The notes under the pieces: model-generated | Seen by the model: only the letters and a program-made list of their open reading frames with translations | Told to the model about the DNA's origin: nothing | The model's database searches: none | Part shown: piece by piece, positions 1 to 64,000 of the stretch | Position numbering within the stretch: the stretch's first letter is position 1 | Layout of the letters: each line of letters begins with the position of its first letter | Source of the DNA: Dehalococcoidia bacterium | GTDB taxonomy: Bacteria; Chloroflexota; Dehalococcoidia; Lucifugimonadales; VXLM01 | Assembly: GCA_009841605.1 (NCBI GenBank) | Contig: VXLM01000034.1 | Location: forward strand, 2,320 to 66,319 | Length of the DNA stretch: 64,000 nucleotides | Reading direction: 5' to 3' | Made by a program: the position numbers and the translations under genes

Positions 1-318
1 CTGGTCCTCAGTTCCAATCAGTTGTCAGGGGAGATTCCAACAGAGCTAGGCAACCTCTCAAACTTGGTAACTCTGTTGCTCGGCCTCAACAAGTTGACTG
101 GGGAGATACCTAGAGAGTTTGGTGGCCTCTCTAACCTGACACGCCTGGCCTTGGAAGGGAATTATCTGACTGGGAAGATACCGGAGGAACTGGGCAACCT
201 TTCCAACCTTGATAAATTGTCGCTGTTCCAAAACGATTTAAGTGGATGCATCCCTAAGAAACTGCGCGACGTGCCGAATAGCGATCTCCGCTTTTCCGGT
301 ATGCCACCCTTCTGTTAA
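1..318 (+). CDS. LRR protein, 3' fragment (5' end outside window)
   Basis: The frame is open from base 1, so the 22 start in the track is only an internal Met. It encodes four plant-type LRRs of 24 residues (consensus LxxLxLxxNxLxGEIPxELGNLSN) and ends in a cap GCIPKKL-DV-SD-MPPFC. The cap is nearly identical to that of the next gene, so the two are tandem paralogs. LRR arrays form curved binding surfaces, probably outside the cell here because the full-length neighbour is a lipoprotein. The ligand is unknown. Confidence 0.85.
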   Translation: MVLSSNQLSGEIPTELGNLSNLVTLLLGLNKLTGEIPREFGGLSNLTRLALEGNYLTGKIPEELGNLSNLDKLSLFQNDLSGCIPKKLRDVPNSDLRFSGMPPFC

Positions 319-421
319 GTCGCAGTTCGCTAGTCCCAAGACCTTGCAAGCCTTGCCGACGCCGAATCTCTCTCACGGCGTTGGGGAGATCGATGAACGG
401 TAACTGGAAAGGAAGGAACAA

Positions 422-1726
422 ATGCGTAAATACCAGTCAACTGAACGACATCTCCGCACATTGGGCACCCTTGCTCTGATTCTTCTGTTCTTCCTCACAG
501 CCTGCAGCACGGGCACTGATTCGCCATCAGTTTCACCCACAAGGGAAGCGGCCACCCCCACGCCGGCAGCCTCTGCCCACACCGTGTCGGCATCCGCGAA
601 CCCGACTGCAGTCTCAACCGAGACCGCGCCGACGGGTTCACCTGACTCGGAGCGAGCGGCGCTAACAGCCCTTTACGATGCCACAAACGGGGCGGACTGG
701 AAGATAGATGACGGTTGGCTTGGCGAAGGCGCTCTCGACAAATGGCTGCGCGTGACCACAGACGAGAGCGGCCGGGTCACCGACCTCGACCTCAGTGCCA
801 ACCAGTTGAACGGGGAGATACCGGCGGAACTGGGCAACCTCTCTCGCTTGGAACTGCTGTACATCAGTGACAACAACCTGACCGGAGCCCTTCCGCAAAG
901 TCTGACGGGAATATTAGGGCTGGAGTCCTTCTACTTCCACAATAACCCGGGTCTGTGCGCGCCAATCGATGAGGCATTCCAGACGTGGTTGGAGGGCATA
1001 GCAGAAGTTCAAGGCAGCAGTTGCGCGGCGGAAGACTCGCCGGAAGATCGTAAGGTACTGGTAAAACTATACGACGCCCTGGATGGGGAGAACTGGACGA
1101 ACAACACGAACTGGCGGACCGAACGGCCAATCAGGGAGTGGCACGGAGTCACAAATGATGCAAGCGGACGAGTCACCAGGCTCTTGCTCGATTCGAACGG
1201 GTTGGCCGGGACGATACTCAAGGAACTCGGGAGCCTCTCCAACCTGAAGAGGCTGGAATTCGGTAACAACCGGCTAACAGGGGAGATACCGGCAGAGCTG
1301 GGCAACCTCTCCGATCTGGAGACTCTTCAACTCGGTAACAGTCCACCTGCTGGGGGGTTAAGTGGAGGGATACCGAAGGAGCTGGGCAGCCTCTCGAAGT
1401 TGGAGATTCTAAACCTCAAGTTCAACCAGTTGACTGGGGAGATACCGGCAGAGTTGGGCAACCTCACCAACTTGGAGATTTTGGCTCTTATGGCCAACCG
1501 GTTGACTGGCGAGATACCGACGGAACTGGGCAGTCTCTCCAACCTAAGAACGCTGGAACTTAACTACAACCAGTTAACTGGGGAGATACCGACGGAGTTT
1601 GGCAACCTCTCCAACCTGAATACTCTGATGCTATTCGGTAACCAGTGGAGTGGGTGCATCCCTAAGAAACTGAGTGACGTGCGGAAAAGCGATTTCCACT
1701 TTCCCGACATGCCACCCTTCTGTTGA
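422..1726 (+). CDS. Secreted LRR lipoprotein with two N-cap/LRR modules
   Basis: 434 aa. The N-terminus is a lipoprotein signal peptide with lipobox LTAC (Cys28), then a Ser/Thr/Pro/Ala linker to about residue 75. Two modules follow, each opened by the cap typical of bacterial plant-like LRR proteins (ALTALYDATNGADW; VLVKLYDALDGENW). The first has only 2-3 LRRs, the second about eight repeats of 24 residues. It ends in the same GCIPKKL...MPPFC cap as the upstream fragment. An SD-like GGAAGGAAC precedes the ATG. It is probably surface anchored and involved in binding or adhesion. No enzymatic domain is seen. Confidence 0.85.
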   Translation: MRKYQSTERHLRTLGTLALILLFFLTACSTGTDSPSVSPTREAATPTPAASAHTVSASANPTAVSTETAPTGSPDSERAALTALYDATNGADWKIDDGWLGEGALDKWLRVTTDESGRVTDLDLSANQLNGEIPAELGNLSRLELLYISDNNLTGALPQSLTGILGLESFYFHNNPGLCAPIDEAFQTWLEGIAEVQGSSCAAEDSPEDRKVLVKLYDALDGENWTNNTNWRTERPIREWHGVTNDASGRVTRLLLDSNGLAGTILKELGSLSNLKRLEFGNNRLTGEIPAELGNLSDLETLQLGNSPPAGGLSGGIPKELGSLSKLEILNLKFNQLTGEIPAELGNLTNLEILALMANRLTGEIPTELGSLSNLRTLELNYNQLTGEIPTEFGNLSNLNTLMLFGNQWSGCIPKKLSDVRKSDFHFPDMPPFC

Positions 1727-1801
1727 GTCACAGACCGTTAGCTTCAGATCACCGCTAGCGATGCCGGCGCCGAATCTCTCTGCGTCGGAGTGGCGGCAAA
1801 G

Positions 1802-1819
1802 GAATTACCTTTGTAATTC
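1802..1819. promoter_or_regulatory. Inverted repeat upstream of ABC exporter promoter
   Basis: GAATTAC-CTTT-GTAATTC is a perfect 7-base inverted repeat ending 4 bases before the candidate -35 at 1824. It could be an operator or a small hairpin terminating the LRR gene. No regulator gene is adjacent. Confidence 0.35.
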
Positions 1820-1823
1820 TCTG

Positions 1824-1851
1824 TTGCCGTATCACACACGCTCGCTATAAT
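1824..1851 (+). promoter_or_regulatory. Sigma70-type promoter for ABC exporter
   Basis: TTGCCG (1824-1829), 16-base spacer, perfect TATAAT (1846-1851). It lies about 58 bases upstream of the ATP-binding gene start at 1910. Confidence 0.6.
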
Positions 1852-1909
1852 GTAAGTCTAGGAGAAGTTCTTCAACTCACGGCTACGGCCGTATAGGGTT
1901 AGACGACGA

Positions 1910-2851
1910 ATGAACGCGATTGAGCTTGACTCCTTATCGAAAACCTTCCGGCCGCGAGGTTCGTCGCCGGTTCATGCCGTTGTCGATCTGAACCTGTCGA
2001 TTCCCCGTGGCCAGATATTCGGTTTCCTTGGTCCCAACGGCGCAGGCAAGACGACCACCATCAAGATGATGTGCGGTGTCGTCATTCCTGATGCCGGAAG
2101 CGTCATGCTCCTCGGCCACGACGTGCAGCGAGACCGCAGTGCTGCAATGCGACAGTTCGGCGCGGTTCTTGAAGGAGCCCGCACCGTCTATTGGCGGCTC
2201 TCGGCTATGGAGAACCTGATGTACTTCGGAAGGCTCAAGGGCGTCAGGGACAAGTATCTGAAGCCGAGAGCCGAGCGGCTGCTGAAGGATCTCGATCTCT
2301 GGGACAGAAGGAACGACGACGTCCGGGAATTCTCACGCGGGATGCAGCAAAAGGTGGCTATCTCTGCTGCCCTTATGTCCGACCCTCCCATTGTCCTGCT
2401 CGACGAGCCGACGCTTGGCTTGGACGTTGAGTCGGCCCGAACCGTCCGGGAATGGGTATCTCGCCTTGCCAGGGAGGAAAACAAGACCGTCCTGCTCACG
2501 ACGCACCAGTTGACCATGGCGCAAGAGCTTTGCGACCGCGTTGCCATCATCAACGAAGGTCGCCTCATCGCGGATCGCACGGTCGGCGAGCTGTTGTCTC
2601 TGTTCCGTCGAGACTACTACACGATACGAGTCGGCGGTCAATTCAATGGCGAAAAGTCCCTGCCCGAGGGGCTTGTTCTCGAACAGGGCGAATCAGAGAC
2701 GACGATTTCGGGCGACATCGCCGACCAGGACAGTCTACACCACGTCCTCCGGTACATACGGGAAGAAGAACTCCCCATCTTGTCCGTGCAGCGCAGCGAG
2801 CCGAGCTTGGAACACATCTTTATGGAACTGCTGAACGAGGACCGAAAGTGA
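1910..2851 (+). CDS. ABC-2 type exporter, ATP-binding protein
   Basis: 313 aa, hydrolyses ATP to drive the adjacent membrane subunit. Walker A GPNGAGKTT at 41-49, signature FSRGMQQK at 141-148, Walker B IVLLDEP at 161-167 and an H-loop His near 199 are all intact. The roughly 85 C-terminal residues resemble the accessory domain common in DrrA/CcmA/NatA-like subunits. The stop overlaps the permease GTG in a GTGA junction, so the pair is translationally coupled. Substrate is unknown; drugs, lipids or polyketides are typical for the family. Confidence 0.92.
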   Translation: MNAIELDSLSKTFRPRGSSPVHAVVDLNLSIPRGQIFGFLGPNGAGKTTTIKMMCGVVIPDAGSVMLLGHDVQRDRSAAMRQFGAVLEGARTVYWRLSAMENLMYFGRLKGVRDKYLKPRAERLLKDLDLWDRRNDDVREFSRGMQQKVAISAALMSDPPIVLLDEPTLGLDVESARTVREWVSRLAREENKTVLLTTHQLTMAQELCDRVAIINEGRLIADRTVGELLSLFRRDYYTIRVGGQFNGEKSLPEGLVLEQGESETTISGDIADQDSLHHVLRYIREEELPILSVQRSEPSLEHIFMELLNEDRK

Positions 2852-3636
2852 TTACCGTCCCGCTCGTCCTCTACAACGAGATCCGTAAGACCTTCATCAT
2901 AGCCTGGAACTACCGGGTCGACTTGGCAATTCAGTTATTGACGCTCGTGCTCCTATTCGTCTTCATTAGCTTCTTTATTGGAAGCGGTACGATCGATTCC
3001 GAGGGGCTTCCGGCGGTTCTTCTCGGCTACTTGGTTTGGCTCTATGCGGTCATGGCTATCTCGAACATGAGCACCAACCTCTCAGGCGAGGCGTCGATTG
3101 GGACCTTAGAGCAGATTTATATGAGCCCGGTTCCCGCATGGCTGGTAATTGTTGGGTGGGTCGCCGCCAACTTCCTGCAGCATACTGTCATTGTCGCCCT
3201 TCTTGGTGTGATCCTCGTGCTAATCCTTCCGGTCACCCTGCCACTGGAATTGGCAGCTCTGCCGCCGTTCGTGCTAACGATGATTGGCCTGATAGGTTTC
3301 GGGTACGCCATCGGCGGCCTCACTCTGGTGTATAAGCAAGTCAGTTCCGTTAGCAACCTGTTGACCAATGTACTACTGTTCCTCAACGGCTCGCTCCTGC
3401 CCGTGCACCACTTCCCGACATGGCTTGAGACCATCGCAGTATTCCTCCCGACAACGCAGGGGATCATCGTGCTTCGCAAGGTTGTGGTTGACGACATGTC
3501 TCTCATTGCCGTCTGGGAGGACGGAAGCATGGTGTTCCTCGCCGTCCAATCGGTACTCTTCCTGGCAGCGGGCTGGGCCCTGTTCAACGTCGGCGAACGG
3601 GTAGCTAAGCAACGCGGGACTCTAGGACAGTATTGA
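2848..3636 (+). CDS. ABC-2 type exporter, permease
   Basis: 262 aa from GTG 2848. The track ORF starts at 2452, inside the ATPase gene in another frame; the protein sense begins at MITVPLVLYNEIRK. About six hydrophobic segments follow, as in ABC-2 membrane subunits, including the conserved region around GYAIGGLTLVYKQVSS. It partners the ATPase immediately upstream (overlap GTGA). Its end leads into a 500-base non-coding gap. Confidence 0.88.
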   Translation: MITVPLVLYNEIRKTFIIAWNYRVDLAIQLLTLVLLFVFISFFIGSGTIDSEGLPAVLLGYLVWLYAVMAISNMSTNLSGEASIGTLEQIYMSPVPAWLVIVGWVAANFLQHTVIVALLGVILVLILPVTLPLELAALPPFVLTMIGLIGFGYAIGGLTLVYKQVSSVSNLLTNVLLFLNGSLLPVHHFPTWLETIAVFLPTTQGIIVLRKVVVDDMSLIAVWEDGSMVFLAVQSVLFLAAGWALFNVGERVAKQRGTLGQY

Positions 3637-4135
3637 AGACCCTCTTGTAACGCTCTCTCCCTTGAGGAGGCTGTCTCATAATTCGATAGCCTACATTTCC
3701 TTAGCAAAGGGTCCCACGATTACGGCCGTAGTCAGGCATCATTCACTACGAAGCTCAATCACTTCCCCCGTCATTCCCGCCAAAGGAGACCTTTGCATAA
3801 CCCCCGATGGGAGGCCCGAAATCCCTTCCCCCTCGATGGGGGAAGGTTAGGATGGGGGTGAAATTCGGGGCCCTAAGGCAATATCTAGAGGTTACGCAAA
3901 GGTCTTTGAAAGCAGGAATCCACAACTTCCTGACAAGAGAGGCTGACTGCTTCTGAGACTACCTCTGAGGGAGGGATTGCTAAATGGTAATTTGTCAGAC
4001 AGTACGTTATCGTCCATACCGATGGCAGGGACGGCTGGTGGTGTTTCTGCGAGCGGCACATTCAATATATTGGAGTAGAGCCTTACTGCGTCCTTGCTTC
4101 TTGACGTGACCCTAAACTAGGGGTAGCTTTGCCTC
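3637..4135. other. Intergenic gap with a MITE-like repeat
   Basis: About 500 bases with no convincing gene; the 62-codon ORF at 3662 reads through repeat sequence. The core 3771-3921 is a dispersed element annotated separately. The remaining 210 bases up to 4135 show no recognisable RNA or strong promoter. Confidence 0.6.
3771..3921 (+). repeat. MITE-like dispersed repeat, copy 1
   Basis: The ends are an imperfect inverted repeat of about 30 bases: CATTCCCGC..AAAGGAGACCTTTGCATAACC on the left against GGTTACGCAAAGGTCTTTGAAAGCAGGAATC on the right. Inside is the palindrome CCTTCCCCC-TCGAT-GGGGGAAGG followed by TTAGGATGGGGGTGAAATTCG. A second copy is at 63114-63254. There is no transposase inside, so any movement would need help in trans. 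Confidence 0.75.
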
Positions 4136-4510
4136 ATGACCGTCTTCCGAACAATAACGCTCGTCTTGGCCGTCCTTCAGGTGCTGTTCGCTGCATTCAC
4201 AGGGATGGTGGGAGCCTTCGCGGACGGAGGGAGCATGTGGGAGCGGCTGTTGTTGATCGTAGTCCATCCGCTCTGTGCCGTCGCTTTGCTCGTGTTGACG
4301 CTCCTACCTAAACCTTCCCCTGCATTTGCGTACGTCGTCGCGGCCCTGCTCGTGGGGAACATCTTCGCCGATCTGACTCTCTCGCAGTTGATCGCCGCAG
4401 GTACGGTGAAAGGGGACTGGTGGCTGCCTCTCATGTTCTCGGCGATCCCGGCAGTGGGGCTTGCCTACGCCTTGACCCTCGGGAAACAAGGACGGAATGC
4501 CTCTTCCTAA
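4136..4510 (+). CDS. Small four-helix membrane protein, unknown function
   Basis: 124 aa with four hydrophobic segments (about residues 4-26, 38-58, 64-85, 98-118) and almost no soluble loops, so it should sit in the cytoplasmic membrane. I recognise no family. It stands alone between a repeat-bearing gap and the ribosomal superoperon promoter, with its own weak SD (AGGGG) upstream. Topology and length are its only visible features. Confidence 0.6.
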
Positions 4511-4576
4511 CCGGAAGCGTTAGGGCCGGCACTCCGCTAAGGGCCGTGAAACAGTCAATAAAGCGGCGTGTGATTG

Positions 4577-4605
4577 TTGACACCGATACCCCATCTGGAT
4601 ATAAT
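4577..4605 (+). promoter_or_regulatory. Consensus promoter of the ribosomal protein superoperon
   Basis: TTGACA (4577-4582), a 17-base spacer, then TATAAT (4600-4605): a perfect sigma70/SigA consensus. It lies about 80 bases before rpsL and is the only strong promoter seen ahead of a run of about 36 co-directional genes. Confidence 0.9.
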
Positions 4606-4686
4606 ACCGCTTTGCGTGTGCCCACGTATTGGGTTAGTGCGTGTCGAAAAACGGACCGCAAGGCTTCAGAATCCTTAGGACGTAAC

Positions 4687-5100
4687 ATGCCGACAACGAA
4701 CCAACTTGTTCGGAAGGGAAGAAAGTCAAAGCGGGGCAAGGATAAGGCCCCCGCCCTTGGCTATTCCTTTAACTCGCTCAAGAACCGTGGCTCCCGCGGC
4801 TCGGGCTCACCTCAGAAACGGGGCGTATGTGTCCAGGTGCGGACCCAAACGCCCAGAAAGCCGAACTCGGCCCTGCGCAAGGTTGCGAGGGTGCGGCTCA
4901 CCAACGGGATGGAGGTAACCGCCTACATCCCCGGCGAAGGCCATAACCTCCAGGAGCACTCCCTCGTACTCATTCGCGGCGGCAGGGTGCGAGACCTTCC
5001 CGGTGTACGCTACCAGGTCATTCGCGGAGCACTGGACGCGGCGGGAGTAGAGGATCGCAGGCGAGGTCGGAGCAAGTACGGAAGTAAGCGCAACAGCTAG
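4687..5100 (+). CDS. rpsL: 30S ribosomal protein S12
   Basis: 137 aa from ATG 4687 ([11 protein letters not shown]); the track start at 4420 lies inside the previous gene. S12 lines the decoding centre. The core reads [21 protein letters not shown]. The two lysines classically linked to streptomycin response (E. coli K42 and K87 in mature numbering) are both Arg here, at residues 57 and 102. Relative to E. coli there is an insertion of about 13 residues ([12 protein letters not shown] region) before the conserved PQKRGVC. First gene of the superoperon. Confidence 0.97.
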
Positions 5101-5113
5101 AAAGTCTTAAAGT

Positions 5114-5152
5114 AACCTCGGAGTCGGAAGACACGGGGTTGCTTTTTGTTTT
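5114..5152 (+). terminator. Terminator-like hairpin between rpsL and rpsG
   Basis: AACCTCG (5114-5120) pairs with CGGGGTT (5134-5140) with one G-T wobble, followed directly by GCTTTTTGTTTT. A 7-bp stem with a 13-base loop plus a T tract is weak but intrinsic-terminator-like. It may partly attenuate between rpsL and rpsG. Confidence 0.45.
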
Positions 5153-5164
5153 GGAAGGAATGAA

Positions 5165-5635
5165 ATGGCACGACGGAGACGAGCGGAAAGGCGTCAGGTG
5201 CTTCCCGATCCGAAGTACCGGAGCGTGGAATTGGCCCGGTTCATCAACAAGGTCATGATTGGCGGGAAGAAGACCGTGGCTCAGCGGGTCGTGTACGACG
5301 CGCTGGACATAGCCGAGCGCCAGGGAAACAGGCCTGGCATCGACATCTTTCGGCAGGCCTTGGTGAACACGACGCCCGCGCTTGAGGTCCGTTCCCGGAG
5401 AGTCGGCGGTGCAACCTATCAGGTCCCCAGAGACGTTCGCCCCGAGCGCCGCGAGGCCCTGAGCATGCGCTGGATCGTACAAACTGCACGGGCCCGGAGC
5501 GGCCGGCCCATGTCTGAGAAACTGGCGACCGAGCTCCTTGAAGCCTCACGAGGTCAGGGCGACTCCGTCAGGAGGAAGGAAGAACAGCATCGAATGGCCG
5601 AAGCGAACCGTGCCTTCGCGCACTATCGCTGGTAG
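5165..5635 (+). CDS. rpsG: 30S ribosomal protein S7
   Basis: 156 aa, the usual length. Nucleates assembly of the 30S head by binding 16S rRNA. Conserved FINKVMIGGKKTVAQRVVYDAL and the C-terminal region ending AFAHYRW are visible. An SD GGAAGGAA sits just upstream of ATG. It lies in the standard rpsL-rpsG-fusA order. Confidence 0.97.
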   Translation: MARRRRAERRQVLPDPKYRSVELARFINKVMIGGKKTVAQRVVYDALDIAERQGNRPGIDIFRQALVNTTPALEVRSRRVGGATYQVPRDVRPERREALSMRWIVQTARARSGRPMSEKLATELLEASRGQGDSVRRKEEQHRMAEANRAFAHYRW

Positions 5636-5666
5636 GCCGCCGAGGTTCGATCTCCGAAGACACACC

Positions 5667-7733
5667 ATGGCTACCGCAACGATGACAAGAAACCGCTTGG
5701 ACATGATCCGGAATATCGGATTCATTGCCCATATCGACGCCGGTAAGACTACGGTTACCGAGCGCGTGCTCTACTTTGCCGGTCGCATCTACAAGATCGG
5801 CGGGGTGGACGAAGGCACCACGTCGATGGACTGGATGGCCCAGGAACGCGAGCGGGGCATTACGATCACATCCGCTGCCACGACGTGCGAATGGAACGAC
5901 CACTCCATTAACATCATCGACACTCCGGGACACGTGGACTTCACGGCGGAGGTCGAACGCAGTCTGCGCATTCTTGATGGCGGTGTTGTGATCTTCGACG
6001 CCGTGGCGGGCGTTCAGCCACAGTCCGAGACAGTCTGGCGGCAGGCTGATAAGTACCACGTTCCTCGAATATGCTTCATCAACAAGATGGACAGAGTGGG
6101 CGCGGACTTCCAACGCACCATCGACTCGATCACGCAGCGTCTGCGCGGCAACCCCGTTGCCATTCAGCTTCCGATCGGTGTGGAGCAGGAATTCGAAGGC
6201 ATCATCGACCTTATTGAGGAGAAGGCGTACTTCTACGAGACCGAAGGCCCGGAACCACCCGTGGAAGGACCCATCCCGGCTGACATGCTCGACGCCGTCC
6301 GGGACTACCGTGAACGGCTCATCGAGAAGGTCGCCGATACAGACGACGACTTACTCATAAAGTACCTCGAGGGTGAGGAGATCACCACCGAGGAAATTAG
6401 GGCAGCTCTACGCCACGCGACCGTAACGAACGCGATCATGCCGGTCTTGTGTGGCAGCGCGCTCCGGCATCGGGGCGTCCATCCGTTGCTCGACGCGATC
6501 GTGGACTATCTCCCGTCACCGGTGGGTGTACCCCCGGCGACCGGCAGCAACTACGATACCGGCGAAGAGGTGACCCGACACCCCGGTGAAGGCGACCCCT
6601 TCGCCGCTTTGGTTTTCAAGGTCGTCGCAGATCCCTTCATCGGTCGGCTCGTCTACTTCCGCGTCTACTCCGGCAACGTGGAGTCGGGCTCTGCTGTGTT
6701 CAATTCAAGGACGGGCCGCCACGAGCGCGTTGGGCGACTTGTCATGATGCACGCCGACCGCAGGGAGGAAGTGTCCGACGTCTATTCCGGGCAGATTGTC
6801 GCGGCGGTAGGTCTGAAGAACGCCACGACGGGCGATACTATCAGTGCCGGGGCGTCGCCGGTCGTACTCGAAACAATTACGTTCCCGGACCCGGTGATGT
6901 CGATTGCCGTTGAGCCTAAAACGAGAGCAGACCAGGACAAGCTGGCCGATGCACTGAACAAGCTCGCCGGCGAAGACCCGACTCTAAGGGTCTCCTACAA
7001 CGATGAGTTGGGCCAGACCATCATGTCCGGTATGGGCGAACTCCACCTTGAAATCATTGTCGATCGCATTCGGCGCGAGTACAAGGTCGAGGGCAACATC
7101 GGCAAGCCGAGGGTGGCCTATCGCGAGACCATCGCAAGACCCGCAAAGGCCGACGGCCGTCTCGTCCGCCAAACCGGAGGGCACGGCCAGTTCGCCCACG
7201 TCGTCTTGGAGATCGAGCCCCTCGAACGAGGCGCAGGCTTCGTCTTCGAGGACAATGTGAGAGGCGGCGCTGTTCCTCGCGAGTTCATTCCCGCGGTATC
7301 CAAGGGTGTCCAGGACGCCCTTGGCGCAGGCCCACTTTCGGGCTTCCCCGTCGTCGATCTCAAGGCGACATTGGTCGACGGCACGGCCCATGAGGTCGAC
7401 TCGTCGGAGATAGCCTTCCGCGTCGCCGGATCAGTGGGCGCTAAGGCCGCTATCTCGAAGGCCAAGCCGGTACTCCTTGAGCCAGTGATGGCCCTTGAGG
7501 TCGTCACGCCGGGCGAGTTCCTCGGCGACATCCTCGCCGACCTCGGTCGTCGCAGGGCCGATATCAAGGGCATCGAGGGACAAGGTGACATCCAGGTGGT
7601 GAAGGCCAACGTTCCGCTCGGCGAGATGTTCGGTTACGCGAACACTATGCGCTCGCTGACGCAGGGTCGTGCCGCCCATTCGATGGAATTCGGCAACTAC
7701 CAGCAAGCACCCGAAGGAGTTGATACCCAATAG
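5667..7733 (+). CDS. fusA: Elongation factor G
   Basis: 688 aa from ATG 5667; the track start 5538 lies inside rpsG. Translocase GTPase of protein synthesis. G1 motif AHIDAGKTT at 21-29, then the switch region MDWMAQERERGITI, DTPGHVDF (G3) and NKMD (G4); domains II-V follow, with the C-terminal GEMFGYANTMRSLTQGRA characteristic of EF-G. The length is normal. tuf, which usually follows, is absent here and found near 54.4 kb instead. Confidence 0.97.
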   Translation: MATATMTRNRLDMIRNIGFIAHIDAGKTTVTERVLYFAGRIYKIGGVDEGTTSMDWMAQERERGITITSAATTCEWNDHSINIIDTPGHVDFTAEVERSLRILDGGVVIFDAVAGVQPQSETVWRQADKYHVPRICFINKMDRVGADFQRTIDSITQRLRGNPVAIQLPIGVEQEFEGIIDLIEEKAYFYETEGPEPPVEGPIPADMLDAVRDYRERLIEKVADTDDDLLIKYLEGEEITTEEIRAALRHATVTNAIMPVLCGSALRHRGVHPLLDAIVDYLPSPVGVPPATGSNYDTGEEVTRHPGEGDPFAALVFKVVADPFIGRLVYFRVYSGNVESGSAVFNSRTGRHERVGRLVMMHADRREEVSDVYSGQIVAAVGLKNATTGDTISAGASPVVLETITFPDPVMSIAVEPKTRADQDKLADALNKLAGEDPTLRVSYNDELGQTIMSGMGELHLEIIVDRIRREYKVEGNIGKPRVAYRETIARPAKADGRLVRQTGGHGQFAHVVLEIEPLERGAGFVFEDNVRGGAVPREFIPAVSKGVQDALGAGPLSGFPVVDLKATLVDGTAHEVDSSEIAFRVAGSVGAKAAISKAKPVLLEPVMALEVVTPGEFLGDILADLGRRRADIKGIEGQGDIQVVKANVPLGEMFGYANTMRSLTQGRAAHSMEFGNYQQAPEGVDTQ

Positions 7734-7773
7734 GGCAGACCCGCGTGGAAGCGTGGGCCGGACTAGGTGAAAA

Positions 7774-8091
7774 ATGACGACAGGGACGAGCCAGAAGATT
7801 AGAATTATTCTCAGGGCATTCGACCATCGAATTCTCGATCAGTCGGCCACGCACATCGTGGAGGCCGCCGAACGCACGGGCGCCCAGGTCGCGGGTCCCG
7901 TCCCGCTGCCGACCAGCATCAAGCGCTTCTGCGTGATCCGGTCGCCGCACGTGTTCAAGAACTCGCGGGAGCACTTCGAGATCCGAACGCACAACAGGCT
8001 GATTGACATCTTGGAGCCGACCTCCAAGACCGTCGACTCGCTCACGCGGCTCAACGTCCCTGCCGGGGTGGATATTTCAATCAAAGTATAG
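7774..8091 (+). CDS. rpsJ: 30S ribosomal protein S10
   Basis: 105 aa. Binds 16S rRNA in the head and, with NusB, takes part in antitermination. Motifs [17 protein letters not shown] and [19 protein letters not shown] are typical. It follows fusA by 40 bases with no promoter seen, so the str and S10 operons appear fused. Confidence 0.96.
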
Positions 8092-8145
8092 GGAGTAGGC
8101 GCGGCACATCCTCATAGATGCCGGAGCAAAACAAACGACGAGAAT

Positions 8146-8772
8146 ATGAGCATTCAAGCGCTGCTGGGAAAGAAGATAGGGACGACGCAGGTGTTCAAAG
8201 GGGACACCGGTGAGGCCGTTTGCGTCACCGCGATCGAGACCGGCCCTTGCACCGTAACGCAGATCAAATCGTCTGACGCGGACGGATATGAGGCTGTGCA
8301 GATCGGCTTCGAGGAGGTCAAGCGGGCGAACAAGCCGGCGAAGGGGCACCTCGACAAGTCGGGCGACAAGCTGTTCCGCCACCTTCGAGAGGTGAAGGCT
8401 TCCGACCTTGCCTCCGTGGAGGTCGGCCAGCAGTTCGATGCAGGTCTATTTGAAGCGGGCGAGTCGATAAACGTCACTGGCGTCACGAAGGGCCGAGGAT
8501 TTGCCGGTGTGGTCAAGCGACACGGTTTCAAGGGCGGCCCCAAGACACACGGGCAGTCCGACCGGCATCGCGCACCAGGCTCCATCGGAGCGGGCACCAC
8601 TCCGGGCAAGGTGCTGAAGGGCCAGCGCATGGCCGGACGCATGGGCGGTGACACGGTGACGACGAAGAACCTCGAGGTGATGAGGTCCGACCCCGACAGC
8701 CGTCTCGTGCTCGTCAAAGGCTCCGTACCGGGGGGCAAGAACACTCTGCTGGTGCTGACCAAGAGAGGCTAA
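8146..8772 (+). CDS. rplC: 50S ribosomal protein L3
   Basis: 208 aa. Early-assembly protein whose central loop reaches toward the peptidyl-transferase centre. Start LLGKKIGTTQVF and loop region GRGFAGVVKRHGFKGGPKTHG are typical. Second gene of the S10 block in canonical order. Confidence 0.96.
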   Translation: MSIQALLGKKIGTTQVFKGDTGEAVCVTAIETGPCTVTQIKSSDADGYEAVQIGFEEVKRANKPAKGHLDKSGDKLFRHLREVKASDLASVEVGQQFDAGLFEAGESINVTGVTKGRGFAGVVKRHGFKGGPKTHGQSDRHRAPGSIGAGTTPGKVLKGQRMAGRMGGDTVTTKNLEVMRSDPDSRLVLVKGSVPGGKNTLLVLTKRG

Positions 8773-8785
8773 TCAGAAGATTACC

Positions 8786-9442
8786 GTGAATATCGAAGTC
8801 AAAAACATACAAGGCGAATCGGTCGACGAGATCGAAATTCAAGATGACGTATTCGGCGTGCCGATGAATTCGGCGCTCGTGCATCAGGTCGTCGTTGGCC
8901 AGCTTGCGAACGCCCGACAGGGTACCGCCAAGGCCAAGACGCGGAGCGAAGTCTCCGGTGGCGGCAGGAAGCCGCGTCCCCAGAAGCACACCGGTTCGTC
9001 ACGTCAGGGCTCCATCCGCTCTCCCCTCTGGAAGGGTGGAGGCGTAACCTTCGGGCCTGCACCACGGAGCTACCGCCAGCGGACACCAAAGAAGATGCGT
9101 CGCGCGGCCATTCGCATGGCGCTTTCGGATAAAGCCGGAGCGGGGAATCTCATCGTTTTGCAGGACCTCGCTCTCGACAGCCCTAAGACGAAGGACTTCG
9201 TGGCGATGATGCAGGCGCTCGGCCTTGAGCGGTCCGTTCTCCTGGTCGGAGGCGGTGCCGATCACGACGCACTCCGCGCAGGGCGGAACGTGCAGGGCGT
9301 GGACATGCTGCCTGCAGACCTGTTGAACGCTGTCGACGTGCTGAACCATCGTGCTCTCATCATGACACTGGACGCCGTTCGGAAGGCCGAGTCTCTCTGG
9401 GGTTCGCCTGCCGTCGATGAGGTCGAGGCGGAAGCGGCCTAG
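8786..9442 (+). CDS. rplD: 50S ribosomal protein L4
   Basis: 218 aa, GTG start, 13 bases after rplC. L4 has a globular domain and a long loop lining the exit tunnel. The loop segment SGGGRKPRPQKHTGSSRQGS and GGVTFGPAPRSYRQ identify it. In proteobacteria L4 autoregulates the S10 operon; no S10-type leader is evident here. Confidence 0.95.
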   Translation: MNIEVKNIQGESVDEIEIQDDVFGVPMNSALVHQVVVGQLANARQGTAKAKTRSEVSGGGRKPRPQKHTGSSRQGSIRSPLWKGGGVTFGPAPRSYRQRTPKKMRRAAIRMALSDKAGAGNLIVLQDLALDSPKTKDFVAMMQALGLERSVLLVGGGADHDALRAGRNVQGVDMLPADLLNAVDVLNHRALIMTLDAVRKAESLWGSPAVDEVEAEAA

Positions 9443-9457
9443 ACCAGGAACGTAAAC

Positions 9458-9742
9458 ATGCACCCGTATCAAGTACTGCGAAGACCCGTAATCACCGAGA
9501 AGAGTACCCTGCTCAGTGAGCAGGGACGATATGTGTTCGAGGTGGCGAAGAGCGCTACCAAGCACGATATCAAGAGGGCCGTCGAGGACGCCTTCGGCGT
9601 TTCGGTCCTTCGCGTCCATACTATGGCTGTCAGGGGAAAGCGCAAGCGGTTCGGGCCGAGGATCACGACTCTGAGGTCGTGGAAGAAGGCCATTGTGACG
9701 CTCGCGCCGGGTGACACAATCACGCTGTTCGAGGGAGTATAG
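9458..9742 (+). CDS. rplW: 50S ribosomal protein L23
   Basis: 94 aa. Sits at the tunnel exit and docks SRP and trigger factor. VLRRPVITEKSTLL and VRTHT-like VLRVHTMAVRGKRKRFG are the family marks. Its stop directly precedes the rplB ATG at 9743. Confidence 0.95.
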   Translation: MHPYQVLRRPVITEKSTLLSEQGRYVFEVAKSATKHDIKRAVEDAFGVSVLRVHTMAVRGKRKRFGPRITTLRSWKKAIVTLAPGDTITLFEGV

Positions 9743-10573
9743 ATGCCGCTCCGTAAGCTGAATCCGACCAGTCCCGGCCAGCGGGGAACGATCCTTCAGA
9801 CGTCTGACGACGTTACGAGCACCCGTCCGAAGAAGTCGCTCCTCAAGCCGATGAAGAAGAGGGCAGGACGAAACAACAAGGGTCGCATCACCGTTCGCCA
9901 TCGGGGCGGCGGTCACAAGCGGCGCTTACGCGTCATCGACTTCAAGCGCAACAAGCCGAACGTCCCTGGAGAGGTGACGACGATCGAGTACGATCCGAAC
10001 CGTTCGTCGAGAATCGCCCTCATTAAGTACGCCGACGGCGACTGGCGATACATCCTTGCGCCGGTCGGTCTGAAGGTCGGCGATACGATCGTCTCCGGTG
10101 AGCGCGCGGAGATTCGACCCGGCAACGCGCTCCCTCTGAGGTCAATTCCGAACGGCACGCTCGTCCACAACGTAGAGTTGAAGGTCGGGCGCGGCGCACA
10201 GATCGTGCGTAGCGCTGGGGCATCCGCTCAGGTCATGGCCAAGGAGGGCGCTTACGCCCTCCTGAAGCTCCCCTCCGGTGAGATGCGGCAGGTGCTGAGC
10301 GAGTGCATGGCCACCGTCGGTCAGGTCGGACTCGTGGATCATAAAAATGTGAAGCTAGGCAAGGCCGGGAGAAGCAGGCATCGGGGGCGACGCCCGCAGG
10401 TGCGCGGCGTCGTAATGTCGCCCGCCGACCACCCGCACGGTGGCGGAGAGGGCCGTTCGCCCATCGGGATGCCTTCACCGAAGACCCCGTGGGGCAAGCC
10501 CGCACTTGGCTATCGCACACGGCGAAACAAATCGTCCAACAAGTTTATCGCGAAGAGAAGGTACGAGAAGTAG
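9743..10573 (+). CDS. rplB: 50S ribosomal protein L2
   Basis: 276 aa, normal size. Binds 23S rRNA domain IV and is needed for subunit joining and peptidyl transfer. [20 protein letters not shown] at the N-terminus and [15 protein letters not shown], which carries the functionally important His, near the C-terminus. No gap separates it from rplW. Confidence 0.97.
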
Positions 10574-10578
10574 TACGT

Positions 10579-10599
10579 ACCGGGCCGTGAGCGCCCGGT
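10579..10599 (+). promoter_or_regulatory. Hairpin in the rplB-rpsS gap
   Basis: ACCGGGC-CGTGAGC-GCCCGGT forms a perfect 7-bp stem with a 7-base loop between rplB and rpsS. No T tract follows, so it is more likely an mRNA-stability or protein-binding element than a terminator. Confidence 0.35.
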
Positions 10600-10611
10600 C
10601 GGAGTAAGATT

Positions 10612-10899
10612 ATGTCGAGGTCGACGAAAAAGGGACCGTACGTCCATCCCAAGCTGGCGAAGAAGGTCGAGGCAGCCCGGCGAAGCAACAGCAAGGTGCC
10701 CATCCGAACGTGGTCGCGGGCATCAACTATCATGCCGGACATGCTCGGTCTGACGATCGCCGTCCACGATGGTCGTCGGCACATCCCCGTCTTCGTGACG
10801 GAAAACATGGTCGGTCATAAGCTCGGCGAGTTCGCCCCCACGAGGACGTTCCGAGGCCATAGCTCGTCGAAGTCGGAACGAACGACATCCGTGAGGTAA
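10612..10899 (+). CDS. rpsS: 30S ribosomal protein S19
   Basis: 95 aa. Head protein at the subunit interface. [29 protein letters not shown] and [16 protein letters not shown] are diagnostic. Five bases separate it from rplV. Confidence 0.96.
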
Positions 10900-10904
10900 G
10901 TGCC

Positions 10905-11249
10905 GTGGCCGCAAGCGCTACGACGACAAACACCGGTTACTCGGTCAAAAAGGTCAAGCGAATCTTGGACCTCGTGCGAGGCCGCACGGTCGAAGACGCG
11001 CTTAATATTCTCGACTTTACGCAGTCGCCGATAGCCGCCCAGGTGGCGAAGGTAGTCAGGTCGGCCTCGGCCAACGCTGAGAACGATTCGGCCAGTGGTG
11101 ACCCGTCGAACATGAAAATTGTCGAGGCGTACGCAAACATGGCCCCTAAGCTCCTTCGATTCAGGGCGAGGGCGAGGGGGCGAGGGACGAGAATCATTCG
11201 AAGAAACAGCCACATTACGGTGGTCATAGACGAGGAGGAAGACGTCTAG
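10905..11249 (+). CDS. rplV: 50S ribosomal protein L22
   Basis: 114 aa, GTG start chosen at 10905. L22 lines the exit tunnel. KVKRILDLVRGRTVEDALNIL at the N-terminus and RFRARARGRGTRIIRRNSHITVV in the beta-hairpin region are family marks. Ends in a short acidic EEEDV tail. The rpsC GTG follows after one base. Confidence 0.95.
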   Translation: MAASATTTNTGYSVKKVKRILDLVRGRTVEDALNILDFTQSPIAAQVAKVVRSASANAENDSASGDPSNMKIVEAYANMAPKLLRFRARARGRGTRIIRRNSHITVVIDEEEDV

Positions 11250-11250
11250 C

Positions 11251-12093
11251 GTGGGAAATAAAACGCACCCCATAGGGTTCCGTCTCGGAATCGTTAAGGA
11301 CTGGCAGACGAGATGGTTTGCCGCCAAACAGGAGGACTACCGCGCCCTCGTAAAGGAAGACATTGGCATTCGCAATGTCGTGATGGAGGGTAACGAGGAC
11401 GCCGGAATTTCCCGTGTCGAGATCGAGCGTGGCACCAACGAGTTGGTAGTCACTGCCCACACCGCTCGACCCGGTATAGTGATCGGGCGTGGCGGTGCCA
11501 AGGTCGACGAGATGCGCAAGCAGCTCGAGCAACTGACGAATGGCCGGGTCCGCCTGAACGTGCAGGAGATCCGGCAGCCGGAGCTCGATGCCTTCCTGGT
11601 GGCGCGAAACATCGCCGATCAGTTGGAAAGGCGCATTGCCTTTCGGCGAGCGATCCGTCAAGCCATGAACAGGACGGTGCAGGCGGGTGCGCAGGGAATC
11701 AAGGTAATCGCATCCGGACGGCTCGCCGGTGCGGACATCGCCCGTGCCGAGAAGGCGATGGAGGGGCGCGTGCCCCTTCATACGCTTAGGGCCGATATCG
11801 ACTTCGATATCGCCGAGGCGGCGACGGACTTTGGCCGTATAGGAGTCAAGGTCTGGATCTTCAAAGGTGAGATTCTCCCGAAGCCGAAACAGCAGCAAAT
11901 CGATATCGAGGAGATGTCCCCGATACAGGTAACCGTTCGTGCCGACCAGGAAATCCGACCCGCCGAGTCCGAAACGCCGGCTCCGGACGAGACTGACACA
12001 ACACAGGAAACCCCTTCGACGCCCGAGCCGTCGGCTCCTGCCGAGGCTGTAACGACAGAGGAAACGACAGATGCTCCAACCGAAGAGAGTTAA
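11251..12093 (+). CDS. rpsC: 30S ribosomal protein S3 with acidic C-terminal extension
   Basis: 280 aa, GTG start. S3 forms part of the mRNA entry helicase. The KH motif [16 protein letters not shown] lies near residues 73-88 and the C-terminal domain ends around 222. About 57 residues of Pro/Thr/Glu-rich acidic sequence follow that are absent from E. coli S3 in this composition. Its last 23 bases overlap rplP in another frame. Confidence 0.95.
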
Positions 12094-12490
12094 GTATCGA
12101 AATAAGCAGCGCGGCCGGATGAAAGGTATCTCCGTTCAGGGGAGCCGCCTGAACTTCGGCGATGTCGGGCTCAAGGCTACGGAACCGGCTTGGGTGACGT
12201 CACGCCAGATCGAGGCCGCGCGTCGTGTGCTCACCCGGTACACCCGTCGAGGTGGCAAGCTGTGGATCCGCATCTTCCCGGATAAGTCGGTTACTGCGCG
12301 AGCCGCCGAGACCCGCATGGGGAGTGGCAAGGGCGCCGTCGATCACTGGGTCGCCGTCGTCAAGCCGGGACGAATGATCTTCGAGTTGGCCGGAGTGCCG
12401 GAAGCGGAAGCAAAGGTGGCTATGAAGCTGGCCTCGGCCAAGCTGCCGATGGGCACGCGGGTGGTCGCCGCGAGCGAGATCGGCCAATAG
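12071..12490 (+). CDS. rplP: 50S ribosomal protein L16
   Basis: 139 aa. Contacts the A-site tRNA elbow. [19 protein letters not shown] and [23 protein letters not shown] are typical. It overlaps the rpsC acidic tail by 23 bases, which suggests the tail grew over the rplP start. Confidence 0.96.
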
Positions 12491-12531
12491 GCGATCTCGC
12501 GATTTTAGAGTAGACGGATAAAGGGAATGAC

Positions 12532-12738
12532 ATGGCGGAAATGGACGATCTGAGAGGGCTTAGCGACCCTGACTTGGCCGATGAGTTGGAAAACTCCCAA
12601 CGGGCGTTGATGAATCTTCGGTTCCGGTCGGCGACGATGCAGCTTTCCGACGCCCATGCGATTCGCAAGGCGCGCAGACGCATCGCGCGCATCTACACGA
12701 TCATGAGGGAAAGGGAACTGGCTCTGGCCACACAATGA
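12532..12738 (+). CDS. rpmC: 50S ribosomal protein L29
   Basis: 68 aa. Small coiled-coil protein beside L23 at the tunnel exit. LADELENSQRALMNLRFRSATMQL and ARIYTIMRERE match the family. The stop overlaps the rpsQ ATG by 4 bases. Confidence 0.93.
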   Translation: MAEMDDLRGLSDPDLADELENSQRALMNLRFRSATMQLSDAHAIRKARRRIARIYTIMRERELALATQ

Positions 12739-13592
12739 GCTACGAACGACGCAAAGTAAGGGTCGGCAGAGTTATCGGCGACAAGATGGACAAGACGTGC
12801 ATCGTCGAGGTGGAGTGGCGCAGCTTCCACCGGCGGTATAAGAAGTCCATTCGCCGCCGGTCGCGCTTCAAGGCCCACGATGAGAATAACACGGCCCAGC
12901 TCGGTGACACGGTGACGATCGTCGAAAGTCGCCCAATGTCCAAGACCAAGCGCTGGCGACTGGTTGACGTCGTTGAGCGTCAGGAGATCGCCGAGCTCCC
13001 TCCGTCGGATATCACCCCGGCAGATGAGGTCGAGACGCCCATGCCTGTGCCGGTCATCGAAGAGGCCGTCTCGCAGGAAGAGGAGACTCCTGTTCTGGAG
13101 GAGGCGGCAGACGAGCCCCAGGATCAACCCGACACAGCCGATGAAGAAGATGGCGAAATCGCAGATTCCGAAGAGGCTGAGGACGCCGTGGCTGAGAGCG
13201 CCGATGACGAGGAGGCTCCGGCTGATGAGGCCTCCGAGCCTGAGGGCGAAGTAGAAGAGACGCCCGAGATTTCCGGCGAAGAAGACGCTCCCTCTCAAGA
13301 AGAGGACGAACCCGAGCCTGAGGACGCGGTTGAAGAAGTCCGTGAGAGCTCGGACGACGAGGAAGCTCCGGTCGATGAGTCCCCCGAATCGGAGGACGAA
13401 CCCGAAGCCGCTGTAGAAAGCGTGGACGAAGAGACCGTAAATGAAGAGGACGCTCCCGCCCAGGTTGAGGATGAGCCCGAAGAGGCGCCCGCCGAAATGC
13501 CGGAGAGCGCCGATGATGACGACTCCGCCACTGGTGAGAGTGAAACCGTGGACGAGGACGAGAAGGCTGACGAGGAGAAGCCGCGGCAATGA
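12735..13592 (+). CDS. rpsQ: 30S ribosomal protein S17 with a ~195-residue acidic tail
   Basis: 285 aa against about 80-110 for the family. Residues 1-90 are a normal OB-fold S17 ([46 protein letters not shown]). After ELPPSD comes a low-complexity tail, roughly half Glu/Asp with Ala, Pro and Ser. It has imperfect repeats such as [14 protein letters not shown] and [14 protein letters not shown], and almost no basic residue until the last dozen. The frame is uninterrupted and its stop overlaps the rplN ATG (ATGA), so this is not a missed stop. The tail is probably disordered and solvent exposed; function unknown. Confidence 0.93.
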
Positions 13593-13957
13593 TTCAGATA
13601 TATTCCAGGGTCAAGGTTGCGGACAACTCGGGCGCAAAGACCATCAGTTGCATAGGCGTGCCGGGTGGCAGTGGGCGTAAGTACGCAGGTCTCGGCGATA
13701 TCATCGTTGCCTCTGTCAAAGAGGCCGCTCCTGCCTCGCCCGTCAGAGAGGGTGAGGTCGTGCGCGCGGTCATCGTGAGGCTCGCCAAGCCGACTCGGCG
13801 TCCGGACGGATCCCACATCCGGTTCGACGAGAACGCCGCGGTAATCATTGGCGAGAACCAGATGCCGCGCGGAACGCGTATCTTCGGCCCCGTAGCCCGC
13901 GAGCTTCGGGAACAGAACTTCATGCGTATCGTATCCCTGGCCCCGGAGGTGCTCTAA
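13589..13957 (+). CDS. rplN: 50S ribosomal protein L14
   Basis: 122 aa, exactly the usual length. Forms bridge B8 and is the RsfS target. [28 protein letters not shown] and [26 protein letters not shown] are diagnostic. Start overlaps the rpsQ stop by 4 bases. Confidence 0.97.
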
Positions 13958-13958
13958 C

Positions 13959-14270
13959 ATGAAGCTGCGTGTTGACGATATGGTCCTGATTACCCGGGGA
14001 AGAGACCGAGGTAAGACGGGTCAAGTACAGCGGATATTTGCAAAGCAGGACAAGGTGCTCGTTGAAGGCATAAACGTCGTTTCGAGACACACGAAGGCGA
14101 CGGGCAACATTCGACAGGCGGGAATCGTCCAGAAGGAGTTGCCGATTCCGGTGGCCAACGTCCGCCTCATCTGTCCGCACACCAATAAGCCCACGCGAGT
14201 CGGGTACACCAAGCTGGCGGACGGCGCCAAGGCGCGAGTCTCCAAAGTGTCCAAGGAAGTAATCGAGTGA
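13959..14270 (+). CDS. rplX: 50S ribosomal protein L24
   Basis: 103 aa. Assembly initiator with a KOW motif (DDMVLITRGRDRGKTGQVQRIF) and GINVVSRHTKATGNIRQAGIVQKELPIPVANV. One base after rplN; the stop overlaps the rplE GTG. Confidence 0.95.
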   Translation: MKLRVDDMVLITRGRDRGKTGQVQRIFAKQDKVLVEGINVVSRHTKATGNIRQAGIVQKELPIPVANVRLICPHTNKPTRVGYTKLADGAKARVSKVSKEVIE

Positions 14271-14938
14271 CTACGAAGAAGAGCGGTTCCCAGAGTAGGG
14301 GCGGATCGGGCCGAGGAAGGCAGCGCTCCAAGAAGACGGAACAGGCCCCGGAGCCGGAAGCTCCGGTTGGGCCGCCACGACTTCTTGTTACCTTCCGTGA
14401 TGAGATCGCGCCGCAGCTGTTCAAGGAGTTCGAGTACACGAGCACCATGCAGGTGCCGCGCCTCGAGAAGATCATCGTAAATATAGGCATCGGCGCGGAA
14501 GCCATAGACAACCGCAACGCCATCGAATCTGCGACGCGCGATCTAGTCGCCATCACCGGCCAGCAGCCGGTCACGACCCTGGCTCGCAAGTCGATTGCAG
14601 GATTCAAGATTCGCGAAGGGATGCCAATGGGCCTGAAAGTCACCCTTCGTGGGCGGCGCATGTACGAGTTCTTCGATAGGTTCGTAAGCTCTTCACTGCC
14701 ACGCATTCGCGACTTCCGCGGGCTTTCGCGGAACGCCTTCGACGGACGCGGCAACTACGCGGTCGGCATCAGGGAGCAGGTGATCTTCCCCGAGATCGAC
14801 TACAACTCCATCGACCGTCTGCGCGGGCTTCAAGTAGTCATTACCACAACGGCGGTCTCCGACCGAGAGGGGTTCCGGCTGCTCGAGCTGTTGGGAATGC
14901 CCTTCGCTCGTGCCGAGTCGGACACGCTGGCCGCCTAG
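14267..14938 (+). CDS. rplE: 50S ribosomal protein L5 with N-terminal extension
   Basis: 223 aa from GTG 14267, overlapping rplX in GTGA. L5 carries 5S rRNA in the central protuberance. The usual L5 starts near residue 40 (LLVTFRDEIAPQLFKEF), and PRLEKIIVNIGIG, RKSIAGFKIREGMPMGLKVTLRG and the rest are typical. The first 40 residues are Ser/Gly/Arg/Lys-rich. A later start is possible, but the tight overlap favours the GTG. Confidence 0.94.
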   Translation: MTTKKSGSQSRGGSGRGRQRSKKTEQAPEPEAPVGPPRLLVTFRDEIAPQLFKEFEYTSTMQVPRLEKIIVNIGIGAEAIDNRNAIESATRDLVAITGQQPVTTLARKSIAGFKIREGMPMGLKVTLRGRRMYEFFDRFVSSSLPRIRDFRGLSRNAFDGRGNYAVGIREQVIFPEIDYNSIDRLRGLQVVITTTAVSDREGFRLLELLGMPFARAESDTLAA

Positions 14939-14964
14939 GATAAAGGGAAGTAGGGAGAGAAGGA

Positions 14965-15366
14965 ATGTCGGTCACCGATCCTATAGCAGATATGCTGACT
15001 CGAATCCGCAACGGCATCATGGTGCGGCACGATTCGGTGTCCATACCGCTGTCGAACATGAAGCGCAGCATCGCGCAGATCCTCAAGGACGAGGGCTTCA
15101 TCGAGGACTTTGAGGTGAACTCCGGCGTCTCCACGCAAGGCGAGATCAAAGTTTATCTGCACTATCGAGGCAAGGACGAGCCTGCCATCTCCGGCCTGAA
15201 GCGAGTTAGCCGCCCCGGCCTTCGAGTCTACGTTCAAAAGGGCGAAATTCCTCGCTACTACGGAGGACTGGGAGTGTCCATCCTTTCGACCTCGAAGGGC
15301 GTGATGACGGGCAAAAGCGCATGGCGCGAAGGCGTCGGCGGCGAGCTCCTGTGCTACGTCTGGTAG
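14965..15366 (+). CDS. rpsH: 30S ribosomal protein S8
   Basis: 133 aa. Binds 16S helix 21; in E. coli it regulates the spc operon. [19 protein letters not shown] and the C-terminal [11 protein letters not shown] are diagnostic. Only 26 bases separate it from rplE, so rpsN/rpsZ, normally between these two, is not there. Confidence 0.96.
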
Positions 15367-15399
15367 TGGGAGATCGGGGCTTACAGGGAGCATTGAGAA

Positions 15400-15945
15400 A
15401 TGTCTAGAATAGGAAAACAGCCTGTCCAGGTGCCGTCAGGCGTAAACGTCGCTATCGACGGGCCGACGGTCACGATCAAGGGACCGAAGGGCGCCCTCAC
15501 TGACACGTTCCACCCCGACATGGCGATCAAAGCCGACAATGGCACGATCACAGTCGAGCGCCCGTCCGATGCAGGGGAACACAAGGCCCTGCACGGCCTC
15601 ACGCGGAATCTGATAGCGAATATGGTCACAGGCGTCACCGAGGGATACGCCAGGTCGCTTGAACTGGTCGGCGTCGGCTACCGCGTTCAGCAGAGCGGCA
15701 AGGGCGTCAAGCTCAGCGTCATGCTCAGTCACGAGGTCGACTATCAGCCGCAGGACGGCATCACCATCGCCGTCGAGGGCAACAATCTGATTCACATTAC
15801 CGGCATCCGCAAGCAGGCGGTCGGCCAGACCGCTGCCGAGATCAGGAAGGTCCGTCCCCCCAGCGTATATACGGGGAAGGGCATTCGCTACAGGGGCGAG
15901 CAAGTCCGCCTGAAGCCGGGCAAGAGCGCCAGGAGGGTTGAGTAG
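15400..15945 (+). CDS. rplF: 50S ribosomal protein L6
   Basis: 181 aa. Near the sarcin-ricin loop. [19 protein letters not shown] and the C-terminal motif [25 protein letters not shown] identify it. The AGGAGGG near its end supplies the SD for rplR. Confidence 0.96.
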
Positions 15946-15949
15946 AGAC

Positions 15950-16315
15950 ATGGGACGCACGACTGCATACTCGCGTCGAATCGCGCGTCACTCTCGCGTT
16001 CGCCGAAACCTGAGTGGAACGGCGGAACGGCCTCGGTTGGCGGTCTTCCGCAGTTTGAACCACATCTACGCACAGGTCATCGACGACGTTGCCGGTGTCA
16101 CGGTTGCCGCCGCCGGAAGCACGGAGTCCGACATTCGCTCGCAGGTTGATGGTAAGCGCAAGGCCGACGTATCGGCCCTGGTCGGTACGCTCGTCGCGCA
16201 GCGCGCGGCGGAAAAGGGTGTCGGGTCGGTCGTCTTTGACCGGGGCGGCTACAAGTATCATGGACGGGTAAAGGCGCTGGCAGATGCCGCGCGCAAGGGA
16301 GGTCTTTCTTTCTAG
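15950..16315 (+). CDS. rplR: 50S ribosomal protein L18
   Basis: 121 aa from ATG 15950. The track uses TTG 15938, but that start directly abuts AGGAGGG (15931-15937), whereas the ATG is 12 bases beyond it. L18 binds 5S r[23 protein letters not shown] and [24 protein letters not shown] are typical. Confidence 0.93.
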
Positions 16316-16316
16316 C

Positions 16317-16919
16317 ATGGTCAGCAGGGGCCGACGTTCAGACAGATTTGAAGAAGAAGACTCGGACGGCATACAGAGCCGTACGGTCAATATATCCCGC
16401 GTTTCCAAAACCGTCAAAGGCGGACGCAACCTGAGCTTCAGCGCCGTGGTCGTCGTCGGGGACGGCAACGGCAGTGTGGGCATCGGGCAGGGTAAGGCCG
16501 GCGCAGTGCCGGATGCCATCCGAAAAGGAGAGACGAGGGCCAGGAGCAGCATGGTGCAAGTGCCCCTCAGTGGTAGCACCATACCCCACGACATCATCTC
16601 GCGTTATGGCGCGTCCGAGGTCATGATGCGGCCCGCGAGGCCCGGCACGGGCGTCATCGCGGGCGGGGCCGTTCGCGCCGTCGTCGAGTTGGCAGGTGTC
16701 AAGGATATCGTCACCAAGGCCCGCCGAAGCACCAATCCGATTAACACAGTCAAGGCGGCCTTTCAAGGGCTCCAGATGCTCAAGGAACCGAAGGCCGAGA
16801 TGGAGAAGCGCCAGCAGCTGATCGAGGCCCCGCCGCAGCCGAGGAGACGTGACCGGCAGCGCCGGCGTCCGCCCCGGCTCGAACCTCGACCCAGGACCCC
16901 GGAAGGCGAAAGGCAATAA
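16317..16919 (+). CDS. rpsE: 30S ribosomal protein S5
   Basis: 200 aa from ATG 16317 (MVSRGRRSDRFEEED); the track start 16284 is inside rplR. Decoding-fidelity protein. ISRVSKTVKGGRNLSFSAVVVVGD and VMMRPARPGTGVIAGGAVRAVVELAGVKD are diagnostic. The C-terminus has about 30 extra Arg/Pro-rich residues (QPRRRDRQRRRPP). Confidence 0.95.
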   Translation: MVSRGRRSDRFEEEDSDGIQSRTVNISRVSKTVKGGRNLSFSAVVVVGDGNGSVGIGQGKAGAVPDAIRKGETRARSSMVQVPLSGSTIPHDIISRYGASEVMMRPARPGTGVIAGGAVRAVVELAGVKDIVTKARRSTNPINTVKAAFQGLQMLKEPKAEMEKRQQLIEAPPQPRRRDRQRRRPPRLEPRPRTPEGERQ

Positions 16920-16946
16920 CGTACTGACCGGTACGCAATATACACC

Positions 16947-17129
16947 ATGTCAAAAATAGCAATAACCTGGAAGAAGAGCGACATCGGCTATCCGAAGAAC
17001 CAGCGACGCACGATTGCGGCACTCGGCCTGCGTCGGCTCAATCGGACCGTCGAGCATAAGGACACCCCCGCCATTCGCGGCATGATCTTCAAAGTTCGCC
17101 ATCTGGTCGAGGTAAAGGAAATCGCCTAA
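16947..17129 (+). CDS. rpmD: 50S ribosomal protein L30
   Basis: 60 aa, the normal bacterial size. ITWKKSDIGYPKNQRRTIAALGLRRLNRTVEHKDTPAIRGMI is clearly L30. It sits between rpsE and rplO as expected. Confidence 0.95.
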   Translation: MSKIAITWKKSDIGYPKNQRRTIAALGLRRLNRTVEHKDTPAIRGMIFKVRHLVEVKEIA

Positions 17130-17166
17130 CGAGCATTGCTCGCTACTAAATACGGAATTTAGAACT

Positions 17167-17613
17167 ATGCAGCAACACCAGCTACGCCCGCCGAAGGGCG
17201 CAAAGAAGGATCGAAGGCGCAAGGGCCGTGGAGACGGCAGCGGACGGGGCACGTACTCCGGACGCGGCATCAAGGGACAAAACTCCCGCAGCGGCGGGGG
17301 CGTTCGTCCCGGCTTCGAGGGAGGCCAGCAGCGTCTCATCAAGGGTATGCCGATGCTCCGTGGCTTCACCAATATCTTCCGCACGGAATACACTGTCGTC
17401 AATGTCGACACACTCGCAGCGCTTGCCGGCGGCGACGAGATCACGCCGGAGAGTCTCGTCGAGGCCGGAGTCATCAAGAATCTGAAGAAACCGATCAAGG
17501 TACTCGGCGACGGCGAAATAAGCGTCGCCGTTAATGTTGCCGCTCACAGGTTTTCCCGCTCAGCTAGAGAGAAAATCGAAGCGGCGGGTGGAAGTACTCG
17601 GGAGGTAGCCTAG
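17167..17613 (+). CDS. rplO: 50S ribosomal protein L15
   Basis: 148 aa. Late-assembly 23S binder. GRGDGSGRGTYSGRGIKGQNSRSGGGVRPGFEGGQ is the signature glycine-rich region. The last base of its TAG is the first base of the secY GTG. Confidence 0.95.
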   Translation: MQQHQLRPPKGAKKDRRRKGRGDGSGRGTYSGRGIKGQNSRSGGGVRPGFEGGQQRLIKGMPMLRGFTNIFRTEYTVVNVDTLAALAGGDEITPESLVEAGVIKNLKKPIKVLGDGEISVAVNVAAHRFSRSAREKIEAAGGSTREVA

Positions 17614-18953
17614 TGCGCCAGTCCCAGGCGGGCAGAGCGACCCAAGATGTAGGCAATCCGCAGCTCATCGAGGCCATGATCGAGGCCATGCGTATCCCGG
17701 ATCTTCGGGCGAAGATCCTGTTTACCTTGGCAATGTTGGTCGTGTTCCGGTTCGTCGCCCACGTCCCAATTCCGGGCGTCGACGTGCAGGCGCTTTCCCA
17801 GGCGTTCGCGCAGAACGCCCTGTTGCCGTTCCTCGATCTCTTCAGTGGGGGCGCGCTTTCCAATTTGAGCATCGCTGCGCTTGGCGTCTATCCCTACATC
17901 ACCTCCTCAATCGTGATGCAGATTCTCACGCCCGTCATCCCGCAGCTCAAGGCTCTCTCCCAGGAAGGCGAGTTCGGACGGCAGCGAATCAACCAGTACA
18001 CCCACTATATGGCCGTCCCGATCGCGCTCTTCCAGGGATTCGGTCAGTTGAGCCTACTTCAGCAGTCCAACGTGCTCCCGGGAGTCAGCCTCGGGCTGAA
18101 CATCACGACCCTTACGATGATCGCGTCCATGGTCGCGGGCACCATGTTCCTTGTGTGGCTCGGCGAACTGATCACCGAGAAGGGAATTGGCAATGGGGTG
18201 TCGCTCATAATCTTCGGTGGCATCGTTGCAGGGTTCCCTCAGATGATCGGCCAGGGATTCCTTGAAAGTGACGAAGGTGCCGGCCTTCTCATGCTGGTGA
18301 TTCTCGGTTTTGCCACGATCTACACGATCGTTCTGTTCAACGAGGCCCAGCGGCGGATTCCCGTCCAGTATGGCCGGAGTGTCTTCCGCGGAGGCCGGAT
18401 GCAGAGACAGAGCGGCTCGACCTTCCTGCCCCTCCGTGTCAACTCCGCGGGCATGATTCCGCTCATCTTCTCATTCTCGATTATCATCCTGCCGGTCACC
18501 GTGGCGAGCTACTTCCGCGACCCGCTGAGCACCAGCATCATCGTACGGGGCATTCAGTCCTTCGCCGACGCGATGGACCCAACCCGCTTCCCGTACTGGG
18601 TTGCGGTGTTCTTCCTGACACTTGGGTTCACATTCTTCTATACCCTCGTCATTTTCCAGCAGCAAAATCTTGCCGAGAACCTGCAGAAGAACGGAGGGTT
18701 CATCCCTGGCATCAGACCTGGACAGCCCACCCAGGAATACCTCAACCGCGTAATCATACGGATTACGTGGGGTGGCGCGCTCTTCCTGGCAACCGTCGCT
18801 GTCCTCCCGTTCGTATTCCAGATCATCACAGATGTCCGTGCCCTCACCCTGAGCAGCACCAGTCTGCTCATCATGGTCGGCGTGGCCCTCGATACCATGC
18901 GCCAGCTGGAAGCACAGCTTCTCATGCGCAACTATGAAGGATTCTTGAGATAG
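17613..18953 (+). CDS. secY: Protein translocase subunit SecY
   Basis: 446 aa, GTG start. Forms the membrane channel with SecE, found here at 55.8 kb, and works with SecA. Ten hydrophobic segments are visible. The motifs FDLFSGGALSNLSIAALGVYPYITSSI (plug and TM2 region), ITEKGIGNGVSLIIFGGI and the cytosolic loop RRIPVQYGRS are characteristic. One base overlaps rplO. Confidence 0.97.
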   Translation: MRQSQAGRATQDVGNPQLIEAMIEAMRIPDLRAKILFTLAMLVVFRFVAHVPIPGVDVQALSQAFAQNALLPFLDLFSGGALSNLSIAALGVYPYITSSIVMQILTPVIPQLKALSQEGEFGRQRINQYTHYMAVPIALFQGFGQLSLLQQSNVLPGVSLGLNITTLTMIASMVAGTMFLVWLGELITEKGIGNGVSLIIFGGIVAGFPQMIGQGFLESDEGAGLLMLVILGFATIYTIVLFNEAQRRIPVQYGRSVFRGGRMQRQSGSTFLPLRVNSAGMIPLIFSFSIIILPVTVASYFRDPLSTSIIVRGIQSFADAMDPTRFPYWVAVFFLTLGFTFFYTLVIFQQQNLAENLQKNGGFIPGIRPGQPTQEYLNRVIIRITWGGALFLATVAVLPFVFQIITDVRALTLSSTSLLIMVGVALDTMRQLEAQLLMRNYEGFLR

Positions 18954-19040
18954 GGAGGAGAGACGGACGACGTACTGCGGAGGAGGGAGGCGTTCGGAGG
19001 ATAGACCGGCCCGGTACGCGCGACGTTGGATAGCTGGACT

Positions 19041-19691
19041 GTGAAAGTCGTACTGCTGGGACCGCCTGGGGCCGGAAAGGGCACGCAGGCAGCGCGGATT
19101 GCCGAATACCTGAATGTGCCGTCGGTGGCATCCGGAGACCTGTTCCGAGACCACCAGAAGCGCGACACGGAGTTGGGACGGCTCGCGCGCTCGTACATGC
19201 AGCGGGGCGTCTTGGTCCCCGACGAGGTGACCATCAGCATGGTCACGGAGTGGATCGAGACCGAGGCTGGAGACGGGGGCTTCCTGCTCGATGGGTTCCC
19301 TCGTACGCTCGGCCAGGCCGAAGCCCTCGATGGAGCGCTCTCGAACGCAGACGGCCTCGACCGTGTCTTGTACATCCGTGTAGCGAATGACGAGCTCGTA
19401 CGCAGGCTAACCGGAAGACTCGTCTGTCGCGAATGCGGAGTAACCTTCCACAGGGTCTCGAATCCACCCCCGGCGGACGGCGCGTGTGGGGATTGCGACG
19501 GAGGAGAACTGTATGAAAGGGAGGACGACCGGCCGGAGGCGGTGGGCAAGCGCCTGGAAGTGTACTTCTCAGAGACCGCTCCGCTGATCGACTACTACCG
19601 GGAGGCGGGAATCTTGCGCGAGGTGGACGGTGAGCAGTCTATAGAGGATGTCGGTCAGGAGTTAGTCGAAAAATTAGGTGGCGCATCGTAG
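19041..19691 (+). CDS. adk: Adenylate kinase, zinc-type lid
   Basis: 216 aa from GTG 19041 (MKVVLLGPPGAGKGTQ); the track TTG at 19026 adds five residues with no better SD. Interconverts ATP+AMP and 2 ADP. P-loop GPPGAGKGT at 7-15, SGDLFRDH in the AMP-binding region, DGFPRTLGQAEAL. The lid holds four Cys (CRECG ... CGDC) as in Gram-positive zinc-binding adenylate kinases. Standard secY-adk-map order. Confidence 0.94.
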   Translation: MKVVLLGPPGAGKGTQAARIAEYLNVPSVASGDLFRDHQKRDTELGRLARSYMQRGVLVPDEVTISMVTEWIETEAGDGGFLLDGFPRTLGQAEALDGALSNADGLDRVLYIRVANDELVRRLTGRLVCRECGVTFHRVSNPPPADGACGDCDGGELYEREDDRPEAVGKRLEVYFSETAPLIDYYREAGILREVDGEQSIEDVGQELVEKLGGAS

Positions 19692-19731
19692 ATTTGTGTG
19701 GGTTCTTCCGGAGGTGGTCGGAATCCCCTGT

Positions 19732-19739
19732 GCTATCAT
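19732..19739 (+). promoter_or_regulatory. Possible extended -10 promoter before map
   Basis: GCTATCAT preceded by TG gives an extended -10 (TGCTATCAT) in the adk-map gap, 60 bases before map. No good -35 is present, so this is tentative. Confidence 0.3.
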
Positions 19740-19798
19740 AGTTAGGTTGTTGGATTCGCGAATCAGATAGAGGAGTAATCATCAAACAGACGGCAACA

Positions 19799-20563
19799 GT
19801 GGGAATGTCGAGAGCGAACGGCATCACGATCAAGTCCACGCGAGAGTTGGACTACATGCGTGAGGCCGGTCGCATCTCGTCTCAAACGAAGGCGGTCCTG
19901 AAAGACGCGATCCGGCCGGGAGTCACATCCCGGGAGTTGGACGCCATCGCCGAGCGGGAGATCCGCTCGCTGGGGGCCGTCCCTGCATTCAAGGGACTGT
20001 ACGGCTTTCCCGCAACGATCTGCTCTTCGTTCAACGAAGAGATCGTTCATGGCATACCGTCAAGACGGAGATTGGAAGAAGGGGACATCATAAGTATAGA
20101 CCTCGGAGCCGTCGTAGGTGGGTTCTACAGCGATACGGCGTTCACGGTGGGTGTGGGCCGAATAGACGAGGACTCGCAGCGGCTGATCTACGCTACTGAG
20201 GAGTCGCTCCGCCTGGCGGTGGAGCAGACGAGAGCCGGACATCGAGTCGGCGATATCGGTGCCGCCGTGCAGACGTATGCCGAGGGTCTCGGCTACGGCG
20301 TCGTTCGACAGTACGTCGGTCACGGCATCGGACGTTCGCTGCACGAAGACCCAAGCGTGCCGAACTACGGTACGCCCGGTCGTGGCGCGCAGCTCCGTGT
20401 CGGTATGACGATCGCCATCGAGCCGATGCTCAACTTGGGTACGTGGGATACGAGAGTCTTGGACGACGGATGGACCGTGGTGACCGCCGACGGCAGTCGC
20501 TCGGGCCACTTCGAGGATACCGTAGCGGTGACGGAGAACGGGCCCGAAGTCCTGACAGCATAG
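19799..20563 (+). CDS. map: Methionine aminopeptidase type I
   Basis: 254 aa from GTG 19799. Removes initiator Met cotranslationally. All five metal ligands of the M24A family are present: Asp101, Asp112, His175, Glu208, Glu239. The start is unsure: ATG 19805 also fits. The only good SD in the gap, AGGAG at 19771, sits 5 bases before an in-frame ATC at 19781, so a rare ATC start is conceivable. Placed between adk and infA as usual. Confidence 0.95.
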
Positions 20564-20570
20564 AGGGGAC

Positions 20571-20813
20571 ATGCCGAAGAAAAATCAGAGTGGAGGGAAG
20601 AAAGAGGCGATAGCGGTCGAGGGCCGCGTCACCGAGTCGCTCCGCAACGCGACGTTCCGCGTCGAGCTTGCGAATGGACACGAGGTGATGGCCTATCTGT
20701 CCGGCAAGATCAAGATGAACTACATCCGCGTCCTGCCCGGTGACCGCGTGCTGGTGGAACTCTCGCCCTACGACTTGGGGAGGGGACGGATCACCTACCG
20801 CTTCGCCAATTGA
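20571..20813 (+). CDS. infA: Translation initiation factor IF-1
   Basis: 80 aa. OB-fold protein blocking the A site during initiation. [47 protein letters not shown] is unmistakable. The SD GAGGGGAC just precedes ATG. It has a slightly extended Lys/Gly-rich N-terminus. Confidence 0.96.
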
Positions 20814-20913
20814 ACCCCGGAACGGTTTCACAAGCTGCAGCGGATGCGGCAGCGCCCGTCGCTTGGAGGACAGGGCGCGTGGTCTTCGTGACGCGCGGAC
20901 AGGAAAGACAATT

Positions 20914-21027
20914 ATGAAAGTATCCACATCGGTCAAGAAAAGGTGCGCCAACTGTCGGGTCATCCGGCGGCGCAGAAAAGTGATGATCATTTGCAGCAAC
21001 CTGCGTTGTAAGCAGCGGCAGGGCTAG
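20914..21027 (+). CDS. rpmJ: 50S ribosomal protein L36
   Basis: 37 aa from ATG 20914 with an AGGAAAGAC SD; the track ORF (20740) starts far upstream in inf[21 protein letters not shown]...KQRQG is typical. Zinc ligands are Cys11, Cys14, Cys27 and Cys32: the fourth ligand, usually His, is Cys here. Confidence 0.94.
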
Positions 21028-21036
21028 GAGACGAAT

Positions 21037-21417
21037 ATGGCGATCGTATCTGGAGTAAACATTCCCGACAACAAGCGCGTCGAAATATCCCTCACGCGCA
21101 TCTACGGCATCGGACGCTGGCAGGCCAAGGATGTCGCGGCCAAGGCCGGCGTCGAGGGCAACCCTCGGGTCTCCGACCTGACCGAGTCCGAGCTTACGCG
21201 CATACGAGAGATCGTCGACCGCGAAAAGCTGGTCGAGGGTGATCTTCGACGCGAGGTCACCAGCAACATACGCCGACTCATTGACATCGGCACGTATCGA
21301 GGCAACCGCCACCGGCGGGGGCTTCCCGTCCGCGGCCAGCGCACCCACACGAACGCGCGCTCCAAGCGCGGTCGCCGGGTGCCGGTCGCCGGCAAACGAC
21401 AGGTCGCCAAGAAGTAA
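21037..21417 (+). CDS. rpsM: 30S ribosomal protein S13
   Basis: 126 aa. Head protein contacting P-site tRNA and forming the B1 bridges. [29 protein letters not shown] and [24 protein letters not shown] are diagnostic. It follows rpmJ as in the alpha operon. Confidence 0.96.
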
Positions 21418-21456
21418 TCACACAGCCGCGTCATTCAACGATTCGAGAGGAGCAAT

Positions 21457-21846
21457 ATGCCGAGAGCGCCGAGAACACGAAGAAGGGAACGAAAGTCCGT
21501 CCCAGTGGGTCGGGCCTACGTCCAGTCGACCTATAACAACACCATCATCACCCTGACGGATCCCCAGGGTAACGTGATCGCTTGGAGTAGCGCCGGATCG
21601 CTGGGGACGTTCCGCGGCTCCCGCAAGTCGACGGCATTCGCCGCACAGCGGGCTGGAGAGGATGTCGCCCGCAAGGGCACGGAGCACGGAATCCGGCAGG
21701 TTGAGGCTTTTATTCGAGGTCCCGGTGCCGGACGTGAGGCCGCCGTAAGGGCGCTGACCGCAGCCGGTATCCTCGTCACGAGCATTCGAGACGTTACGCC
21801 CATCCCTCACAACGGATGCAGGCCCCGCAAGCGCAGACGCGTATAG
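21457..21846 (+). CDS. rpsK: 30S ribosomal protein S11
   Basis: 129 aa. Platform protein at the mRNA exit. [28 protein letters not shown] and the C-terminal [15 protein letters not shown] are the hallmarks. The SD GAGAGGAG is well spaced. Confidence 0.97.
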
Positions 21847-21907
21847 AAGACGGTCTAGACCACCGTCCCAACGATACGGAAACGTAAGGAGAAACGGACA
21901 GACACAC

Positions 21908-22543
21908 ATGGCACGAAACACCGAAGCCGTATGCCGCCAGTGCCGACGCATTGGAGAAAAGCTCTTCCTAAAGGGCGACCGCTGCTACTCCCCAAAGTGT
22001 GGAGTCGAGCGACGCCGTCGCCCGCCCGGAGACCAGGGCACTCGCCGCCCTCGGCGGCCCACCGACTGGGCCCTCCAACTGCGTGAAAAGCAGAAGGCGC
22101 GATTCACTTACGGCGTCCTCGAGAGACAGTTCAAGAAGTACTTCGCCGATGCCCGCGAGAGCCAGGGCGTAACGGGCGACGTGCTGCTCCAACTGCTGGA
22201 ACGACGGCTCGATAACGTCGTCTATCGCCTGTCGTTCGTCGACTCGCGACCACAGGCTCGACAGATCGTCAACCACGGCCATTTCAACGTAAACGGACGG
22301 AAAGTCAGCATCCCGTCATTCCGGGTTCGCCCCGGCGACGTCATAACCTGGCGCAGGGTTACAGACGACACAACCCCCGGATTCGTCGAGGCCCTCACGG
22401 ACGGCCTTCCGAAACGGCCGGTCCCAAGTTGGCTCAAGCTCGAACCCGCCGCGCTTACGGGCGAGGTGCTGTCCATGCCCGAGCCGTCGGAAATCGACAC
22501 CGGCATAGACGTGAGGCTCATCGTGGAGTTCTACTCCAGGTAG
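21908..22543 (+). CDS. rpsD: 30S ribosomal protein S4, zinc-binding form
   Basis: 211 aa. Primary 16S 5'-domain binder; regulates the alpha operon in E. coli. An intact zinc knuckle C9-x2-C12 ... C26-x4-C31 places it with the C+ paralogs. The S4 RNA-binding region LERRLDNVVYRLSFVDSRPQARQIVNHGHFNVNG is clear. Confidence 0.96.
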   Translation: MARNTEAVCRQCRRIGEKLFLKGDRCYSPKCGVERRRRPPGDQGTRRPRRPTDWALQLREKQKARFTYGVLERQFKKYFADARESQGVTGDVLLQLLERRLDNVVYRLSFVDSRPQARQIVNHGHFNVNGRKVSIPSFRVRPGDVITWRRVTDDTTPGFVEALTDGLPKRPVPSWLKLEPAALTGEVLSMPEPSEIDTGIDVRLIVEFYSR

Positions 22544-22612
22544 TCCGACTCAGGACGCCTGCCGGACCGAGAACAAACGCTCGGTGACGAACGAGAGGAG
22601 TAACTGCGACAA

Positions 22613-23665
22613 ATGATAGATTTCCACACCTTCGCCGCCCCGGAGACGATGATCGAAGAGCCGGAGCCGGAACCCGTTCCGCTTATCACGGTCGATACCG
22701 AGGATGATCGGTACGGCAAGTTTGTCATCGAACCGTTGCCGCAGGGCTACGGCATGACACTCGGCAACCCGCTCAGGCGTGTCCTCTATAGCTCGCTGAA
22801 CGGAGCCGCCGTCACGTCGGTCAAGATCGAAGGAGTCCTCCACGAGTACGCGACGATAGACCACGTCAAGGAGCAGGTGTCTGACATCCTCCTGAACATC
22901 AAGGGCGTCCGGCTGCGTTCGCAGGTCGACCGCCCCGGCAAGCTTCGCCTCGAAGTCGCCGGACAAGGCGAAGTCTCCGCGGGTGATATCATGGCCTCTT
23001 CTGATTTCGAGGTCGTTAACCCCGAGTGGCACATAGCTACCCTCGACTCCGACGAGGCCCGCCTGTCGATTGAACTGAACGTCGAGCGAGGCATCGGATA
23101 CGCCGAGGCCTCGGAGGGCGACGGCGTGCCCATCGGCGTCCTGCCGGTTGACGCCATATTCACCCCCGTTCGCAAGGTGAACTACAACATCGAGGATACC
23201 CGCGTCGGACAGCGCACGAATCTCGAACGCCTCATCATCGAAATATGGACGGACGGCTCCATCTCGCCGTTGGAAGCTCTCCGCGATGCGGGGAACGTCT
23301 TGGTCGAGAAATTCTTCCTGTTCGCCAACGCGCAGAAGGGCGCCGCCGACGGCCAGTTGACCACTCCTGTCGTGCTGACGCTCACGCCCGAGCAGTACAA
23401 CACGCCTGTGGAGAAGCTCGACCTCTCCTCCCGGACGCTTAACTGCCTCAAGCGCGCGAGCATTGACAAGGTCGGACAGGTCCTTGAGATGAACAAGGCG
23501 GAACTGTTGCAGATCAGAAACTTCGGCGAGAAGTCGCTGAGCGAGCTCTATGAGCGGCTGCGTACCTTCGACCTCCTGCCCCCGGAGCTCGACCCCGACA
23601 TCCAGGAGGCGCAAGAAGAAGCATCGGATGCAGATGAGTCGGAGACCGCCGACACGGAAAGCTAG
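22613..23665 (+). CDS. rpoA: RNA polymerase subunit alpha
   Basis: 350 aa. NTD (about 25-250) with GYGMTLGNPLRRVLYSSLNGAAVTSVKIEG drives dimerisation and binds beta/beta-prime. CTD (about 275-335; RTLNCLKRASIDKVGQV, IRNFGEKSLSEL) contacts UP elements and activators. Both ends carry short acidic extensions. beta and beta-prime are not encoded in this window. Confidence 0.97.
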   Translation: MIDFHTFAAPETMIEEPEPEPVPLITVDTEDDRYGKFVIEPLPQGYGMTLGNPLRRVLYSSLNGAAVTSVKIEGVLHEYATIDHVKEQVSDILLNIKGVRLRSQVDRPGKLRLEVAGQGEVSAGDIMASSDFEVVNPEWHIATLDSDEARLSIELNVERGIGYAEASEGDGVPIGVLPVDAIFTPVRKVNYNIEDTRVGQRTNLERLIIEIWTDGSISPLEALRDAGNVLVEKFFLFANAQKGAADGQLTTPVVLTLTPEQYNTPVEKLDLSSRTLNCLKRASIDKVGQVLEMNKAELLQIRNFGEKSLSELYERLRTFDLLPPELDPDIQEAQEEASDADESETADTES

Positions 23666-23677
23666 GGAGAAACGACC

Positions 23678-24031
23678 GTGAGACACAAAGTTGCAGGACG
23701 CAAGCTCGGTCGCGGCACCGCCCACCGCATGTTGATGCTGCGGGGCCTCGTTACCGATCTGTTGCGTCACGAGTCCATACAAACAACCGAGCCGAAGGCC
23801 AAGGAGGCCAAACGCCTCGCCGAGAAGGTCATCACGCGCGCTAAGAAGGGCACACTCCACCAGAGGCGTCTGGCGGCCTCCTTCCTCACCGACGAAAAGG
23901 TCGTCGCCAAGCTCTTCGACGAGATCGGGCCCCGGTTCGACGAACGCCCCGGCGGCTACACGCGCATCATCAAGATGGGCCCCCGCAAGGGAGACGCATC
24001 CCCGATGGCGCGTTTGGAGTTGGTGGAGTAG
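23678..24031 (+). CDS. rplQ: 50S ribosomal protein L17
   Basis: 117 aa, GTG start. [52 protein letters not shown] is typical, as is the C-terminal [27 protein letters not shown]. Thirteen bases after rpoA. Confidence 0.96.
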
Positions 24032-24067
24032 GGCCGGGCACGGCTTGCGTGGTGCGTAGGCAGTACA

Positions 24068-24823
24068 TTGAGGTACGCACTCATCGTCGAGTATGACGGG
24101 ACACGATACAGCGGATTCCAATATCAAAAGAACGCAAAAACGGTACAGGAGGAGATCGAGACAGCTATAGCACGATTCACCGGCGAGACCGTCCGAGTCA
24201 AGGCAGCGGGACGCACCGATGCGGGTGTCCACGCCACCGGACAGGTAGTCACCTTCGATTCGGAAGCCGGCCATCCAACCGAAGTCGTCGTCCGAGCACT
24301 TAACAGCCACCTGCCGGACGATATTGCGGTGAAGGAGGCCCATCGAGTCGCCGACACCTTCGACCCACGACGGTGCGCCACAGCAAGGACGTACGTCTAC
24401 ACCATCGACTGCGGCGATACGCGGTCGCCGAGCCGCAGACGCACGACCTTCTATCTGGGACGAACTCTCGATGTTGGTCGGATGATCGCCGCAGCCGCGG
24501 AGTTCAAGGGGGTGCACGACTTCGCCCGGTTCTCGGGACCCCTCGAACGGCCGGACGCAAGCACCATCCGCGAAATACTCGCCATCGACATAAGGCAGGA
24601 TGCCGAGACCGTACGAATCGAGGTGACTGGAAACGCCTTCCTACCGCATCAAGTGCGACGAATGGCTGGAGCCTTGGTGGACGTGGGACTGAGAAAGCTG
24701 ACAATTCAGGACATACAAGGGCTATTGACAGGGCCCGTCGCCGGAGTCGTGGCTCGCGCGCTGCCCCCGCAAGGGCTTTGCCTCGTTAGCGTCCAATACG
24801 AGAATTTACAAAAAATCTGGTAA
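24068..24823 (+). CDS. truA: tRNA pseudouridine synthase A
   Basis: 251 aa, TTG start. Isomerises U38-U40 in tRNA anticodon arms. Catalytic Asp51 lies in GRTDAGVH, with EYDGTRYSGFQ at the N-terminus and FLPHQVRRMAGALVDVG near residues 188-204. Lies between rplQ and rplM, as in many bacteria. A 655-codon antisense ORF over this region is a shadow. Confidence 0.95.
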   Translation: MRYALIVEYDGTRYSGFQYQKNAKTVQEEIETAIARFTGETVRVKAAGRTDAGVHATGQVVTFDSEAGHPTEVVVRALNSHLPDDIAVKEAHRVADTFDPRRCATARTYVYTIDCGDTRSPSRRRTTFYLGRTLDVGRMIAAAAEFKGVHDFARFSGPLERPDASTIREILAIDIRQDAETVRIEVTGNAFLPHQVRRMAGALVDVGLRKLTIQDIQGLLTGPVAGVVARALPPQGLCLVSVQYENLQKIW

Positions 24824-24844
24824 GCTGTCTGAAGGAAAATAACT

Positions 24845-25261
24845 ATGGCAACGGCAACCAATCCAAACGCAGCACCCGAGTGGCACGTCGTCGATGCCGA
24901 GGGCAAGACCCTCGGTCGCGTTAGCTCGGAAATATCAACCTTGCTGATGGGCAAGCACAAGCCGACATATCTGCCGTACCTCCACAGCGGCGACTTCGTG
25001 GTCGTCGTGAACGCCGAGAAGATCGTGGTCACCGGCAGGAAACTCGAACAGAAGATGTACTACCGCTACAGCGGCTACCACGGTGGCCTCAGGGAGCAGA
25101 ATCTGGGGACGCTGTTGGAGAAAAGACCCGGAGAAGCCATCACCCACGCCGTCAAGGGAATGCTTCCCAAGAGCAGGCTTGGAAAGCAGATGATCCGTCG
25201 CCTCAAGGTATACCCCGGCCCGGATCATCCCCACCAGGCACAAATCAACTCGAACAAGTAG
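24845..25261 (+). CDS. rplM: 50S ribosomal protein L13
   Basis: 138 aa. Early-assembly protein. WHVVDAEGKTLGRVSSEISTLLMGKHKP, YYRYSGYHGGL and AVKGMLPKSRLGKQMIRRLKVYPGPDHPHQAQ are diagnostic. A gap of about 110 bases with a palindromic repeat separates it from rpsI. Confidence 0.96.
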   Translation: MATATNPNAAPEWHVVDAEGKTLGRVSSEISTLLMGKHKPTYLPYLHSGDFVVVVNAEKIVVTGRKLEQKMYYRYSGYHGGLREQNLGTLLEKRPGEAITHAVKGMLPKSRLGKQMIRRLKVYPGPDHPHQAQINSNK

Positions 25262-25291
25262 GACCCCTAACGGTATATCCCCGCCAAGAAT

Positions 25292-25328
25292 CCAGGTAGG
25301 GACAAGGTTCGAACCTGCCCCTACAACC
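25292..25328. repeat. Palindromic dispersed repeat in the rplM-rpsI gap
   Basis: GTAGGGACAAGGTTCGAACCTGCCCCTAC is an imperfect palindrome between co-transcribed genes. It resembles the GTAGGGGC..CCTTGTGG..GCCC type seen at 28788 and 56654. Confidence 0.5.
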
Positions 25329-25372
25329 CGAGGAAGGACACGAGGGAGACCCCTCACAGGAGGACAACACAG

Positions 25373-25768
25373 GTGGTATCACAGCAGTATTACTATGGGA
25401 CGGGGCGTCGAAAGAGCTCCGTCGCGCGCGTCCGGCTCTACGTGGAGCGCGGACCGATAGTCGTCAACGGCAAACCCATGGAAGAGACCTATGGGTGGAA
25501 GTCGTGGCAGGACATCATCAACTCTCCATTGGAGGCCACGGACACTTTGGGCCAGGTAAGAGTCGTGGCAAAAGTGTCCGGCGGCGGGGTCGTCAGCCAG
25601 TCCGGCGCCCTCAAGCACGGCATCTCCCGCGCCCTGCTGGAGATGGACCCGTCCCTTCGCGCGACCCTCAAGCGAGGCGGCTTCCTGACCCGCGATGCCC
25701 GTGAGAAGGAACGCAAGAAGTACGGCCTCCAGCGCGCCCGAAAGAAGGAGCAGTTCTCCAAGCGGTAG
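25373..25768 (+). CDS. rpsI: 30S ribosomal protein S9
   Basis: 131 aa, GTG start with an AGGAGG SD. Its C-terminal tail reaches the P-site tRNA. YYGTGRRKSSVARVRLY and the ending GLQRARKKEQFSKR are characteristic. Last gene of the superoperon, followed by a strong terminator. Confidence 0.97.
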   Translation: MVSQQYYYGTGRRKSSVARVRLYVERGPIVVNGKPMEETYGWKSWQDIINSPLEATDTLGQVRVVAKVSGGGVVSQSGALKHGISRALLEMDPSLRATLKRGGFLTRDAREKERKKYGLQRARKKEQFSKR

Positions 25769-25810
25769 AGTTCACGTCCGCCTGACGCTTGGCGGTACAC
25801 AGGAAACCAA

Positions 25811-25848
25811 AGAGGCCCGGGGCGGAATCCCCGGGCCTCTTGCTTTTC
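25811..25848 (+). terminator. Intrinsic terminator of the ribosomal superoperon
   Basis: AGAGGCCCGGGG (25811-25822), loop CGGAAT, CCCCGGGCCTCT (25829-25840), then TGCTTTTCC. A perfect 12-bp GC-rich stem with a T tract, 43 bases after rpsI. Confidence 0.92.
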
Positions 25849-25858
25849 CTCTCTAATC

Positions 25859-25899
25859 CCATCCGTTCACCCTGAGCCTGTCGAAGGGTGAACGGATGG
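25859..25899. repeat. GAGCCTGTCGAAG-family palindromic repeat, copy 1
   Basis: CCATCCGTTCACCCT and AGGGTGAACGGATGG form a perfect 15-bp stem around the conserved core GAGCCTGTCGAAG. It lies between convergent genes and could also end the minus-strand lipoprotein transcript. Confidence 0.75.
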
Positions 25900-25912
25900 C
25901 TGCTTTATCGGT

Positions 25913-28372
25913 CTACTGCGACCAGTACTCAGGGTCGAGGAAGTGGACGCTCTTGTACTTCTGCGATCTGTTGCCCGGATTAGTAAAGTTGTCCAAGCCG
26001 TCCTCGAAGTAGTACGCCCCCAGGATACCCTTCGCTTCAAGGGCGACGTGGTTCTTCGGCACGTTGCGCAGGTTGTTGCGCTTCATCGTCATGCCTCGGA
26101 AGATCCCCATGAAGGCGAGATAGCCGATGTTGTACTTCTCCTCGGCGCTGATCCGCCAGAACTCCTTGCCCATCTCGACACGCTCAGGATGAAGCACCGG
26201 CCCTGTCTGGATGCCCGTCCGCCAGATGTCCTGCATCTCCATGATGTTGCCGGTGATGTCGGCGGGATAGGAATTGGCTCCCGCCATGTTGCCGTACACG
26301 TCCTGGTACATCGAATCCCCGCCCGTCGGAGCCATTCCGCTCTCTCCGAACGACGCCCAGTAGTTGCCCATCGCCGCCCCTAGCGGGCTTCCGCCCGTGC
26401 CTGCGAAGGCGCGGGTCCACTGCACCGTCCACTGGTTCATCGAGTAGAGCGAGATGTGGTGCTCGAACGGGAGCTCGGGGTCCTCCTTCCGGGCGGTGCC
26501 GAAGCCGCCGCCGCTTTCGTCAATTGCTACCTTGATCCCAAGACCGCCCCAATGGCTCTGCAGGATCTCGAGATGGGGGAGGTAGAGTGAACTGGCGACG
26601 TAGTGCAGCGAAAGCGGACCGCTCCCATCCTTCCGGTCGAGATAGCCGTCTCCGTTGCTGTCCGAGTAGCCCATGTTCGCCAGGATCGCCTTCGCGCCCT
26701 CCAGATCGTATGAGGCGTCCAGGTCTGCGTATTCCTTGCCGGGGTAGTACGGAGTGATTGGGTGCGGTATCCACTGCTGCGGTACGCCGATGCCGCTTGC
26801 CACCACCTGGTTCATCTCGTTCCTGTCCGTGGCTATCGAGAGAGCCTTGCGGAAGTCCTTCGTACGAAGAAGCTGTCCCATCTCGGGGTCCTGCACGAAT
26901 TCGTTTTGGACTGCGGACGCCGAGTCGTTCCCCGCCGGCGAACGGAAGATGTAGACGCTGTAGTCACCCTTCTCCATGTTCGCCATATACAGCGGCAACT
27001 CACTCAAGATCATGTCGCCGCCGAAGTAGTCGTTCTCTCCGTTCATGGCCCGGAATACGCCAGCAGTGCGGTCCTCAGTCCGAATCAGAATCTGCTCGTC
27101 GATGTAGGGCATTTGGTTGCCCTCAGGGTCGACGCCGATGAAGTAGTGGTTCCGCTCCGCTGCGCGTCCGCCCTCACAGCACCGCGTCTGGATCAGTTCC
27201 GACATGGCCGCGGCGTAGAAGTCGCCCTTGTATATGAAGCTCGGGTCGTACTCCGTCGGTATCGGTCCGGTCTGTCGCCAGTCATGGCCGGGGCCGGAGC
27301 GAATATTCCGAATGAGGTTGAACAGTCCGCGGACATTGTCTTGTTCGTACTCGGCGAGAAGGGAGTCTATCTCCTCTGCGTTGTACTTCGGGTGGAAGCG
27401 CTTGTAGAGGTGGGAAGGCGCGTAGTAACAGCGCGGGCAACCTCTCGTCTTCGACGATCCCCACATATGCCGCGAGCTTGCGAGGTCGTAGTAAGGGTCG
27501 TCGAACTCGACCGTCCATGTCACGTCGTCGACGACGGCGAACCGAGCCCGGTTGCCCGTTATCTGGGACTTGAGCTCCACAGGAATTCTTGAAGCCGGAT
27601 TGACGTCGCCCTCGTTGAACATCAGGTCTTCCATCGCGAACCTGACGTCCTCGATTGTCATCGGGTAGCCGTCCGACCATCGCGCTCCACGACGATTCGT
27701 GAAGGTGTATTTCCGGCCGTCGTCGCTCACCTCCCATCCCTTGATGATACGAGGCTCGCTTGTGCCAACCGGGTCGCCGTTGACGAGGCTGGTCACGGCC
27801 AAGTGGTCGAGCGTCTTCAACTGGGAACTCGTGATCCGCATCGTTCCGCCGTAGACCCCGATCTCGTCATACGGAGCGATGACCCAAATGTCCTCGTGTA
27901 CCGGCAAACGCTCTTCCAACGGGAGGATATCCCCTGACCTGACCAACGCTGCCGACTGTGGAGATTCGTTGAACTTGGTCGGTATCGGGCCGTCCCACTG
28001 GTGGGAGGGATAATCGCCCGGCTCGATTTGGGGGGCCTCGTACTTGAAGTCCGCCATGGCGTCGGTCGGGTCCTCCCCTTGGCGTTCGCCAGCTGATGGC
28101 GCTGCCCCTCCGAGACTCACGCCCATTGCGGCCTCCGGCTGTTCAGCCGCCCTGGCTGGTGCTGCCGGTGCCGGCTGCTGCTGGGCCTGCGGTGCCGGCA
28201 ATTCCACTGCCTGCGCCTCTGCCGGAGCTGCCGCCGGTGCCGCCGGTGCTGCTGCCGCTGCAGGCAAGGGTTGCTCCTGCTCTTCCGACGACTCACACGC
28301 AAGGGCCGCGACCGTGGCGACGATGACCACGATGAACGCCAACCCTCTCATATTCCAAAGCATTCGTCGCAT
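25913..28372 (-). CDS. ABC-type oligopeptide/nickel-family substrate-binding lipoprotein
   Basis: 819 aa from ATG 28372, preceded by GAGGAG; the track start at 28540 adds 56 unlikely residues. Signal peptide MRRMLWNMRG.. with lipobox ALAC (Cys26), then an Ala/Pro/Gln-rich linker to about residue 110. The family-5 solute-binding domain follows (GWEVSDDGRKYTFTNRRGARWSDG, then LRTKDFRKALSIATDRNEMN, YDLEGAKAILANMGYSD). It is longer than typical DppA/OppA (about 550 aa). No permease or ATPase genes are adjacent, so it is an orphan. The ligand could be peptide, sugar or another solute. Confidence 0.88.
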   Translation of the reverse strand: MRRMLWNMRGLAFIVVIVATVAALACESSEEQEQPLPAAAAAPAAPAAAPAEAQAVELPAPQAQQQPAPAAPARAAEQPEAAMGVSLGGAAPSAGERQGEDPTDAMADFKYEAPQIEPGDYPSHQWDGPIPTKFNESPQSAALVRSGDILPLEERLPVHEDIWVIAPYDEIGVYGGTMRITSSQLKTLDHLAVTSLVNGDPVGTSEPRIIKGWEVSDDGRKYTFTNRRGARWSDGYPMTIEDVRFAMEDLMFNEGDVNPASRIPVELKSQITGNRARFAVVDDVTWTVEFDDPYYDLASSRHMWGSSKTRGCPRCYYAPSHLYKRFHPKYNAEEIDSLLAEYEQDNVRGLFNLIRNIRSGPGHDWRQTGPIPTEYDPSFIYKGDFYAAAMSELIQTRCCEGGRAAERNHYFIGVDPEGNQMPYIDEQILIRTEDRTAGVFRAMNGENDYFGGDMILSELPLYMANMEKGDYSVYIFRSPAGNDSASAVQNEFVQDPEMGQLLRTKDFRKALSIATDRNEMNQVVASGIGVPQQWIPHPITPYYPGKEYADLDASYDLEGAKAILANMGYSDSNGDGYLDRKDGSGPLSLHYVASSLYLPHLEILQSHWGGLGIKVAIDESGGGFGTARKEDPELPFEHHISLYSMNQWTVQWTRAFAGTGGSPLGAAMGNYWASFGESGMAPTGGDSMYQDVYGNMAGANSYPADITGNIMEMQDIWRTGIQTGPVLHPERVEMGKEFWRISAEEKYNIGYLAFMGIFRGMTMKRNNLRNVPKNHVALEAKGILGAYYFEDGLDNFTNPGNRSQKYKSVHFLDPEYWSQ

Positions 28373-28441
28373 GAGAATTCTCCTCTTCAAAGGGTGATCA
28401 AAATACCGCACTCCACAGCCTATCCGAACGGTCTGCCCCCA

Positions 28442-28470
28442 CTTGTAGCATTTATAGGAAGATAAGTCAA
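28442..28470 (-). promoter_or_regulatory. Promoter for the substrate-binding lipoprotein
   Basis: On the minus strand: TTGACT (28470-28465), 17-base spacer, TACAAG (28447-28442), about 70 bases upstream of the ATG at 28372. Confidence 0.45.
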
Positions 28471-28540
28471 TCAATGCCCCTGTTTGGTTCCGGTACATAT
28501 CATTGGTACGAAAGTGAACAACATCCCGCCACACCGTCAT

Positions 28541-29048
28541 TCCCGCGAAGGCGGGAATCCATCTTTGGTCACTGCCAAAAACCGAGTACCGACAGCGAAC
28601 GACCTGCCACTTTCATTGCTGGTTGTGTAAGCTCCATGGCTGCATGGGTGATTCCTCTGAAAACAACCCCCGGCAATCCTCCCGTAGGAGCGATTCGCGA
28701 ATCGTCCCTGCCATTTTCATCGTTGGTGGTGCCGGTCGCAGCCGGCATAAGGGATTGCTCCGAAAATAGCCCTCGGCTAACCCGCCGTAGGGGCAATCCC
28801 TTGTGGTTGCCCGTCCTCGTCCGACCGTCCACCCTGAGCAGCCTTATGCCCCCGCGCGGGGCCGTGCTGGGTATCAGTAACTGGGGACGTAGCTACGAGA
28901 AAGTACGTTCACCCTGAGCCTGTCGAAGGGTCGAACGACAGTCCATTCGTGTGCCAAACATACCCCGGGAACCCCTAAACCCACACGTCATTCCCGTGAA
29001 AACGGGAATCCCCCTTCTTTCTACTTTCCTCTTTCTCTCCACACCCCC
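28541..29048. repeat. Repeat-rich intergenic region
   Basis: About 500 bases without a gene. It holds TCATTCCCGCGAAGGCGGGAATCC (28541) and its relative GTCATTCCCGTGAAAACGGGAATCC (28988), both hairpins. It also holds a diverged tandem repeat of two units of about 104 bases (28603-28706 and 28707-28815, sharing CTGCCA-TTTCAT-G-TGGT and CGGC-A-CC-CC-GTAGG), and a GAGCCTGTCGAAG core at 28916-28928. Confidence 0.65.
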
Positions 29049-29077
29049 TTGACACCACAGAACGCATGTACTATCAT
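29049..29077 (+). promoter_or_regulatory. Promoter for the terminase-like gene
   Basis: TTGACA (29049-29054), 17-base spacer, TATCAT (29072-29077). The ORF-track ATG at 29066 lies between these boxes, so translation must begin downstream, favouring GTG 29123. Confidence 0.7.
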
Positions 29078-29122
29078 GTCCCCACGCAATTCTTTCTACT
29101 TTCTTGCCAGCACCCAGAACCT

Positions 29123-30034
29123 GTGACCTCCCTTATAGAACTCGGCATCACCTCCCAACAACAAGCCGACGAACTCGAACGTGATCTCGGCGTCCGGTTC
29201 GACGACTTCACCCCCGAAGACCGCGAAACATGGTTCCTGCAGACCAACTATCTCGACCAATACTCCAGGACCCGCGCCGTCAGCTTCGCCGCCGATCATG
29301 CCGGTGTAACCATCAGGACCGCCCGGCAGTGGCAGGCCGAGAATACCCTCGGGTTCAACAATCGGCTCGAGTTAGCCGTCCTCCGGTACACCGACGTGAT
29401 CGACGTCATGCTCCTCCGACATGCCCAGGAGCCCAAAGCCTCATCTACCCTCTTGATGATGCTCGCTCGCGCCCATATGCCCGAAAAGTACGGCTCCGCC
29501 CGCCGCAGCGGCCCCCCGCGCGACAACGACTCCTGCAACCACCGTTGTGACCACGACCCGCAACCGACCAGCACTTCTCAATACGACCGAGAACTCCTCG
29601 AAGAGATCTTCCGAGACCTCCAAAACCTGAAACAATTCGCCTACCTCACCAAGCCCGACTTCATGCCCGAAGACCCCGGCCACGATCTATCCCCCACCGG
29701 AGAAGACAACCCTGCTCACTCCGATCTCTCCCCCGCCGGGGAAGAGATACAGCGAGGAGGCGCACCCACTACCCAGCATCCGGCACCTAGCACCCAGAAC
29801 CTCGATCTCGCTCCCTCCCCCACCGACCAAGCACCCCTAGGTACAGACCCCAAACCTGCCAATGACCCTTCTGCACACTCTGCAGCGAGTCCTCCTACCC
29901 CCTCTCCCATTCTGGGAGAGGGCTGGGGTGAGGGTCCAGCACCTGGCACCCAGCACCTCAACCGCCGCCAGCGCCGCGAACTCCAACGCCGCGCAAAACG
30001 GCAAAAATCTCACCTCGCCCGCGCCCCCAACTAA
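29123..30034 (+). CDS. Terminase-small-subunit-like HTH protein with repeat-derived C-terminus
   Basis: 303 aa from GTG 29123 (MTSLIELGITSQQQ); the track start precedes the -10 box. Residues of about 40-130 (NYLDQYSRTRAVSFAADHAGVTIRTARQWQ ... TLLMMLARAHMPEKYG) resemble the N-terminal HTH region of phage small terminases or domesticated relatives, by pattern only. The segment after residue ~195 is translated repeat DNA (SPAGEE, TQHPAPSTQN, SPILGEGWGEGPAPGTQH), and the end is basic (RRQRRELQRRAKRQK). No large terminase or phage genes are near. It is probably a DNA-binding protein of unknown role. Confidence 0.55.
   Translation: MTSLIELGITSQQQADELERDLGVRFDDFTPEDRETWFLQTNYLDQYSRTRAVSFAADHAGVTIRTARQWQAENTLGFNNRLELAVLRYTDVIDVMLLRHAQEPKASSTLLMMLARAHMPEKYGSARRSGPPRDNDSCNHRCDHDPQPTSTSQYDRELLEEIFRDLQNLKQFAYLTKPDFMPEDPGHDLSPTGEDNPAHSDLSPAGEEIQRGGAPTTQHPAPSTQNLDLAPSPTDQAPLGTDPKPANDPSAHSAASPPTPSPILGEGWGEGPAPGTQHLNRRQRRELQRRAKRQKSHLARAPN
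29901..29962. repeat. Dispersed palindrome inside the terminase-like CDS
   Basis: CCCTCTCCCATTCTGGGAGAGGGCTGGGGTGAGGGT is a hairpin plus GGGGTGAGGG tail read in frame by the CDS. It has the same architecture as the intergenic CCTTCCCCC..GGGGGAAGGTTAGGATGGGGGTGA element at 3826 and 63160. Confidence 0.7.
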
Positions 30035-30550
30035 CCCCTCACACGACCCGTTCACCCCCGTATCAAGTATGGGACAGGCTCTGAGCCTGTCGAAGGGTCG
30101 AGCGGCCGAAGCGTAGCCAAGCGTGACCTCACATTCCAAGCGCCACCTGTCATTTCGGGCCCCACCTGTCATTCCGAGCGCAGCGAGGAATCTAAAATCC
30201 TCGCCACTCTCGATTGGCCCCGTAGCCGGAACGACCTCCAGAGGAACGGCGCTACTGTTCCCTAATCCGCGCCCTCTATAGCCCCTCACACCCCATCCGA
30301 CCGCAAATCCCAACCCGGCCGGCCATACCAACACGCCCAACACATCCCGTTCACCCTGAGCTTGTCGAAGGATGAACCAGCCGTGTCGAATACGTTCCCT
30401 ACTCTCTCTTCGCAATTTTCTCTTTCCCTCTGTGTCCTCTGCGTCCTCTGTGGTGAATCCGCACCCTCCTCACGCCTTGCAAAGCCCGCAACGCTCGTGG
30501 ACAATTGCCCCTGAATATGACCACTCTAACTGCTGCGACGAGGGACAACC
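30035..30550. repeat. Repeat-rich intergenic region
   Basis: 516 bases with no gene; the 218-codon ORF at 30372 is a shadow of repeats and the next gene. Contents: a GAGCCTGTCGAAG core at 30083-30095, GTCATTCCGAGCGCAGCGAGGAATCTAAAATCC at 30168, GAGCTTGTCGAAG at 30358-30370, and a CTCTGTGTCCTCTGCGTCCTCTGTGG tract near 30427. Confidence 0.65.
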
Positions 30551-31654
30551 ATGCCACCCATTAAGTCCGGAATCTTCATCATGCCGTTCCACGACCCGGC
30601 CAAGCCTCTGGCGCAGTGCTACGACGAGGACATGGAGCTGGCCATCCGCGCTGACGAGTTGGGCTTCGACGAGTTCTGGGTCGGCGAACACCACACCATG
30701 GCGTACGAAAACATCACCATGCCGGAGCTGTTCATCGCCGCCGCCATGCCGCAGACGAAGTCCATGCACATGGGCCCTGCCCCCGTATGCCTCCAGCAGC
30801 ACCACCCGCTCCTCGTCGCAAGCAGGCTGGCAATGCTCGATCACCTCTCCATGGGTCGCCTCGACCTCTGTTTCGGTCCCGGCAGCGTGTCCACCGACCT
30901 TGAGTTACTCGGCATCGAGCCGAAGGACTCAGCGAAGATGGTCGCTGAGTCGGTTGACATGGTCCTCAAGCTCTGGTCGTCAGACGGCCCCATCGACTTG
31001 CAGGGCGAATTCTGGAACCTCACGATGAGGGAGCACATCGACCTTGAAGTAGGGCTGGGCGTTGTCCACAAGCCCTTCCAACAGCCCCATCCCCCCATCT
31101 CCATGCCCATCACGTCCATGAATTCCGGCACCGCTAAGGCGGCGGGCAAACGGGGATTCCAGCCCTTTGCCCACAGCCTGATCACGACGAACGTCGTCGC
31201 CAACATCTGGGATACGTACGAGACCGCATCGTATGAGGCGGGGCGTATCCCCGACCGCTCCGACTTCAAGATCGCCCGCGCAGTTTTCCTCGCCGACTCA
31301 ACCGCCGAGGCCCAGAGCATCGCGAGAACCAACTCCCTCGCTGCGGGCTTCAACTACATCGGCGACCTGCTCGACCGAAGCGGACATGGACGCGGAATGA
31401 TGAAGGGCGATCAAACCATGTCCGACGCCGATTGCGACCTCGACTACTGGATGAGCGAGCAGATCATCGCCGGAGATGTGGACTACGCCCTCGATAAACT
31501 CCTCGCGATGGTCGAGGAGACTGGCGAGTTCGGCACCCTAGTCACCATGGCCTACGACTGGGACGACAAGGAACGCTGGGTACACAGCCTGGAGCTATTC
31601 GCCAACGAGCTCATGCCCGCGCTCAATAAGGCAGTACGGGCCGTTCCGGTATGA
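30551..31654 (+). CDS. Luciferase-family (LLM) flavin-dependent monooxygenase
   Basis: 367 aa. F420/FMN-dependent TIM-barrel oxidoreductase of the bacterial luciferase superfamily. IRADELGFDEFWVGEHHTMAYE near residues 31-52, HPLLVASRLAMLDHLSMGRLDLCFGPG and AKAAGKRGFQPF are family motifs. The substrate is unknown. Large paralog families of such enzymes are a known feature of SAR202 Chloroflexota, where they are proposed to oxygenate recalcitrant organic matter. It stands alone between two repeat-bearing gaps. Confidence 0.9.
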   Translation: MPPIKSGIFIMPFHDPAKPLAQCYDEDMELAIRADELGFDEFWVGEHHTMAYENITMPELFIAAAMPQTKSMHMGPAPVCLQQHHPLLVASRLAMLDHLSMGRLDLCFGPGSVSTDLELLGIEPKDSAKMVAESVDMVLKLWSSDGPIDLQGEFWNLTMREHIDLEVGLGVVHKPFQQPHPPISMPITSMNSGTAKAAGKRGFQPFAHSLITTNVVANIWDTYETASYEAGRIPDRSDFKIARAVFLADSTAEAQSIARTNSLAAGFNYIGDLLDRSGHGRGMMKGDQTMSDADCDLDYWMSEQIIAGDVDYALDKLLAMVEETGEFGTLVTMAYDWDDKERWVHSLELFANELMPALNKAVRAVPV

Positions 31655-31660
31655 CCCAAA

Positions 31661-31786
31661 CCCCCGTTCGTGCTGAGCCTGTCGAAGCATGAACGCACAG
31701 TAATCACTAGCATGTGATCAAAGCTCCCGTTCGTGCTAAGCCTGTCGAAGCATGAACGAACAGCAATCACGAGCATAGGAAGACCC
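31661..31786 (+). repeat. Two tandem 63-bp repeats with GAGCCTGTCGAAG core
   Basis: Units 31661-31723 and 31724-31786 share CCCGTTCGTGCT-AGCCTGTCGAAGCATGAACG-ACAG-AATCAC-AGCAT. Each contains an inverted repeat CGTTCGTGCT..AGCATGAACG. The second unit ends in AGGAAGACCC, which supplies the SD for the kinase-like gene at 31787. Confidence 0.8.
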
Positions 31787-32494
31787 ATGCGCCTCCTCCT
31801 CATAGGCTGCGAGTACACCGGCAAGTCGACACTGGCACGAAATATCTCCCGCTGGATGATCGAGACGATGGGGGTGTCACTGGTCAGGTGGCACGACCAC
31901 TTCGTCGTTCCGCGCCTCGACGGTCACACCATAATCCGTGCGGAGGGCTCGGACGCCTCCATCGGTAAGACCGAACACGACCTGAACACCGAAGAGGACG
32001 AAGAGCAGATCATGTCACTACGGCCCAACGTATTGGAACAGCTCCAGCGGCACAACATATGGAGACACCTGCACCCCCGCCTGCTCGAGGTCGACGATGT
32101 TCTGTTCGTCAACTTCTACTACGCCGAAGCCGTCTATGCTCCCCTCTACCACGGCTATGGTGAGCCGGACTCATTCGCCGACCGCTACGAGCGGGCCCGC
32201 GAGTGGGACGAGGAATTGCTTGCTTACGCGCCGGACATGGTGCTGGCGCACGTGACTGCCGATCCCGCCGCCGTCGCCCAGCGCATGGCGACCCGTCCAC
32301 GGGTTCGCGGCATCCTCAAGCAACAAGACATTCCATCTGTCCTTGACCGCTTCCGTGAAGAATACGAGGCCGGCCTCATCGAGCGAAAGTTCACCCTCGA
32401 TACGACGGACACGACTCCAGAACAAACACTTGGGCAGTTCGTCGACCTCATCCGCCCACACCTGAGCGAAGTCGACCGTCAACGGATGCGCTGA
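31787..32494 (+). CDS. P-loop nucleotide kinase-like protein
   Basis: 235 aa from ATG 31787 (MRLLLIGCEYTGKST) with AGGAAG upstream; the track start 31733 lies inside the 63-bp repeat. Walker A GCEYTGKS at 7-14. The rest has a mixed Arg/Asp pattern (DVLFVNFYYAEAVYAPL, DRYERAREWDEELLAYAPDMVLAHV) resembling thymidylate- or deoxynucleoside-kinase-like folds with a lid segment RPRVRGILKQQD. The substrate cannot be told. Convergent with the CCA-type enzyme downstream. Confidence 0.65.
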   Translation: MRLLLIGCEYTGKSTLARNISRWMIETMGVSLVRWHDHFVVPRLDGHTIIRAEGSDASIGKTEHDLNTEEDEEQIMSLRPNVLEQLQRHNIWRHLHPRLLEVDDVLFVNFYYAEAVYAPLYHGYGEPDSFADRYERAREWDEELLAYAPDMVLAHVTADPAAVAQRMATRPRVRGILKQQDIPSVLDRFREEYEAGLIERKFTLDTTDTTPEQTLGQFVDLIRPHLSEVDRQRMR

Positions 32495-32513
32495 GGCCGG
32501 TTGCCGGACGGCG

Positions 32514-33746
32514 TTACGTCCTCAACGCCCGACGCACCATTGCCTCTTCATCCTTTACAGATTCCACAAGGCCGTCGAGCCTGGCGTCCAACAGCTTCGT
32601 AAGCAGCAACCCGACCTCCGGCCCCTCCCTGACACCCAGCGCCATCAGGTCGTCGCCGTCGAGCAACGGACGAACGTGCCGAAGTTCGTCGAGGTACAAC
32701 CGCAGCCACTTCGCCACCTTAGGATGGGCGGCCGCAAGGGCGCACGACTCGACGGCGCGAAGATCATGCCCGTGCAGCATCCGGTATACTCGACTTCTCG
32801 CCACGTTCTCGTCTTCAAGCTCGTACAGCCGTCCGCGCACCGCCGCGACATCCCGAACGAGCCGTGCCCAGTCGCTGTTCAGATTGAGCCGTTCGACAAC
32901 CGACTCCATGTCGCCGTCCGCGACCGACTGTACCATCGACCCCAAAAGCAGGTGAGCCCTCCGCGCGTTATCGCCGGTTTCGGTCTGAAGGTCCCGAAGG
33001 GTTTTCTGCTCTGCTTGCAGTCGCGGATGGATCGCGGCCAGCACTCCCAGCTTCCCCGCCATTTCGATCATGTCACCCGCGCGCGGCTCCTGGAAGATGC
33101 GCTCGATCTCATGGCGCACGCGGTCGGGGCTGATCGTGTGCACGTAGGGCAGGCTGCGCTCAAGCAGTGTTGCCGTACATGATTCCAACCGGAAGTCGAG
33201 GCGGCAGGCGTAGCGAATAGCGCGGAGTATCCGAGTGGCGTCGTCCTCAAAGCTCCGATCGTGGAGCACCCGAATGACCCCTCGACTCAAGTCGGTAACG
33301 CCGTCATGCGGGTCGAGCAGAGTGCCCCACGAGCTCTCGCCAAGCGATATAGCCATCGCGTTGATCGAGAAGTCCCGTCGTGCCAGGTCGTCCTCAACTG
33401 TACCGGGGATCACCGTAGGCAGAGCGCCAGGTCGTTCGTAGGTCTCCCGCCGGGCCGTCGCTAGGTCCACGTCTACGCCCTGTATGGTCAGCGACCACGT
33501 TCCGAATGCCGAGGCCTTGCGGACATTGACGTCTCCGCGTCCACGAATCGACTCCACGAGCCGTTCGGCACTGCCCGAGGCCATAATGTCGATGTCGGTG
33601 AGAGGAGCATCTGCCAGAACGTCCCTGACAGACCCGCCTATGAGGTAGAGGTCGATGCCAAGTCCGGTGGCGGGTTGAGAGAGTTCCCTGAGAACGGAAA
33701 GCCGAACGCTGGCAAGGCGCTGTTCGAGTCTATCCGAGACGTTCAT
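32514..33746 (-). CDS. CCA tRNA nucleotidyltransferase / poly(A) polymerase family
   Basis: 410 aa from ATG 33746 (MNVSDRLEQR); the track TTG at 33758 adds four residues. Class II nucleotidyltransferase head: GGSVRDVL, DIDIMASG with the metal-binding Asp pair, RRDFSINAMA, then the neck region DDATRILRAIRYACRLDF. Most such bacterial enzymes add or repair CCA at tRNA 3' ends. Two of the three tRNAs in this window encode a full CCA and tRNA-Thr(TGT) does not, so the activity is needed. An A-adding-only role cannot be excluded. Confidence 0.88.
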   Translation of the reverse strand: MNVSDRLEQRLASVRLSVLRELSQPATGLGIDLYLIGGSVRDVLADAPLTDIDIMASGSAERLVESIRGRGDVNVRKASAFGTWSLTIQGVDVDLATARRETYERPGALPTVIPGTVEDDLARRDFSINAMAISLGESSWGTLLDPHDGVTDLSRGVIRVLHDRSFEDDATRILRAIRYACRLDFRLESCTATLLERSLPYVHTISPDRVRHEIERIFQEPRAGDMIEMAGKLGVLAAIHPRLQAEQKTLRDLQTETGDNARRAHLLLGSMVQSVADGDMESVVERLNLNSDWARLVRDVAAVRGRLYELEDENVARSRVYRMLHGHDLRAVESCALAAAHPKVAKWLRLYLDELRHVRPLLDGDDLMALGVREGPEVGLLLTKLLDARLDGLVESVKDEEAMVRRALRT

Positions 33747-33783
33747 GGAGCAGACCAAAGCTGCGAAGCGAACGGCTGGGGCC

Positions 33784-34257
33784 CTACGCTCCGCCTTGAA
33801 CGACCTGGAGAATTTCTTCCGCGTGCCCCTCTGGCTGGACCTCGTGCCAGGCCTTCATGATCTTGCCTTCCTCGTCGATGAGGAAGGTCTTGCGGATGAT
33901 GCCCACCATGCGTTGGCCACGTAGTTCCTTTTCTCCCCACACGCCATATGCGTCGATGCACGTTCGATCGACATCAGCGAGAAGTGGAAAGTTTAGGTGG
34001 AACTTGTCGATGAACTGCTGGTGAGAGTCCAGATCGTCGGCACTGACTCCCAGCACCACGAGATTCTCCGCGTCCAGATCGTCCTTGCTGTCGCGGAAGC
34101 CGCAGGCCTCCTTGGTGCAGCCCGGCGTGTCGTCCTTGGGATAGAAATACAACACCACCTTCTTTCCCCGTAGCTCGTTCAGCGTGACGGTCCCGCCACT
34201 GGACGAGGGAAGGGAAAAGGAAGGAGCCTTGTCGCCGGATTCGAGTTGTACGCTCAT
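33784..34257 (-). CDS. bcp: Thiol peroxidase of the Bcp/PrxQ type
   Basis: 157 aa. Reduces hydroperoxides using thioredoxin. Peroxidatic Cys47 and resolving Cys52 in TPGCTKEACGFRD, spaced as in 2-Cys Bcp. FYPKDDTPGCT and DSHQQFIDKFHLNFPLLAD fit. The SD GGAGAAG precedes ATG. It lies 37 bases upstream of the CCA-type gene, possibly co-transcribed. Confidence 0.93.
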   Translation of the reverse strand: MSVQLESGDKAPSFSLPSSSGGTVTLNELRGKKVVLYFYPKDDTPGCTKEACGFRDSKDDLDAENLVVLGVSADDLDSHQQFIDKFHLNFPLLADVDRTCIDAYGVWGEKELRGQRMVGIIRKTFLIDEEGKIMKAWHEVQPEGHAEEILQVVQGGA

Positions 34258-34340
34258 GGATATCTTCTCCTAAGTAAAATGGGCTGTTTGGAATGTCCCG
34301 ATCACGGTCACCCGACCTAATGCGCGGGCACTTGATACGA

Positions 34341-36338
34341 TTAGCTCTCCTCGGCCGGCGGGACCAGTGTCGCCTTCGTCGGGTAGAGGTCCCAGTGCCA
34401 CTCGATACCCTCGTTCTTGGGTGTCCTGAACATGGTCTTCTTCTGAAGTAACTCGGTCACGTATTCAAGGAGGTCTTCGGCGCCGACGGCAGAGTAGCCG
34501 TATTTTTCGATCAGGCGCTTGACGATCGAGATACGCCGCTGCGACCACTCGGCGCGTTGACGAGCGAATCGAGGCCTGGTCAGGGCTCGCTGCAGTTCGC
34601 GGGTCGACGGGAAGAGGCGAGATTCGATTGCCGCCTTGAGCCTCGGCTCGGTCGTGTAGTCGAACCTGCGGCCGCGCTTTTCGAACAAGAAAGCCAGACG
34701 GTCAATCTCCTCGCGGAAGGCCTTCTTATCTTTCGCGCGGACGTTGATGGGACGCTCGATTTCCTGCATGTCGCGTTCGTCGAACCCCACATCGTCGTCG
34801 TCCGGTTCTTTACCGGAGCAGTAGGCCCGTATGCTCTTGAGGTAGCCGGCCAGCAGGATCGCCGCAGTCTCGTCGAACGACTCGTCGAACGCTCGCTGTA
34901 CGTCGGTGACGGCCAATTCGTTGTACTCGCTGACGGTATCGCTCACCAGGCTTATGAAGGCCGCCTTGCCTTCCTGATCAAGACTGACGTTCTCGCTCAT
35001 GCCTTGCCATAGGCTGTCGAGTACTGCCAGTGGCGTCACACACTTGACGCCGGGAATGCTGGCGACGGCGGCGATGCGGTTCATAACGTATCGGGGCGAT
35101 ATTCCGGTCATCCCTTCATCGGCGTGATGCCGTCTCATCTCAATCGCGTCCTGGCGCGTGTACGACCCCACCATCCGCCCATCGTAGAGACGCATCTTGT
35201 CCAGCAGCGTCATACCCTGGCTAGCGGGCTGGTCGAGCCGAGAGAGGACGGCGAACGTGCTGGCGACTTGCAACGTCAGAGGCGCAATGCTGACATTCGC
35301 CTCCTCGCTCCTCGTGGTGATCTTGCCATATATCTTCACTTCCTCGCTGACGCGCAAATTGTAGGGTACCCGAATGGCGATGATGCGGTCCTTGAGCGCC
35401 TCCGAGTGCTCGTCGAGGGCGAACGTGTTGAAGTCGCCCTCGTTGGAGTGGCCGATGATAGCCTGCTCGGAGTAGATCGAGCCGAACTTTTCCATCTTTA
35501 TGACCTGTTCTTGGGCCAGTCCCAACAGGGTCGTGAGCAGGTACTTGTCGGCCTTGAATATCTCTACCATCTCGATCATGCCGCGGTTCGCCACGTTAAA
35601 CTCGCCGTCCATGCGGAACGCCCGTCCCGCTACCTCGGTGCGGTCCCCGTCAAGGCGTTCAGTGTCGATGCTTCCGACGAGGAGAGAAGAGTCCGCGTTC
35701 GGGTTCGTTGCCACGTAGTACCCGATACCCACCGCCTCGTGCTCGGAAAACACGACCCGTTCCACCGGCACATCGGCGATGTTCCCTTTGTACTTCGTCC
35801 TGAGCAAATAGCGATTTCTGGGGTTCAGTTCTCCTTCGATCTCGATACCATACTGCTCCTTGAGAACGGGCCGCAGCGAGTGCGGTATCAGGTGGAGTGG
35901 CTCCTCCTGCATGGGACAGCCTGCGATGGCGTAGACGGCCCCTTCGTCTGTACGGGTGTAGTCCTCCAACGCCTTCTTGATGAGGGCCACGATAGTCGAC
36001 TTGCCGCTAGCCGGGGGGCCGAGAAGCAGGAGAATGCGCTTCCTCGTCTCCGCGCCCTTTGCCGCCGCCTCGAAGTACTCGACGATTTGTTTCAGCACGT
36101 CATCGAGGCCGAAGATGTCCTGTTCAAAGAGCCGATAGACCGGCTCCCCCGTAGGCAGGGTATCCACCTTCTGGGAGAGGATGGCGTCCCGGACGCGAGC
36201 ATGAGAGAATTTCACTAAGGAAGGGTTCTCCACGACCATGGCAAGGTAGTCGGCGAAGGTTCCCCTCCAGTCGTAGAGAGACGCCTCCCGCTCGCTAGCG
36301 GCTAGGATTTCCTCAACGGACATGGTGTTGTCGGGCAT
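34341..36338 (-). CDS. prkA: PrkA-family serine protein kinase
   Basis: 665 aa from ATG 36338 (MPDNTMSVEEIL), 9 bases after AAGGGG; ATG 36347 directly abuts that SD. An AAA-type ATPase core with Walker A LGPPASGKST near 107-116, then GCPMQEEPLHLIPHSLRP, GQ-type FNVANRGMIEMVEIFK and the C-terminal PrkA domain (ISPRYVMNRIA). Known PrkA proteins act in stress and stationary-phase or sporulation signalling, usually beside yeaH and spoVR. Neither is here. Confidence 0.92.
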   Translation of the reverse strand: MPDNTMSVEEILAASEREASLYDWRGTFADYLAMVVENPSLVKFSHARVRDAILSQKVDTLPTGEPVYRLFEQDIFGLDDVLKQIVEYFEAAAKGAETRKRILLLLGPPASGKSTIVALIKKALEDYTRTDEGAVYAIAGCPMQEEPLHLIPHSLRPVLKEQYGIEIEGELNPRNRYLLRTKYKGNIADVPVERVVFSEHEAVGIGYYVATNPNADSSLLVGSIDTERLDGDRTEVAGRAFRMDGEFNVANRGMIEMVEIFKADKYLLTTLLGLAQEQVIKMEKFGSIYSEQAIIGHSNEGDFNTFALDEHSEALKDRIIAIRVPYNLRVSEEVKIYGKITTRSEEANVSIAPLTLQVASTFAVLSRLDQPASQGMTLLDKMRLYDGRMVGSYTRQDAIEMRRHHADEGMTGISPRYVMNRIAAVASIPGVKCVTPLAVLDSLWQGMSENVSLDQEGKAAFISLVSDTVSEYNELAVTDVQRAFDESFDETAAILLAGYLKSIRAYCSGKEPDDDDVGFDERDMQEIERPINVRAKDKKAFREEIDRLAFLFEKRGRRFDYTTEPRLKAAIESRLFPSTRELQRALTRPRFARQRAEWSQRRISIVKRLIEKYGYSAVGAEDLLEYVTELLQKKTMFRTPKNEGIEWHWDLYPTKATLVPPAEES

Positions 36339-36410
36339 AGTGATCATCCCCTTGGGATCGTCTCCAAGGGCTTCCCCACCTTCAGATACTCACTCCGGTA
36401 CTGGGCCGTT

Positions 36411-36974
36411 CTAGGCAATCGCGCGAACGGCGACAGCCAGGCCGATAACCCCGACGGTTCCTCCGCAGAGCAGCAGGGTCCATCCCGCGACGGCCCGCAT
36501 GACGTTAAACGTGAACCCCAGAGCGAAGAACACCACCGCAGAAATGATTGTCAGAAGCAGTGAGGCGGCGGAAAGACCGAGCCAAATGGTCTCCCCGTAC
36601 CGAGGCTCTAGGACTCCGGCGTAGTAGAGGAAGACGACGACAGTCACGACCGTTACGATCAAACTGAAAAAGCCCACCGCCTGCTCCTCGAGGTCCCAGA
36701 GCGACTGCGCGGCAACTCCTATGCAGTAGAGCCCCCACACGGCGATAAGGGCCTTCGTAGCCGTAACCTCGGCCATATGGTTCGCCGCTGAAATCGTCTT
36801 GTCGCCCGAACCGGTCAGCAGCATCGGATCAAGCACGATGACAGCCGCGAGCGACAGGACTCCAAGCCCGCCAACGAATATCCCCACAGTCCTGCCGTCC
36901 GAGTACAGCCCCATGACATGCCACGACTGGGAAAACAACGCCGCCCCGATGAGAATCAGAAACACTGCTTCCAT
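36411..36974 (-). CDS. Multi-pass membrane protein, unknown
   Basis: 187 aa from ATG 36974, 6 bases after GGAGGA; the ATG at 36980 abuts that SD. About five or six hydrophobic segments (near residues 1-22, 31-50, 72-92, 98-120, 130-150, 158-185), with a short Asp/Ser loop between the second and third. No recognisable family. It lies directly upstream of prkA on the same strand with a gap of 72 bases, so co-transcription is possible. Confidence 0.6.
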   Translation of the reverse strand: MEAVFLILIGAALFSQSWHVMGLYSDGRTVGIFVGGLGVLSLAAVIVLDPMLLTGSGDKTISAANHMAEVTATKALIAVWGLYCIGVAAQSLWDLEEQAVGFFSLIVTVVTVVVFLYYAGVLEPRYGETIWLGLSAASLLLTIISAVVFFALGFTFNVMRAVAGWTLLLCGGTVGVIGLAVAVRAIA

Positions 36975-37120
36975 CTTCATTCCTCCGAGTAGTTTGGTTG
37001 GTGTCCTCGAACGACACAGCCTAACTATCTCATAGCATTAATGGTGTGTCCAGTAGGCTTTCACAGCACCGCAGCCTCATGCTTTTGCGACCTAATTTCA
37101 CGTCTTGAAAACTTTTCGAT

Positions 37121-38362
37121 TTACCTCCCAAATTCCGGGATCGATGCGCCGTCGGCAATCGCCTGGAGCATGGCCTCGGTCTCCACTGCAATACGGTCAT
37201 AGTCGAATTGGTTTGCCAGAGCACGGCAGTTGCTGCTCATTTGGCTCAAGACCTCCCTGTCCGTGTCCAGTTCAGCGAGGACGTCGGCCAGTGCGTCCGA
37301 ATCCCCGGGGCGGAACGTCCACCCGGCCTTCCCCTCTTCGACCAATCTTGCGCCCTCGCATCCCGAACTGATGACCAAGGGAACGCCCGACGCCAACGTT
37401 TCATAGACCTTCGAGGGAATCGTACCGGGAAACTCCGCAGCCAGAGGTACGAGGGCGACATCGCACGAGGCAACATACGAGGGGATATGCTCTTGGTCTA
37501 CGAGGTCAGCAAAGCGTATGTTGTCCAGTCCCTTGCCCTCAGCCAGTGCAACGATATCCGCCTTACAGGGGCCGTCTCCCACCATGACGAACTTGATCCT
37601 CCGACGGTCACGCAGCCTCTCCGCAGCCTCCACAACGACATGCAGGCCTTGGAACAGTCCATGCAGTCCGAAGTAGCCGACCAGAAAGTCCCCCTGGTCT
37701 GCGCCCAGCGAGTCACGAATCTCCTGGCTTTTGAGCGCCGGATCGAATACGCGCAGGTCTGCTCCATTGCCAATCACCGCGGTGCGTACTTTAGGGAATC
37801 TCTCGTTGATACGCTCCTTCGCGGCGCCATTGGTTGTCGTCACGATGTCAGCACTTCGGTAGCCAAAGCTCTCCAGTCGGTTCAGCACCCACAAGGAGGT
37901 CCTGCCCATGGGATGACCCAGCTGCAGGGCCATCTCGGGCCAGATGTCGGAGACGTTCATGATCACCCGTGCGCCTGTCAGACGCCCTATGGCTAGCCCA
38001 GTGGGAACGAGCGGAAGCGGTGGCGTGTCGAAGAGAACGATGTCCTGCCGTCCAATTTCCCAAATGCCCATCAATAGACTCGACAGGGTGAAGGACGCAT
38101 AGCTCAAGAACCGAGGCAAAAACCTGGAAGAATTAGACGGAAATATCCATGTTCTAACGACCCTTACTCCGTCGATATCGTCCTGCGTCCGTATCTTTCC
38201 GCGATATCCCTCAAATGTCCGCCCTGTCGGATAGTTGGGCATCGCCGTGATCACGGTGACGCTATGGCCCTTCCCGGCCAGGCTCTTCGTCATCTTGTGC
38301 AGCCGGGCAGCGGTCGCTCCCACCTCAGGTGGAAAGTTCTGCGTGAGTACGACGATCTTCAT
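37121..38362 (-). CDS. GT4 glycosyltransferase of the surface polysaccharide locus
   Basis: 413 aa, GT-B fold. N-terminal domain with LTQNFPPEVGATAARLHKMTKSL (WbuB-like), and C-terminal GTIPSKVYETLASGVPLVIS with the family's conserved Glu. FMVGDGPCKADI is typical of GT4. WbuB-like enzymes move N-acetyl-hexosamine-type sugars onto an acceptor, which would suit the UDP-ManNAc/ManNAcA made by the two upstream genes. Last gene of the seven-gene minus-strand locus. Donor specificity is inference. Confidence 0.88.
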   Translation of the reverse strand: MKIVVLTQNFPPEVGATAARLHKMTKSLAGKGHSVTVITAMPNYPTGRTFEGYRGKIRTQDDIDGVRVVRTWIFPSNSSRFLPRFLSYASFTLSSLLMGIWEIGRQDIVLFDTPPLPLVPTGLAIGRLTGARVIMNVSDIWPEMALQLGHPMGRTSLWVLNRLESFGYRSADIVTTTNGAAKERINERFPKVRTAVIGNGADLRVFDPALKSQEIRDSLGADQGDFLVGYFGLHGLFQGLHVVVEAAERLRDRRRIKFVMVGDGPCKADIVALAEGKGLDNIRFADLVDQEHIPSYVASCDVALVPLAAEFPGTIPSKVYETLASGVPLVISSGCEGARLVEEGKAGWTFRPGDSDALADVLAELDTDREVLSQMSSNCRALANQFDYDRIAVETEAMLQAIADGASIPEFGR

Positions 38363-38431
38363 CAGGATAGTAGTCCTCTGACCGTGCCGAAAGGCGAACG
38401 AGGGTAATAACCCTGTGCCACATGGGACATA

Positions 38432-39700
38432 TCAGGCCCCGCACTTGCTGCGGTCCCATAGGCCACGCGAGTCTACAACCGACTTCGAGGCCAGCGTCTC
38501 CTGATCTATCTCTGCGAACACGCTATGGTCCGTGAGCAGTACGACAACGTCCGCCGCTGAAAGCCCGTCTTCGAGCCCTACAAGTTCAATATTCCCACAG
38601 TTGGAGATCTCCGACGGTAACTCGGAAACATAGGGCTCAACCACCAGAATTCGACCCTTCTTCCGACGTTGCAGTTCCTTGACTACCTCAATTGCGGGAC
38701 TTTCCCGCAAGTCTGACACGTCTGCCTTGTAGGTCAGTCCCAGGCAGGCCACAACAGGGTCGGCCAGATCCTTGCATACGTGCACTACTCTGTCGGCAAC
38801 TACCTTGGGCATCCCGTCGTTGACCTCTCGCGCTGCCTGAATCAGCGGAGTCAAATGCGGAGCGGCGTCGGCGATGAACCACGGATCGATTGGGATGCAG
38901 TGCCCTCCCACCCCTGGGCCGGGATTGAGTATCTCAACTCTGGGATGCCGGTTTGCGAGTGATATCAACTCCCATGGATCGATGTCGAGTGCCGTGCTGA
39001 CTAAGGACATTTCATTGGCGAATGCCACGTTGACGTCTCGGAAGGCATTCTCAGCGAGCTTCGCCAGCTCCGCCGTCCGCACGGTGGTGACGTGGCAGAC
39101 GCCTTCGACGAAGACCTCGTACAGCCGTTTCGCCGCCTCCGCGCACGCCCGAGTGATGCCTCCGATGATGCGGTCGTTTGCGACTAGCTCCTCCAGCGCG
39201 TTCCCCGGCAGAATGCGTTCCGCGCAGTATGCCACGCGGACATCGCTCGCCTCGCCCGCGGAGTGCGGAAACGTCAGGTCAGGGCGCGACGATGCCAGCC
39301 GTTCGCAGACTTCCTCTGTCGTCCCTACGGGACAGGTCGACTCCACGATCACTAGGTTGCCCCTCGTTAAGGCAGGCGCTAGGTTGTCTATGGCCGACCG
39401 CACGTAGCTCATGTCAGGGCGGTGGCCATCGTTGATGGGAGTCGGCACCGCGATGATGAACGCATCGGCCGGCGCCGGCTCACCCTGAGCGGATAGTGCG
39501 CCGGATGCCACAGCATCCGCGACGAGACTATCCATCCCCGCTTCGTCGAAAGGAGCGACACCGCAGTTGACCCTTTCCACACGCTCCGAGTCGATGTCGA
39601 CTCCTATCACCTCCACACCCCGACTCGCCAATACCGCGGCGGTCGGCAGTCCGACATAGCCGAGGCCCACCACACAGACCCGCCCTATGCCATCAACCAC
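38432..39700 (-). CDS. wecC: UDP-N-acetyl-D-mannosamine dehydrogenase
   Basis: 422 aa, GTG start, overlapping wecB by 8 bases. Oxidises UDP-ManNAc to UDP-ManNAcA with NAD. Rossmann VVGLGYVGLPTAAVLA near residues 9-24, AERILPGNALEEL, the Lys/Asn helix ELAKLAENAFRDVNVAFANEM, and the catalytic Cys in GPGVGGHCIPIDPWF. The family also includes UDP-GlcNAc and UDP-glucose dehydrogenases, but adjacency to WecB supports ManNAc. Confidence 0.9.
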   Translation of the reverse strand: MVDGIGRVCVVGLGYVGLPTAAVLASRGVEVIGVDIDSERVERVNCGVAPFDEAGMDSLVADAVASGALSAQGEPAPADAFIIAVPTPINDGHRPDMSYVRSAIDNLAPALTRGNLVIVESTCPVGTTEEVCERLASSRPDLTFPHSAGEASDVRVAYCAERILPGNALEELVANDRIIGGITRACAEAAKRLYEVFVEGVCHVTTVRTAELAKLAENAFRDVNVAFANEMSLVSTALDIDPWELISLANRHPRVEILNPGPGVGGHCIPIDPWFIADAAPHLTPLIQAAREVNDGMPKVVADRVVHVCKDLADPVVACLGLTYKADVSDLRESPAIEVVKELQRRKKGRILVVEPYVSELPSEISNCGNIELVGLEDGLSAADVVVLLTDHSVFAEIDQETLASKSVVDSRGLWDRSKCGA

Positions 39701-40817
39701 GGGTCAGGTCCTCGAGAATGCGCTGGCTGGCGCGTCCGTCTCCGTACGGATGGTGTATCCGCGCCATGGCCATATAGGTTTCCGGCTCATTCAGCAAACG
39801 CGCCGTTTCAGTCGTAATGCGTTCGGCGTCCGTCCCTACCAACTTCACCGTCCCCACGTCGACGGCCTCTGGACGCTCGGTTGTATCGCGCATCACCAGT
39901 ACCGGCTTACCCAGCGAGGGGGCCTCCTCCTGGATTCCTCCGGAATCGGTCAGTATCAGGTAGGCTTCGTTCATGAGATGCACGAATGCCAAATAGTCTA
40001 GCGGTTCAATCAAGTGAACGTTTGGAAGGTCTGCCAAATGGCGAAATACAGGCTCGCGGACTCTGGGATTCAGATGCACCGGATATACGATCTCCACGTC
40101 GTCGCGTCGGCTGATCTGGACAATTGCCCTGCAAATCGCCTCGAACCCTTCGCCGAAGCTTTCCCGCCGGTGACCTGTTACAAGAATGAGCTTTTTCCCC
40201 GCCTCTAGCATGGGCAGCCACACGCCCGCTTTGTTAAGCAGTTCCGGGTCGCTTCTCAGACGGTCGACCACATGCAGCAGAGCGTCGATCACCGTGTTGC
40301 CCGTTACGACGATACCCGTGTCGGACAGGCCTTCTTCCAGTAGTCGCCTGCGCGCAGTCTCGGTGGGGGCGTAATGCCGATCACTCAGCGCATCCGCCAG
40401 CCTGCGGTTCATCTCCTCAGGCCACGGCGCCGACATGTCCCTCGTGCGCAACCCTGCCTCGACGTGCCCCACAGGAACATGAGCGTAAAATGCCGCCAGC
40501 GCCGTAGCCAACACGGTGGTCGTATCGCCCTGCACCAGAACGCGGTCGGGCGTCGCGTCCGCCAATACCTCACGCATTCCGCTCAGTACTGAGCCCGTGA
40601 CATCGGTGAGGTCCTGCTCCGGAGTCATCACATTCAGATCGTAGTCCGGCGTAAGTTCGAACAGCCGTAGCACGGAGTCCAGCATCTCCCGATGTTGCGC
40701 TGTAACGCACAGCACATGTTCCACTCCATCGGCTGCCAACAGAGTACGTGCGACCATGGCCATCTTCACGGCCTCAGGGCGAGTCCCGACGACGGACAGG
40801 ATACGCAAGTCAGACAT
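39693..40817 (-). CDS. wecB: UDP-N-acetylglucosamine 2-epimerase, non-hydrolysing
   Basis: 374 aa from ATG 40817 (MSDLRILSVVGTRPEAVKMA); the track TTG at 40829 is less likely. Converts UDP-GlcNAc and UDP-ManNAc. GTRPEAVKM, VQGDTTT, GHVEAGLRT, PEEMNRRLAD, TGHRRESFG and DSGGIQEEAPSLGKPVLVMRDTTERPEA are all diagnostic. Provides the substrate of WecC. Confidence 0.95.
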   Translation of the reverse strand: MSDLRILSVVGTRPEAVKMAMVARTLLAADGVEHVLCVTAQHREMLDSVLRLFELTPDYDLNVMTPEQDLTDVTGSVLSGMREVLADATPDRVLVQGDTTTVLATALAAFYAHVPVGHVEAGLRTRDMSAPWPEEMNRRLADALSDRHYAPTETARRRLLEEGLSDTGIVVTGNTVIDALLHVVDRLRSDPELLNKAGVWLPMLEAGKKLILVTGHRRESFGEGFEAICRAIVQISRRDDVEIVYPVHLNPRVREPVFRHLADLPNVHLIEPLDYLAFVHLMNEAYLILTDSGGIQEEAPSLGKPVLVMRDTTERPEAVDVGTVKLVGTDAERITTETARLLNEPETYMAMARIHHPYGDGRASQRILEDLTRG

Positions 40818-40906
40818 ACTCCGTGACAATCATAGCTCGAACGTAATGTACCATGAGCTTTCAACAAGGTCTGCTGGGCAGGTCGCCACGACGACGGTAG
40901 TAGGAG

Positions 40907-43783
40907 TCATATCATCGCCCGGCCGAGGTCCAGGCCAGGAGTATAGTCTCGGCAATTCGTCCTAAATTCGGCGTCGGAGATTTGCCATGAATGATTGGAT
41001 GACTCGTCCATCCGCACTCGTACATAATTGAACCGGTCCGCAGCATATGTCCGACATCCTGCTGCAATTGCGGCGCGTTGAAAATTCGTATCCTCCGAAA
41101 GCGAAAGAGAATTAAAGGAAATTTCTCTGGCCACGTCGGATTGAATAAACAGCGTCCCGCCTGCAACAGTGGAAGACGTGAAAGTGTGGTCGGGAGTGTT
41201 TTCCCTTAATGCGGTGATATCGGTCGCTTCAAAATGCACGAAGTGCATTCCCTTGCCCACGACCTCTGCTCCTGAGAACGATGCCGCGAGAACGCTGTCA
41301 GATATGTAATGCTCCCCGTAGAGGTCGTCATCGTCCATCTTCGCGACGTACTTGCCCGACGCTGCTTCCACTCCGCGGTTCAGGCAGTCCCCTAAAGTCG
41401 TGCGGCCCTCGACGTGAATCACCTGCACGTTAGGAATGCCTGCAACTTCACGTTGGACGGCGTCGAGATCGAATTCCGCATTGTTCAAGATGAGGATCAG
41501 TTCCTTATTCTCGTAGGCCTGATTCTTGAAATTGTCGAGGCAGTGCCTCACATTCTGAGGACGCATCGTGGGCATCAGAACGCTTACCGGTGGCTGCTCG
41601 TGGTTGAGTGGCTCAAGTCCAACCCTGCGAAAGATCTCGTTCAGGCGGTGCCGATAGGTGTGGTTCTCGTGCACATGCCTGTAAGCAAGGTGTCCTTCGC
41701 GGATACGCGCCTCTTCGTCCCCCAGTAATTCTTGAAGGTGACTGGTCGTTTCCTGCTCGCTGTGCGTCACCCTCACGTGCTTCCCCAGCATCCGGCTCAT
41801 GCCTACGGACTCCGACGAGATCACCGGCGTACCACACGCGAGGCTTTCAAACACTCGGCGAGCGAACATTGTCGGAGATTCGCTGATCGAGTTGACGTTT
41901 AGCATCACGTCATAGCAGCGATAAGCAGTTAGCATCGCTTCGTAAGAGAGGGTTCCCCTGACTGCTTCCTTGTACCGGTCCGGAAAGCTATGTTCCAGCC
42001 CGTATTCGGCCCGCGTCAGGTTGCGGTCGAAGATGTGCAGACCGCGCGTAAGGCTTGGGTCCAGCAAATGGCGGAGCCTTTCGGAGCGCGCCGGATACCT
42101 CTGTGGCACCCAACTCCCTGCGAAACACAGGGGGTACTTGGGCCACTCTCTCTCCCGCGATGGATTGTGTATTCTCGGCTGGGCCGCAAAGGGAAGTACG
42201 TATATCCGGTCGTGTCCCAACGCCTCCCGGTATCGCGGAACGCAGTCCGCGTCCGAGGTGAAGACGAAGTCGAACTCCTTGGCAGCACCGAGAAAATCGT
42301 CGAAGTGCGGCGGGTCTTCTTTGTTCCAGAATATGGTCGGAATCCCGTTGGAACGACAGTATGCCAGCAGCTCGCGCAGGGGATTGTCATCGTCGGCATC
42401 ATAACCGACAATCCTGTTCTGCCACCTTCCATCATTGCCGCGCCATGCCGACTCCACAAAAAGGCATGCCGGGCGAATCCTCTCCATTCGTTCGCGCCAG
42501 TGCGTGCGGGAAACGAGCACGAGGTTCACATCATATCGCAGGGCGTGCTCCGTGAACTTGTCCACGATGGCCGCTACGACGGGACCGTCCTCCCCGGGCT
42601 CCGGAATCAACAGCGGCGGAAAATCGATAAATCCGGAAGGGTCGAGAAACGCATCTTCGGAGATGACATCCGGCTCTTCGGGGACGTAGGGACGCGGAGC
42701 ATTTGAGGCTTCCGGGACCGCATTCTCCTCTGATGTAGCTGTGGACTTGGCCCGATAGAGTCGCATCATCTGCAACGGCAGCTTCCACAGCGTCAGCGGC
42801 CTCCTCGCCGCATCGACCATCGCCGCACCAACCAGAAACGATGTGCTCGATAGAGTCGTTTCGAGGTGCCGATTCAACGTCCTCACTTCACGTACTTTCG
42901 TGTCAAGCTCTCTCTTCCTAGCTGCGAGCCGCTCTTTGAATTTCGTCAGGGCGATCCGGTTCAACTTCGCCCAGAACTCGAGTTGAATCGTCTTCCGATC
43001 ACCCTCGCTAAGCCGGCTTTGAGCTGCCCTCTCCGTCTCGACTCGCTGCCGGAGGCGCCGTTGGAGCCGTTCAATCTGACTGCTCTTCCTAGCCAGAATT
43101 TTGTACAACTCTCTCTGGGAAGCGGCCAGCGCATCCTCCGTCATGGACAGGATCGTCTGCCTATCGAGACGCTCCCACGAGACATCTCCGTGCTCCGCCA
43201 AGTGCCCTGCGAAACGGATGTGATTGTCTTCTACGACCAGCGACTCCAGCCCCACTCTCGGCTTGAGTAAACTGATGAAGTCAGTAAGGCTGAAGCCCTG
43301 ACTTTCATTATCGAGTGGATGGACTCCGAACTGCGTTGTTACGATGAACCGCCCTCCGGGACGGAGATGCTCCAGTCCCCTGTCCACCATTGCGCCCGGA
43401 TCGTCAAGATAATCAAGTAGCTGCCCCATCACCACGGTGTCGAAGAGGCCGGTCACCTGCCGTGTCTCAGTGAAGTCTCCCTGGACGAATTCGACGCGCT
43501 CTCGCACCTCGTCAGGCTCTTTGGCCAGGTGTTCTCGTGCGAAATCGAGCGCATCGGCATCAGTATCCACACCGGTGACGTTGATCCCCTGTCGCCCGAG
43601 TAGCACTCCCAGGATGCCTTCGCTGCAGCCCACGTCCAACACGCGAGGCCCATGAGCTTCAGCCGCGATCCAGTCGATCCGGCGGCGAAGCCAGTCGCCG
43701 GTAGGCCCTATATCAAGCAACCCAAGATACACTTGGGACACGCAGTCCCTCTTTGCGGGCGCCATCGGGACTCTCCCAGTCAT
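40907..43783 (-). CDS. Methyltransferase / coiled-coil / dual glycosyltransferase fusion, paralog B
   Basis: 958 aa from ATG 43783, an ATGA overlap with paralog A; the track start is 15 codons upstream. Domains: class I SAM methyltransferase (about 20-190; RVLDVGCSEGILGVLLG at 47-63, VVMGQLLDYLDD); a Gln/Arg/Glu coiled coil (about 225-320); an amphipathic patch (FLVGAAMVDAARRPL); a GT-B/CgeB-like glycosyltransferase (about 400-720; IFWNKEDPPHFDDF, FAGSWVPQRYP, VFESLACGTPVISSESVGM); and a C-terminal GT2 (about 735-958; VSVLMPTMRPQNV, DXD-like KMDDDDLYGE). Probably cytoplasmic, building and modifying a glycan. Closely related to the preceding gene throughout. Confidence 0.85.
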   Translation of the reverse strand: MTGRVPMAPAKRDCVSQVYLGLLDIGPTGDWLRRRIDWIAAEAHGPRVLDVGCSEGILGVLLGRQGINVTGVDTDADALDFAREHLAKEPDEVRERVEFVQGDFTETRQVTGLFDTVVMGQLLDYLDDPGAMVDRGLEHLRPGGRFIVTTQFGVHPLDNESQGFSLTDFISLLKPRVGLESLVVEDNHIRFAGHLAEHGDVSWERLDRQTILSMTEDALAASQRELYKILARKSSQIERLQRRLRQRVETERAAQSRLSEGDRKTIQLEFWAKLNRIALTKFKERLAARKRELDTKVREVRTLNRHLETTLSSTSFLVGAAMVDAARRPLTLWKLPLQMMRLYRAKSTATSEENAVPEASNAPRPYVPEEPDVISEDAFLDPSGFIDFPPLLIPEPGEDGPVVAAIVDKFTEHALRYDVNLVLVSRTHWRERMERIRPACLFVESAWRGNDGRWQNRIVGYDADDDNPLRELLAYCRSNGIPTIFWNKEDPPHFDDFLGAAKEFDFVFTSDADCVPRYREALGHDRIYVLPFAAQPRIHNPSREREWPKYPLCFAGSWVPQRYPARSERLRHLLDPSLTRGLHIFDRNLTRAEYGLEHSFPDRYKEAVRGTLSYEAMLTAYRCYDVMLNVNSISESPTMFARRVFESLACGTPVISSESVGMSRMLGKHVRVTHSEQETTSHLQELLGDEEARIREGHLAYRHVHENHTYRHRLNEIFRRVGLEPLNHEQPPVSVLMPTMRPQNVRHCLDNFKNQAYENKELILILNNAEFDLDAVQREVAGIPNVQVIHVEGRTTLGDCLNRGVEAASGKYVAKMDDDDLYGEHYISDSVLAASFSGAEVVGKGMHFVHFEATDITALRENTPDHTFTSSTVAGGTLFIQSDVAREISFNSLSLSEDTNFQRAAIAAGCRTYAADRFNYVRVRMDESSNHSWQISDAEFRTNCRDYTPGLDLGRAMI

Positions 43784-46620
43784 AGTATTGCGCGGCTGAG
43801 GTCGAGACCCGGCGTATGATCTCGACATTCCTTCAGGACTTCGTTGTCCGGGGTCTGAGTGGTGTGATCCGACAATTGCCGTGTCCGCACTTGCACGAAG
43901 TTAAATCGGTCCGCCGAGTAGATTTTGCATCCGGCCTGTGCTGCGGCCCGTTGAAAATTCGTGTCTTCCTTAATTGAAATCGAATCGAAGGGGACATCGC
44001 GAACGACATCACTCTTGATGAACAAAGTTGCGCCCCTTACGAAGAAAGTAAACGTGTGTTCAGGCGTCTTTTCCAGCAAGGCAGTAGCATTTGAAGCTTC
44101 GAAGTACACAAAGTGCATACCCTTACCGACCACCTCTGCATCTGAGAACGAGGCCGCAAGGACACTGTCCGATAGGTACCGCTCACCGTAGTGATCGTCG
44201 TCGTCCATCTTAGCAATATAGTCTCCCGACGCCGCTGCCACCCCCCGGTTGAGACAGTCTCCTAGAGTCGAACGTCCTTCGATATGGAGCACCTGTACGT
44301 TTGGAATGCCGTCGGTATGCCTGCGGATGGCTTCTAGGTCGAACTCCGCATTGTTCAAGAGGAGAAGCAGTTCCTTATTCTCATACGTTTGCTTCGTGAA
44401 GTTTTCAAGGCATCGGAGCACGTTCTCTGGGCGCATTGTCGGCATCAAAACACTTACGGAGGGTTGCTCAAGCTCGAGAGAACCCAGACCGACTGTGTGG
44501 AATATGCTGGCCATTCTGTGCCTGTAAGTATGGTTCTCATGTACGAATCTGTAGGCCAGATGACCCTCGCGGACACGCGACTCTTCGTTCCCGAGGACTT
44601 CCACTAAGTGGTCAGTAGCGTCCTCTACACTGCGTGCGACTCTGACGTGCCCCTCAAGCATTTGGCTCATGCCGACGGACTCGGAGGAAATTACCGGCGT
44701 CCCGCACGCGAGGCTTTCAAATACCCTGCGGGAGAACATTGTTGGGGATTCAGAAACCGTGTTCACGTTCAGGAGAACGTTATAACAGCGGTAGGCAGTC
44801 AACATCTCCTTATATGATAGTGTTCCTTTAATCGCCTCCTTGTATCGGTCGGGGAAGTGGTAATTGGGTCCCATCTCGATACGTGAAAGGTTACGATCAA
44901 AAATGTGCAGACCGACAGGAAGTGCGGGGTCCAGCAGGGATCGGAGCGACTCGGCACGTTCGGGATATCGGTGTTGTATCCAACTCCCAGCGAAACAGAC
45001 CGGATATTTGGGCCAGTCTTCTTGACGGGATGGATTGTGTAGTCTTGGTTGCGCCGCGAACGGCAGAGCATACACACGGTCGTGACCTAGAGTCTCGCGG
45101 TACAGAGGTATGCAGTCCGCATCGGTGGTGAAGACGAAGTCAAACTCTTTAGCGGCCCCAATGAAGTCATCGAAGTGCGGAGGATCTTCCTTGTTCCAAA
45201 ATATGGTCGGGATCCCGGTTGAGCTACAATAGCGCAGCAAATCACCTAGTGGATTGTCATCTTGCCTTTCGTAGCGGTGAACCCTTCGCTGCCACTCTCC
45301 GCCATTACCGCTAAACGTCGACTCAACAAGTAGGCATACAGGCCGAGTTGTTTCAATCTCAGTACGCCATCTTTCACGTGACAGAAGCAGAAGGTTCAAC
45401 TCATACCGCAGCGAGTGTTCGGTGAACGTATCGAGTATGGCGGCCACCGGAGGGCCATTTGTCTTGGACTCCGGCATGGATAGTGGTGGGAAGCTGACGA
45501 AACGAGAAACGTCCAAGTCCAAATAGGATGGAATGTTCCGGTAACGCTCATCTGAATCGCTCGCTTCGCTAGCTTCAACAGCCGGAGTGGAAGCTGAGCG
45601 ATATAGTCGCAAGAGATAGAAAGGCAGCTTCCAGAGCTTCTTCGGCTGCTTGGCGGCATTTACGATTGCAGATCCTGCGAGGAACGACGTGCTTGAGTAA
45701 GCCGCCTGAATTCGATGCCTCAGCACACGAACCTCTGACTCTCTGGCGTCTAGATTCCTTTTCAGTTGTGTTGAGGCAAGTTTGTGTTGGGCTAGAGCGA
45801 TGCGGTCCAGCTTCGTCTGCCGTTCAAGGTTTTCGATCCTGTTTCGAATTCCGTCAACTCTGTCTTTTAGACGCTCCCTCTGCCCTTCGAGTTCCTTGAT
45901 GCGACTCCCTCGCCTCGACAGCATTTCCTCCAGCTTCCCTTGGGAATCCATGAGCGCCGTCTCAGTCATGGACAAGACCGCGCCCTCATCGAGTCGCTGC
46001 CAGGAGGCCTCGCGGTCCTCGGAAAGACTGCCCACGAAACGTATGTAACCGTCCTCCACGCTCATGTGCTTGAGCCCCAACCTCGGCTTTAGCAACTCAA
46101 TCATGTCCGTAAGGCAAAAGGTCTGACGGTGGTCATCGTGAGGATGCAGCCCGAAGGGAGTCGTAATGACAATCCGCCCTCCCGGGCTTAGATGCTCCAG
46201 GCTCCGGTCCAGCAGCGCCTCCGGATCGTGGAGGTGCTCGAGAATCTCTCCCAGCACCACGGTGTCGAACTGACCGGTTACCGGCCGCTCGTTGATGAAG
46301 TCCCCCTGCACTAGGATCGCGCGGTTACGTACTTCCTCCGGCTCTTTGGCCAGCAGGTCACGTGCGAATTCGAGGGCCTCGGGGTTGGTCTCCACACCTG
46401 TAACGTCTACGCCCCGGCGCGCGAGTAGGACCTCCAAGATTCCCTCGCTGCAACCCACATCCAGCACCTGTGGACCTTGGGCTTGGTCTACCATCCAGTC
46501 GACTCGACGCCGGAGGACATCGCCGGTGTGACCCCAGTCCACTATGTCGAGATAGACCTGTGCGACTCTATCCCTCACTTGTGCGTCCCCCACAATAGCT
46601 TGCCCATCAGTCTCCATCAT
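43780..46620 (-). CDS. Methyltransferase / coiled-coil / dual glycosyltransferase fusion, paralog A
   Basis: 946 aa from ATG 46620 (ATG 46617 also possible); the track start would overlap the ABC gene by 128 bases. Same order as paralog B: SAM methyltransferase (VLDVGCSEG at 52-60, with VVLGEILEHLHDPEALLDRSLEH), coiled coil (RIKELEGQRERLKDRVDGIRNRIENLE), CgeB-like GT-B domain (IFWNKEDPPHFDDFIGAAKEFDFVFTTDADC), C-terminal GT2 (KMDDDDHYGERYLSDSVLAASF). It follows the LRR-ATPase gene by 22 bases. The methyltransferase plus coiled coil recalls WbdD of E. coli O8/O9a, which caps chains, but no kinase domain is seen. Confidence 0.85.
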   Translation of the reverse strand: MMETDGQAIVGDAQVRDRVAQVYLDIVDWGHTGDVLRRRVDWMVDQAQGPQVLDVGCSEGILEVLLARRGVDVTGVETNPEALEFARDLLAKEPEEVRNRAILVQGDFINERPVTGQFDTVVLGEILEHLHDPEALLDRSLEHLSPGGRIVITTPFGLHPHDDHRQTFCLTDMIELLKPRLGLKHMSVEDGYIRFVGSLSEDREASWQRLDEGAVLSMTETALMDSQGKLEEMLSRRGSRIKELEGQRERLKDRVDGIRNRIENLERQTKLDRIALAQHKLASTQLKRNLDARESEVRVLRHRIQAAYSSTSFLAGSAIVNAAKQPKKLWKLPFYLLRLYRSASTPAVEASEASDSDERYRNIPSYLDLDVSRFVSFPPLSMPESKTNGPPVAAILDTFTEHSLRYELNLLLLSRERWRTEIETTRPVCLLVESTFSGNGGEWQRRVHRYERQDDNPLGDLLRYCSSTGIPTIFWNKEDPPHFDDFIGAAKEFDFVFTTDADCIPLYRETLGHDRVYALPFAAQPRLHNPSRQEDWPKYPVCFAGSWIQHRYPERAESLRSLLDPALPVGLHIFDRNLSRIEMGPNYHFPDRYKEAIKGTLSYKEMLTAYRCYNVLLNVNTVSESPTMFSRRVFESLACGTPVISSESVGMSQMLEGHVRVARSVEDATDHLVEVLGNEESRVREGHLAYRFVHENHTYRHRMASIFHTVGLGSLELEQPSVSVLMPTMRPENVLRCLENFTKQTYENKELLLLLNNAEFDLEAIRRHTDGIPNVQVLHIEGRSTLGDCLNRGVAAASGDYIAKMDDDDHYGERYLSDSVLAASFSDAEVVGKGMHFVYFEASNATALLEKTPEHTFTFFVRGATLFIKSDVVRDVPFDSISIKEDTNFQRAAAQAGCKIYSADRFNFVQVRTRQLSDHTTQTPDNEVLKECRDHTPGLDLSRAIL

Positions 46621-46642
46621 CTCGATATGACCACTCTCAGGT

Positions 46643-48181
46643 TCACAAGTCTGAACAAATCGGCAGTCCCAGTTTTTCGTGATCGCTGTCCTCGACGTCT
46701 GCCAGTCCGCTGGGGATGCATCCGGTGAACCGGTTGCCTGCCATGCGCAGACGCTGCAGGCTCGATCCAAGATTGCCGAACTCGGATGGTATGGGGCCGC
46801 TAAGCCGGTTGCTGTGCAGGTTCAGCTGAGCAAGACCGGTTAGCCGTGCTAGTTCTTCTGGGATCTCGCCGCTAAACCGGTTGTTTGACAGCCACAAACT
46901 GCGTAGACCGTCGAGCTTCCCCAATTCAACCGGTATCTCGCCAGTCAATCGGTTTTCATGGATATGCAACTCCTCCAAGTTCAACAGCCGTCCCACTTCC
47001 GCGGGGACGTTACCGCTGAGCTTGTTGTTGTGGAGATTCAACCTCCTCAATTCGGATGCGCGGGCTAATGCTGTCGGGATAGCGCCGCTCAGTTCGTTGT
47101 TGTCGAGAAGCAGCACCTCCAAGTTGGCAAGCTGTCCAAGCTCCGGCGGAATCGGACCGTTCAGCCGGTTGCCATGGAGGTCGAGTTTGGTCAACTTCGA
47201 GAGTGATCCCAACTCAGGCGGCAATGACCCGCTCAACTCTCTTTGTCGGAGAATCAGCCGAGTGACACGCCTCGGTTTTCCGCTCACGAGGAGGCCTTCC
47301 CAATTTGTGATGGGAATATCATTTGACCAATTGAGCACTGCTGTCCCCGCCAGACTGTCTTTGGCCGCCAGAAGAGCCTTGGAGTCTGCAATCATCCCCT
47401 CGTTTGGTCTGGTGGTATCGGCGGCATACTTACCTAGCACTTCGTTCACGCCACCGACCGCTCTCACCTGCCCGCGGTCCAGCCAGATCGCTTCGGTACA
47501 AAACTCGCGAATGATCTCAGGCGACTGTGAGACGACAACCAGGGTATTCGCGGAAGTCATCATCTCGTTGAGGCGATCCTTGGCCTTGAGACGAAAGCTC
47601 TTGTCGCCCGTTCCAATGACCTCGTCGACGAGCAAAATATCCGGGCTTATGCAAGTTGCAATGGACAGCACAAGTCGAGTCCGCATCCCGGAAGAATATG
47701 TTCGAATCGGCATGTAGATGTAGTCGCCAAGCTCAGTGAATTCAATAATCTCCGGAATCCGCCTGTTGATCTCCTTTCGAGTCAGTCCCAGCAGGATGCC
47801 TGTCAGAACGATGTTCTCGAGGCCGGTAGCGTCCGGGCGGACGCCAAGAAGCTCAGGGAAGAGAGTCGAGACACGTCCATATGTTTCCGCGAGCCCTCGT
47901 GTTGGGAAATAGATTCCCGCCATCACCCTCAACAGGGTGCTCTTACCGGCGCCGTTGGCTCCGATCAATCCGACTCTTTGTCCTCTGGATATGTTGATGC
48001 TGACGTCTTCCAGGATCGTCACGGTCGCTGCAGACCCCCGTCCATAGCTGAGCCGCCCGCCGATTTGGGTAGAGGAGGAAGGTGTGCCATTCGTCTCTCG
48101 TCTTGCCCCATGCGGAAGGCGGCGTTTAGCCGGAATCTCCAGCGTTACATCCTGCAGTTTGATGGCGAAATCGTTGTCCAT
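46643..48181 (-). CDS. Wzt-type polysaccharide ABC ATPase fused to an LRR domain
   Basis: 512 aa. Residues 1-255 are a polysaccharide-export ATPase: Walker A GANGAGKST at 74-82, YSSGM signature at 162-166, Walker B ILLVDE at 182-187, with RVSTLFPELLGVRPDATGLENI typical of Wzt/TagH. The H-loop, normally SHS, reads SQS (about 218-220). From about 262 an LRR N-cap (DSKALLAAKDSLAGTAVLNW) leads to eight plant-type LRRs of 24 residues and a cap GCIPSGLADVEDSD..LPIC like those of the lipoproteins at 1-1726. Three bases after the permease. Confidence 0.9.
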   Translation of the reverse strand: MDNDFAIKLQDVTLEIPAKRRLPHGARRETNGTPSSSTQIGGRLSYGRGSAATVTILEDVSINISRGQRVGLIGANGAGKSTLLRVMAGIYFPTRGLAETYGRVSTLFPELLGVRPDATGLENIVLTGILLGLTRKEINRRIPEIIEFTELGDYIYMPIRTYSSGMRTRLVLSIATCISPDILLVDEVIGTGDKSFRLKAKDRLNEMMTSANTLVVVSQSPEIIREFCTEAIWLDRGQVRAVGGVNEVLGKYAADTTRPNEGMIADSKALLAAKDSLAGTAVLNWSNDIPITNWEGLLVSGKPRRVTRLILRQRELSGSLPPELGSLSKLTKLDLHGNRLNGPIPPELGQLANLEVLLLDNNELSGAIPTALARASELRRLNLHNNKLSGNVPAEVGRLLNLEELHIHENRLTGEIPVELGKLDGLRSLWLSNNRFSGEIPEELARLTGLAQLNLHSNRLSGPIPSEFGNLGSSLQRLRMAGNRFTGCIPSGLADVEDSDHEKLGLPICSDL

Positions 48182-48184
48182 GGA

Positions 48185-49006
48185 CTATATCCAGAGGGTA
48201 AGGGCTCGACGCAGTCGATTGTACACGACGCACATGATCCCAATGCCAACGAGGTTGATGATCAGAACGACCGCCCACGATGTCAATGAGACGGACTCGC
48301 CGATCAGTGGTGCGCGCACGATTTCCATGAAGTGAGTAAAAGGATTGTAATTCGCGAGGTATGCGCGATCATCAAGACCATCCGCATACCAGAACACCGG
48401 CGTGGCGAAAAACAGAAACCTCATTCCTGCCCGCAGCAGGTGGGTGAAGTCTCTGAATCTCGCGCCGATGAATCCCAGCAGCGGCACGGCCCATAAGGTC
48501 GTGAACACCAGCACCACAAGTCCCGGAACGGCGAATAGAACCACCGGCTCAACAGGGGTGCGCGTGAGAACCATTACCGCAATGAATACAATCGAGTGGA
48601 TGGACAGCTTGGCCAGATGCTCGATCACGTTCCGCAGCACGTAGGTGAACATTGGGTTGTTGACCGAGACAATCTGTCTTGAGTTGGCGACAAAGACGTT
48701 CGCGCCGGTCGTGAGCGTGCTCGACACGTACTGCCAGAGAACGACTCCCGACGCCATGTAGACGAGATAGTCGCCTTGGTCATGTCCGAGCAGGCGACCG
48801 AAGAGAAGCCCAAGCCCTGCGACCCACACAGCAATGATAATGACTTCCCAGAGTGGGCCAATGAACGCTCTGCGATACTGCAGCTCGAAGTCGTACCACC
48901 CCATGGTTACCCACAGGGGCGTTCGCAAGAAGGACTGGACAATGTCGTCAACGCCGGAGAGAAATCCGGCGTCCGATGACCTGACTGTCACATGAGAGTT
49001 TCGCAA
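48185..49006 (-). CDS. Wzm-type polysaccharide ABC permease
   Basis: 273 aa; TTG 49006 as in the track, with GTG 48991 an alternative; neither has a strong SD. ABC-2 family export permease with about six membrane segments: WYDFELQYRRAFIGPLWEVI (amphipathic gate helix before TM1), YVSSTLTTGANVFVANSRQIVSVNNPMFTYVLRNVIEH, and RDFTHLLRAGMRFLFFATPVFWYADGL, typical of Wzm/TagG/KpsM. First gene of the locus; the ATPase starts 3 bases after it. Confidence 0.92.
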   Translation of the reverse strand: MRNSHVTVRSSDAGFLSGVDDIVQSFLRTPLWVTMGWYDFELQYRRAFIGPLWEVIIIAVWVAGLGLLFGRLLGHDQGDYLVYMASGVVLWQYVSSTLTTGANVFVANSRQIVSVNNPMFTYVLRNVIEHLAKLSIHSIVFIAVMVLTRTPVEPVVLFAVPGLVVLVFTTLWAVPLLGFIGARFRDFTHLLRAGMRFLFFATPVFWYADGLDDRAYLANYNPFTHFMEIVRAPLIGESVSLTSWAVVLIINLVGIGIMCVVYNRLRRALTLWI

Positions 49007-49015
49007 CTATCGCTA

Positions 49016-49063
49016 CCGGGGGTTACACAAAGGAGATTTCGCGCATTTGTAGGGGAGGTCGCC
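49016..49063. repeat. Partial copy of the MITE-like end sequence
   Basis: GGGGGTTACACAAAGGAGATTTCGCGC matches the GGTTACGCAAAGG terminus of the elements at 3771 and 63114, and is followed by GTAGGGGAGGTCGCC. It lies just upstream of the polysaccharide locus. Confidence 0.4.
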
Positions 49064-49105
49064 TCTCAAGCACGAAGCTGTAACCATTCAAACTCCCAAT
49101 ACGCC

Positions 49106-49390
49106 TCAGTACACGTCCAGTGTGAACCCCGCCCCCTGCGGCGTCTGTTTGAAATCGAACACCGACCGTTCCAGGTTCTCCGCAAGACCGGGATCGACCA
49201 CAAGGACAACGATTCCCTCGTGCTCGTAAAAGACCTCTCCGCCCTTCTCAGCATCTATGACCACCCCGAAATCTCCCGGACCCGTCCACTCCGGCTTGAC
49301 CGCCAGCTTCAGGTATCGACCCTCTGGTAACGCTCTTGCCTCCAAGATCGTCTTGAGCTCGTCCTTTGCCGCGTCGGTAACCTGGAACAT
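49106..49390 (-). CDS. HesB/IscA-fold protein without cysteines
   Basis: 94 aa from ATG 49390 (MFQVTDAAKDELKTILEARA); the track start 49453 overlaps the next gene. The pattern of an N-terminal helix, LKLAVKPEWTGPGDFGVVID, an FDFKQTPQGAGF ending and overall length follows the A-type iron-sulfur carrier fold. Cys residues needed for cluster binding are all missing (there is no Cys in the protein). So it probably does something other than FeS transfer. It follows the MetE-like gene by 13 bases. Confidence 0.7.
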   Translation of the reverse strand: MFQVTDAAKDELKTILEARALPEGRYLKLAVKPEWTGPGDFGVVIDAEKGGEVFYEHEGIVVLVVDPGLAENLERSVFDFKQTPQGAGFTLDVY

Positions 49391-49403
49391 TAGAGGAGTT
49401 GAC

Positions 49404-50432
49404 CTATCCCTCAAGCTCGTTGCGCACAATCTGCGCCCCCGCGACCATAGCATCGAGCTTGAGCCGGGTTATCCAGCGAGGCAGTTGGAAGAAGCCGCAG
49501 TCCGGGTTCACGACGAGCTGCTCCGCGGGACCGTACTCCATCGCAAGCCGGATGCGCTCGGCCACGTCCTCCGGACTCTCGACGTAGAACGACTTCACGT
49601 CGATGACCCCGATGCCGAGCTTCTTGTCACCTACCCAGTCCTTCCAGTACTCGATCTCGCTCATCTCACGATTCGCGTACTCAAGGACCAGTTCGTCGTA
49701 CCGGCACTCCTGCACCTTCGGGAACATCCAGGCAAACGACCGCTTGCCGCGCGGCCTGCTGGTGAGGTTCCCAAAGCAGATGTGCAGTGCGATCCTGGCA
49801 TTCACCCCCTCCACCGCCGCGTTGTATAGGTCTACCCAGTCATCGAGCTGACCCGGGATAACCGCGAACGAGGGTTCGTCGAGCTGGATGTAGTCCACAC
49901 CCTCGTCCACCAATGCCTTGAGCTCTCTATTGATCGCCTCCGCAAAGTGCCAGGACATCTCTACCCGGTCCTTGTACGCATCGCCTGGTCGGATGTGGAT
50001 CGTCAGCGTCAGCGGCCCTGGACACGTCACCTTGATCGGCTTGGTCGTGTTGGCGCGGGCGTACCTGTACTCCTCGATGATTCCGAGGCCGTCCGGCACG
50101 CCGAGCTTATCCACTGCCTTATAGCGAGGCGGGGAGTCATAGCCGTACAGCCCCACCTTCCTCAGTTCCGGCTCCTGCTCAATACCCTCAATCCGCTTGT
50201 AGAAGCTCTGCACGAAGTACCAGCGTCGCATCTCCCCATCCGAGATGATGTCGACGCCCGACTTCTCCTGGTCAAGCATCGCCATATTCACCGCATCGTC
50301 ATATAGCTCGCGCTCGTCGGTTCGTCCATATCCCCCCTTCTCGACCTCGTCTAGGGCAGTCCACATCCAGCCGGGATAGGCATGGCTCCCGATAACGGTT
50401 GTGGGCAAGAGGCTGGGGATGGACGAGGTCAT
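49404..50432 (-). CDS. MetE C-terminal-domain-like cobalamin-independent methyltransferase
   Basis: 342 aa from ATG 50432 (GGAG SD, 7-base spacing); ATG 50444 has none. Catalytic-domain-only homolog of methionine synthase MetE: TTVIGSHAYPG at the start, SDGEMRRWYFVQSFY, YIQLDEPSFA, zinc ligands in ALHICFGN and VVNPDCGFF. Full MetE (about 750 aa) has a second N-terminal barrel that is absent here. The methyl donor and acceptor are unknown; related short proteins use methylcobalamin-like or other thiol substrates. Confidence 0.85.
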   Translation of the reverse strand: MTSSIPSLLPTTVIGSHAYPGWMWTALDEVEKGGYGRTDERELYDDAVNMAMLDQEKSGVDIISDGEMRRWYFVQSFYKRIEGIEQEPELRKVGLYGYDSPPRYKAVDKLGVPDGLGIIEEYRYARANTTKPIKVTCPGPLTLTIHIRPGDAYKDRVEMSWHFAEAINRELKALVDEGVDYIQLDEPSFAVIPGQLDDWVDLYNAAVEGVNARIALHICFGNLTSRPRGKRSFAWMFPKVQECRYDELVLEYANREMSEIEYWKDWVGDKKLGIGVIDVKSFYVESPEDVAERIRLAMEYGPAEQLVVNPDCGFFQLPRWITRLKLDAMVAGAQIVRNELEG

Positions 50433-50536
50433 TTCGTGCTCCATTTGGTCGTAGAGTCCGCTTCAAGTATATGGGCAAACGTGCGTGGAATCCAGAACGT
50501 CAAGGACGAGCGGCTCGCTCATGGCCTCGATAAAAC

Positions 50537-50884
50537 CTACACCACCTGCCGCGTCGCCGCTCGCAGGCGCTGCTCCAAGACCCGTATCCTTCCTCGCAGC
50601 TCGTCCTTCTCTTCCTCGGCCTGCTCAAGCCGGTCAAGGAGCTTGATGACCACCTCGACCCCCGCGAGGTTCACTCCCAGATCGTTGATGAGCCCACGAA
50701 TTCGCTGGACCCGCTCCACCTCGCGGCGCGAGTACATCCGCTGGTTGCCCAATGTACGACGCGGCTGAACGAGACCGATACGTTCATAGTATCTCAGCGT
50801 CTGCGTCTGGACCCCGACGATTCGAGCTGCAACGCTGATCACGAAACACGGCTCGTCGTATCCGACCATATCCTCCATGGTCAT
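50537..50884 (-). CDS. hspR: MerR-family heat-shock repressor HspR
   Basis: 115 aa. A winged HTH of the MerR type: CFVISVAARIVGVQTQTLRYYERIGLVQPRRTLGNQRMYSRREVERVQRI, followed by LGVNLAGVEVVIKLLDRLEQAEEEKDELR, the HspR signature and coiled coil. HspR represses dnaK-operon genes, using DnaK as corepressor in actinomycetes. Here it lies 3 bases after a dnaJ-type gene, in the classic dnaJ-hspR order, though dnaK and grpE are elsewhere. Confidence 0.9.
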   Translation of the reverse strand: MTMEDMVGYDEPCFVISVAARIVGVQTQTLRYYERIGLVQPRRTLGNQRMYSRREVERVQRIRGLINDLGVNLAGVEVVIKLLDRLEQAEEEKDELRGRIRVLEQRLRAATRQVV

Positions 50885-50887
50885 CGC

Positions 50888-51775
50888 TTACCCCTTTCCG
50901 GTGCGGAGCCCACGCAATCGCTCGAACACCTTGCGCTCCTCTTCCCCCATAGGCTCAGGCATAACCGGACGCACCACCACGAAAAGGTCTCCCTTCTTGT
51001 CCGGCGATCCCAGTTTCGGCATCCCTTTGCCCTTTAGACGAATCCTCTGCCCGTTCTGGCTGCCTGCAGGTATCTTTAGCTGTCCTTTGCCTGTTATCGT
51101 CGCGATCTCGACCTCCGCGCCCAGCGCGGCGTCGTCGAGCGGCACCGCTGCGTCCAAGTACAGATCGTCACCTAGTCGCTGGAAATGAGGATGAGGCTCC
51201 ACGATCATCTTCAGCCTGAGGTCTTGGTTGGCCGACGGCCTCACCTTCACGACCGAGCCGGTGTCCACTCCCGGCGGAATGTCTACCTCGATCCGTCGCT
51301 CTCGTCCTCCCTGGGTGATCGTCACCGTGCGTTTCGACCCCAGGTACGACTCCTCAAGAGTCACCTCGATATCGAGTTCCAGGCGCTGAGGTCGTGAGGC
51401 AGTCTCGGTCCGTCGACGCTGATTCCTCCGAAACAGGTCTTCGAACCCGGCGAACGGGTCGGCGTCAAATTCGTCCTCGCCACTCCAAGTGTAAGTTCTG
51501 CCGGCTCCCCGGCTCCCGTGGTGCGACTCAAACTCCTCGGCGCGCTTCCAATCGTCTCCGTACTGGTCGTACTTCTTCCGGCTATCGGCGTCCGACAAAA
51601 CCTCGTTCGCCTCATTGATCTCCTTGAACTTGGCCTCTGCTTCCTTATCGTCCGGGTTCAAGTCAGGATGGTACTTACGCGCAAGCCGCCGGAACGCTTG
51701 GCGGATATCTTTATCCGTAGCGCTCTTCTCTACGCCCAGAACGTCGTAGTAGGTCTTCGTCTTCCGTGTTGTCAT
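50888..51775 (-). CDS. J-domain cochaperone, CbpA type
   Basis: 295 aa. J-domain with HPD ([56 protein letters not shown]) at about 8-65. A Gly/Phe-poor linker follows ([19 protein letters not shown]), then two C-terminal substrate-binding domains. There is no CxxCxGxG zinc finger, so it is the CbpA/DnaJ class B type. It stimulates a DnaK ATPase encoded elsewhere. Divergent from hsp20 across 206 bases. Confidence 0.92.
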
Positions 51776-51866
51776 TTCCCCTAAAACCCTATGGGCACCC
51801 TACTCATTTCTAGTCCATACTGTCACAGCCATACTATCACATTTGTAGGTATTGCTCAGCTATATA

Positions 51867-51882
51867 TATAGTAAATACTATA
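51867..51882. promoter_or_regulatory. Inverted repeat in the dnaJ-hsp20 divergent promoter region
   Basis: TATAGTA-AA-TACTATA is a perfect 7-base inverted repeat in an AT-rich stretch, 7 bases before the hsp20 -35. It may be an operator. It matches neither the CIRCE motif nor the HAIR box (CTTGAGT-N7-ACTCAAG). Confidence 0.45.
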
Positions 51883-51888
51883 ATTCTA

Positions 51889-51918
51889 TTGACATTATAG
51901 ATACACTATGGTTACAAT
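51889..51918 (+). promoter_or_regulatory. Promoter of hsp20
   Basis: TTGACA (51889-51894), 18-base spacer, TACAAT (51913-51918), about 64 bases before the hsp20 start. Confidence 0.7.
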
Positions 51919-51981
51919 AGACCGTGAAGTGATTCGACACCATTCATTACGAATCACCAACCCATTAGAGAGGTGTCTGCA

Positions 51982-52422
51982 ATGGTACTACAGAGATTGG
52001 ATCCGGTGGCGGAGCTTTGCCGGGTCGACAATGTGATGAACAGGTTTTGGAGGAGCTACTCCGGTTTGGGCCGCCCTGCCAGGCCACAGGGCTGGGCCGT
52101 TCCTCTCGATGTTCGACAGGAAGGCGACAGTGTCGCCATCGACGCCTCTGTGCCCGGCATCGACCCCGAACAGATCAGCGCGACCGTCGAGGACGGCGTC
52201 CTGACCATCAAGGGAGAGACCGCAACGGAGACGAAGAAGAATGACGAGCGCTACTACCTGCGCGAGCGTAGGGTTGGCGCCTTCCATCGCTCCGTGCGTC
52301 TGCCCGACACGGTGGACACCGAAGGTGCCGAGACGACCTATGAGAACGGGGTGCTCACCATCACGTTCCCCAAGCAGGAGTCCAAGAAGGCCAGGAGTCT
52401 TGCCATTAACGTGAAGAGCTAA
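51982..52422 (+). CDS. Small heat-shock protein, Hsp20/alpha-crystallin family
   Basis: 146 aa from ATG 51982, 8 bases after GAGAGG; GTG 51973 overlaps that SD. Holdase chaperone preventing aggregation. Alpha-crystallin domain from about residue 42 (AVPLDVRQEGDSVAIDASVPGIDPEQISATVEDGVLTIKGE) with the late motif YENGVLTITFPKQE and a short tail. It probably belongs to the same stress regulon as the divergent dnaJ-hspR pair. Confidence 0.93.
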   Translation: MVLQRLDPVAELCRVDNVMNRFWRSYSGLGRPARPQGWAVPLDVRQEGDSVAIDASVPGIDPEQISATVEDGVLTIKGETATETKKNDERYYLRERRVGAFHRSVRLPDTVDTEGAETTYENGVLTITFPKQESKKARSLAINVKS

Positions 52423-52449
52423 CCTCCTCTCCGCCCCGGACTCACGAAG

Positions 52450-52491
52450 CCTCCCGCGAGTTCGGGGCAATCCATTCCCTCGCATTGTCCC
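52450..52491 (+). terminator. Hairpin after hsp20
   Basis: GCCCCGGACTC pairs with GAGTTCGGGGC (one wobble) around a 14-base loop, about 30 bases after the hsp20 stop. No clear T tract follows, so termination strength is unsure. Confidence 0.4.
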
Positions 52492-52513
52492 GCAATTGGG
52501 ACGGTGATATTCT
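52485..52513 (+). promoter_or_regulatory. Promoter of speD-speB
   Basis: TTGTCC (52485-52490), 17-base spacer, TATTCT (52508-52513), about 38 bases before the TTG start of speD. Confidence 0.5.
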
Positions 52514-52551
52514 AGGGTCTCAAGTCTTCTGCGATCACCGACGAGGCTGCC

Positions 52552-52983
52552 TTGCATCTCGCTATCGACGGCTACGGGGCCGACTCCGCCAAACTCAGCG
52601 ACGAGGCGCTCGTCTACCGCTTTCTCGATGAGTACCCCAACGTGATCGGCATGACCAAGGTCGCCGCCCCGCAGGTCTACTCCTACACCGGCAAGGTCCC
52701 CGACGACTGGGGCGTTTCCGGGTTTGTCATCATTGCAGAGAGCCACATCAGCGTCCATACCTTCCCGGATAAGGGCTACCTCAACATCGACATATTTTCG
52801 TGCAATGACTTCGACATTTCCGCTTCCCTCGACGACGTGAAGGCCGCGTTCGGTGTGAAGGGCGAGGTCAAGACCTGGACGATGGATCGTTCCTTCGACC
52901 ACGCGACGCCGCGAGAGGCCTACGCCGGCATGGTCCGAGAGCGAGTCTTCCTCTCCACCGCCCGCGGCAGCGGCGATGCGTAG
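52552..52983 (+). CDS. speD: S-adenosylmethionine decarboxylase proenzyme
   Basis: 143 aa, TTG start with GAGG upstream; an in-frame stop at 52513 rules out much longer versions. Self-cleaves to make a pyruvoyl enzyme supplying aminopropyl groups for spermidine. The cleavage site is Glu63-Ser64 in [22 protein letters not shown], with His69 and Cys84 as processing/catalytic residues. Stop overlaps speB by 8 bases. A spermidine synthase is not in the window. Confidence 0.93.
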
Positions 52984-53869
52984 CTCCGACTGGCCCGAGG
53001 ACGTCCCCCGCACGTGGGAGACCTTTCTCGATACCCCGGCATCCCGGACTCTCCAAGACTCCGGTGTCGTTGTCGTCCCTGTCCCTTATGACAGCACCAC
53101 GTCCTTCCAGCCCGGCGCGCGCCATGGCCCTCGCGCCACCATCACCGCCTCCAAGCAGCTTGAAGAGTGGGACATCGAGCTTGAGCGGGATGTCTCCACC
53201 GTCGGCATCTATACCACCCAGGAAATAGAGCCGCACAGCGGAGGCCCGGAGGCTATGATTGAGCGCGTCCGTCGCGTCGCGTCGCACTTCATCGCGCAAG
53301 ACAAGCTCGTGGCCCTGCTCGGCGGCGAGCACACCATCACCGTCGGAGGAGTCACAGCGGCGCTTGAAAGGCATCCCGACCTGACCGTTCTCTACCTCGA
53401 CGCCCACGCAGACCTCCGAAACGAGTACATGGGGAGCCGGTGGAGCCACGCCTGCGTCGCTCGACGACTGCATGAACGCGCTCCCATCGTGCAGGTCGGC
53501 ATTCGCAGCATGAGCGAGACCGAAGGGCGGTTCATTAGCACCAAAGGCGTGCCCGTCTTCACATGGCCTCCCTCGGTGGGAATCGATGAACTCGCCGCCG
53601 ACGTAATCGAGCGACTGGGCACAAAGGTATACGTCAGCGTCGACCTCGACGTACTCGATCCCTCGATCATGTCCGCCGTCGGCACTCCCGAGCCGGGTGG
53701 AATGACGTGGTCCGAAGCCACGAAACTGCTTCATCTTGTCTCGGAGAGCAGGCGAATCGTCGGCTTCGACGTAGTGGAGCTAAGCCCGAACGAAGGTCCC
53801 GTGGCCTGCGCCTTCACGGCTGCCAAGCTTCTCTACAAGCTAATCGGCTACGCCACGTCGAAACTGTGA
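52976..53869 (+). CDS. speB: Agmatinase / ureohydrolase family
   Basis: 297 aa. Hydrolyses agmatine to putrescine and urea, judged from the partner speD. Binuclear Mn site: His119 in GGEHT, Asp142, His144, Asp146 in LDAHAD, Asp223 and Asp225 in [10 protein letters not shown]. Overlap with speD by 8 bases points to coupled translation and a polyamine pathway. Arginase or guanidinobutyrase activity cannot be excluded from sequence; no speA is seen here. Confidence 0.92.
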
Positions 53870-53911
53870 GTACACTCCCTTCAATCCGACTATGAGAGTC
53901 TTCAAAAACTG

Positions 53912-53940
53912 TTGACCGCCTCTGCGTAGTTGACTACAAT
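53912..53940 (+). promoter_or_regulatory. Promoter of the tRNA-tuf operon
   Basis: TTGACC (53912-53917), 17-base spacer, TACAAT (53935-53940). Transcription would start around 53946-53948, at the first base of the hairpin annotated next. Confidence 0.75.
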
Positions 53941-53947
53941 ACGAACA

Positions 53948-53973
53948 GGGCTAGTTGGGCGCTAGCCCTTTTT
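53948..53973 (+). terminator. Terminator-like hairpin at the very start of the tRNA-tuf transcript
   Basis: GGGCTAG (53948-53954), loop TTGGGCG, CTAGCCC (53962-53968), then TTTTT. A perfect 7-bp stem with a U tract, placed only about 8 bases after the -10 box. It may instead end the speB transcript. Because it begins at the predicted start site, it would also be the 5' end of the tRNA transcript. Confidence 0.65.
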
Positions 53974-53991
53974 GTTGAGTAAATCAGCCGG

Positions 53992-54065
53992 GCCCCAGTG
54001 GCGCAATCGGCAGCGCAGCCGATTTGTAATCGGCAGGTTGGAGGGTTCGAGTCCCCCCTGGGGCT
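53992..54065 (+). tRNA. tRNA-Thr(TGT)
   Basis: Acceptor GCCCCAG pairs with CTGGGGC; D arm GCGC-AATCGGCA-GCGC; anticodon stem GCCGA-TTTGTAA-TCGGC with anticodon TGT; T-loop TTCGAGT. The T stem has one apparent mismatch. CCA is not encoded. Confidence 0.92.
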
Positions 54066-54107
54066 TTTCCCTAACCGAACCGAGATGACGCTTCGCCCAA
54101 GCGCTTC

Positions 54108-54136
54108 TTGGATTGGAAATGACGCTGTGCTAAACT
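54108..54136 (+). promoter_or_regulatory. Possible internal promoter before tRNA-Tyr
   Basis: TTGGAT, 17-base spacer, TAAACT preceded by TGC (extended -10). Lies 20 bases before the tRNA-Tyr gene. Confidence 0.35.
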
Positions 54137-54155
54137 TGTGGGTTGTCGGCTACGT

Positions 54156-54242
54156 GCAGGGATGGGAGAGTGGTTAAATCCACCAGACTGTAAATCTGGC
54201 GCCCTAAGGGCTACGTAGGTTCGAATCCTACTCCCTGCACCA
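54156..54242 (+). tRNA. tRNA-Tyr(GTA)
   Basis: Class II tRNA: acceptor GCAGGGA pairs with TCCCTGC, anticodon stem CCAGA-CTGTAAA-TCTGG with anticodon GTA, a long variable arm (GCCCTAAGGGC), T arm GTAGG-TTCGAAT-CCTAC, discriminator A, and an encoded CCA. Confidence 0.95.
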
Positions 54243-54266
54243 GACCGTTCTGAGAGGAAGGTGCGT

Positions 54267-54342
54267 GCCCTCATAGCTCAGGAGGCAGAGCGCGTTCTTG
54301 GTAAGAACGAGGTCAGCAGTTCGAGTCTGCTTGAGGGCTCCA
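54267..54342 (+). tRNA. tRNA-Thr(GGT)
   Basis: Acceptor GCCCTCA pairs with TGAGGGC; D stem GCTC/GAGC; anticodon stem CGTTC-TTGGTAA-GAACG with anticodon GGT; T arm CAGCAG-TTCGAGT-CTGCT region; CCA encoded. Order Thr-Tyr-Thr-tuf mirrors E. coli thrU-tyrU-(glyT)-thrT-tufB without the Gly tRNA. Confidence 0.94.
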
Positions 54343-54402
54343 CAAAACTGAACGAGAAAACAAAAATAACAAAAGAGAACTAAGAAGAGGAGAAAGTAGG
54401 AG

Positions 54403-55602
<1,200 letters not shown>

Positions 55603-55620
55603 CGCTAGGAAACAAAAACC

Positions 55621-55656
55621 ACGAAGGGACGCTCGCAGCGTCCCTTCGTTTCGTTC
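55621..55656 (+). terminator. Hairpin after tuf
   Basis: ACGAAGGGACGCT-CGC-AGCGTCCCTTCGT is a perfect 13-bp stem 18 bases after tuf, followed by TTCGTTCC. The T tract is interrupted, suggesting partial termination or 3'-end protection so that tuf exceeds its downstream genes. Confidence 0.75.
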
Positions 55657-55669
55657 CAACGAGGAAGCC

Positions 55670-55837
55670 ATGCCCCGCAGAGGAGATGTCCGAATTCTGA
55701 TAAACTTGGCCTGCACCAAGTGCCCGGAGCGGACATACCATTCGAGCAAGAACCGGCGTAACGACCCGGACCGGCTGGAACTCAAGAAGTACTGTCCGCG
55801 CTGCCGTACCCATGCCCTCTACCGCGAAGTGAGGTAA
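55670..55837 (+). CDS. rpmG: 50S ribosomal protein L33
   Basis: 55 aa, missing from the ORF track because it is short. ATG with [37 protein letters not shown] matches L33; zinc ligands Cys15, Cys18, Cys42, Cys45 are all present. Three bases before secE, so the tRNA-Trp found at this spot in some bacteria is absent. Confidence 0.95.
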
Positions 55838-55840
55838 CCC

Positions 55841-56083
55841 ATGGTTCGTGATCCCCTAACCGGAGGACGGGCCGCCGCAGGACAGCCGCGGCGAGGGTTC
55901 AGTCTGCGCTTCATCTCCGAGGCCTATCGCGAGCTGCAGCGTGTCACCTGGCCGACCCGTGAAGAGACGATGCGGCTCACGCTCATGGTTCTCGCGGTTT
56001 CGGCCGCCATCGGCGCATTCCTCTTCGCTGTCGATATGGTCTTCACCAGGCTGATGGACGTGATCCTGGGGGTGAACCAATGA
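55841..56083 (+). CDS. secE: Protein translocase subunit SecE
   Basis: 80 aa. A cytosolic amphipathic helix (FISEAYRELQRVTWPTREETMRLT) with the conserved WPTREE, then one membrane segment (LMVLAVSAAIGAFLFAVDMVF). Partner of SecY at 17.6 kb. Stop overlaps nusG ATG by 4 bases. Confidence 0.95.
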   Translation: MVRDPLTGGRAAAGQPRRGFSLRFISEAYRELQRVTWPTREETMRLTLMVLAVSAAIGAFLFAVDMVFTRLMDVILGVNQ

Positions 56084-56637
56084 CTACGGAACAAGCTGAA
56101 CGCCGCTGGTACATCGTCCACACCTATTCAGGGCAGGAAGAGCGCGTTCAGAAGAACCTCAACCTGCGGATCGAGTCGATGGACGTTGGCGACAAGATCT
56201 TCCAGGTCGTCGTTCCCACCGAGGACGAAATCGAGATCAAGGAAGGCAAGCGCACGTCGGTGTCACGACGTGTCTTCCCCGGCTACATCCTCATCGAGAT
56301 GGAGATGGACGACCAGAGCTGGTTCGTCGTCAGAAACACCCCCGGCGTAACGGGATTCGTCTCCGCCGAGGACGAGCGCGAACAGCGCCAGAAACCCGTC
56401 CCCCTGGAGCAGAGCGAGGTCGACGCCATCCTGAACCACATGAAGTCCGCCGAACCGCGTGTACGCGTGGGCTTCGAGAAAGGCCAGATGGTGCGGATCG
56501 TCGACGGCCCGTTCATGGACTTCATGGGCTCCGTCGACGAGGTCTACGCCGAGCGTTCCAAGCTCAAGGTCCTCGTCTCGTTCTTCGGACGAGAGACACC
56601 CGTTGAGTTGGACTTCCTGCAGGTCGAAAAGGGCTAG
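56080..56637 (+). CDS. nusG: Transcription antitermination factor NusG
   Basis: 185 aa. NGN domain (RRWYIVHTYSGQEERVQKNLNLRIESM, RRVFPGYILIEMEMDDQSWFVVRNTPGVTGFV) and a C-terminal KOW (FEKGQMVRIVDGPFMDFMGSVDEVYAERSKLKV). Binds RNA polymerase and couples to S10 or Rho. Overlaps secE in ATGA. Confidence 0.96.
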   Translation: MTTEQAERRWYIVHTYSGQEERVQKNLNLRIESMDVGDKIFQVVVPTEDEIEIKEGKRTSVSRRVFPGYILIEMEMDDQSWFVVRNTPGVTGFVSAEDEREQRQKPVPLEQSEVDAILNHMKSAEPRVRVGFEKGQMVRIVDGPFMDFMGSVDEVYAERSKLKVLVSFFGRETPVELDFLQVEKG

Positions 56638-56650
56638 ACGCGTTAACCCC

Positions 56651-56682
56651 ACGTAGGGGCGACCCTTGTGGTCGCCCGAATT
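56651..56682. repeat. Dispersed repeat GTAGGGGCGACCCTTGTGGTCGCCC
   Basis: A palindrome between nusG and rplK in a co-transcribed block. The near relative GTAGGGGCAATCCCTTGTGGTTGCCC is at 28788-28813. Confidence 0.6.
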
Positions 56683-56731
56683 CGGTACCTACCAGCTTCA
56701 ATTCACAAAGATAGAATCCTAGGAGAGCAAG

Positions 56732-57157
56732 TTGGCTAAGAAGGTCAGGGCAGTCATCAAGCTGCAAATCGAGGGTGGCAAGGCGACCCCCGCTCCGCCC
56801 GTAGGTCCGGCTCTGGGTCAGCACGGCCTCAACATCATGGCGTTCGTCAAAGAGTACAATGCCCGCACTGCCCAGCAGATGGGCAATATCGTTCCGGTCG
56901 AGCTGACGGTCTTCGAGGACAGGTCGTTCTCGTTCATCCTGAAGTCTCCCCCGGCGGCTTCGCTGCTCTTGCAGGCCGCGAGGCTCGAAAAGGGGAGCGG
57001 AAACCCCCTCGCTGAGAAGGTTGGGACGGTTACCGAGGATCAGGTGCGGGAGATCGCCCAGACCAAGATGCAGGACCTCAACGCCGCCGACATCGAGGGC
57101 GCCATGAAAATCATCGAGGGCACCGCTCGTAGCATCGGCATTCAGGTACAGCGATAA
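56732..57157 (+). CDS. rplK: 50S ribosomal protein L11
   Basis: 141 aa, TTG start with AGGAG SD. Base of the stalk and target of thiostrepton-type drugs. [37 protein letters not shown] and [12 protein letters not shown] are diagnostic. Confidence 0.96.
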
Positions 57158-57191
57158 CGGCGACATCCGTCGCGCAAAGGGTTAGACAACC

Positions 57192-57905
57192 GTGACAACA
57201 GCAACAAAGCGATACACGACCGCCAAGGAACTCATCGAGCTTGACCGGCACTACTCACCGGCCGAAGCCGCGGAGTTGGTCAAGAAGACCGCCACCGCCA
57301 AGTTCGACGAGACCATTGAGCTTCACATTCGAACCGGGGCCGACCCCCGCCACGCCGACCAGATCGTTCGCGGGGTGACCGTGCTCCCACATGGCGTCGG
57401 CAAGCCCCTGCGCGTCACCGTCTTCACCGACGGCGAGGCCGTCGCCATCGCCGAGCAGGCAGGCGCGGACTTCGTCGGCAATGACGACCTCATCCAGCGC
57501 GTCGAAGGCGGCTGGGTAGACTTCGACGTGGCAATCGCCACGCCGGACATGATGGGCAAGATAGGGCGACTGGGACGCTATCTCGGACGGCGCGGCCTCA
57601 TGCCGAACCCTAGGACGGGAACCGTCGTTCAGCCCGACGACCTGCCGCGAGTCATCGAGGAGTCCAAGAAGGGCCGCGTCGAGTATCGCCTCGATCGCAC
57701 CGGGCTCATGCACCTCGCCATCGGCAAGGCCAGCTTCGAAGAGAACCAGATATTGGACAACCTGCTGACGATGATCGACAACGTCGTCCGCGCACGCCCA
57801 AGCGGTGTCAAGGGCCAGTTCATCATCGCGGCCTATCTCACGAGCACCATGGGTCCCAGCATCCCGCTGGATGTTGCGACCCTGACGACGACAACCGTAC
57901 AATAG
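57192..57905 (+). CDS. rplA: 50S ribosomal protein L1
   Basis: 237 aa, GTG start. Forms the L1 stalk that moves E-site tRNA. HIRTGADPRHADQIVRGVTVLPHGVGK and GRLGRYLGRRGLMPNPRTGTV are hallmarks. An L10 leader follows before rplJ. Confidence 0.96.
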   Translation: MTTATKRYTTAKELIELDRHYSPAEAAELVKKTATAKFDETIELHIRTGADPRHADQIVRGVTVLPHGVGKPLRVTVFTDGEAVAIAEQAGADFVGNDDLIQRVEGGWVDFDVAIATPDMMGKIGRLGRYLGRRGLMPNPRTGTVVQPDDLPRVIEESKKGRVEYRLDRTGLMHLAIGKASFEENQILDNLLTMIDNVVRARPSGVKGQFIIAAYLTSTMGPSIPLDVATLTTTTVQ

Positions 57906-57910
57906 AATAC

Positions 57911-57985
57911 GCTGTGCCGTAGACAGCGGGTTCCGCCATGTGGCGGAGTAAACTCGAAGAGACCCGCCGAGGTTCTAAGCGAATG
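57911..57985 (+). promoter_or_regulatory. L10 leader element
   Basis: The rplA-rplJ gap holds GCCGTAGACAGCGGGT ... GACCCGCCGAGGTTCTAAG. This matches the conserved CCGUAGACAGC and GCCGAGGU kink-turn-like sides of the ribosomal L10 leader family, in which L10(L12)4 binds to repress rplJ-rplL. Confidence 0.85.
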
Positions 57986-58027
57986 GATCTGTTGCCACGA
58001 GAAGGTGGCACGGTTCCGTGCTTATTG

Positions 58028-58058
58028 CCCCGAGTCTGCGGCTCGGGGATTTCTTTTT
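58028..58058 (+). terminator. Attenuator downstream of the L10 leader
   Basis: CCCCGAG-TCTGCGG-CTCGGGG followed by ATTTCTTTTT, an intrinsic terminator 48 bases before rplJ. A further hairpin, TTGCCAC-GAGAAG-GTGGCA, lies between leader and terminator, so L10 binding may switch termination. Confidence 0.8.
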
Positions 58059-58105
58059 CAGAACATCCCTGATACCGGCCCGAACAGAATGGAAGGTGAA
58101 ACAGA

Positions 58106-58663
58106 GTGCCTACACCTGAGAAGGAAGAACAGGTACGTCAGATCAAAGAACTGATCGAGACGTCGACCGTCGCCATAGGGACGAACAACAACGGCCTGTC
58201 GGTCGCCGACATGACTGAGCTCCGGCGCGTTCTCCGAGAGAATGGCGTGCGCCTGCGCGTCGTGAAGAACACCCTCGCGCACATCGCCGCCGACGAGGCG
58301 GGAGCCCCCGCCGTCAAGGACATCGTCACCGGCCCGACCGGCATAGCCTTTGGCTTCGACGACCCTGCAGTCGCCGCCAAGACCCTCACCGAGCATCTGG
58401 CGTCCTCCAGGATCCCCATGACCATCGTTGGCGGCTATCTGAGCGGAAGGTCGTTGACCCCCGAGCAAGTCGACAACCTAGCCAAGCTCCCGTCCAAGGA
58501 GATCCTCGTCGGGCAGGTGCTCGGACAGCTTCAGGCCCCCATCGCCGGTCTGGTGGGCACTCTGCAGGCCCCTATGCGAAACTTGGCCTACGTCCTCAGC
58601 GCTCCTCAGGTCGGCCTTGTTACGGCCCTCAAAGCCATCGCCGACCAGAAGGAAAGCGAGTAA
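58106..58663 (+). CDS. rplJ: 50S ribosomal protein L10
   Basis: 185 aa, GTG start. Anchors L7/L12 dimers on the stalk. VRQIKELIETSTVAIGTNNNGLSVADMTELRRVLRENGVRLRVVKNTLA is typical. Probably autoregulated through the leader upstream. Confidence 0.95.
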   Translation: MPTPEKEEQVRQIKELIETSTVAIGTNNNGLSVADMTELRRVLRENGVRLRVVKNTLAHIAADEAGAPAVKDIVTGPTGIAFGFDDPAVAAKTLTEHLASSRIPMTIVGGYLSGRSLTPEQVDNLAKLPSKEILVGQVLGQLQAPIAGLVGTLQAPMRNLAYVLSAPQVGLVTALKAIADQKESE

Positions 58664-58722
58664 CAATCTAACAACCTTCCGCAAACCACAACCAACCCAA
58701 GCAAACAAAAAGGAGAGAACCC

Positions 58723-59118
58723 ATGGCAACGAAAGAAGAAGTACTGGAAGCAATCAAGGGAATGTCGGTACTTGAGCTGGCCGAGCTGGTCAAGGAGCTT
58801 GAGGATACGTTCGGCGTGAGCGCCGCGGCCCCCATGGCCATGGCCGCCATGCCGGTCGCGACCGACGGCGGCAACGGCGCCGCCCCGGCCGCCGAGGAAG
58901 AGGAGAAGACGGAGTTCACCGTCGTCCTCAAGGACTTCGGCGCCAAGAAGATCAACGTCATCAAGGCCGTTCGCACCGTGACCTCCCTCGGTCTCAAGGA
59001 GGCCAAGGAAGTCGTCGAGGGCGCTCCCTCCAACATCAAGGAGGGCGTCAGCAAGGAAGAGGCCGACGAGGCCAAGACCGCCCTCGAAGAGGCCGGCGCC
59101 ACCGTCGACATCACCTAG
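58723..59118 (+). CDS. rplL: 50S ribosomal protein L7/L12
   Basis: 131 aa. N-terminal dimerisation helix ([33 protein letters not shown]), Ala/Gly hinge, and the C-terminal factor-binding domain [50 protein letters not shown]. The usual rpoB-rpoC genes do not follow. Confidence 0.97.
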
Positions 59119-59154
59119 CCCTCGATCAGCGACTCAACGCGCCTGAAACACTTG

Positions 59155-59227
59155 GTTCGGCCTGCCTAACCCGGCGGGTCGAACCACAAGTCTCGCGTAC
59201 TTTTCCGGTTCGCGGGTCGTTCCCGCG
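59155..59227 (+). terminator. Two hairpins after rplL
   Basis: GTTCGGCCTGCC-TAACCC-GGCGGGTCGAAC (12 bp with two wobbles), a nearby CTTTTCC, then CGCGGG-TCGTT-CCCGCG. Together they probably end the rplJL transcript before the convergent RraA-like gene. Confidence 0.55.
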
Positions 59228-59284
59228 AGAGAACTTAACCCCATGTGTGGTTGCGGGCGAGACCTACGCAATACGCACTACTTT

Positions 59285-60004
59285 CTACTTTCTTCCTCCC
59301 TCCCGCTCCGCCTTCAGCTTTTCAAACATCGCCGCATTGTAGTACGTCGTCGGACGAACGTTGTCCCTCAGTACCATATCGCGGATAACGTCCTCGAAAT
59401 AGTCGTGCTCCTCCACCCAGTCAATGACCTCTTCGGCCCACTGGCTCGGTACGCATACCACTCCATCGTCGTTCCCCACGATCAGGTCGCCCGGACGCAC
59501 GGTAATCCCCCCGCACTGGATCACCACGTTCTCCTCGTACGAGAACATGAACGGCGCCTTGCCGGCCGCAACCGTTCCTCCCGCGGCAAATATCTTGAAA
59601 CCGAGCTTCCTCACACCCACGAGGTCGCGTATCGCTCCGTCGGTAACGATGCCTTCCGCGCCGTTCATCTTTAGCTGGAGCAGCTTCATCTCCCCGCCGC
59701 TCGATGAGTACCGCGATCCTGCTACGTCGCACACCAGCGCGTCTCCCGGCCCGCATCGCGCCATGGCCCTCGCTTCCGGCGCGTCCTCTCCGGCAGGAGT
59801 CTCGTCGAAGATATCCGGGCGTGGTGGAATGAACCGCAGCGTGCGCGCCCGCGCGGCGAGCGTCTCTCCCGGCGTCTGCGAGCTCACCCCCTGCATGAAC
59901 GACTGATGATAGCCGTGTAACTCGTCCAACGCGCTCCACACCGTCGGCACGCTCGCCCGCTTGTACCGCTCCAACAGGCCATCCGACAAATCAATCCCCG
60001 CCAA
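59285..60004 (-). CDS. RraA/HMG-aldolase-like protein
   Basis: 239 aa. The fold shared by RraA and class II 4-hydroxy-4-methyl-2-oxoglutarate aldolases. The signature IVTDGAIRDL, with Arg126-Asp127 binding substrate and metal, and GGEMKLLQLKMNGAEG are present. In the catabolic enzymes it splits or decarboxylates oxo-acids. The clustering here with enolase-type and hydroxyacid-dehydrogenase genes favours a metabolic role over RNase E inhibition. Confidence 0.85.
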   Translation of the reverse strand: MAGIDLSDGLLERYKRASVPTVWSALDELHGYHQSFMQGVSSQTPGETLAARARTLRFIPPRPDIFDETPAGEDAPEARAMARCGPGDALVCDVAGSRYSSSGGEMKLLQLKMNGAEGIVTDGAIRDLVGVRKLGFKIFAAGGTVAAGKAPFMFSYEENVVIQCGGITVRPGDLIVGNDDGVVCVPSQWAEEVIDWVEEHDYFEDVIRDMVLRDNVRPTTYYNAAMFEKLKAEREGGRK

Positions 60005-60050
60005 GCACTTCCTCCTACTTTCTACTCACTACTTTCTACTTTCTGCCTTG

Positions 60051-60416
60051 CTACTCCAGCACCTCGGTCGTGCAATGCGCCGTCTGCAGCGAGATATGTG
60101 AAAAGTCCTCGCCGTGGTTCGCCCCGTGACGATGCACCTCGCCCGCCGGGATCAGTGCCGTGTCTCCCGTGGTGATCTCGACTTCCTCGTCGCGCGTCCC
60201 GACGAACCCTTTGCCGCTTGTCGCGTACAGCACCTGGTCGCACGAGTGAGTGTGGAACTTTGTCCGCGCTCCTCCCCGAAAGTTCACGACGTTGAACCGG
60301 TAGCTCTCTGAGTCGTCGCCGTCTATCAGGGGATTCATCACCACCTGCCCACCCTCGAAGATGTCTCGGTGTGAGTTGTCCACTTCGTCCCTATCGACCG
60401 CCTTCATGACCTTCAT
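60051..60416 (-). CDS. Cupin-domain protein
   Basis: 121 aa. A single small beta-barrel: motif 1 RTKFHTHSCDQVLYATSGKGFVG carries two His and a Glu-like position (Gln); motif 2 is GDTALIPAGEVHRHGA with His. It should bind a metal. Role unknown: sugar/acid isomerase, dioxygenase or sensor are all possible. It lies in the catabolic cluster, 46 bases upstream of the RraA-like gene on the same strand. Confidence 0.8.
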   Translation of the reverse strand: MKVMKAVDRDEVDNSHRDIFEGGQVVMNPLIDGDDSESYRFNVVNFRGGARTKFHTHSCDQVLYATSGKGFVGTRDEEVEITTGDTALIPAGEVHRHGANHGEDFSHISLQTAHCTTEVLE

Positions 60417-60507
60417 CGCTGCCTCCTAGACTTTCCTACACAATACTCTATACGCATTAGCCTCTACTTCCCACTCCCTACGCAATCCCCTCTACTTTCT
60501 TCTCTCC

Positions 60508-61491
60508 TCAATACCCTGATCTCTTGTCCACCAACCCCAACAGAGGACGTCCGGACTCGAATCGTCGAAGATTCTCGAAGAACAACCCTATGCAAAGATC
60601 CTCTTGCTCGGATGACGTTCCCCTGCACGTCGAAACCACCACGTTGTCGCGCTTCCAGAAGTCCGAGTCGTCCGGTGGCATTCCGGGAGAATCCCCGGCG
60701 GGCTGAAAACATACGCCCCCCACTTGTCCCGACGCCAGTGCCTGCTCCAACGCGTCGTAATCGTAGAGCCCCGTACGCCCCGAACAGTCCAGTATGACTG
60801 CCCCGCGCTTCATCTTGGCCAGCAGGCCCTCCGATACTATGCCCACCGTCTCCGGCGTGTCCGGCACCGCCACGGCGACGAAGTCCGACTTCGCCACCAT
60901 GTCGGCCGCCTCGTCCGCGCGATACATCCGGTCCACCCCTTCAGGTGCCTCTCTCGACCGGCGCGACGTTCCCAGCACTCGCATTCCCATCGCCTTAGCC
61001 CTCGGGGCCAACGCCTGCCCGATCCCGCCCATGCCCAGCACGCCAAGCGTCTTCCCCTGCAGATCGACCGGCCTCAGCGCGACCTCCTGCGAAGGACTGC
61101 GCTGCGTCAGCTTCGGCGTGCCAACCGTCACGTGATTCCGCCGCGAGAACATCAGCATCGCCCCCAGCGCGAACTCCGCCCCGGGAATGGAAAACGCGGG
61201 CTTCCCGCACGTGAACGGGATGTCGCTCTCCACCATCTCGGAGAACAAATAGTCCTTAACACCCCCGCCGATCGCGTGTATCCACCGCATCTTACTCGCC
61301 GCCGTGAGCATATCCGCGTCCCATGGCCCGATGAACGCCGCATCGGCGTCCGCCAGCCCCGACACGATCTCGTCCTTGTCGTCGCTGAAGAGGAAATCGA
61401 GGTGCTCGTAGCCCTCAAGCCCGCTCCGCTTCAGTATTCGGTCTCGGTAACCGCTCCACGTCACGACGACCTTACTGACGGGCTCGATCAT
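60508..61491 (-). CDS. D-2-hydroxyacid dehydrogenase-like protein with altered catalytic site
   Basis: 327 aa from ATG 61491, an ATGA overlap with the upstream gene; the track adds 95 spurious residues. NAD-binding GVLGMGGIGQALAPRAKAMGM at 150-170, SDFVAVAVPDTPETVGIV, and Arg239 in CSGRTGLYDYDAL. The usual Glu of the EPLP motif is replaced in CFQPAGDSPGM, and the catalytic His (TPH) reads TCRG with Arg290. So it may reduce an unusual substrate or be non-catalytic. Translationally coupled to the enolase-superfamily gene. Confidence 0.85.
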   Translation of the reverse strand: MIEPVSKVVVTWSGYRDRILKRSGLEGYEHLDFLFSDDKDEIVSGLADADAAFIGPWDADMLTAASKMRWIHAIGGGVKDYLFSEMVESDIPFTCGKPAFSIPGAEFALGAMLMFSRRNHVTVGTPKLTQRSPSQEVALRPVDLQGKTLGVLGMGGIGQALAPRAKAMGMRVLGTSRRSREAPEGVDRMYRADEAADMVAKSDFVAVAVPDTPETVGIVSEGLLAKMKRGAVILDCSGRTGLYDYDALEQALASGQVGGVCFQPAGDSPGMPPDDSDFWKRDNVVVSTCRGTSSEQEDLCIGLFFENLRRFESGRPLLGLVDKRSGY

Positions 61492-62672
61492 TGCTGAACG
61501 TCCCCGCCGAATCTTCCAGTTAGTTCGTCGATGGCCTCGTGCACGAAGTTGCCCAACCCCAGCCCCGGCCCGTCTGGAAGTTCGAGATAGCCGTCCTTCA
61601 CCACCATCGGAGTCTCGATCACCTTCTCGTGCATCGCCTCGACAAGCCCCTCTCGCCCGGAACCGCGCTCCACGGCGGGAGCCGGGTACTCGATCATGGG
61701 GCAGTTCGTCACGGTGCACAGCACCTGCATATGCGCCGCGACTAGGAATGCCGACCACGGCCCGTGCGGAATGCACAGAATTCCCGCCTCTTCCGCCCGT
61801 TCCGCCACGCGAGCGAATTGAGTCAGCCCCATCTGCTGCGCGTCCGGCTGAACGATATCGAGCGCCCTCCTATCGATGAACGGCTGAAAGTCCTGCACGG
61901 TTGTCAGGCTCTCCCCCGTTGCTATCCGGATGGGCGACTGCAGCGTGAGCTCCTCGAATCCGTCCACGTCGTAGGGGTGAAGCGCCTCTTCGAGAAAGTA
62001 GATGTCGTACTCCGCCAGCCTCTCAGCAACATGGATGGCATCCTTCACTGTCCACGTCCCGTCGAGGTAGGCGAAGGGACCCAAATCCAGCATCAGCTTC
62101 ATGTCGGGACCTATGGCGTCCCTGACGGCCTCGATGTCGTCGTAGTCGCTCTCGCTAAAGTAGTTGCCCCATCCGAACTTCATGGCCTTGAACCCCAGCG
62201 ATTTGTTCTCCAGAGCCTCCTTCACCAGGACCTCGGTCGGATTGTGTCTCCACTCGCCCGTGCGCTCCATGTGGCCCCTATCGAAGGCCGTCGCGCTCGC
62301 GTAGACCATGATCCTGTCCTGCACGGCTCCGCCACGCAGTTTATGGATAGGCAGTCCCGCCGCCTTGCCTGCGATGTCCCACAGAGCCATGTCGATGGCG
62401 CCCATCGCATTGACCGCCACTCCCCCCTCGCCTGAGCGACCACGGTCGCCGCTGGCGAACATACGACGCCATGCCATGTTCACGTCGGTGGGATCGGTGC
62501 CGATCAGCAGGCTTCGGAGTCCGTCGGACTCATCCTCAATCAGCGCGGAAATGACGGAGACGGAAGCGGAGGTGGAGCCGACGCCCGTGATGCCCTCGTC
62601 CGTCTCGACTTCGACCAGCACCGGCCCGATCCGGAGGCCCTTCGAGACGACCCTCACGTCCGTGATCCTCAT
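61488..62672 (-). CDS. Enolase-superfamily (mandelate racemase/MLE type) dehydratase
   Basis: 394 aa. Abstracts a proton alpha to a carboxylate. Lys162/Lys165 in FKAMKF, metal ligands Asp196 (LMLDLG), Glu228 or Glu229 (FLEEAL) and Glu254 (ATGES), then Asp277 (VQPDAQ) and His303 (CIPHGP) as in the MR subgroup acid-sugar dehydratases. The substrate is probably a sugar acid or related hydroxy acid. Its stop overlaps the hydroxyacid-dehydrogenase start. Family expansion is a reported SAR202 trait. Confidence 0.88.
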   Translation of the reverse strand: MRITDVRVVSKGLRIGPVLVEVETDEGITGVGSTSASVSVISALIEDESDGLRSLLIGTDPTDVNMAWRRMFASGDRGRSGEGGVAVNAMGAIDMALWDIAGKAAGLPIHKLRGGAVQDRIMVYASATAFDRGHMERTGEWRHNPTEVLVKEALENKSLGFKAMKFGWGNYFSESDYDDIEAVRDAIGPDMKLMLDLGPFAYLDGTWTVKDAIHVAERLAEYDIYFLEEALHPYDVDGFEELTLQSPIRIATGESLTTVQDFQPFIDRRALDIVQPDAQQMGLTQFARVAERAEEAGILCIPHGPWSAFLVAAHMQVLCTVTNCPMIEYPAPAVERGSGREGLVEAMHEKVIETPMVVKDGYLELPDGPGLGLGNFVHEAIDELTGRFGGDVQQ

Positions 62673-63068
62673 GACGGCCGCCTCCCCGGTCGTTGCGGTG
62701 CGGGCCAGCCTACCAGCCGTTCATTCCGACTGTCAATTCAGGAGACATCCCGGATACCTCGTCTACGAGATAACCTCAATCTCTCCCCCGCCGGGGGCTG
62801 ACAGGGGTAGGTAAAATGGGATTACAGCTATGATCCGACCTACGCAACCCTGTCATTCCGAGCGAAGCGAGGAATCTAAAATCCATGACCGCAAGACCGG
62901 ATAGCCGGTGCCGCGCTTATGGTCGTGACCAAGAGTGAAAACGGCGTAAGAACGCTCTATGTCAGCTTTACGTTTGCACAGACACTTTAGATTCTTCGAC
63001 TCCGCTACGCTCCGCTCAGAATGACAGTGCATGAGCTACTTTCTCGTCAATGCAGACTCCCTCTCCCC

Positions 63069-63296
63069 GTAACTGTTCAGACTTCATGAGAGCGCTCAAC
63101 ATACACAGCCACCGTCATACCGACCTTGGCATAACCCCTGATGGGAGCCTGGAAATCCCTTCCCCCTTGATGGGGGAAGGTTAGGATGGGGGTGAAATTC
63201 GCGGCGCTAAGGCATATCTGGAGGTTACGCAAAGGTCTCCGAAAGCGGGTATCCACAGAGGGGAGGGTGTTCCTCTCATCAACTCTGAACAGTTAC
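63069..63296. repeat. Element with 25-bp terminal inverted repeats enclosing MITE copy 2
   Basis: Left end GTAACTGTTCAGACTTCATGAGAGC (63069-63093) and the reverse complement of the right end (63272-63296), GTAACTGTTCAGAGTTGATGAGAGG, match at 22 of 25 positions. No ORF inside. Confidence 0.65.
63114..63254 (+). repeat. MITE-like dispersed repeat, copy 2
   Basis: GGCATAACCCCTGATGGGAG, the palindrome CCTTCCCCC-TTGAT-GGGGGAAGG, TTAGGATGGGGGTGAAATTCG and GGTTACGCAAAGGTCTCCGAAAGCGGGTATCC run parallel to 3771-3921. The left terminus is shortened relative to copy 1. Confidence 0.8.
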
Positions 63297-63375
63297 CTCC
63301 CCCCGACCGCTTTACGTTCGCCTCCCAGTCGGGTATAACTCTCGCGTATTCTTGCCATCGCAGCGGAGAACATGA

Positions 63376-64000
63376 ATGAAGGCAGCGCATCTGGTCGGCC
63401 CCAAGCATTTCGAAATCGTCGACGCCGAGGTCCCCGAGGTGAGGGACGGCAACTGCCTCGTCAACCTGGAACGCTGGTCTATCTGCGGCAGCGACATGCG
63501 CTACGAGTATGGCACCGTCTTCCCCGAAGAGCACTACCCCGTGGAGGTCGGCACGCCCTGCCACGAACTGGCGGGTACCATCGTCGAGAGCCGCTCGGAC
63601 GAGTGGCGTGAGGGCCAGCGCGTCATCATCATCCCCAGCACCCACCAGGGCCTCGTCGAATACTACGAATCGCTCCCGGACCGCATCATCGCTCTGCCGG
63701 ACGACGGCGACATCGGAGAATGGATCATGTGCCAGCCTTCCGGCACCGTCCTCTTTGCCCTCCAACAGGTGGGAACCTTGCTCGGCCGCACCGTTCTGGT
63801 AATAGGGCAGGGCGCCATCGGCCTCTCATTCACCGCCATGGCGGCTAGGGCCGGAGCGCGCCGCGTCATTGCCGCCGATCTCTTCGACTACCGCCTCGAA
63901 TACTCCACCAAGTTCGGCGCGACACACACGATCAATCCCTCCACGGAACTGCTCGACGAGGCGGTCGAGGAGATCACCGGAGGCGAGTTGCCCGACGTCA
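63376..64000 (+). CDS. Zinc-type medium-chain alcohol dehydrogenase, 3' truncated by window
   Basis: Not in the ORF track because it runs off the end; 208 codons visible from ATG 63376 (MKAAHLVGPKHFEIVDAEVP). Catalytic zinc region ICGSDMRYEYG, then PCHELAG in place of the usual GHE. The segment where a four-Cys structural zinc lobe would be lacks cysteines. NAD-binding VLVIGQGAIGLSFTAMAARAGA follows. NAD(P)-dependent alcohol or polyol oxidation is likely. Possibly part of the same catabolic region as the minus-strand cluster. Confidence 0.85.
   Translation, partial: MKAAHLVGPKHFEIVDAEVPEVRDGNCLVNLERWSICGSDMRYEYGTVFPEEHYPVEVGTPCHELAGTIVESRSDEWREGQRVIIIPSTHQGLVEYYESLPDRIIALPDDGDIGEWIMCQPSGTVLFALQQVGTLLGRTVLVIGQGAIGLSFTAMAARAGARRVIAADLFDYRLEYSTKFGATHTINPSTELLDEAVEEITGGELPDV

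Follow-up and report, generated by a model that had tools for sequence, protein, structure and literature searches.

The locus described here raises the question of why one operon for an exported glycan carries two adjacent enzymes of the same four-part build, and whether the two do one job twice or divide it between them. The window, which is the whole stretch of 64,000 nucleotides of Dehalococcoidia DNA analysed, holds gene A (43780..46620; 946 aa) and gene B (40907..43783; 958 aa) on the minus strand, as are the other genes and domains of the window described below, and both open reading frames are intact. The 4-base overlap described in the initial annotation is seen (ATGA) if B starts at the ATG at 43783; an alternative in-frame ATG upstream, at 43828, gives an overlap of 49 bases.

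Two tandem four-part proteins and their operon

A and B sit in a Wzm/Wzt operon of the type used for ABC-exported glycans, in which the order of transcription is Wzm permease, Wzt-LRR ATPase, A, B, wecB, wecC and GT4. Profile matches and fold comparison place wzm and wzt next to the polymerase genes: the Wzm-type ABC permease (48185..49006) matches the NCBIfam family galactan_ABC_perm Wzm/RfbD at E=1.2e-57, which is below that family's cut-off, and the following gene (46643..48181) encodes a Wzt-type ATPase (residues ~1-260; ABC_tran) joined to a leucine-rich-repeat (LRR) domain (~260-512; LRR_1/LRR_8). Downstream of B lie the two genes for UDP-ManNAcA, wecB for UDP-GlcNAc 2-epimerase (39693..40829; TIGR00236, 495.9 bits for a cut-off of 210) and wecC for UDP-ManNAc dehydrogenase (38432..39700; NF008286, 547.8 bits for a cut-off of 459), and then a WcaI-like GT4 glycosyltransferase (37121..38362; PF13692/PF00534), a candidate adaptor enzyme.

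That the two adjacent proteins of ~950 residues share a four-part domain order is confirmed by Pfam and BLASTP alike. Methyltransf_11/12/23/25, Glyco_trans_1_2 (PF13524) and Glycos_transf_2 (PF00535) score over the cut-off in both, DUF3880 in A only, and the common order is methyltransferase, a gap with a predicted coiled coil, CgeB-type Glyco_trans_1_2 and Glycos_transf_2. In A, the methyltransferase domain (aa 1-211; 45988..46620; Methyltransf_23, E=4.8e-18), predicted to be active by its retained active-site residues, is followed by a coiled coil of ~98 residues (aa 212-309; 45694..45987), a stretch of the pattern SSTSF..G...V..A..P..LWKLP..L.RLYR that is predicted to form an amphipathic helix (45592..45690), a CgeB-type GT-B domain (aa 390-716; 44473..45453; PF13524 and DUF3880) and a GT2 domain with DDDD and ED motifs (aa 719-946; 43783..44466; PF00535, E=6.1e-12). 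In B, the coil (42848..43162) is by alignment and heptad statistic ~7 residues, or one heptad, longer than that of A, a difference that depends on gap placement; it is followed by a CgeB-type GT-B domain with its conserved residues kept (aa 401-727; 41603..42583; PF13524, E=9.3e-18) and a GT2 domain with the same DDDD and ED motifs (aa 731-958; 40910..41593; PF00535, E=1.8e-12).

Protein A was modelled with AlphaFold2 (mean pLDDT 88.5), which supplies the coil prediction proposed in the initial annotation. Long predicted helices lie at 212-268 and 273-309, between the methyltransferase and GT-B domains, and the coil would span ~14 nm if the helix were continuous. Heptad a/d positions were enriched relative to shuffles in both proteins (p=0.0025 in A, p=0.0045 in B). 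Two short helices of A that follow (311-324 and 326-343) are of low confidence in the model and amphipathic, with a hydrophobic moment of up to 0.55. By Pfam, heptads and AlphaFold2, a terminator domain N-terminal of a coil and two glycosyltransferase modules C-terminal of it are present. Foldseek matched the A model, with low TM-scores, to methyltransferases, to GT-A enzymes and, over both glycosyltransferase domains, to EXT1/EXT2 and EXTL3.

BLASTP aligns A and B with 588 identical residues in 952 (62%, E=0). Aligned domain by domain, the GT2 core is the least diverged part (78%), followed by CgeB (68-71%), the methyltransferase (61%) and the C-terminal part of GT2 (60%), and the coil (43%) and linker (40%) are the most diverged. 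The long near-identical segments of the initial annotation therefore hold for protein only, since no stretch of identical DNA is as long as 20 bases and dS, in all of the domains, either exceeds 1 or is saturated. A and B are ancient duplicates and real tandem paralogues. Gene conversion between them was ruled out by the same absence of any identical run of 20 bases and by dS that is high throughout. That one gene was duplicated by assembly error, which the initial annotation had raised against itself, has nothing more in its favour than that both genomes bearing the pair are MAG-derived, and we consider it excluded for practical purposes: copies with saturated synonymous sites, 62% protein identity and no identical 20-base run do not come from misassembly, and the A-B gene order is repeated in a second MAG. 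This is IRC4_bin_30, of the same genus (locus L012; 96% overall DNA identity), which also has wecB, wecC and the LRR end, and in which the only break in A falls where the contig has a stretch of N.

Methyltransferase and glycosyltransferase sites

The methyltransferase domains of A and B were aligned with those of 12 distant Chloroflexota and Bacillota relatives. A keeps E125, E128, H129, P155, D163 and H164, positions that are occupied in B of either MAG by Q, D, Y, Q, N and E. The ExxEH motif of A (E125-x-x-E128-H129; 46234..46248) is kept in 11 of the 12 relatives, and in D163-H164 (46129..46134) the Asp is shared by 11 and the His by all 12. In B these are replaced by Q121-L-L-D124-Y125 (43409..43423) and N159-E160 (43304..43309), in a state identical in the IRC4 MAG, and the SAM-binding motif I is intact in A and B alike. 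An ExxEH after beta-4 together with a His after beta-5, as in HEN1 and UbiG, is found in A and in 11 of the 12 relatives and is missing from B. H129 of A aligns with His134 of UbiG (EMLEH in UbiG), and ExxEH is the motif that matches E796/E799/H800 of HEN1; D163-H164 is matched to HEN1 D859-H860 by motif order, not by superposition. In HEN1, the ligands of the metal are Glu796, Glu799, His800, His860 and the two hydroxyls of the terminal ribose (PMC10781085). UbiG His134 (PMC4796655) is reported to be needed for growth, its HEN1 equivalent being described as magnesium-binding (PMC9774615).

From these motifs rather than from geometry, we infer that the methyltransferase of A uses a metal site to O-methylate a terminal sugar, and that the one of B has lost its function. 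Between the two MAGs, the changed codons of methyltransferase and coil are 5 nonsynonymous and 22 synonymous in A, and 21 and 15 in B (Fisher p=0.002), in agreement with relaxed constraint on B. Thus, of the proposal that each protein could methylate one chain end, the half that concerns A stands as a prediction, and only A is likely to cap, since in both genomes the ExxEH and DH residues are missing from B. Loss of the DXD or SAM motifs had been named as what would speak against the reading; motif I and DXD are kept in both proteins, but residues on the catalytic side of B are gone, so that the objection applies in part. Probably, then, termination falls to A only, and B acts as a polymerase that carries a pseudo-methyltransferase.

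The sugar-adding parts of both proteins seem to be in good order. Almost all columns that are conserved in ~80 CgeB-GT2 relatives are kept in A and B, including the DXD (DDDD) and ED of GT2, which many distant relatives have lost. A and B have two intact glycosyltransferase modules each; the initial annotation suggested that each could add two sugars. The C-terminal half of GT2 is the most divergent part of the A/B glycosyltransferase domains, and in B it also differs between the MAGs. Mismatch density and dS mark an exchanged part at 40918..41267: the window and IRC4 copies of B show 117 mismatches in the last 361 nt and 49 in the first 2516, and their last ~120 codons have 67% amino-acid identity, compared with ~98% elsewhere, with a dS of 3.2. 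Immediately downstream, DNA identity returns to 92%. The IRC4 version of this end is 55% identical to A and 67% to the window B, and no other copy that might be its donor was present in the four same-genus genomes. The acceptor-side half of GT2 seems to have been replaced by recombination, which is well documented within glycan clusters (e.g., PMC10433991); less probably, strain mixing in a MAG accounts for the difference. The divergence of the GT2 C-terminal half, together with its exchange between MAGs, fits an altered linkage or acceptor; the two alternating linkages suggested in the initial annotation are a hypothesis.

Proposed working of the pair and its alternatives

It is probable, at about 0.6 by our estimate, that A and B are paralogous chain builders of a Wzm/Wzt pathway in which A caps the chain and B polymerises with a silent cap domain, probably within one complex. 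A division of labour, rather than one job done twice, is the probable arrangement because B appears to have lost the capping methyltransferase and retains the sugar-adding parts. From the architecture, the duplication, the motif states and the operon, all of which can be read in the sequence, we infer ruler and capping functions, complex formation, sugars and linkages as follows. The CgeB GT-B and GT2 modules of each protein would extend a lipid-linked chain at the cytoplasmic side of the membrane, one of the added sugars probably being ManNAcA supplied by WecB and WecC. The ~98-residue coil would hold the N-terminal methyltransferase of A away from the polymerase; a chain end that reaches it would probably be O-methylated at a hydroxyl of the terminal sugar, which would stop growth and mark the chain for export of the capped product by Wzm/Wzt. 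B, probably in one complex with A, would contribute extra polymerase sites, with a different acceptor or linkage on the GT2 side, and no second cap site. A ruler role of the coil, as the initial annotation had it, is plausible by analogy with WbdD, WbbB and O7 ORF6 (PMC11231755), and a scheme of growth, coil, cap and export has been described for WsaE, WbdD, WbbB and O7 ORF6 (PMC2943079, PMC3482155, PMC11231755).

Several other explanations need to be weighed against capping by A alone. Both methyltransferases may be active on different acceptors or by different mechanisms, B methylating another position from a metal-free site; the strong Pfam scores and intact SAM motif of the B domain and its dN/dS below 1 between the MAGs (0.031/0.085) are points for this possibility, to which we give a limited chance, whereas the simultaneous loss of six residues conserved in 11-12 of the 12 Chloroflexota and Bacillota relatives, and the greater amino-acid change in B than in A, argue against it. 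That B is a decaying duplicate on its way to a pseudogene seems very improbable: its methyltransferase has lost catalytic residues and nonsynonymous change is higher in its methyltransferase and coil, but the reading frame is open with all glycosyltransferase motifs intact in two MAGs, for CgeB and the GT2 core the A-B comparison gives a dN as low as 0.14-0.21 while dS is above 1.7 or saturated, and even the exchanged GT2 end retains the ED motif.

It is likewise improbable that A and B act on different chains, each making a polymer of its own or feeding an export route of its own. Two intact glycosyltransferase modules in each protein would allow it, and at least two CgeB proteins occur in 25 of 80 related loci, which makes paired polymerases a recurrent arrangement; against it stand the single operon with overlapping stop and start codons, the one Wzm/Wzt pair, the one set of nucleotide-sugar genes and the fact that B would have no terminator of its own. 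More speculative than the division of labour proposed above, and rather unlikely in our judgement, is a version in which the coils of A and B co-assemble into a mixed polymerase, the inactive methyltransferase of B serves to dilute or position the active cap domain of A, dosage and coil length set the chain length, and the LRR of Wzt reads the finished chain.

The plan of polymerase, ruler and terminator in one protein is already known from WsaE, Klebsiella O7 ORF6 and WbbB. WsaE, of the Geobacillus stearothermophilus S-layer glycan, combines a methyltransferase and two glycosyltransferases in one protein, is encoded in wzm-wzt-wsaE with overlapping codons and caps its chain (PMC2943079). As compared by description, not by sequence, it resembles A and B in its N-terminal capping methyltransferase, its two glycosyltransferases, its place right after wzm-wzt and an envelope without LPS; it differs in that it adds rhamnose, with rml genes nearby, whereas A and B have a CgeB GT-B and a GT2 and lie near wecB/wecC, their coil is long, and one of the two tandem paralogues has an apparently disabled methyltransferase. 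K. pneumoniae O7 ORF6 has the order methyltransferase, kinase, coil, GT2, GT2, and its coil is treated as a ruler (PMC11231755). It shares with A and B the N-terminal methyltransferase, coiled coil and two C-terminal glycosyltransferase modules in one polypeptide from an ABC-exported glycan locus, but it has an additional kinase and CBM and two GT2 modules, where A and B have neither kinase nor CBM, one GT-B and one GT2. WbdD of E. coli O9a (PMC3482155) also has its methyltransferase terminator carried by a coiled coil, and its C-terminal region associates with the membrane; in contrast to A and B, it carries a kinase and no glycosyltransferase, its polymerase WbdA being a separate protein. 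No kinase family appeared in the Pfam or NCBIfam results for A and B, which have two glycosyltransferase domains instead.

The eukaryotic EXT1-EXT2 heparan sulfate co-polymerase, which alternates uronic acid and hexosamine, is likewise a paralogous pair in which each member has GT-B and GT-A domains and one has a dead domain (PMC9675754). EXT1 and EXT2 were the top Foldseek matches by E-value over both glycosyltransferase domains, with TM-scores of 0.19-0.23 by query, but there is no methyltransferase or coil ruler and the dead domain is a glycosyltransferase, so that the likeness is an analogy only. Three features are new here: a CgeB/GT2 pair associated with ManNAcA, a second tandem copy whose cap domain appears to be dead, and a Wzt with LRR and no carbohydrate-binding domain. 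For the ruler model, A and B would serve as a built-in natural control, as near-equal machines in one operon, one with a working cap and one without, and the difference of about one heptad between their coils would be useful in the same respect.

Export, attachment and relatives

In Wzt of the O8/O9a type, a C-terminal carbohydrate-binding domain reads the chain caps. In the window, its place is taken by the plant-like LRR domain, which is fused in frame to an ATPase whose nearest folds are Wzm-Wzt and TarGH/TagH ATPases. The lack of such a cap reader counts against the proposed capping scheme, as does the presence of the pair in two MAGs only. The junction of NBD and LRR is also present in G003, and in both MAGs, G003 included, the H-loop His that is found in 17 relatives is Gln219 (VVSQS; 47525-47527). 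When the best five candidates per genome were scored in a sample of 294 Dehalococcoidia genomes, LRR modules and Wzt were common but separate among the matches, and no Wzt-LRR fusion was seen among those of 293 other genomes. The literature search on LRR-bearing Wzt found nothing relevant.

Initiation of the glycan is likely carried out by a single phosphosugar transferase of the Bac_transf type encoded on another contig. No LCP ligase (PF03816) was found in four same-genus genomes, with the positive control detected; attachment to peptidoglycan through LCP is thus unlikely, a peptidoglycan-linked teichuronic acid was rejected, and a glycan joined to protein or lipid is the likelier product. 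Members of the SAR202 group have been reported to be without peptidoglycan genes (PMC6306507), and if this MAG should belong to SAR202, the polymer may be one of the chief components of its surface.

The A-B pair is absent from two other same-genus genomes and from nearly all other sampled Chloroflexota, and such patchiness is usual for surface-glycan loci. The tandem methyltransferase-fused pair was seen only in the window MAG and IRC4; of 400 genomes of the phylum, only two matched at 1e-30, one being that of the window and the other having no more than a partial CgeB. Fused relatives with methyltransferase, coil, CgeB and GT2 occur in Anaerolineae and Bacilli (UTCFX2, 956 aa; G797, 963 aa; G579, 935 aa; and the longer G843, 1540 aa), and in Tepidibacter and HGW-Chloroflexi-3 the methyltransferase is a separate neighbouring gene (Wzm-Wzt-MT-CgeB/GT2).

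CgeB-GT2 fusions of Arthrobacter, Listeria, Bacillus and Burkholderia have a homologous tandem (~30-43% identity) beside Wzm/Wzt and WecC, but differ from A and B in that most are without a fused methyltransferase and many have lost the GT2 DXD; no assigned function for them was found in the literature searched. A WecC-like gene is present in 66 of 79 CgeB loci, and in 47 it is no more than 300 bp away from the CgeB gene, these being raw counts from loci that are not phylogenetically independent, with many from Arthrobacter and its kin. Several of the WecC-like genes tested scored above the UDP-ManNAc dehydrogenase cut-off and others just below it. The CgeB-GT2 fusion is widespread and linked to UDP-ManNAcA and Wzm/Wzt across several phyla, which leads to a testable assignment: it would polymerise a glycan that contains ManNAcA. 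The Arthrobacter fusions, of ~635 aa, were not equated with the teichuronic acid synthetase of Micrococcus, whose subunits of 54 and 52.5 kDa (PMC3005890) are unlike them.

Two of the fused relatives show losses of their own. The GT2 DXD is lost in UTCFX2 (L013 2885-5755; IFNETDYYG), as in many Bacillota homologues, suggesting that single modules of CgeB-GT2 fusions decay independently. The methyltransferase of the Bacilli protein G579 (L124 5131-7938) is also without ExxEH (NILDEV) and is a candidate for a second, independent pseudo-methyltransferase, so B is not alone in having lost the cap site. In the genome of the window itself, contig C12 (L007 601-1680) encodes, beside a wecB fragment, a stand-alone methyltransferase with a coil and an SSxSF tail like that of A (SSSFRVG...AWRLP), which resembles a detached WbdD-like terminator.
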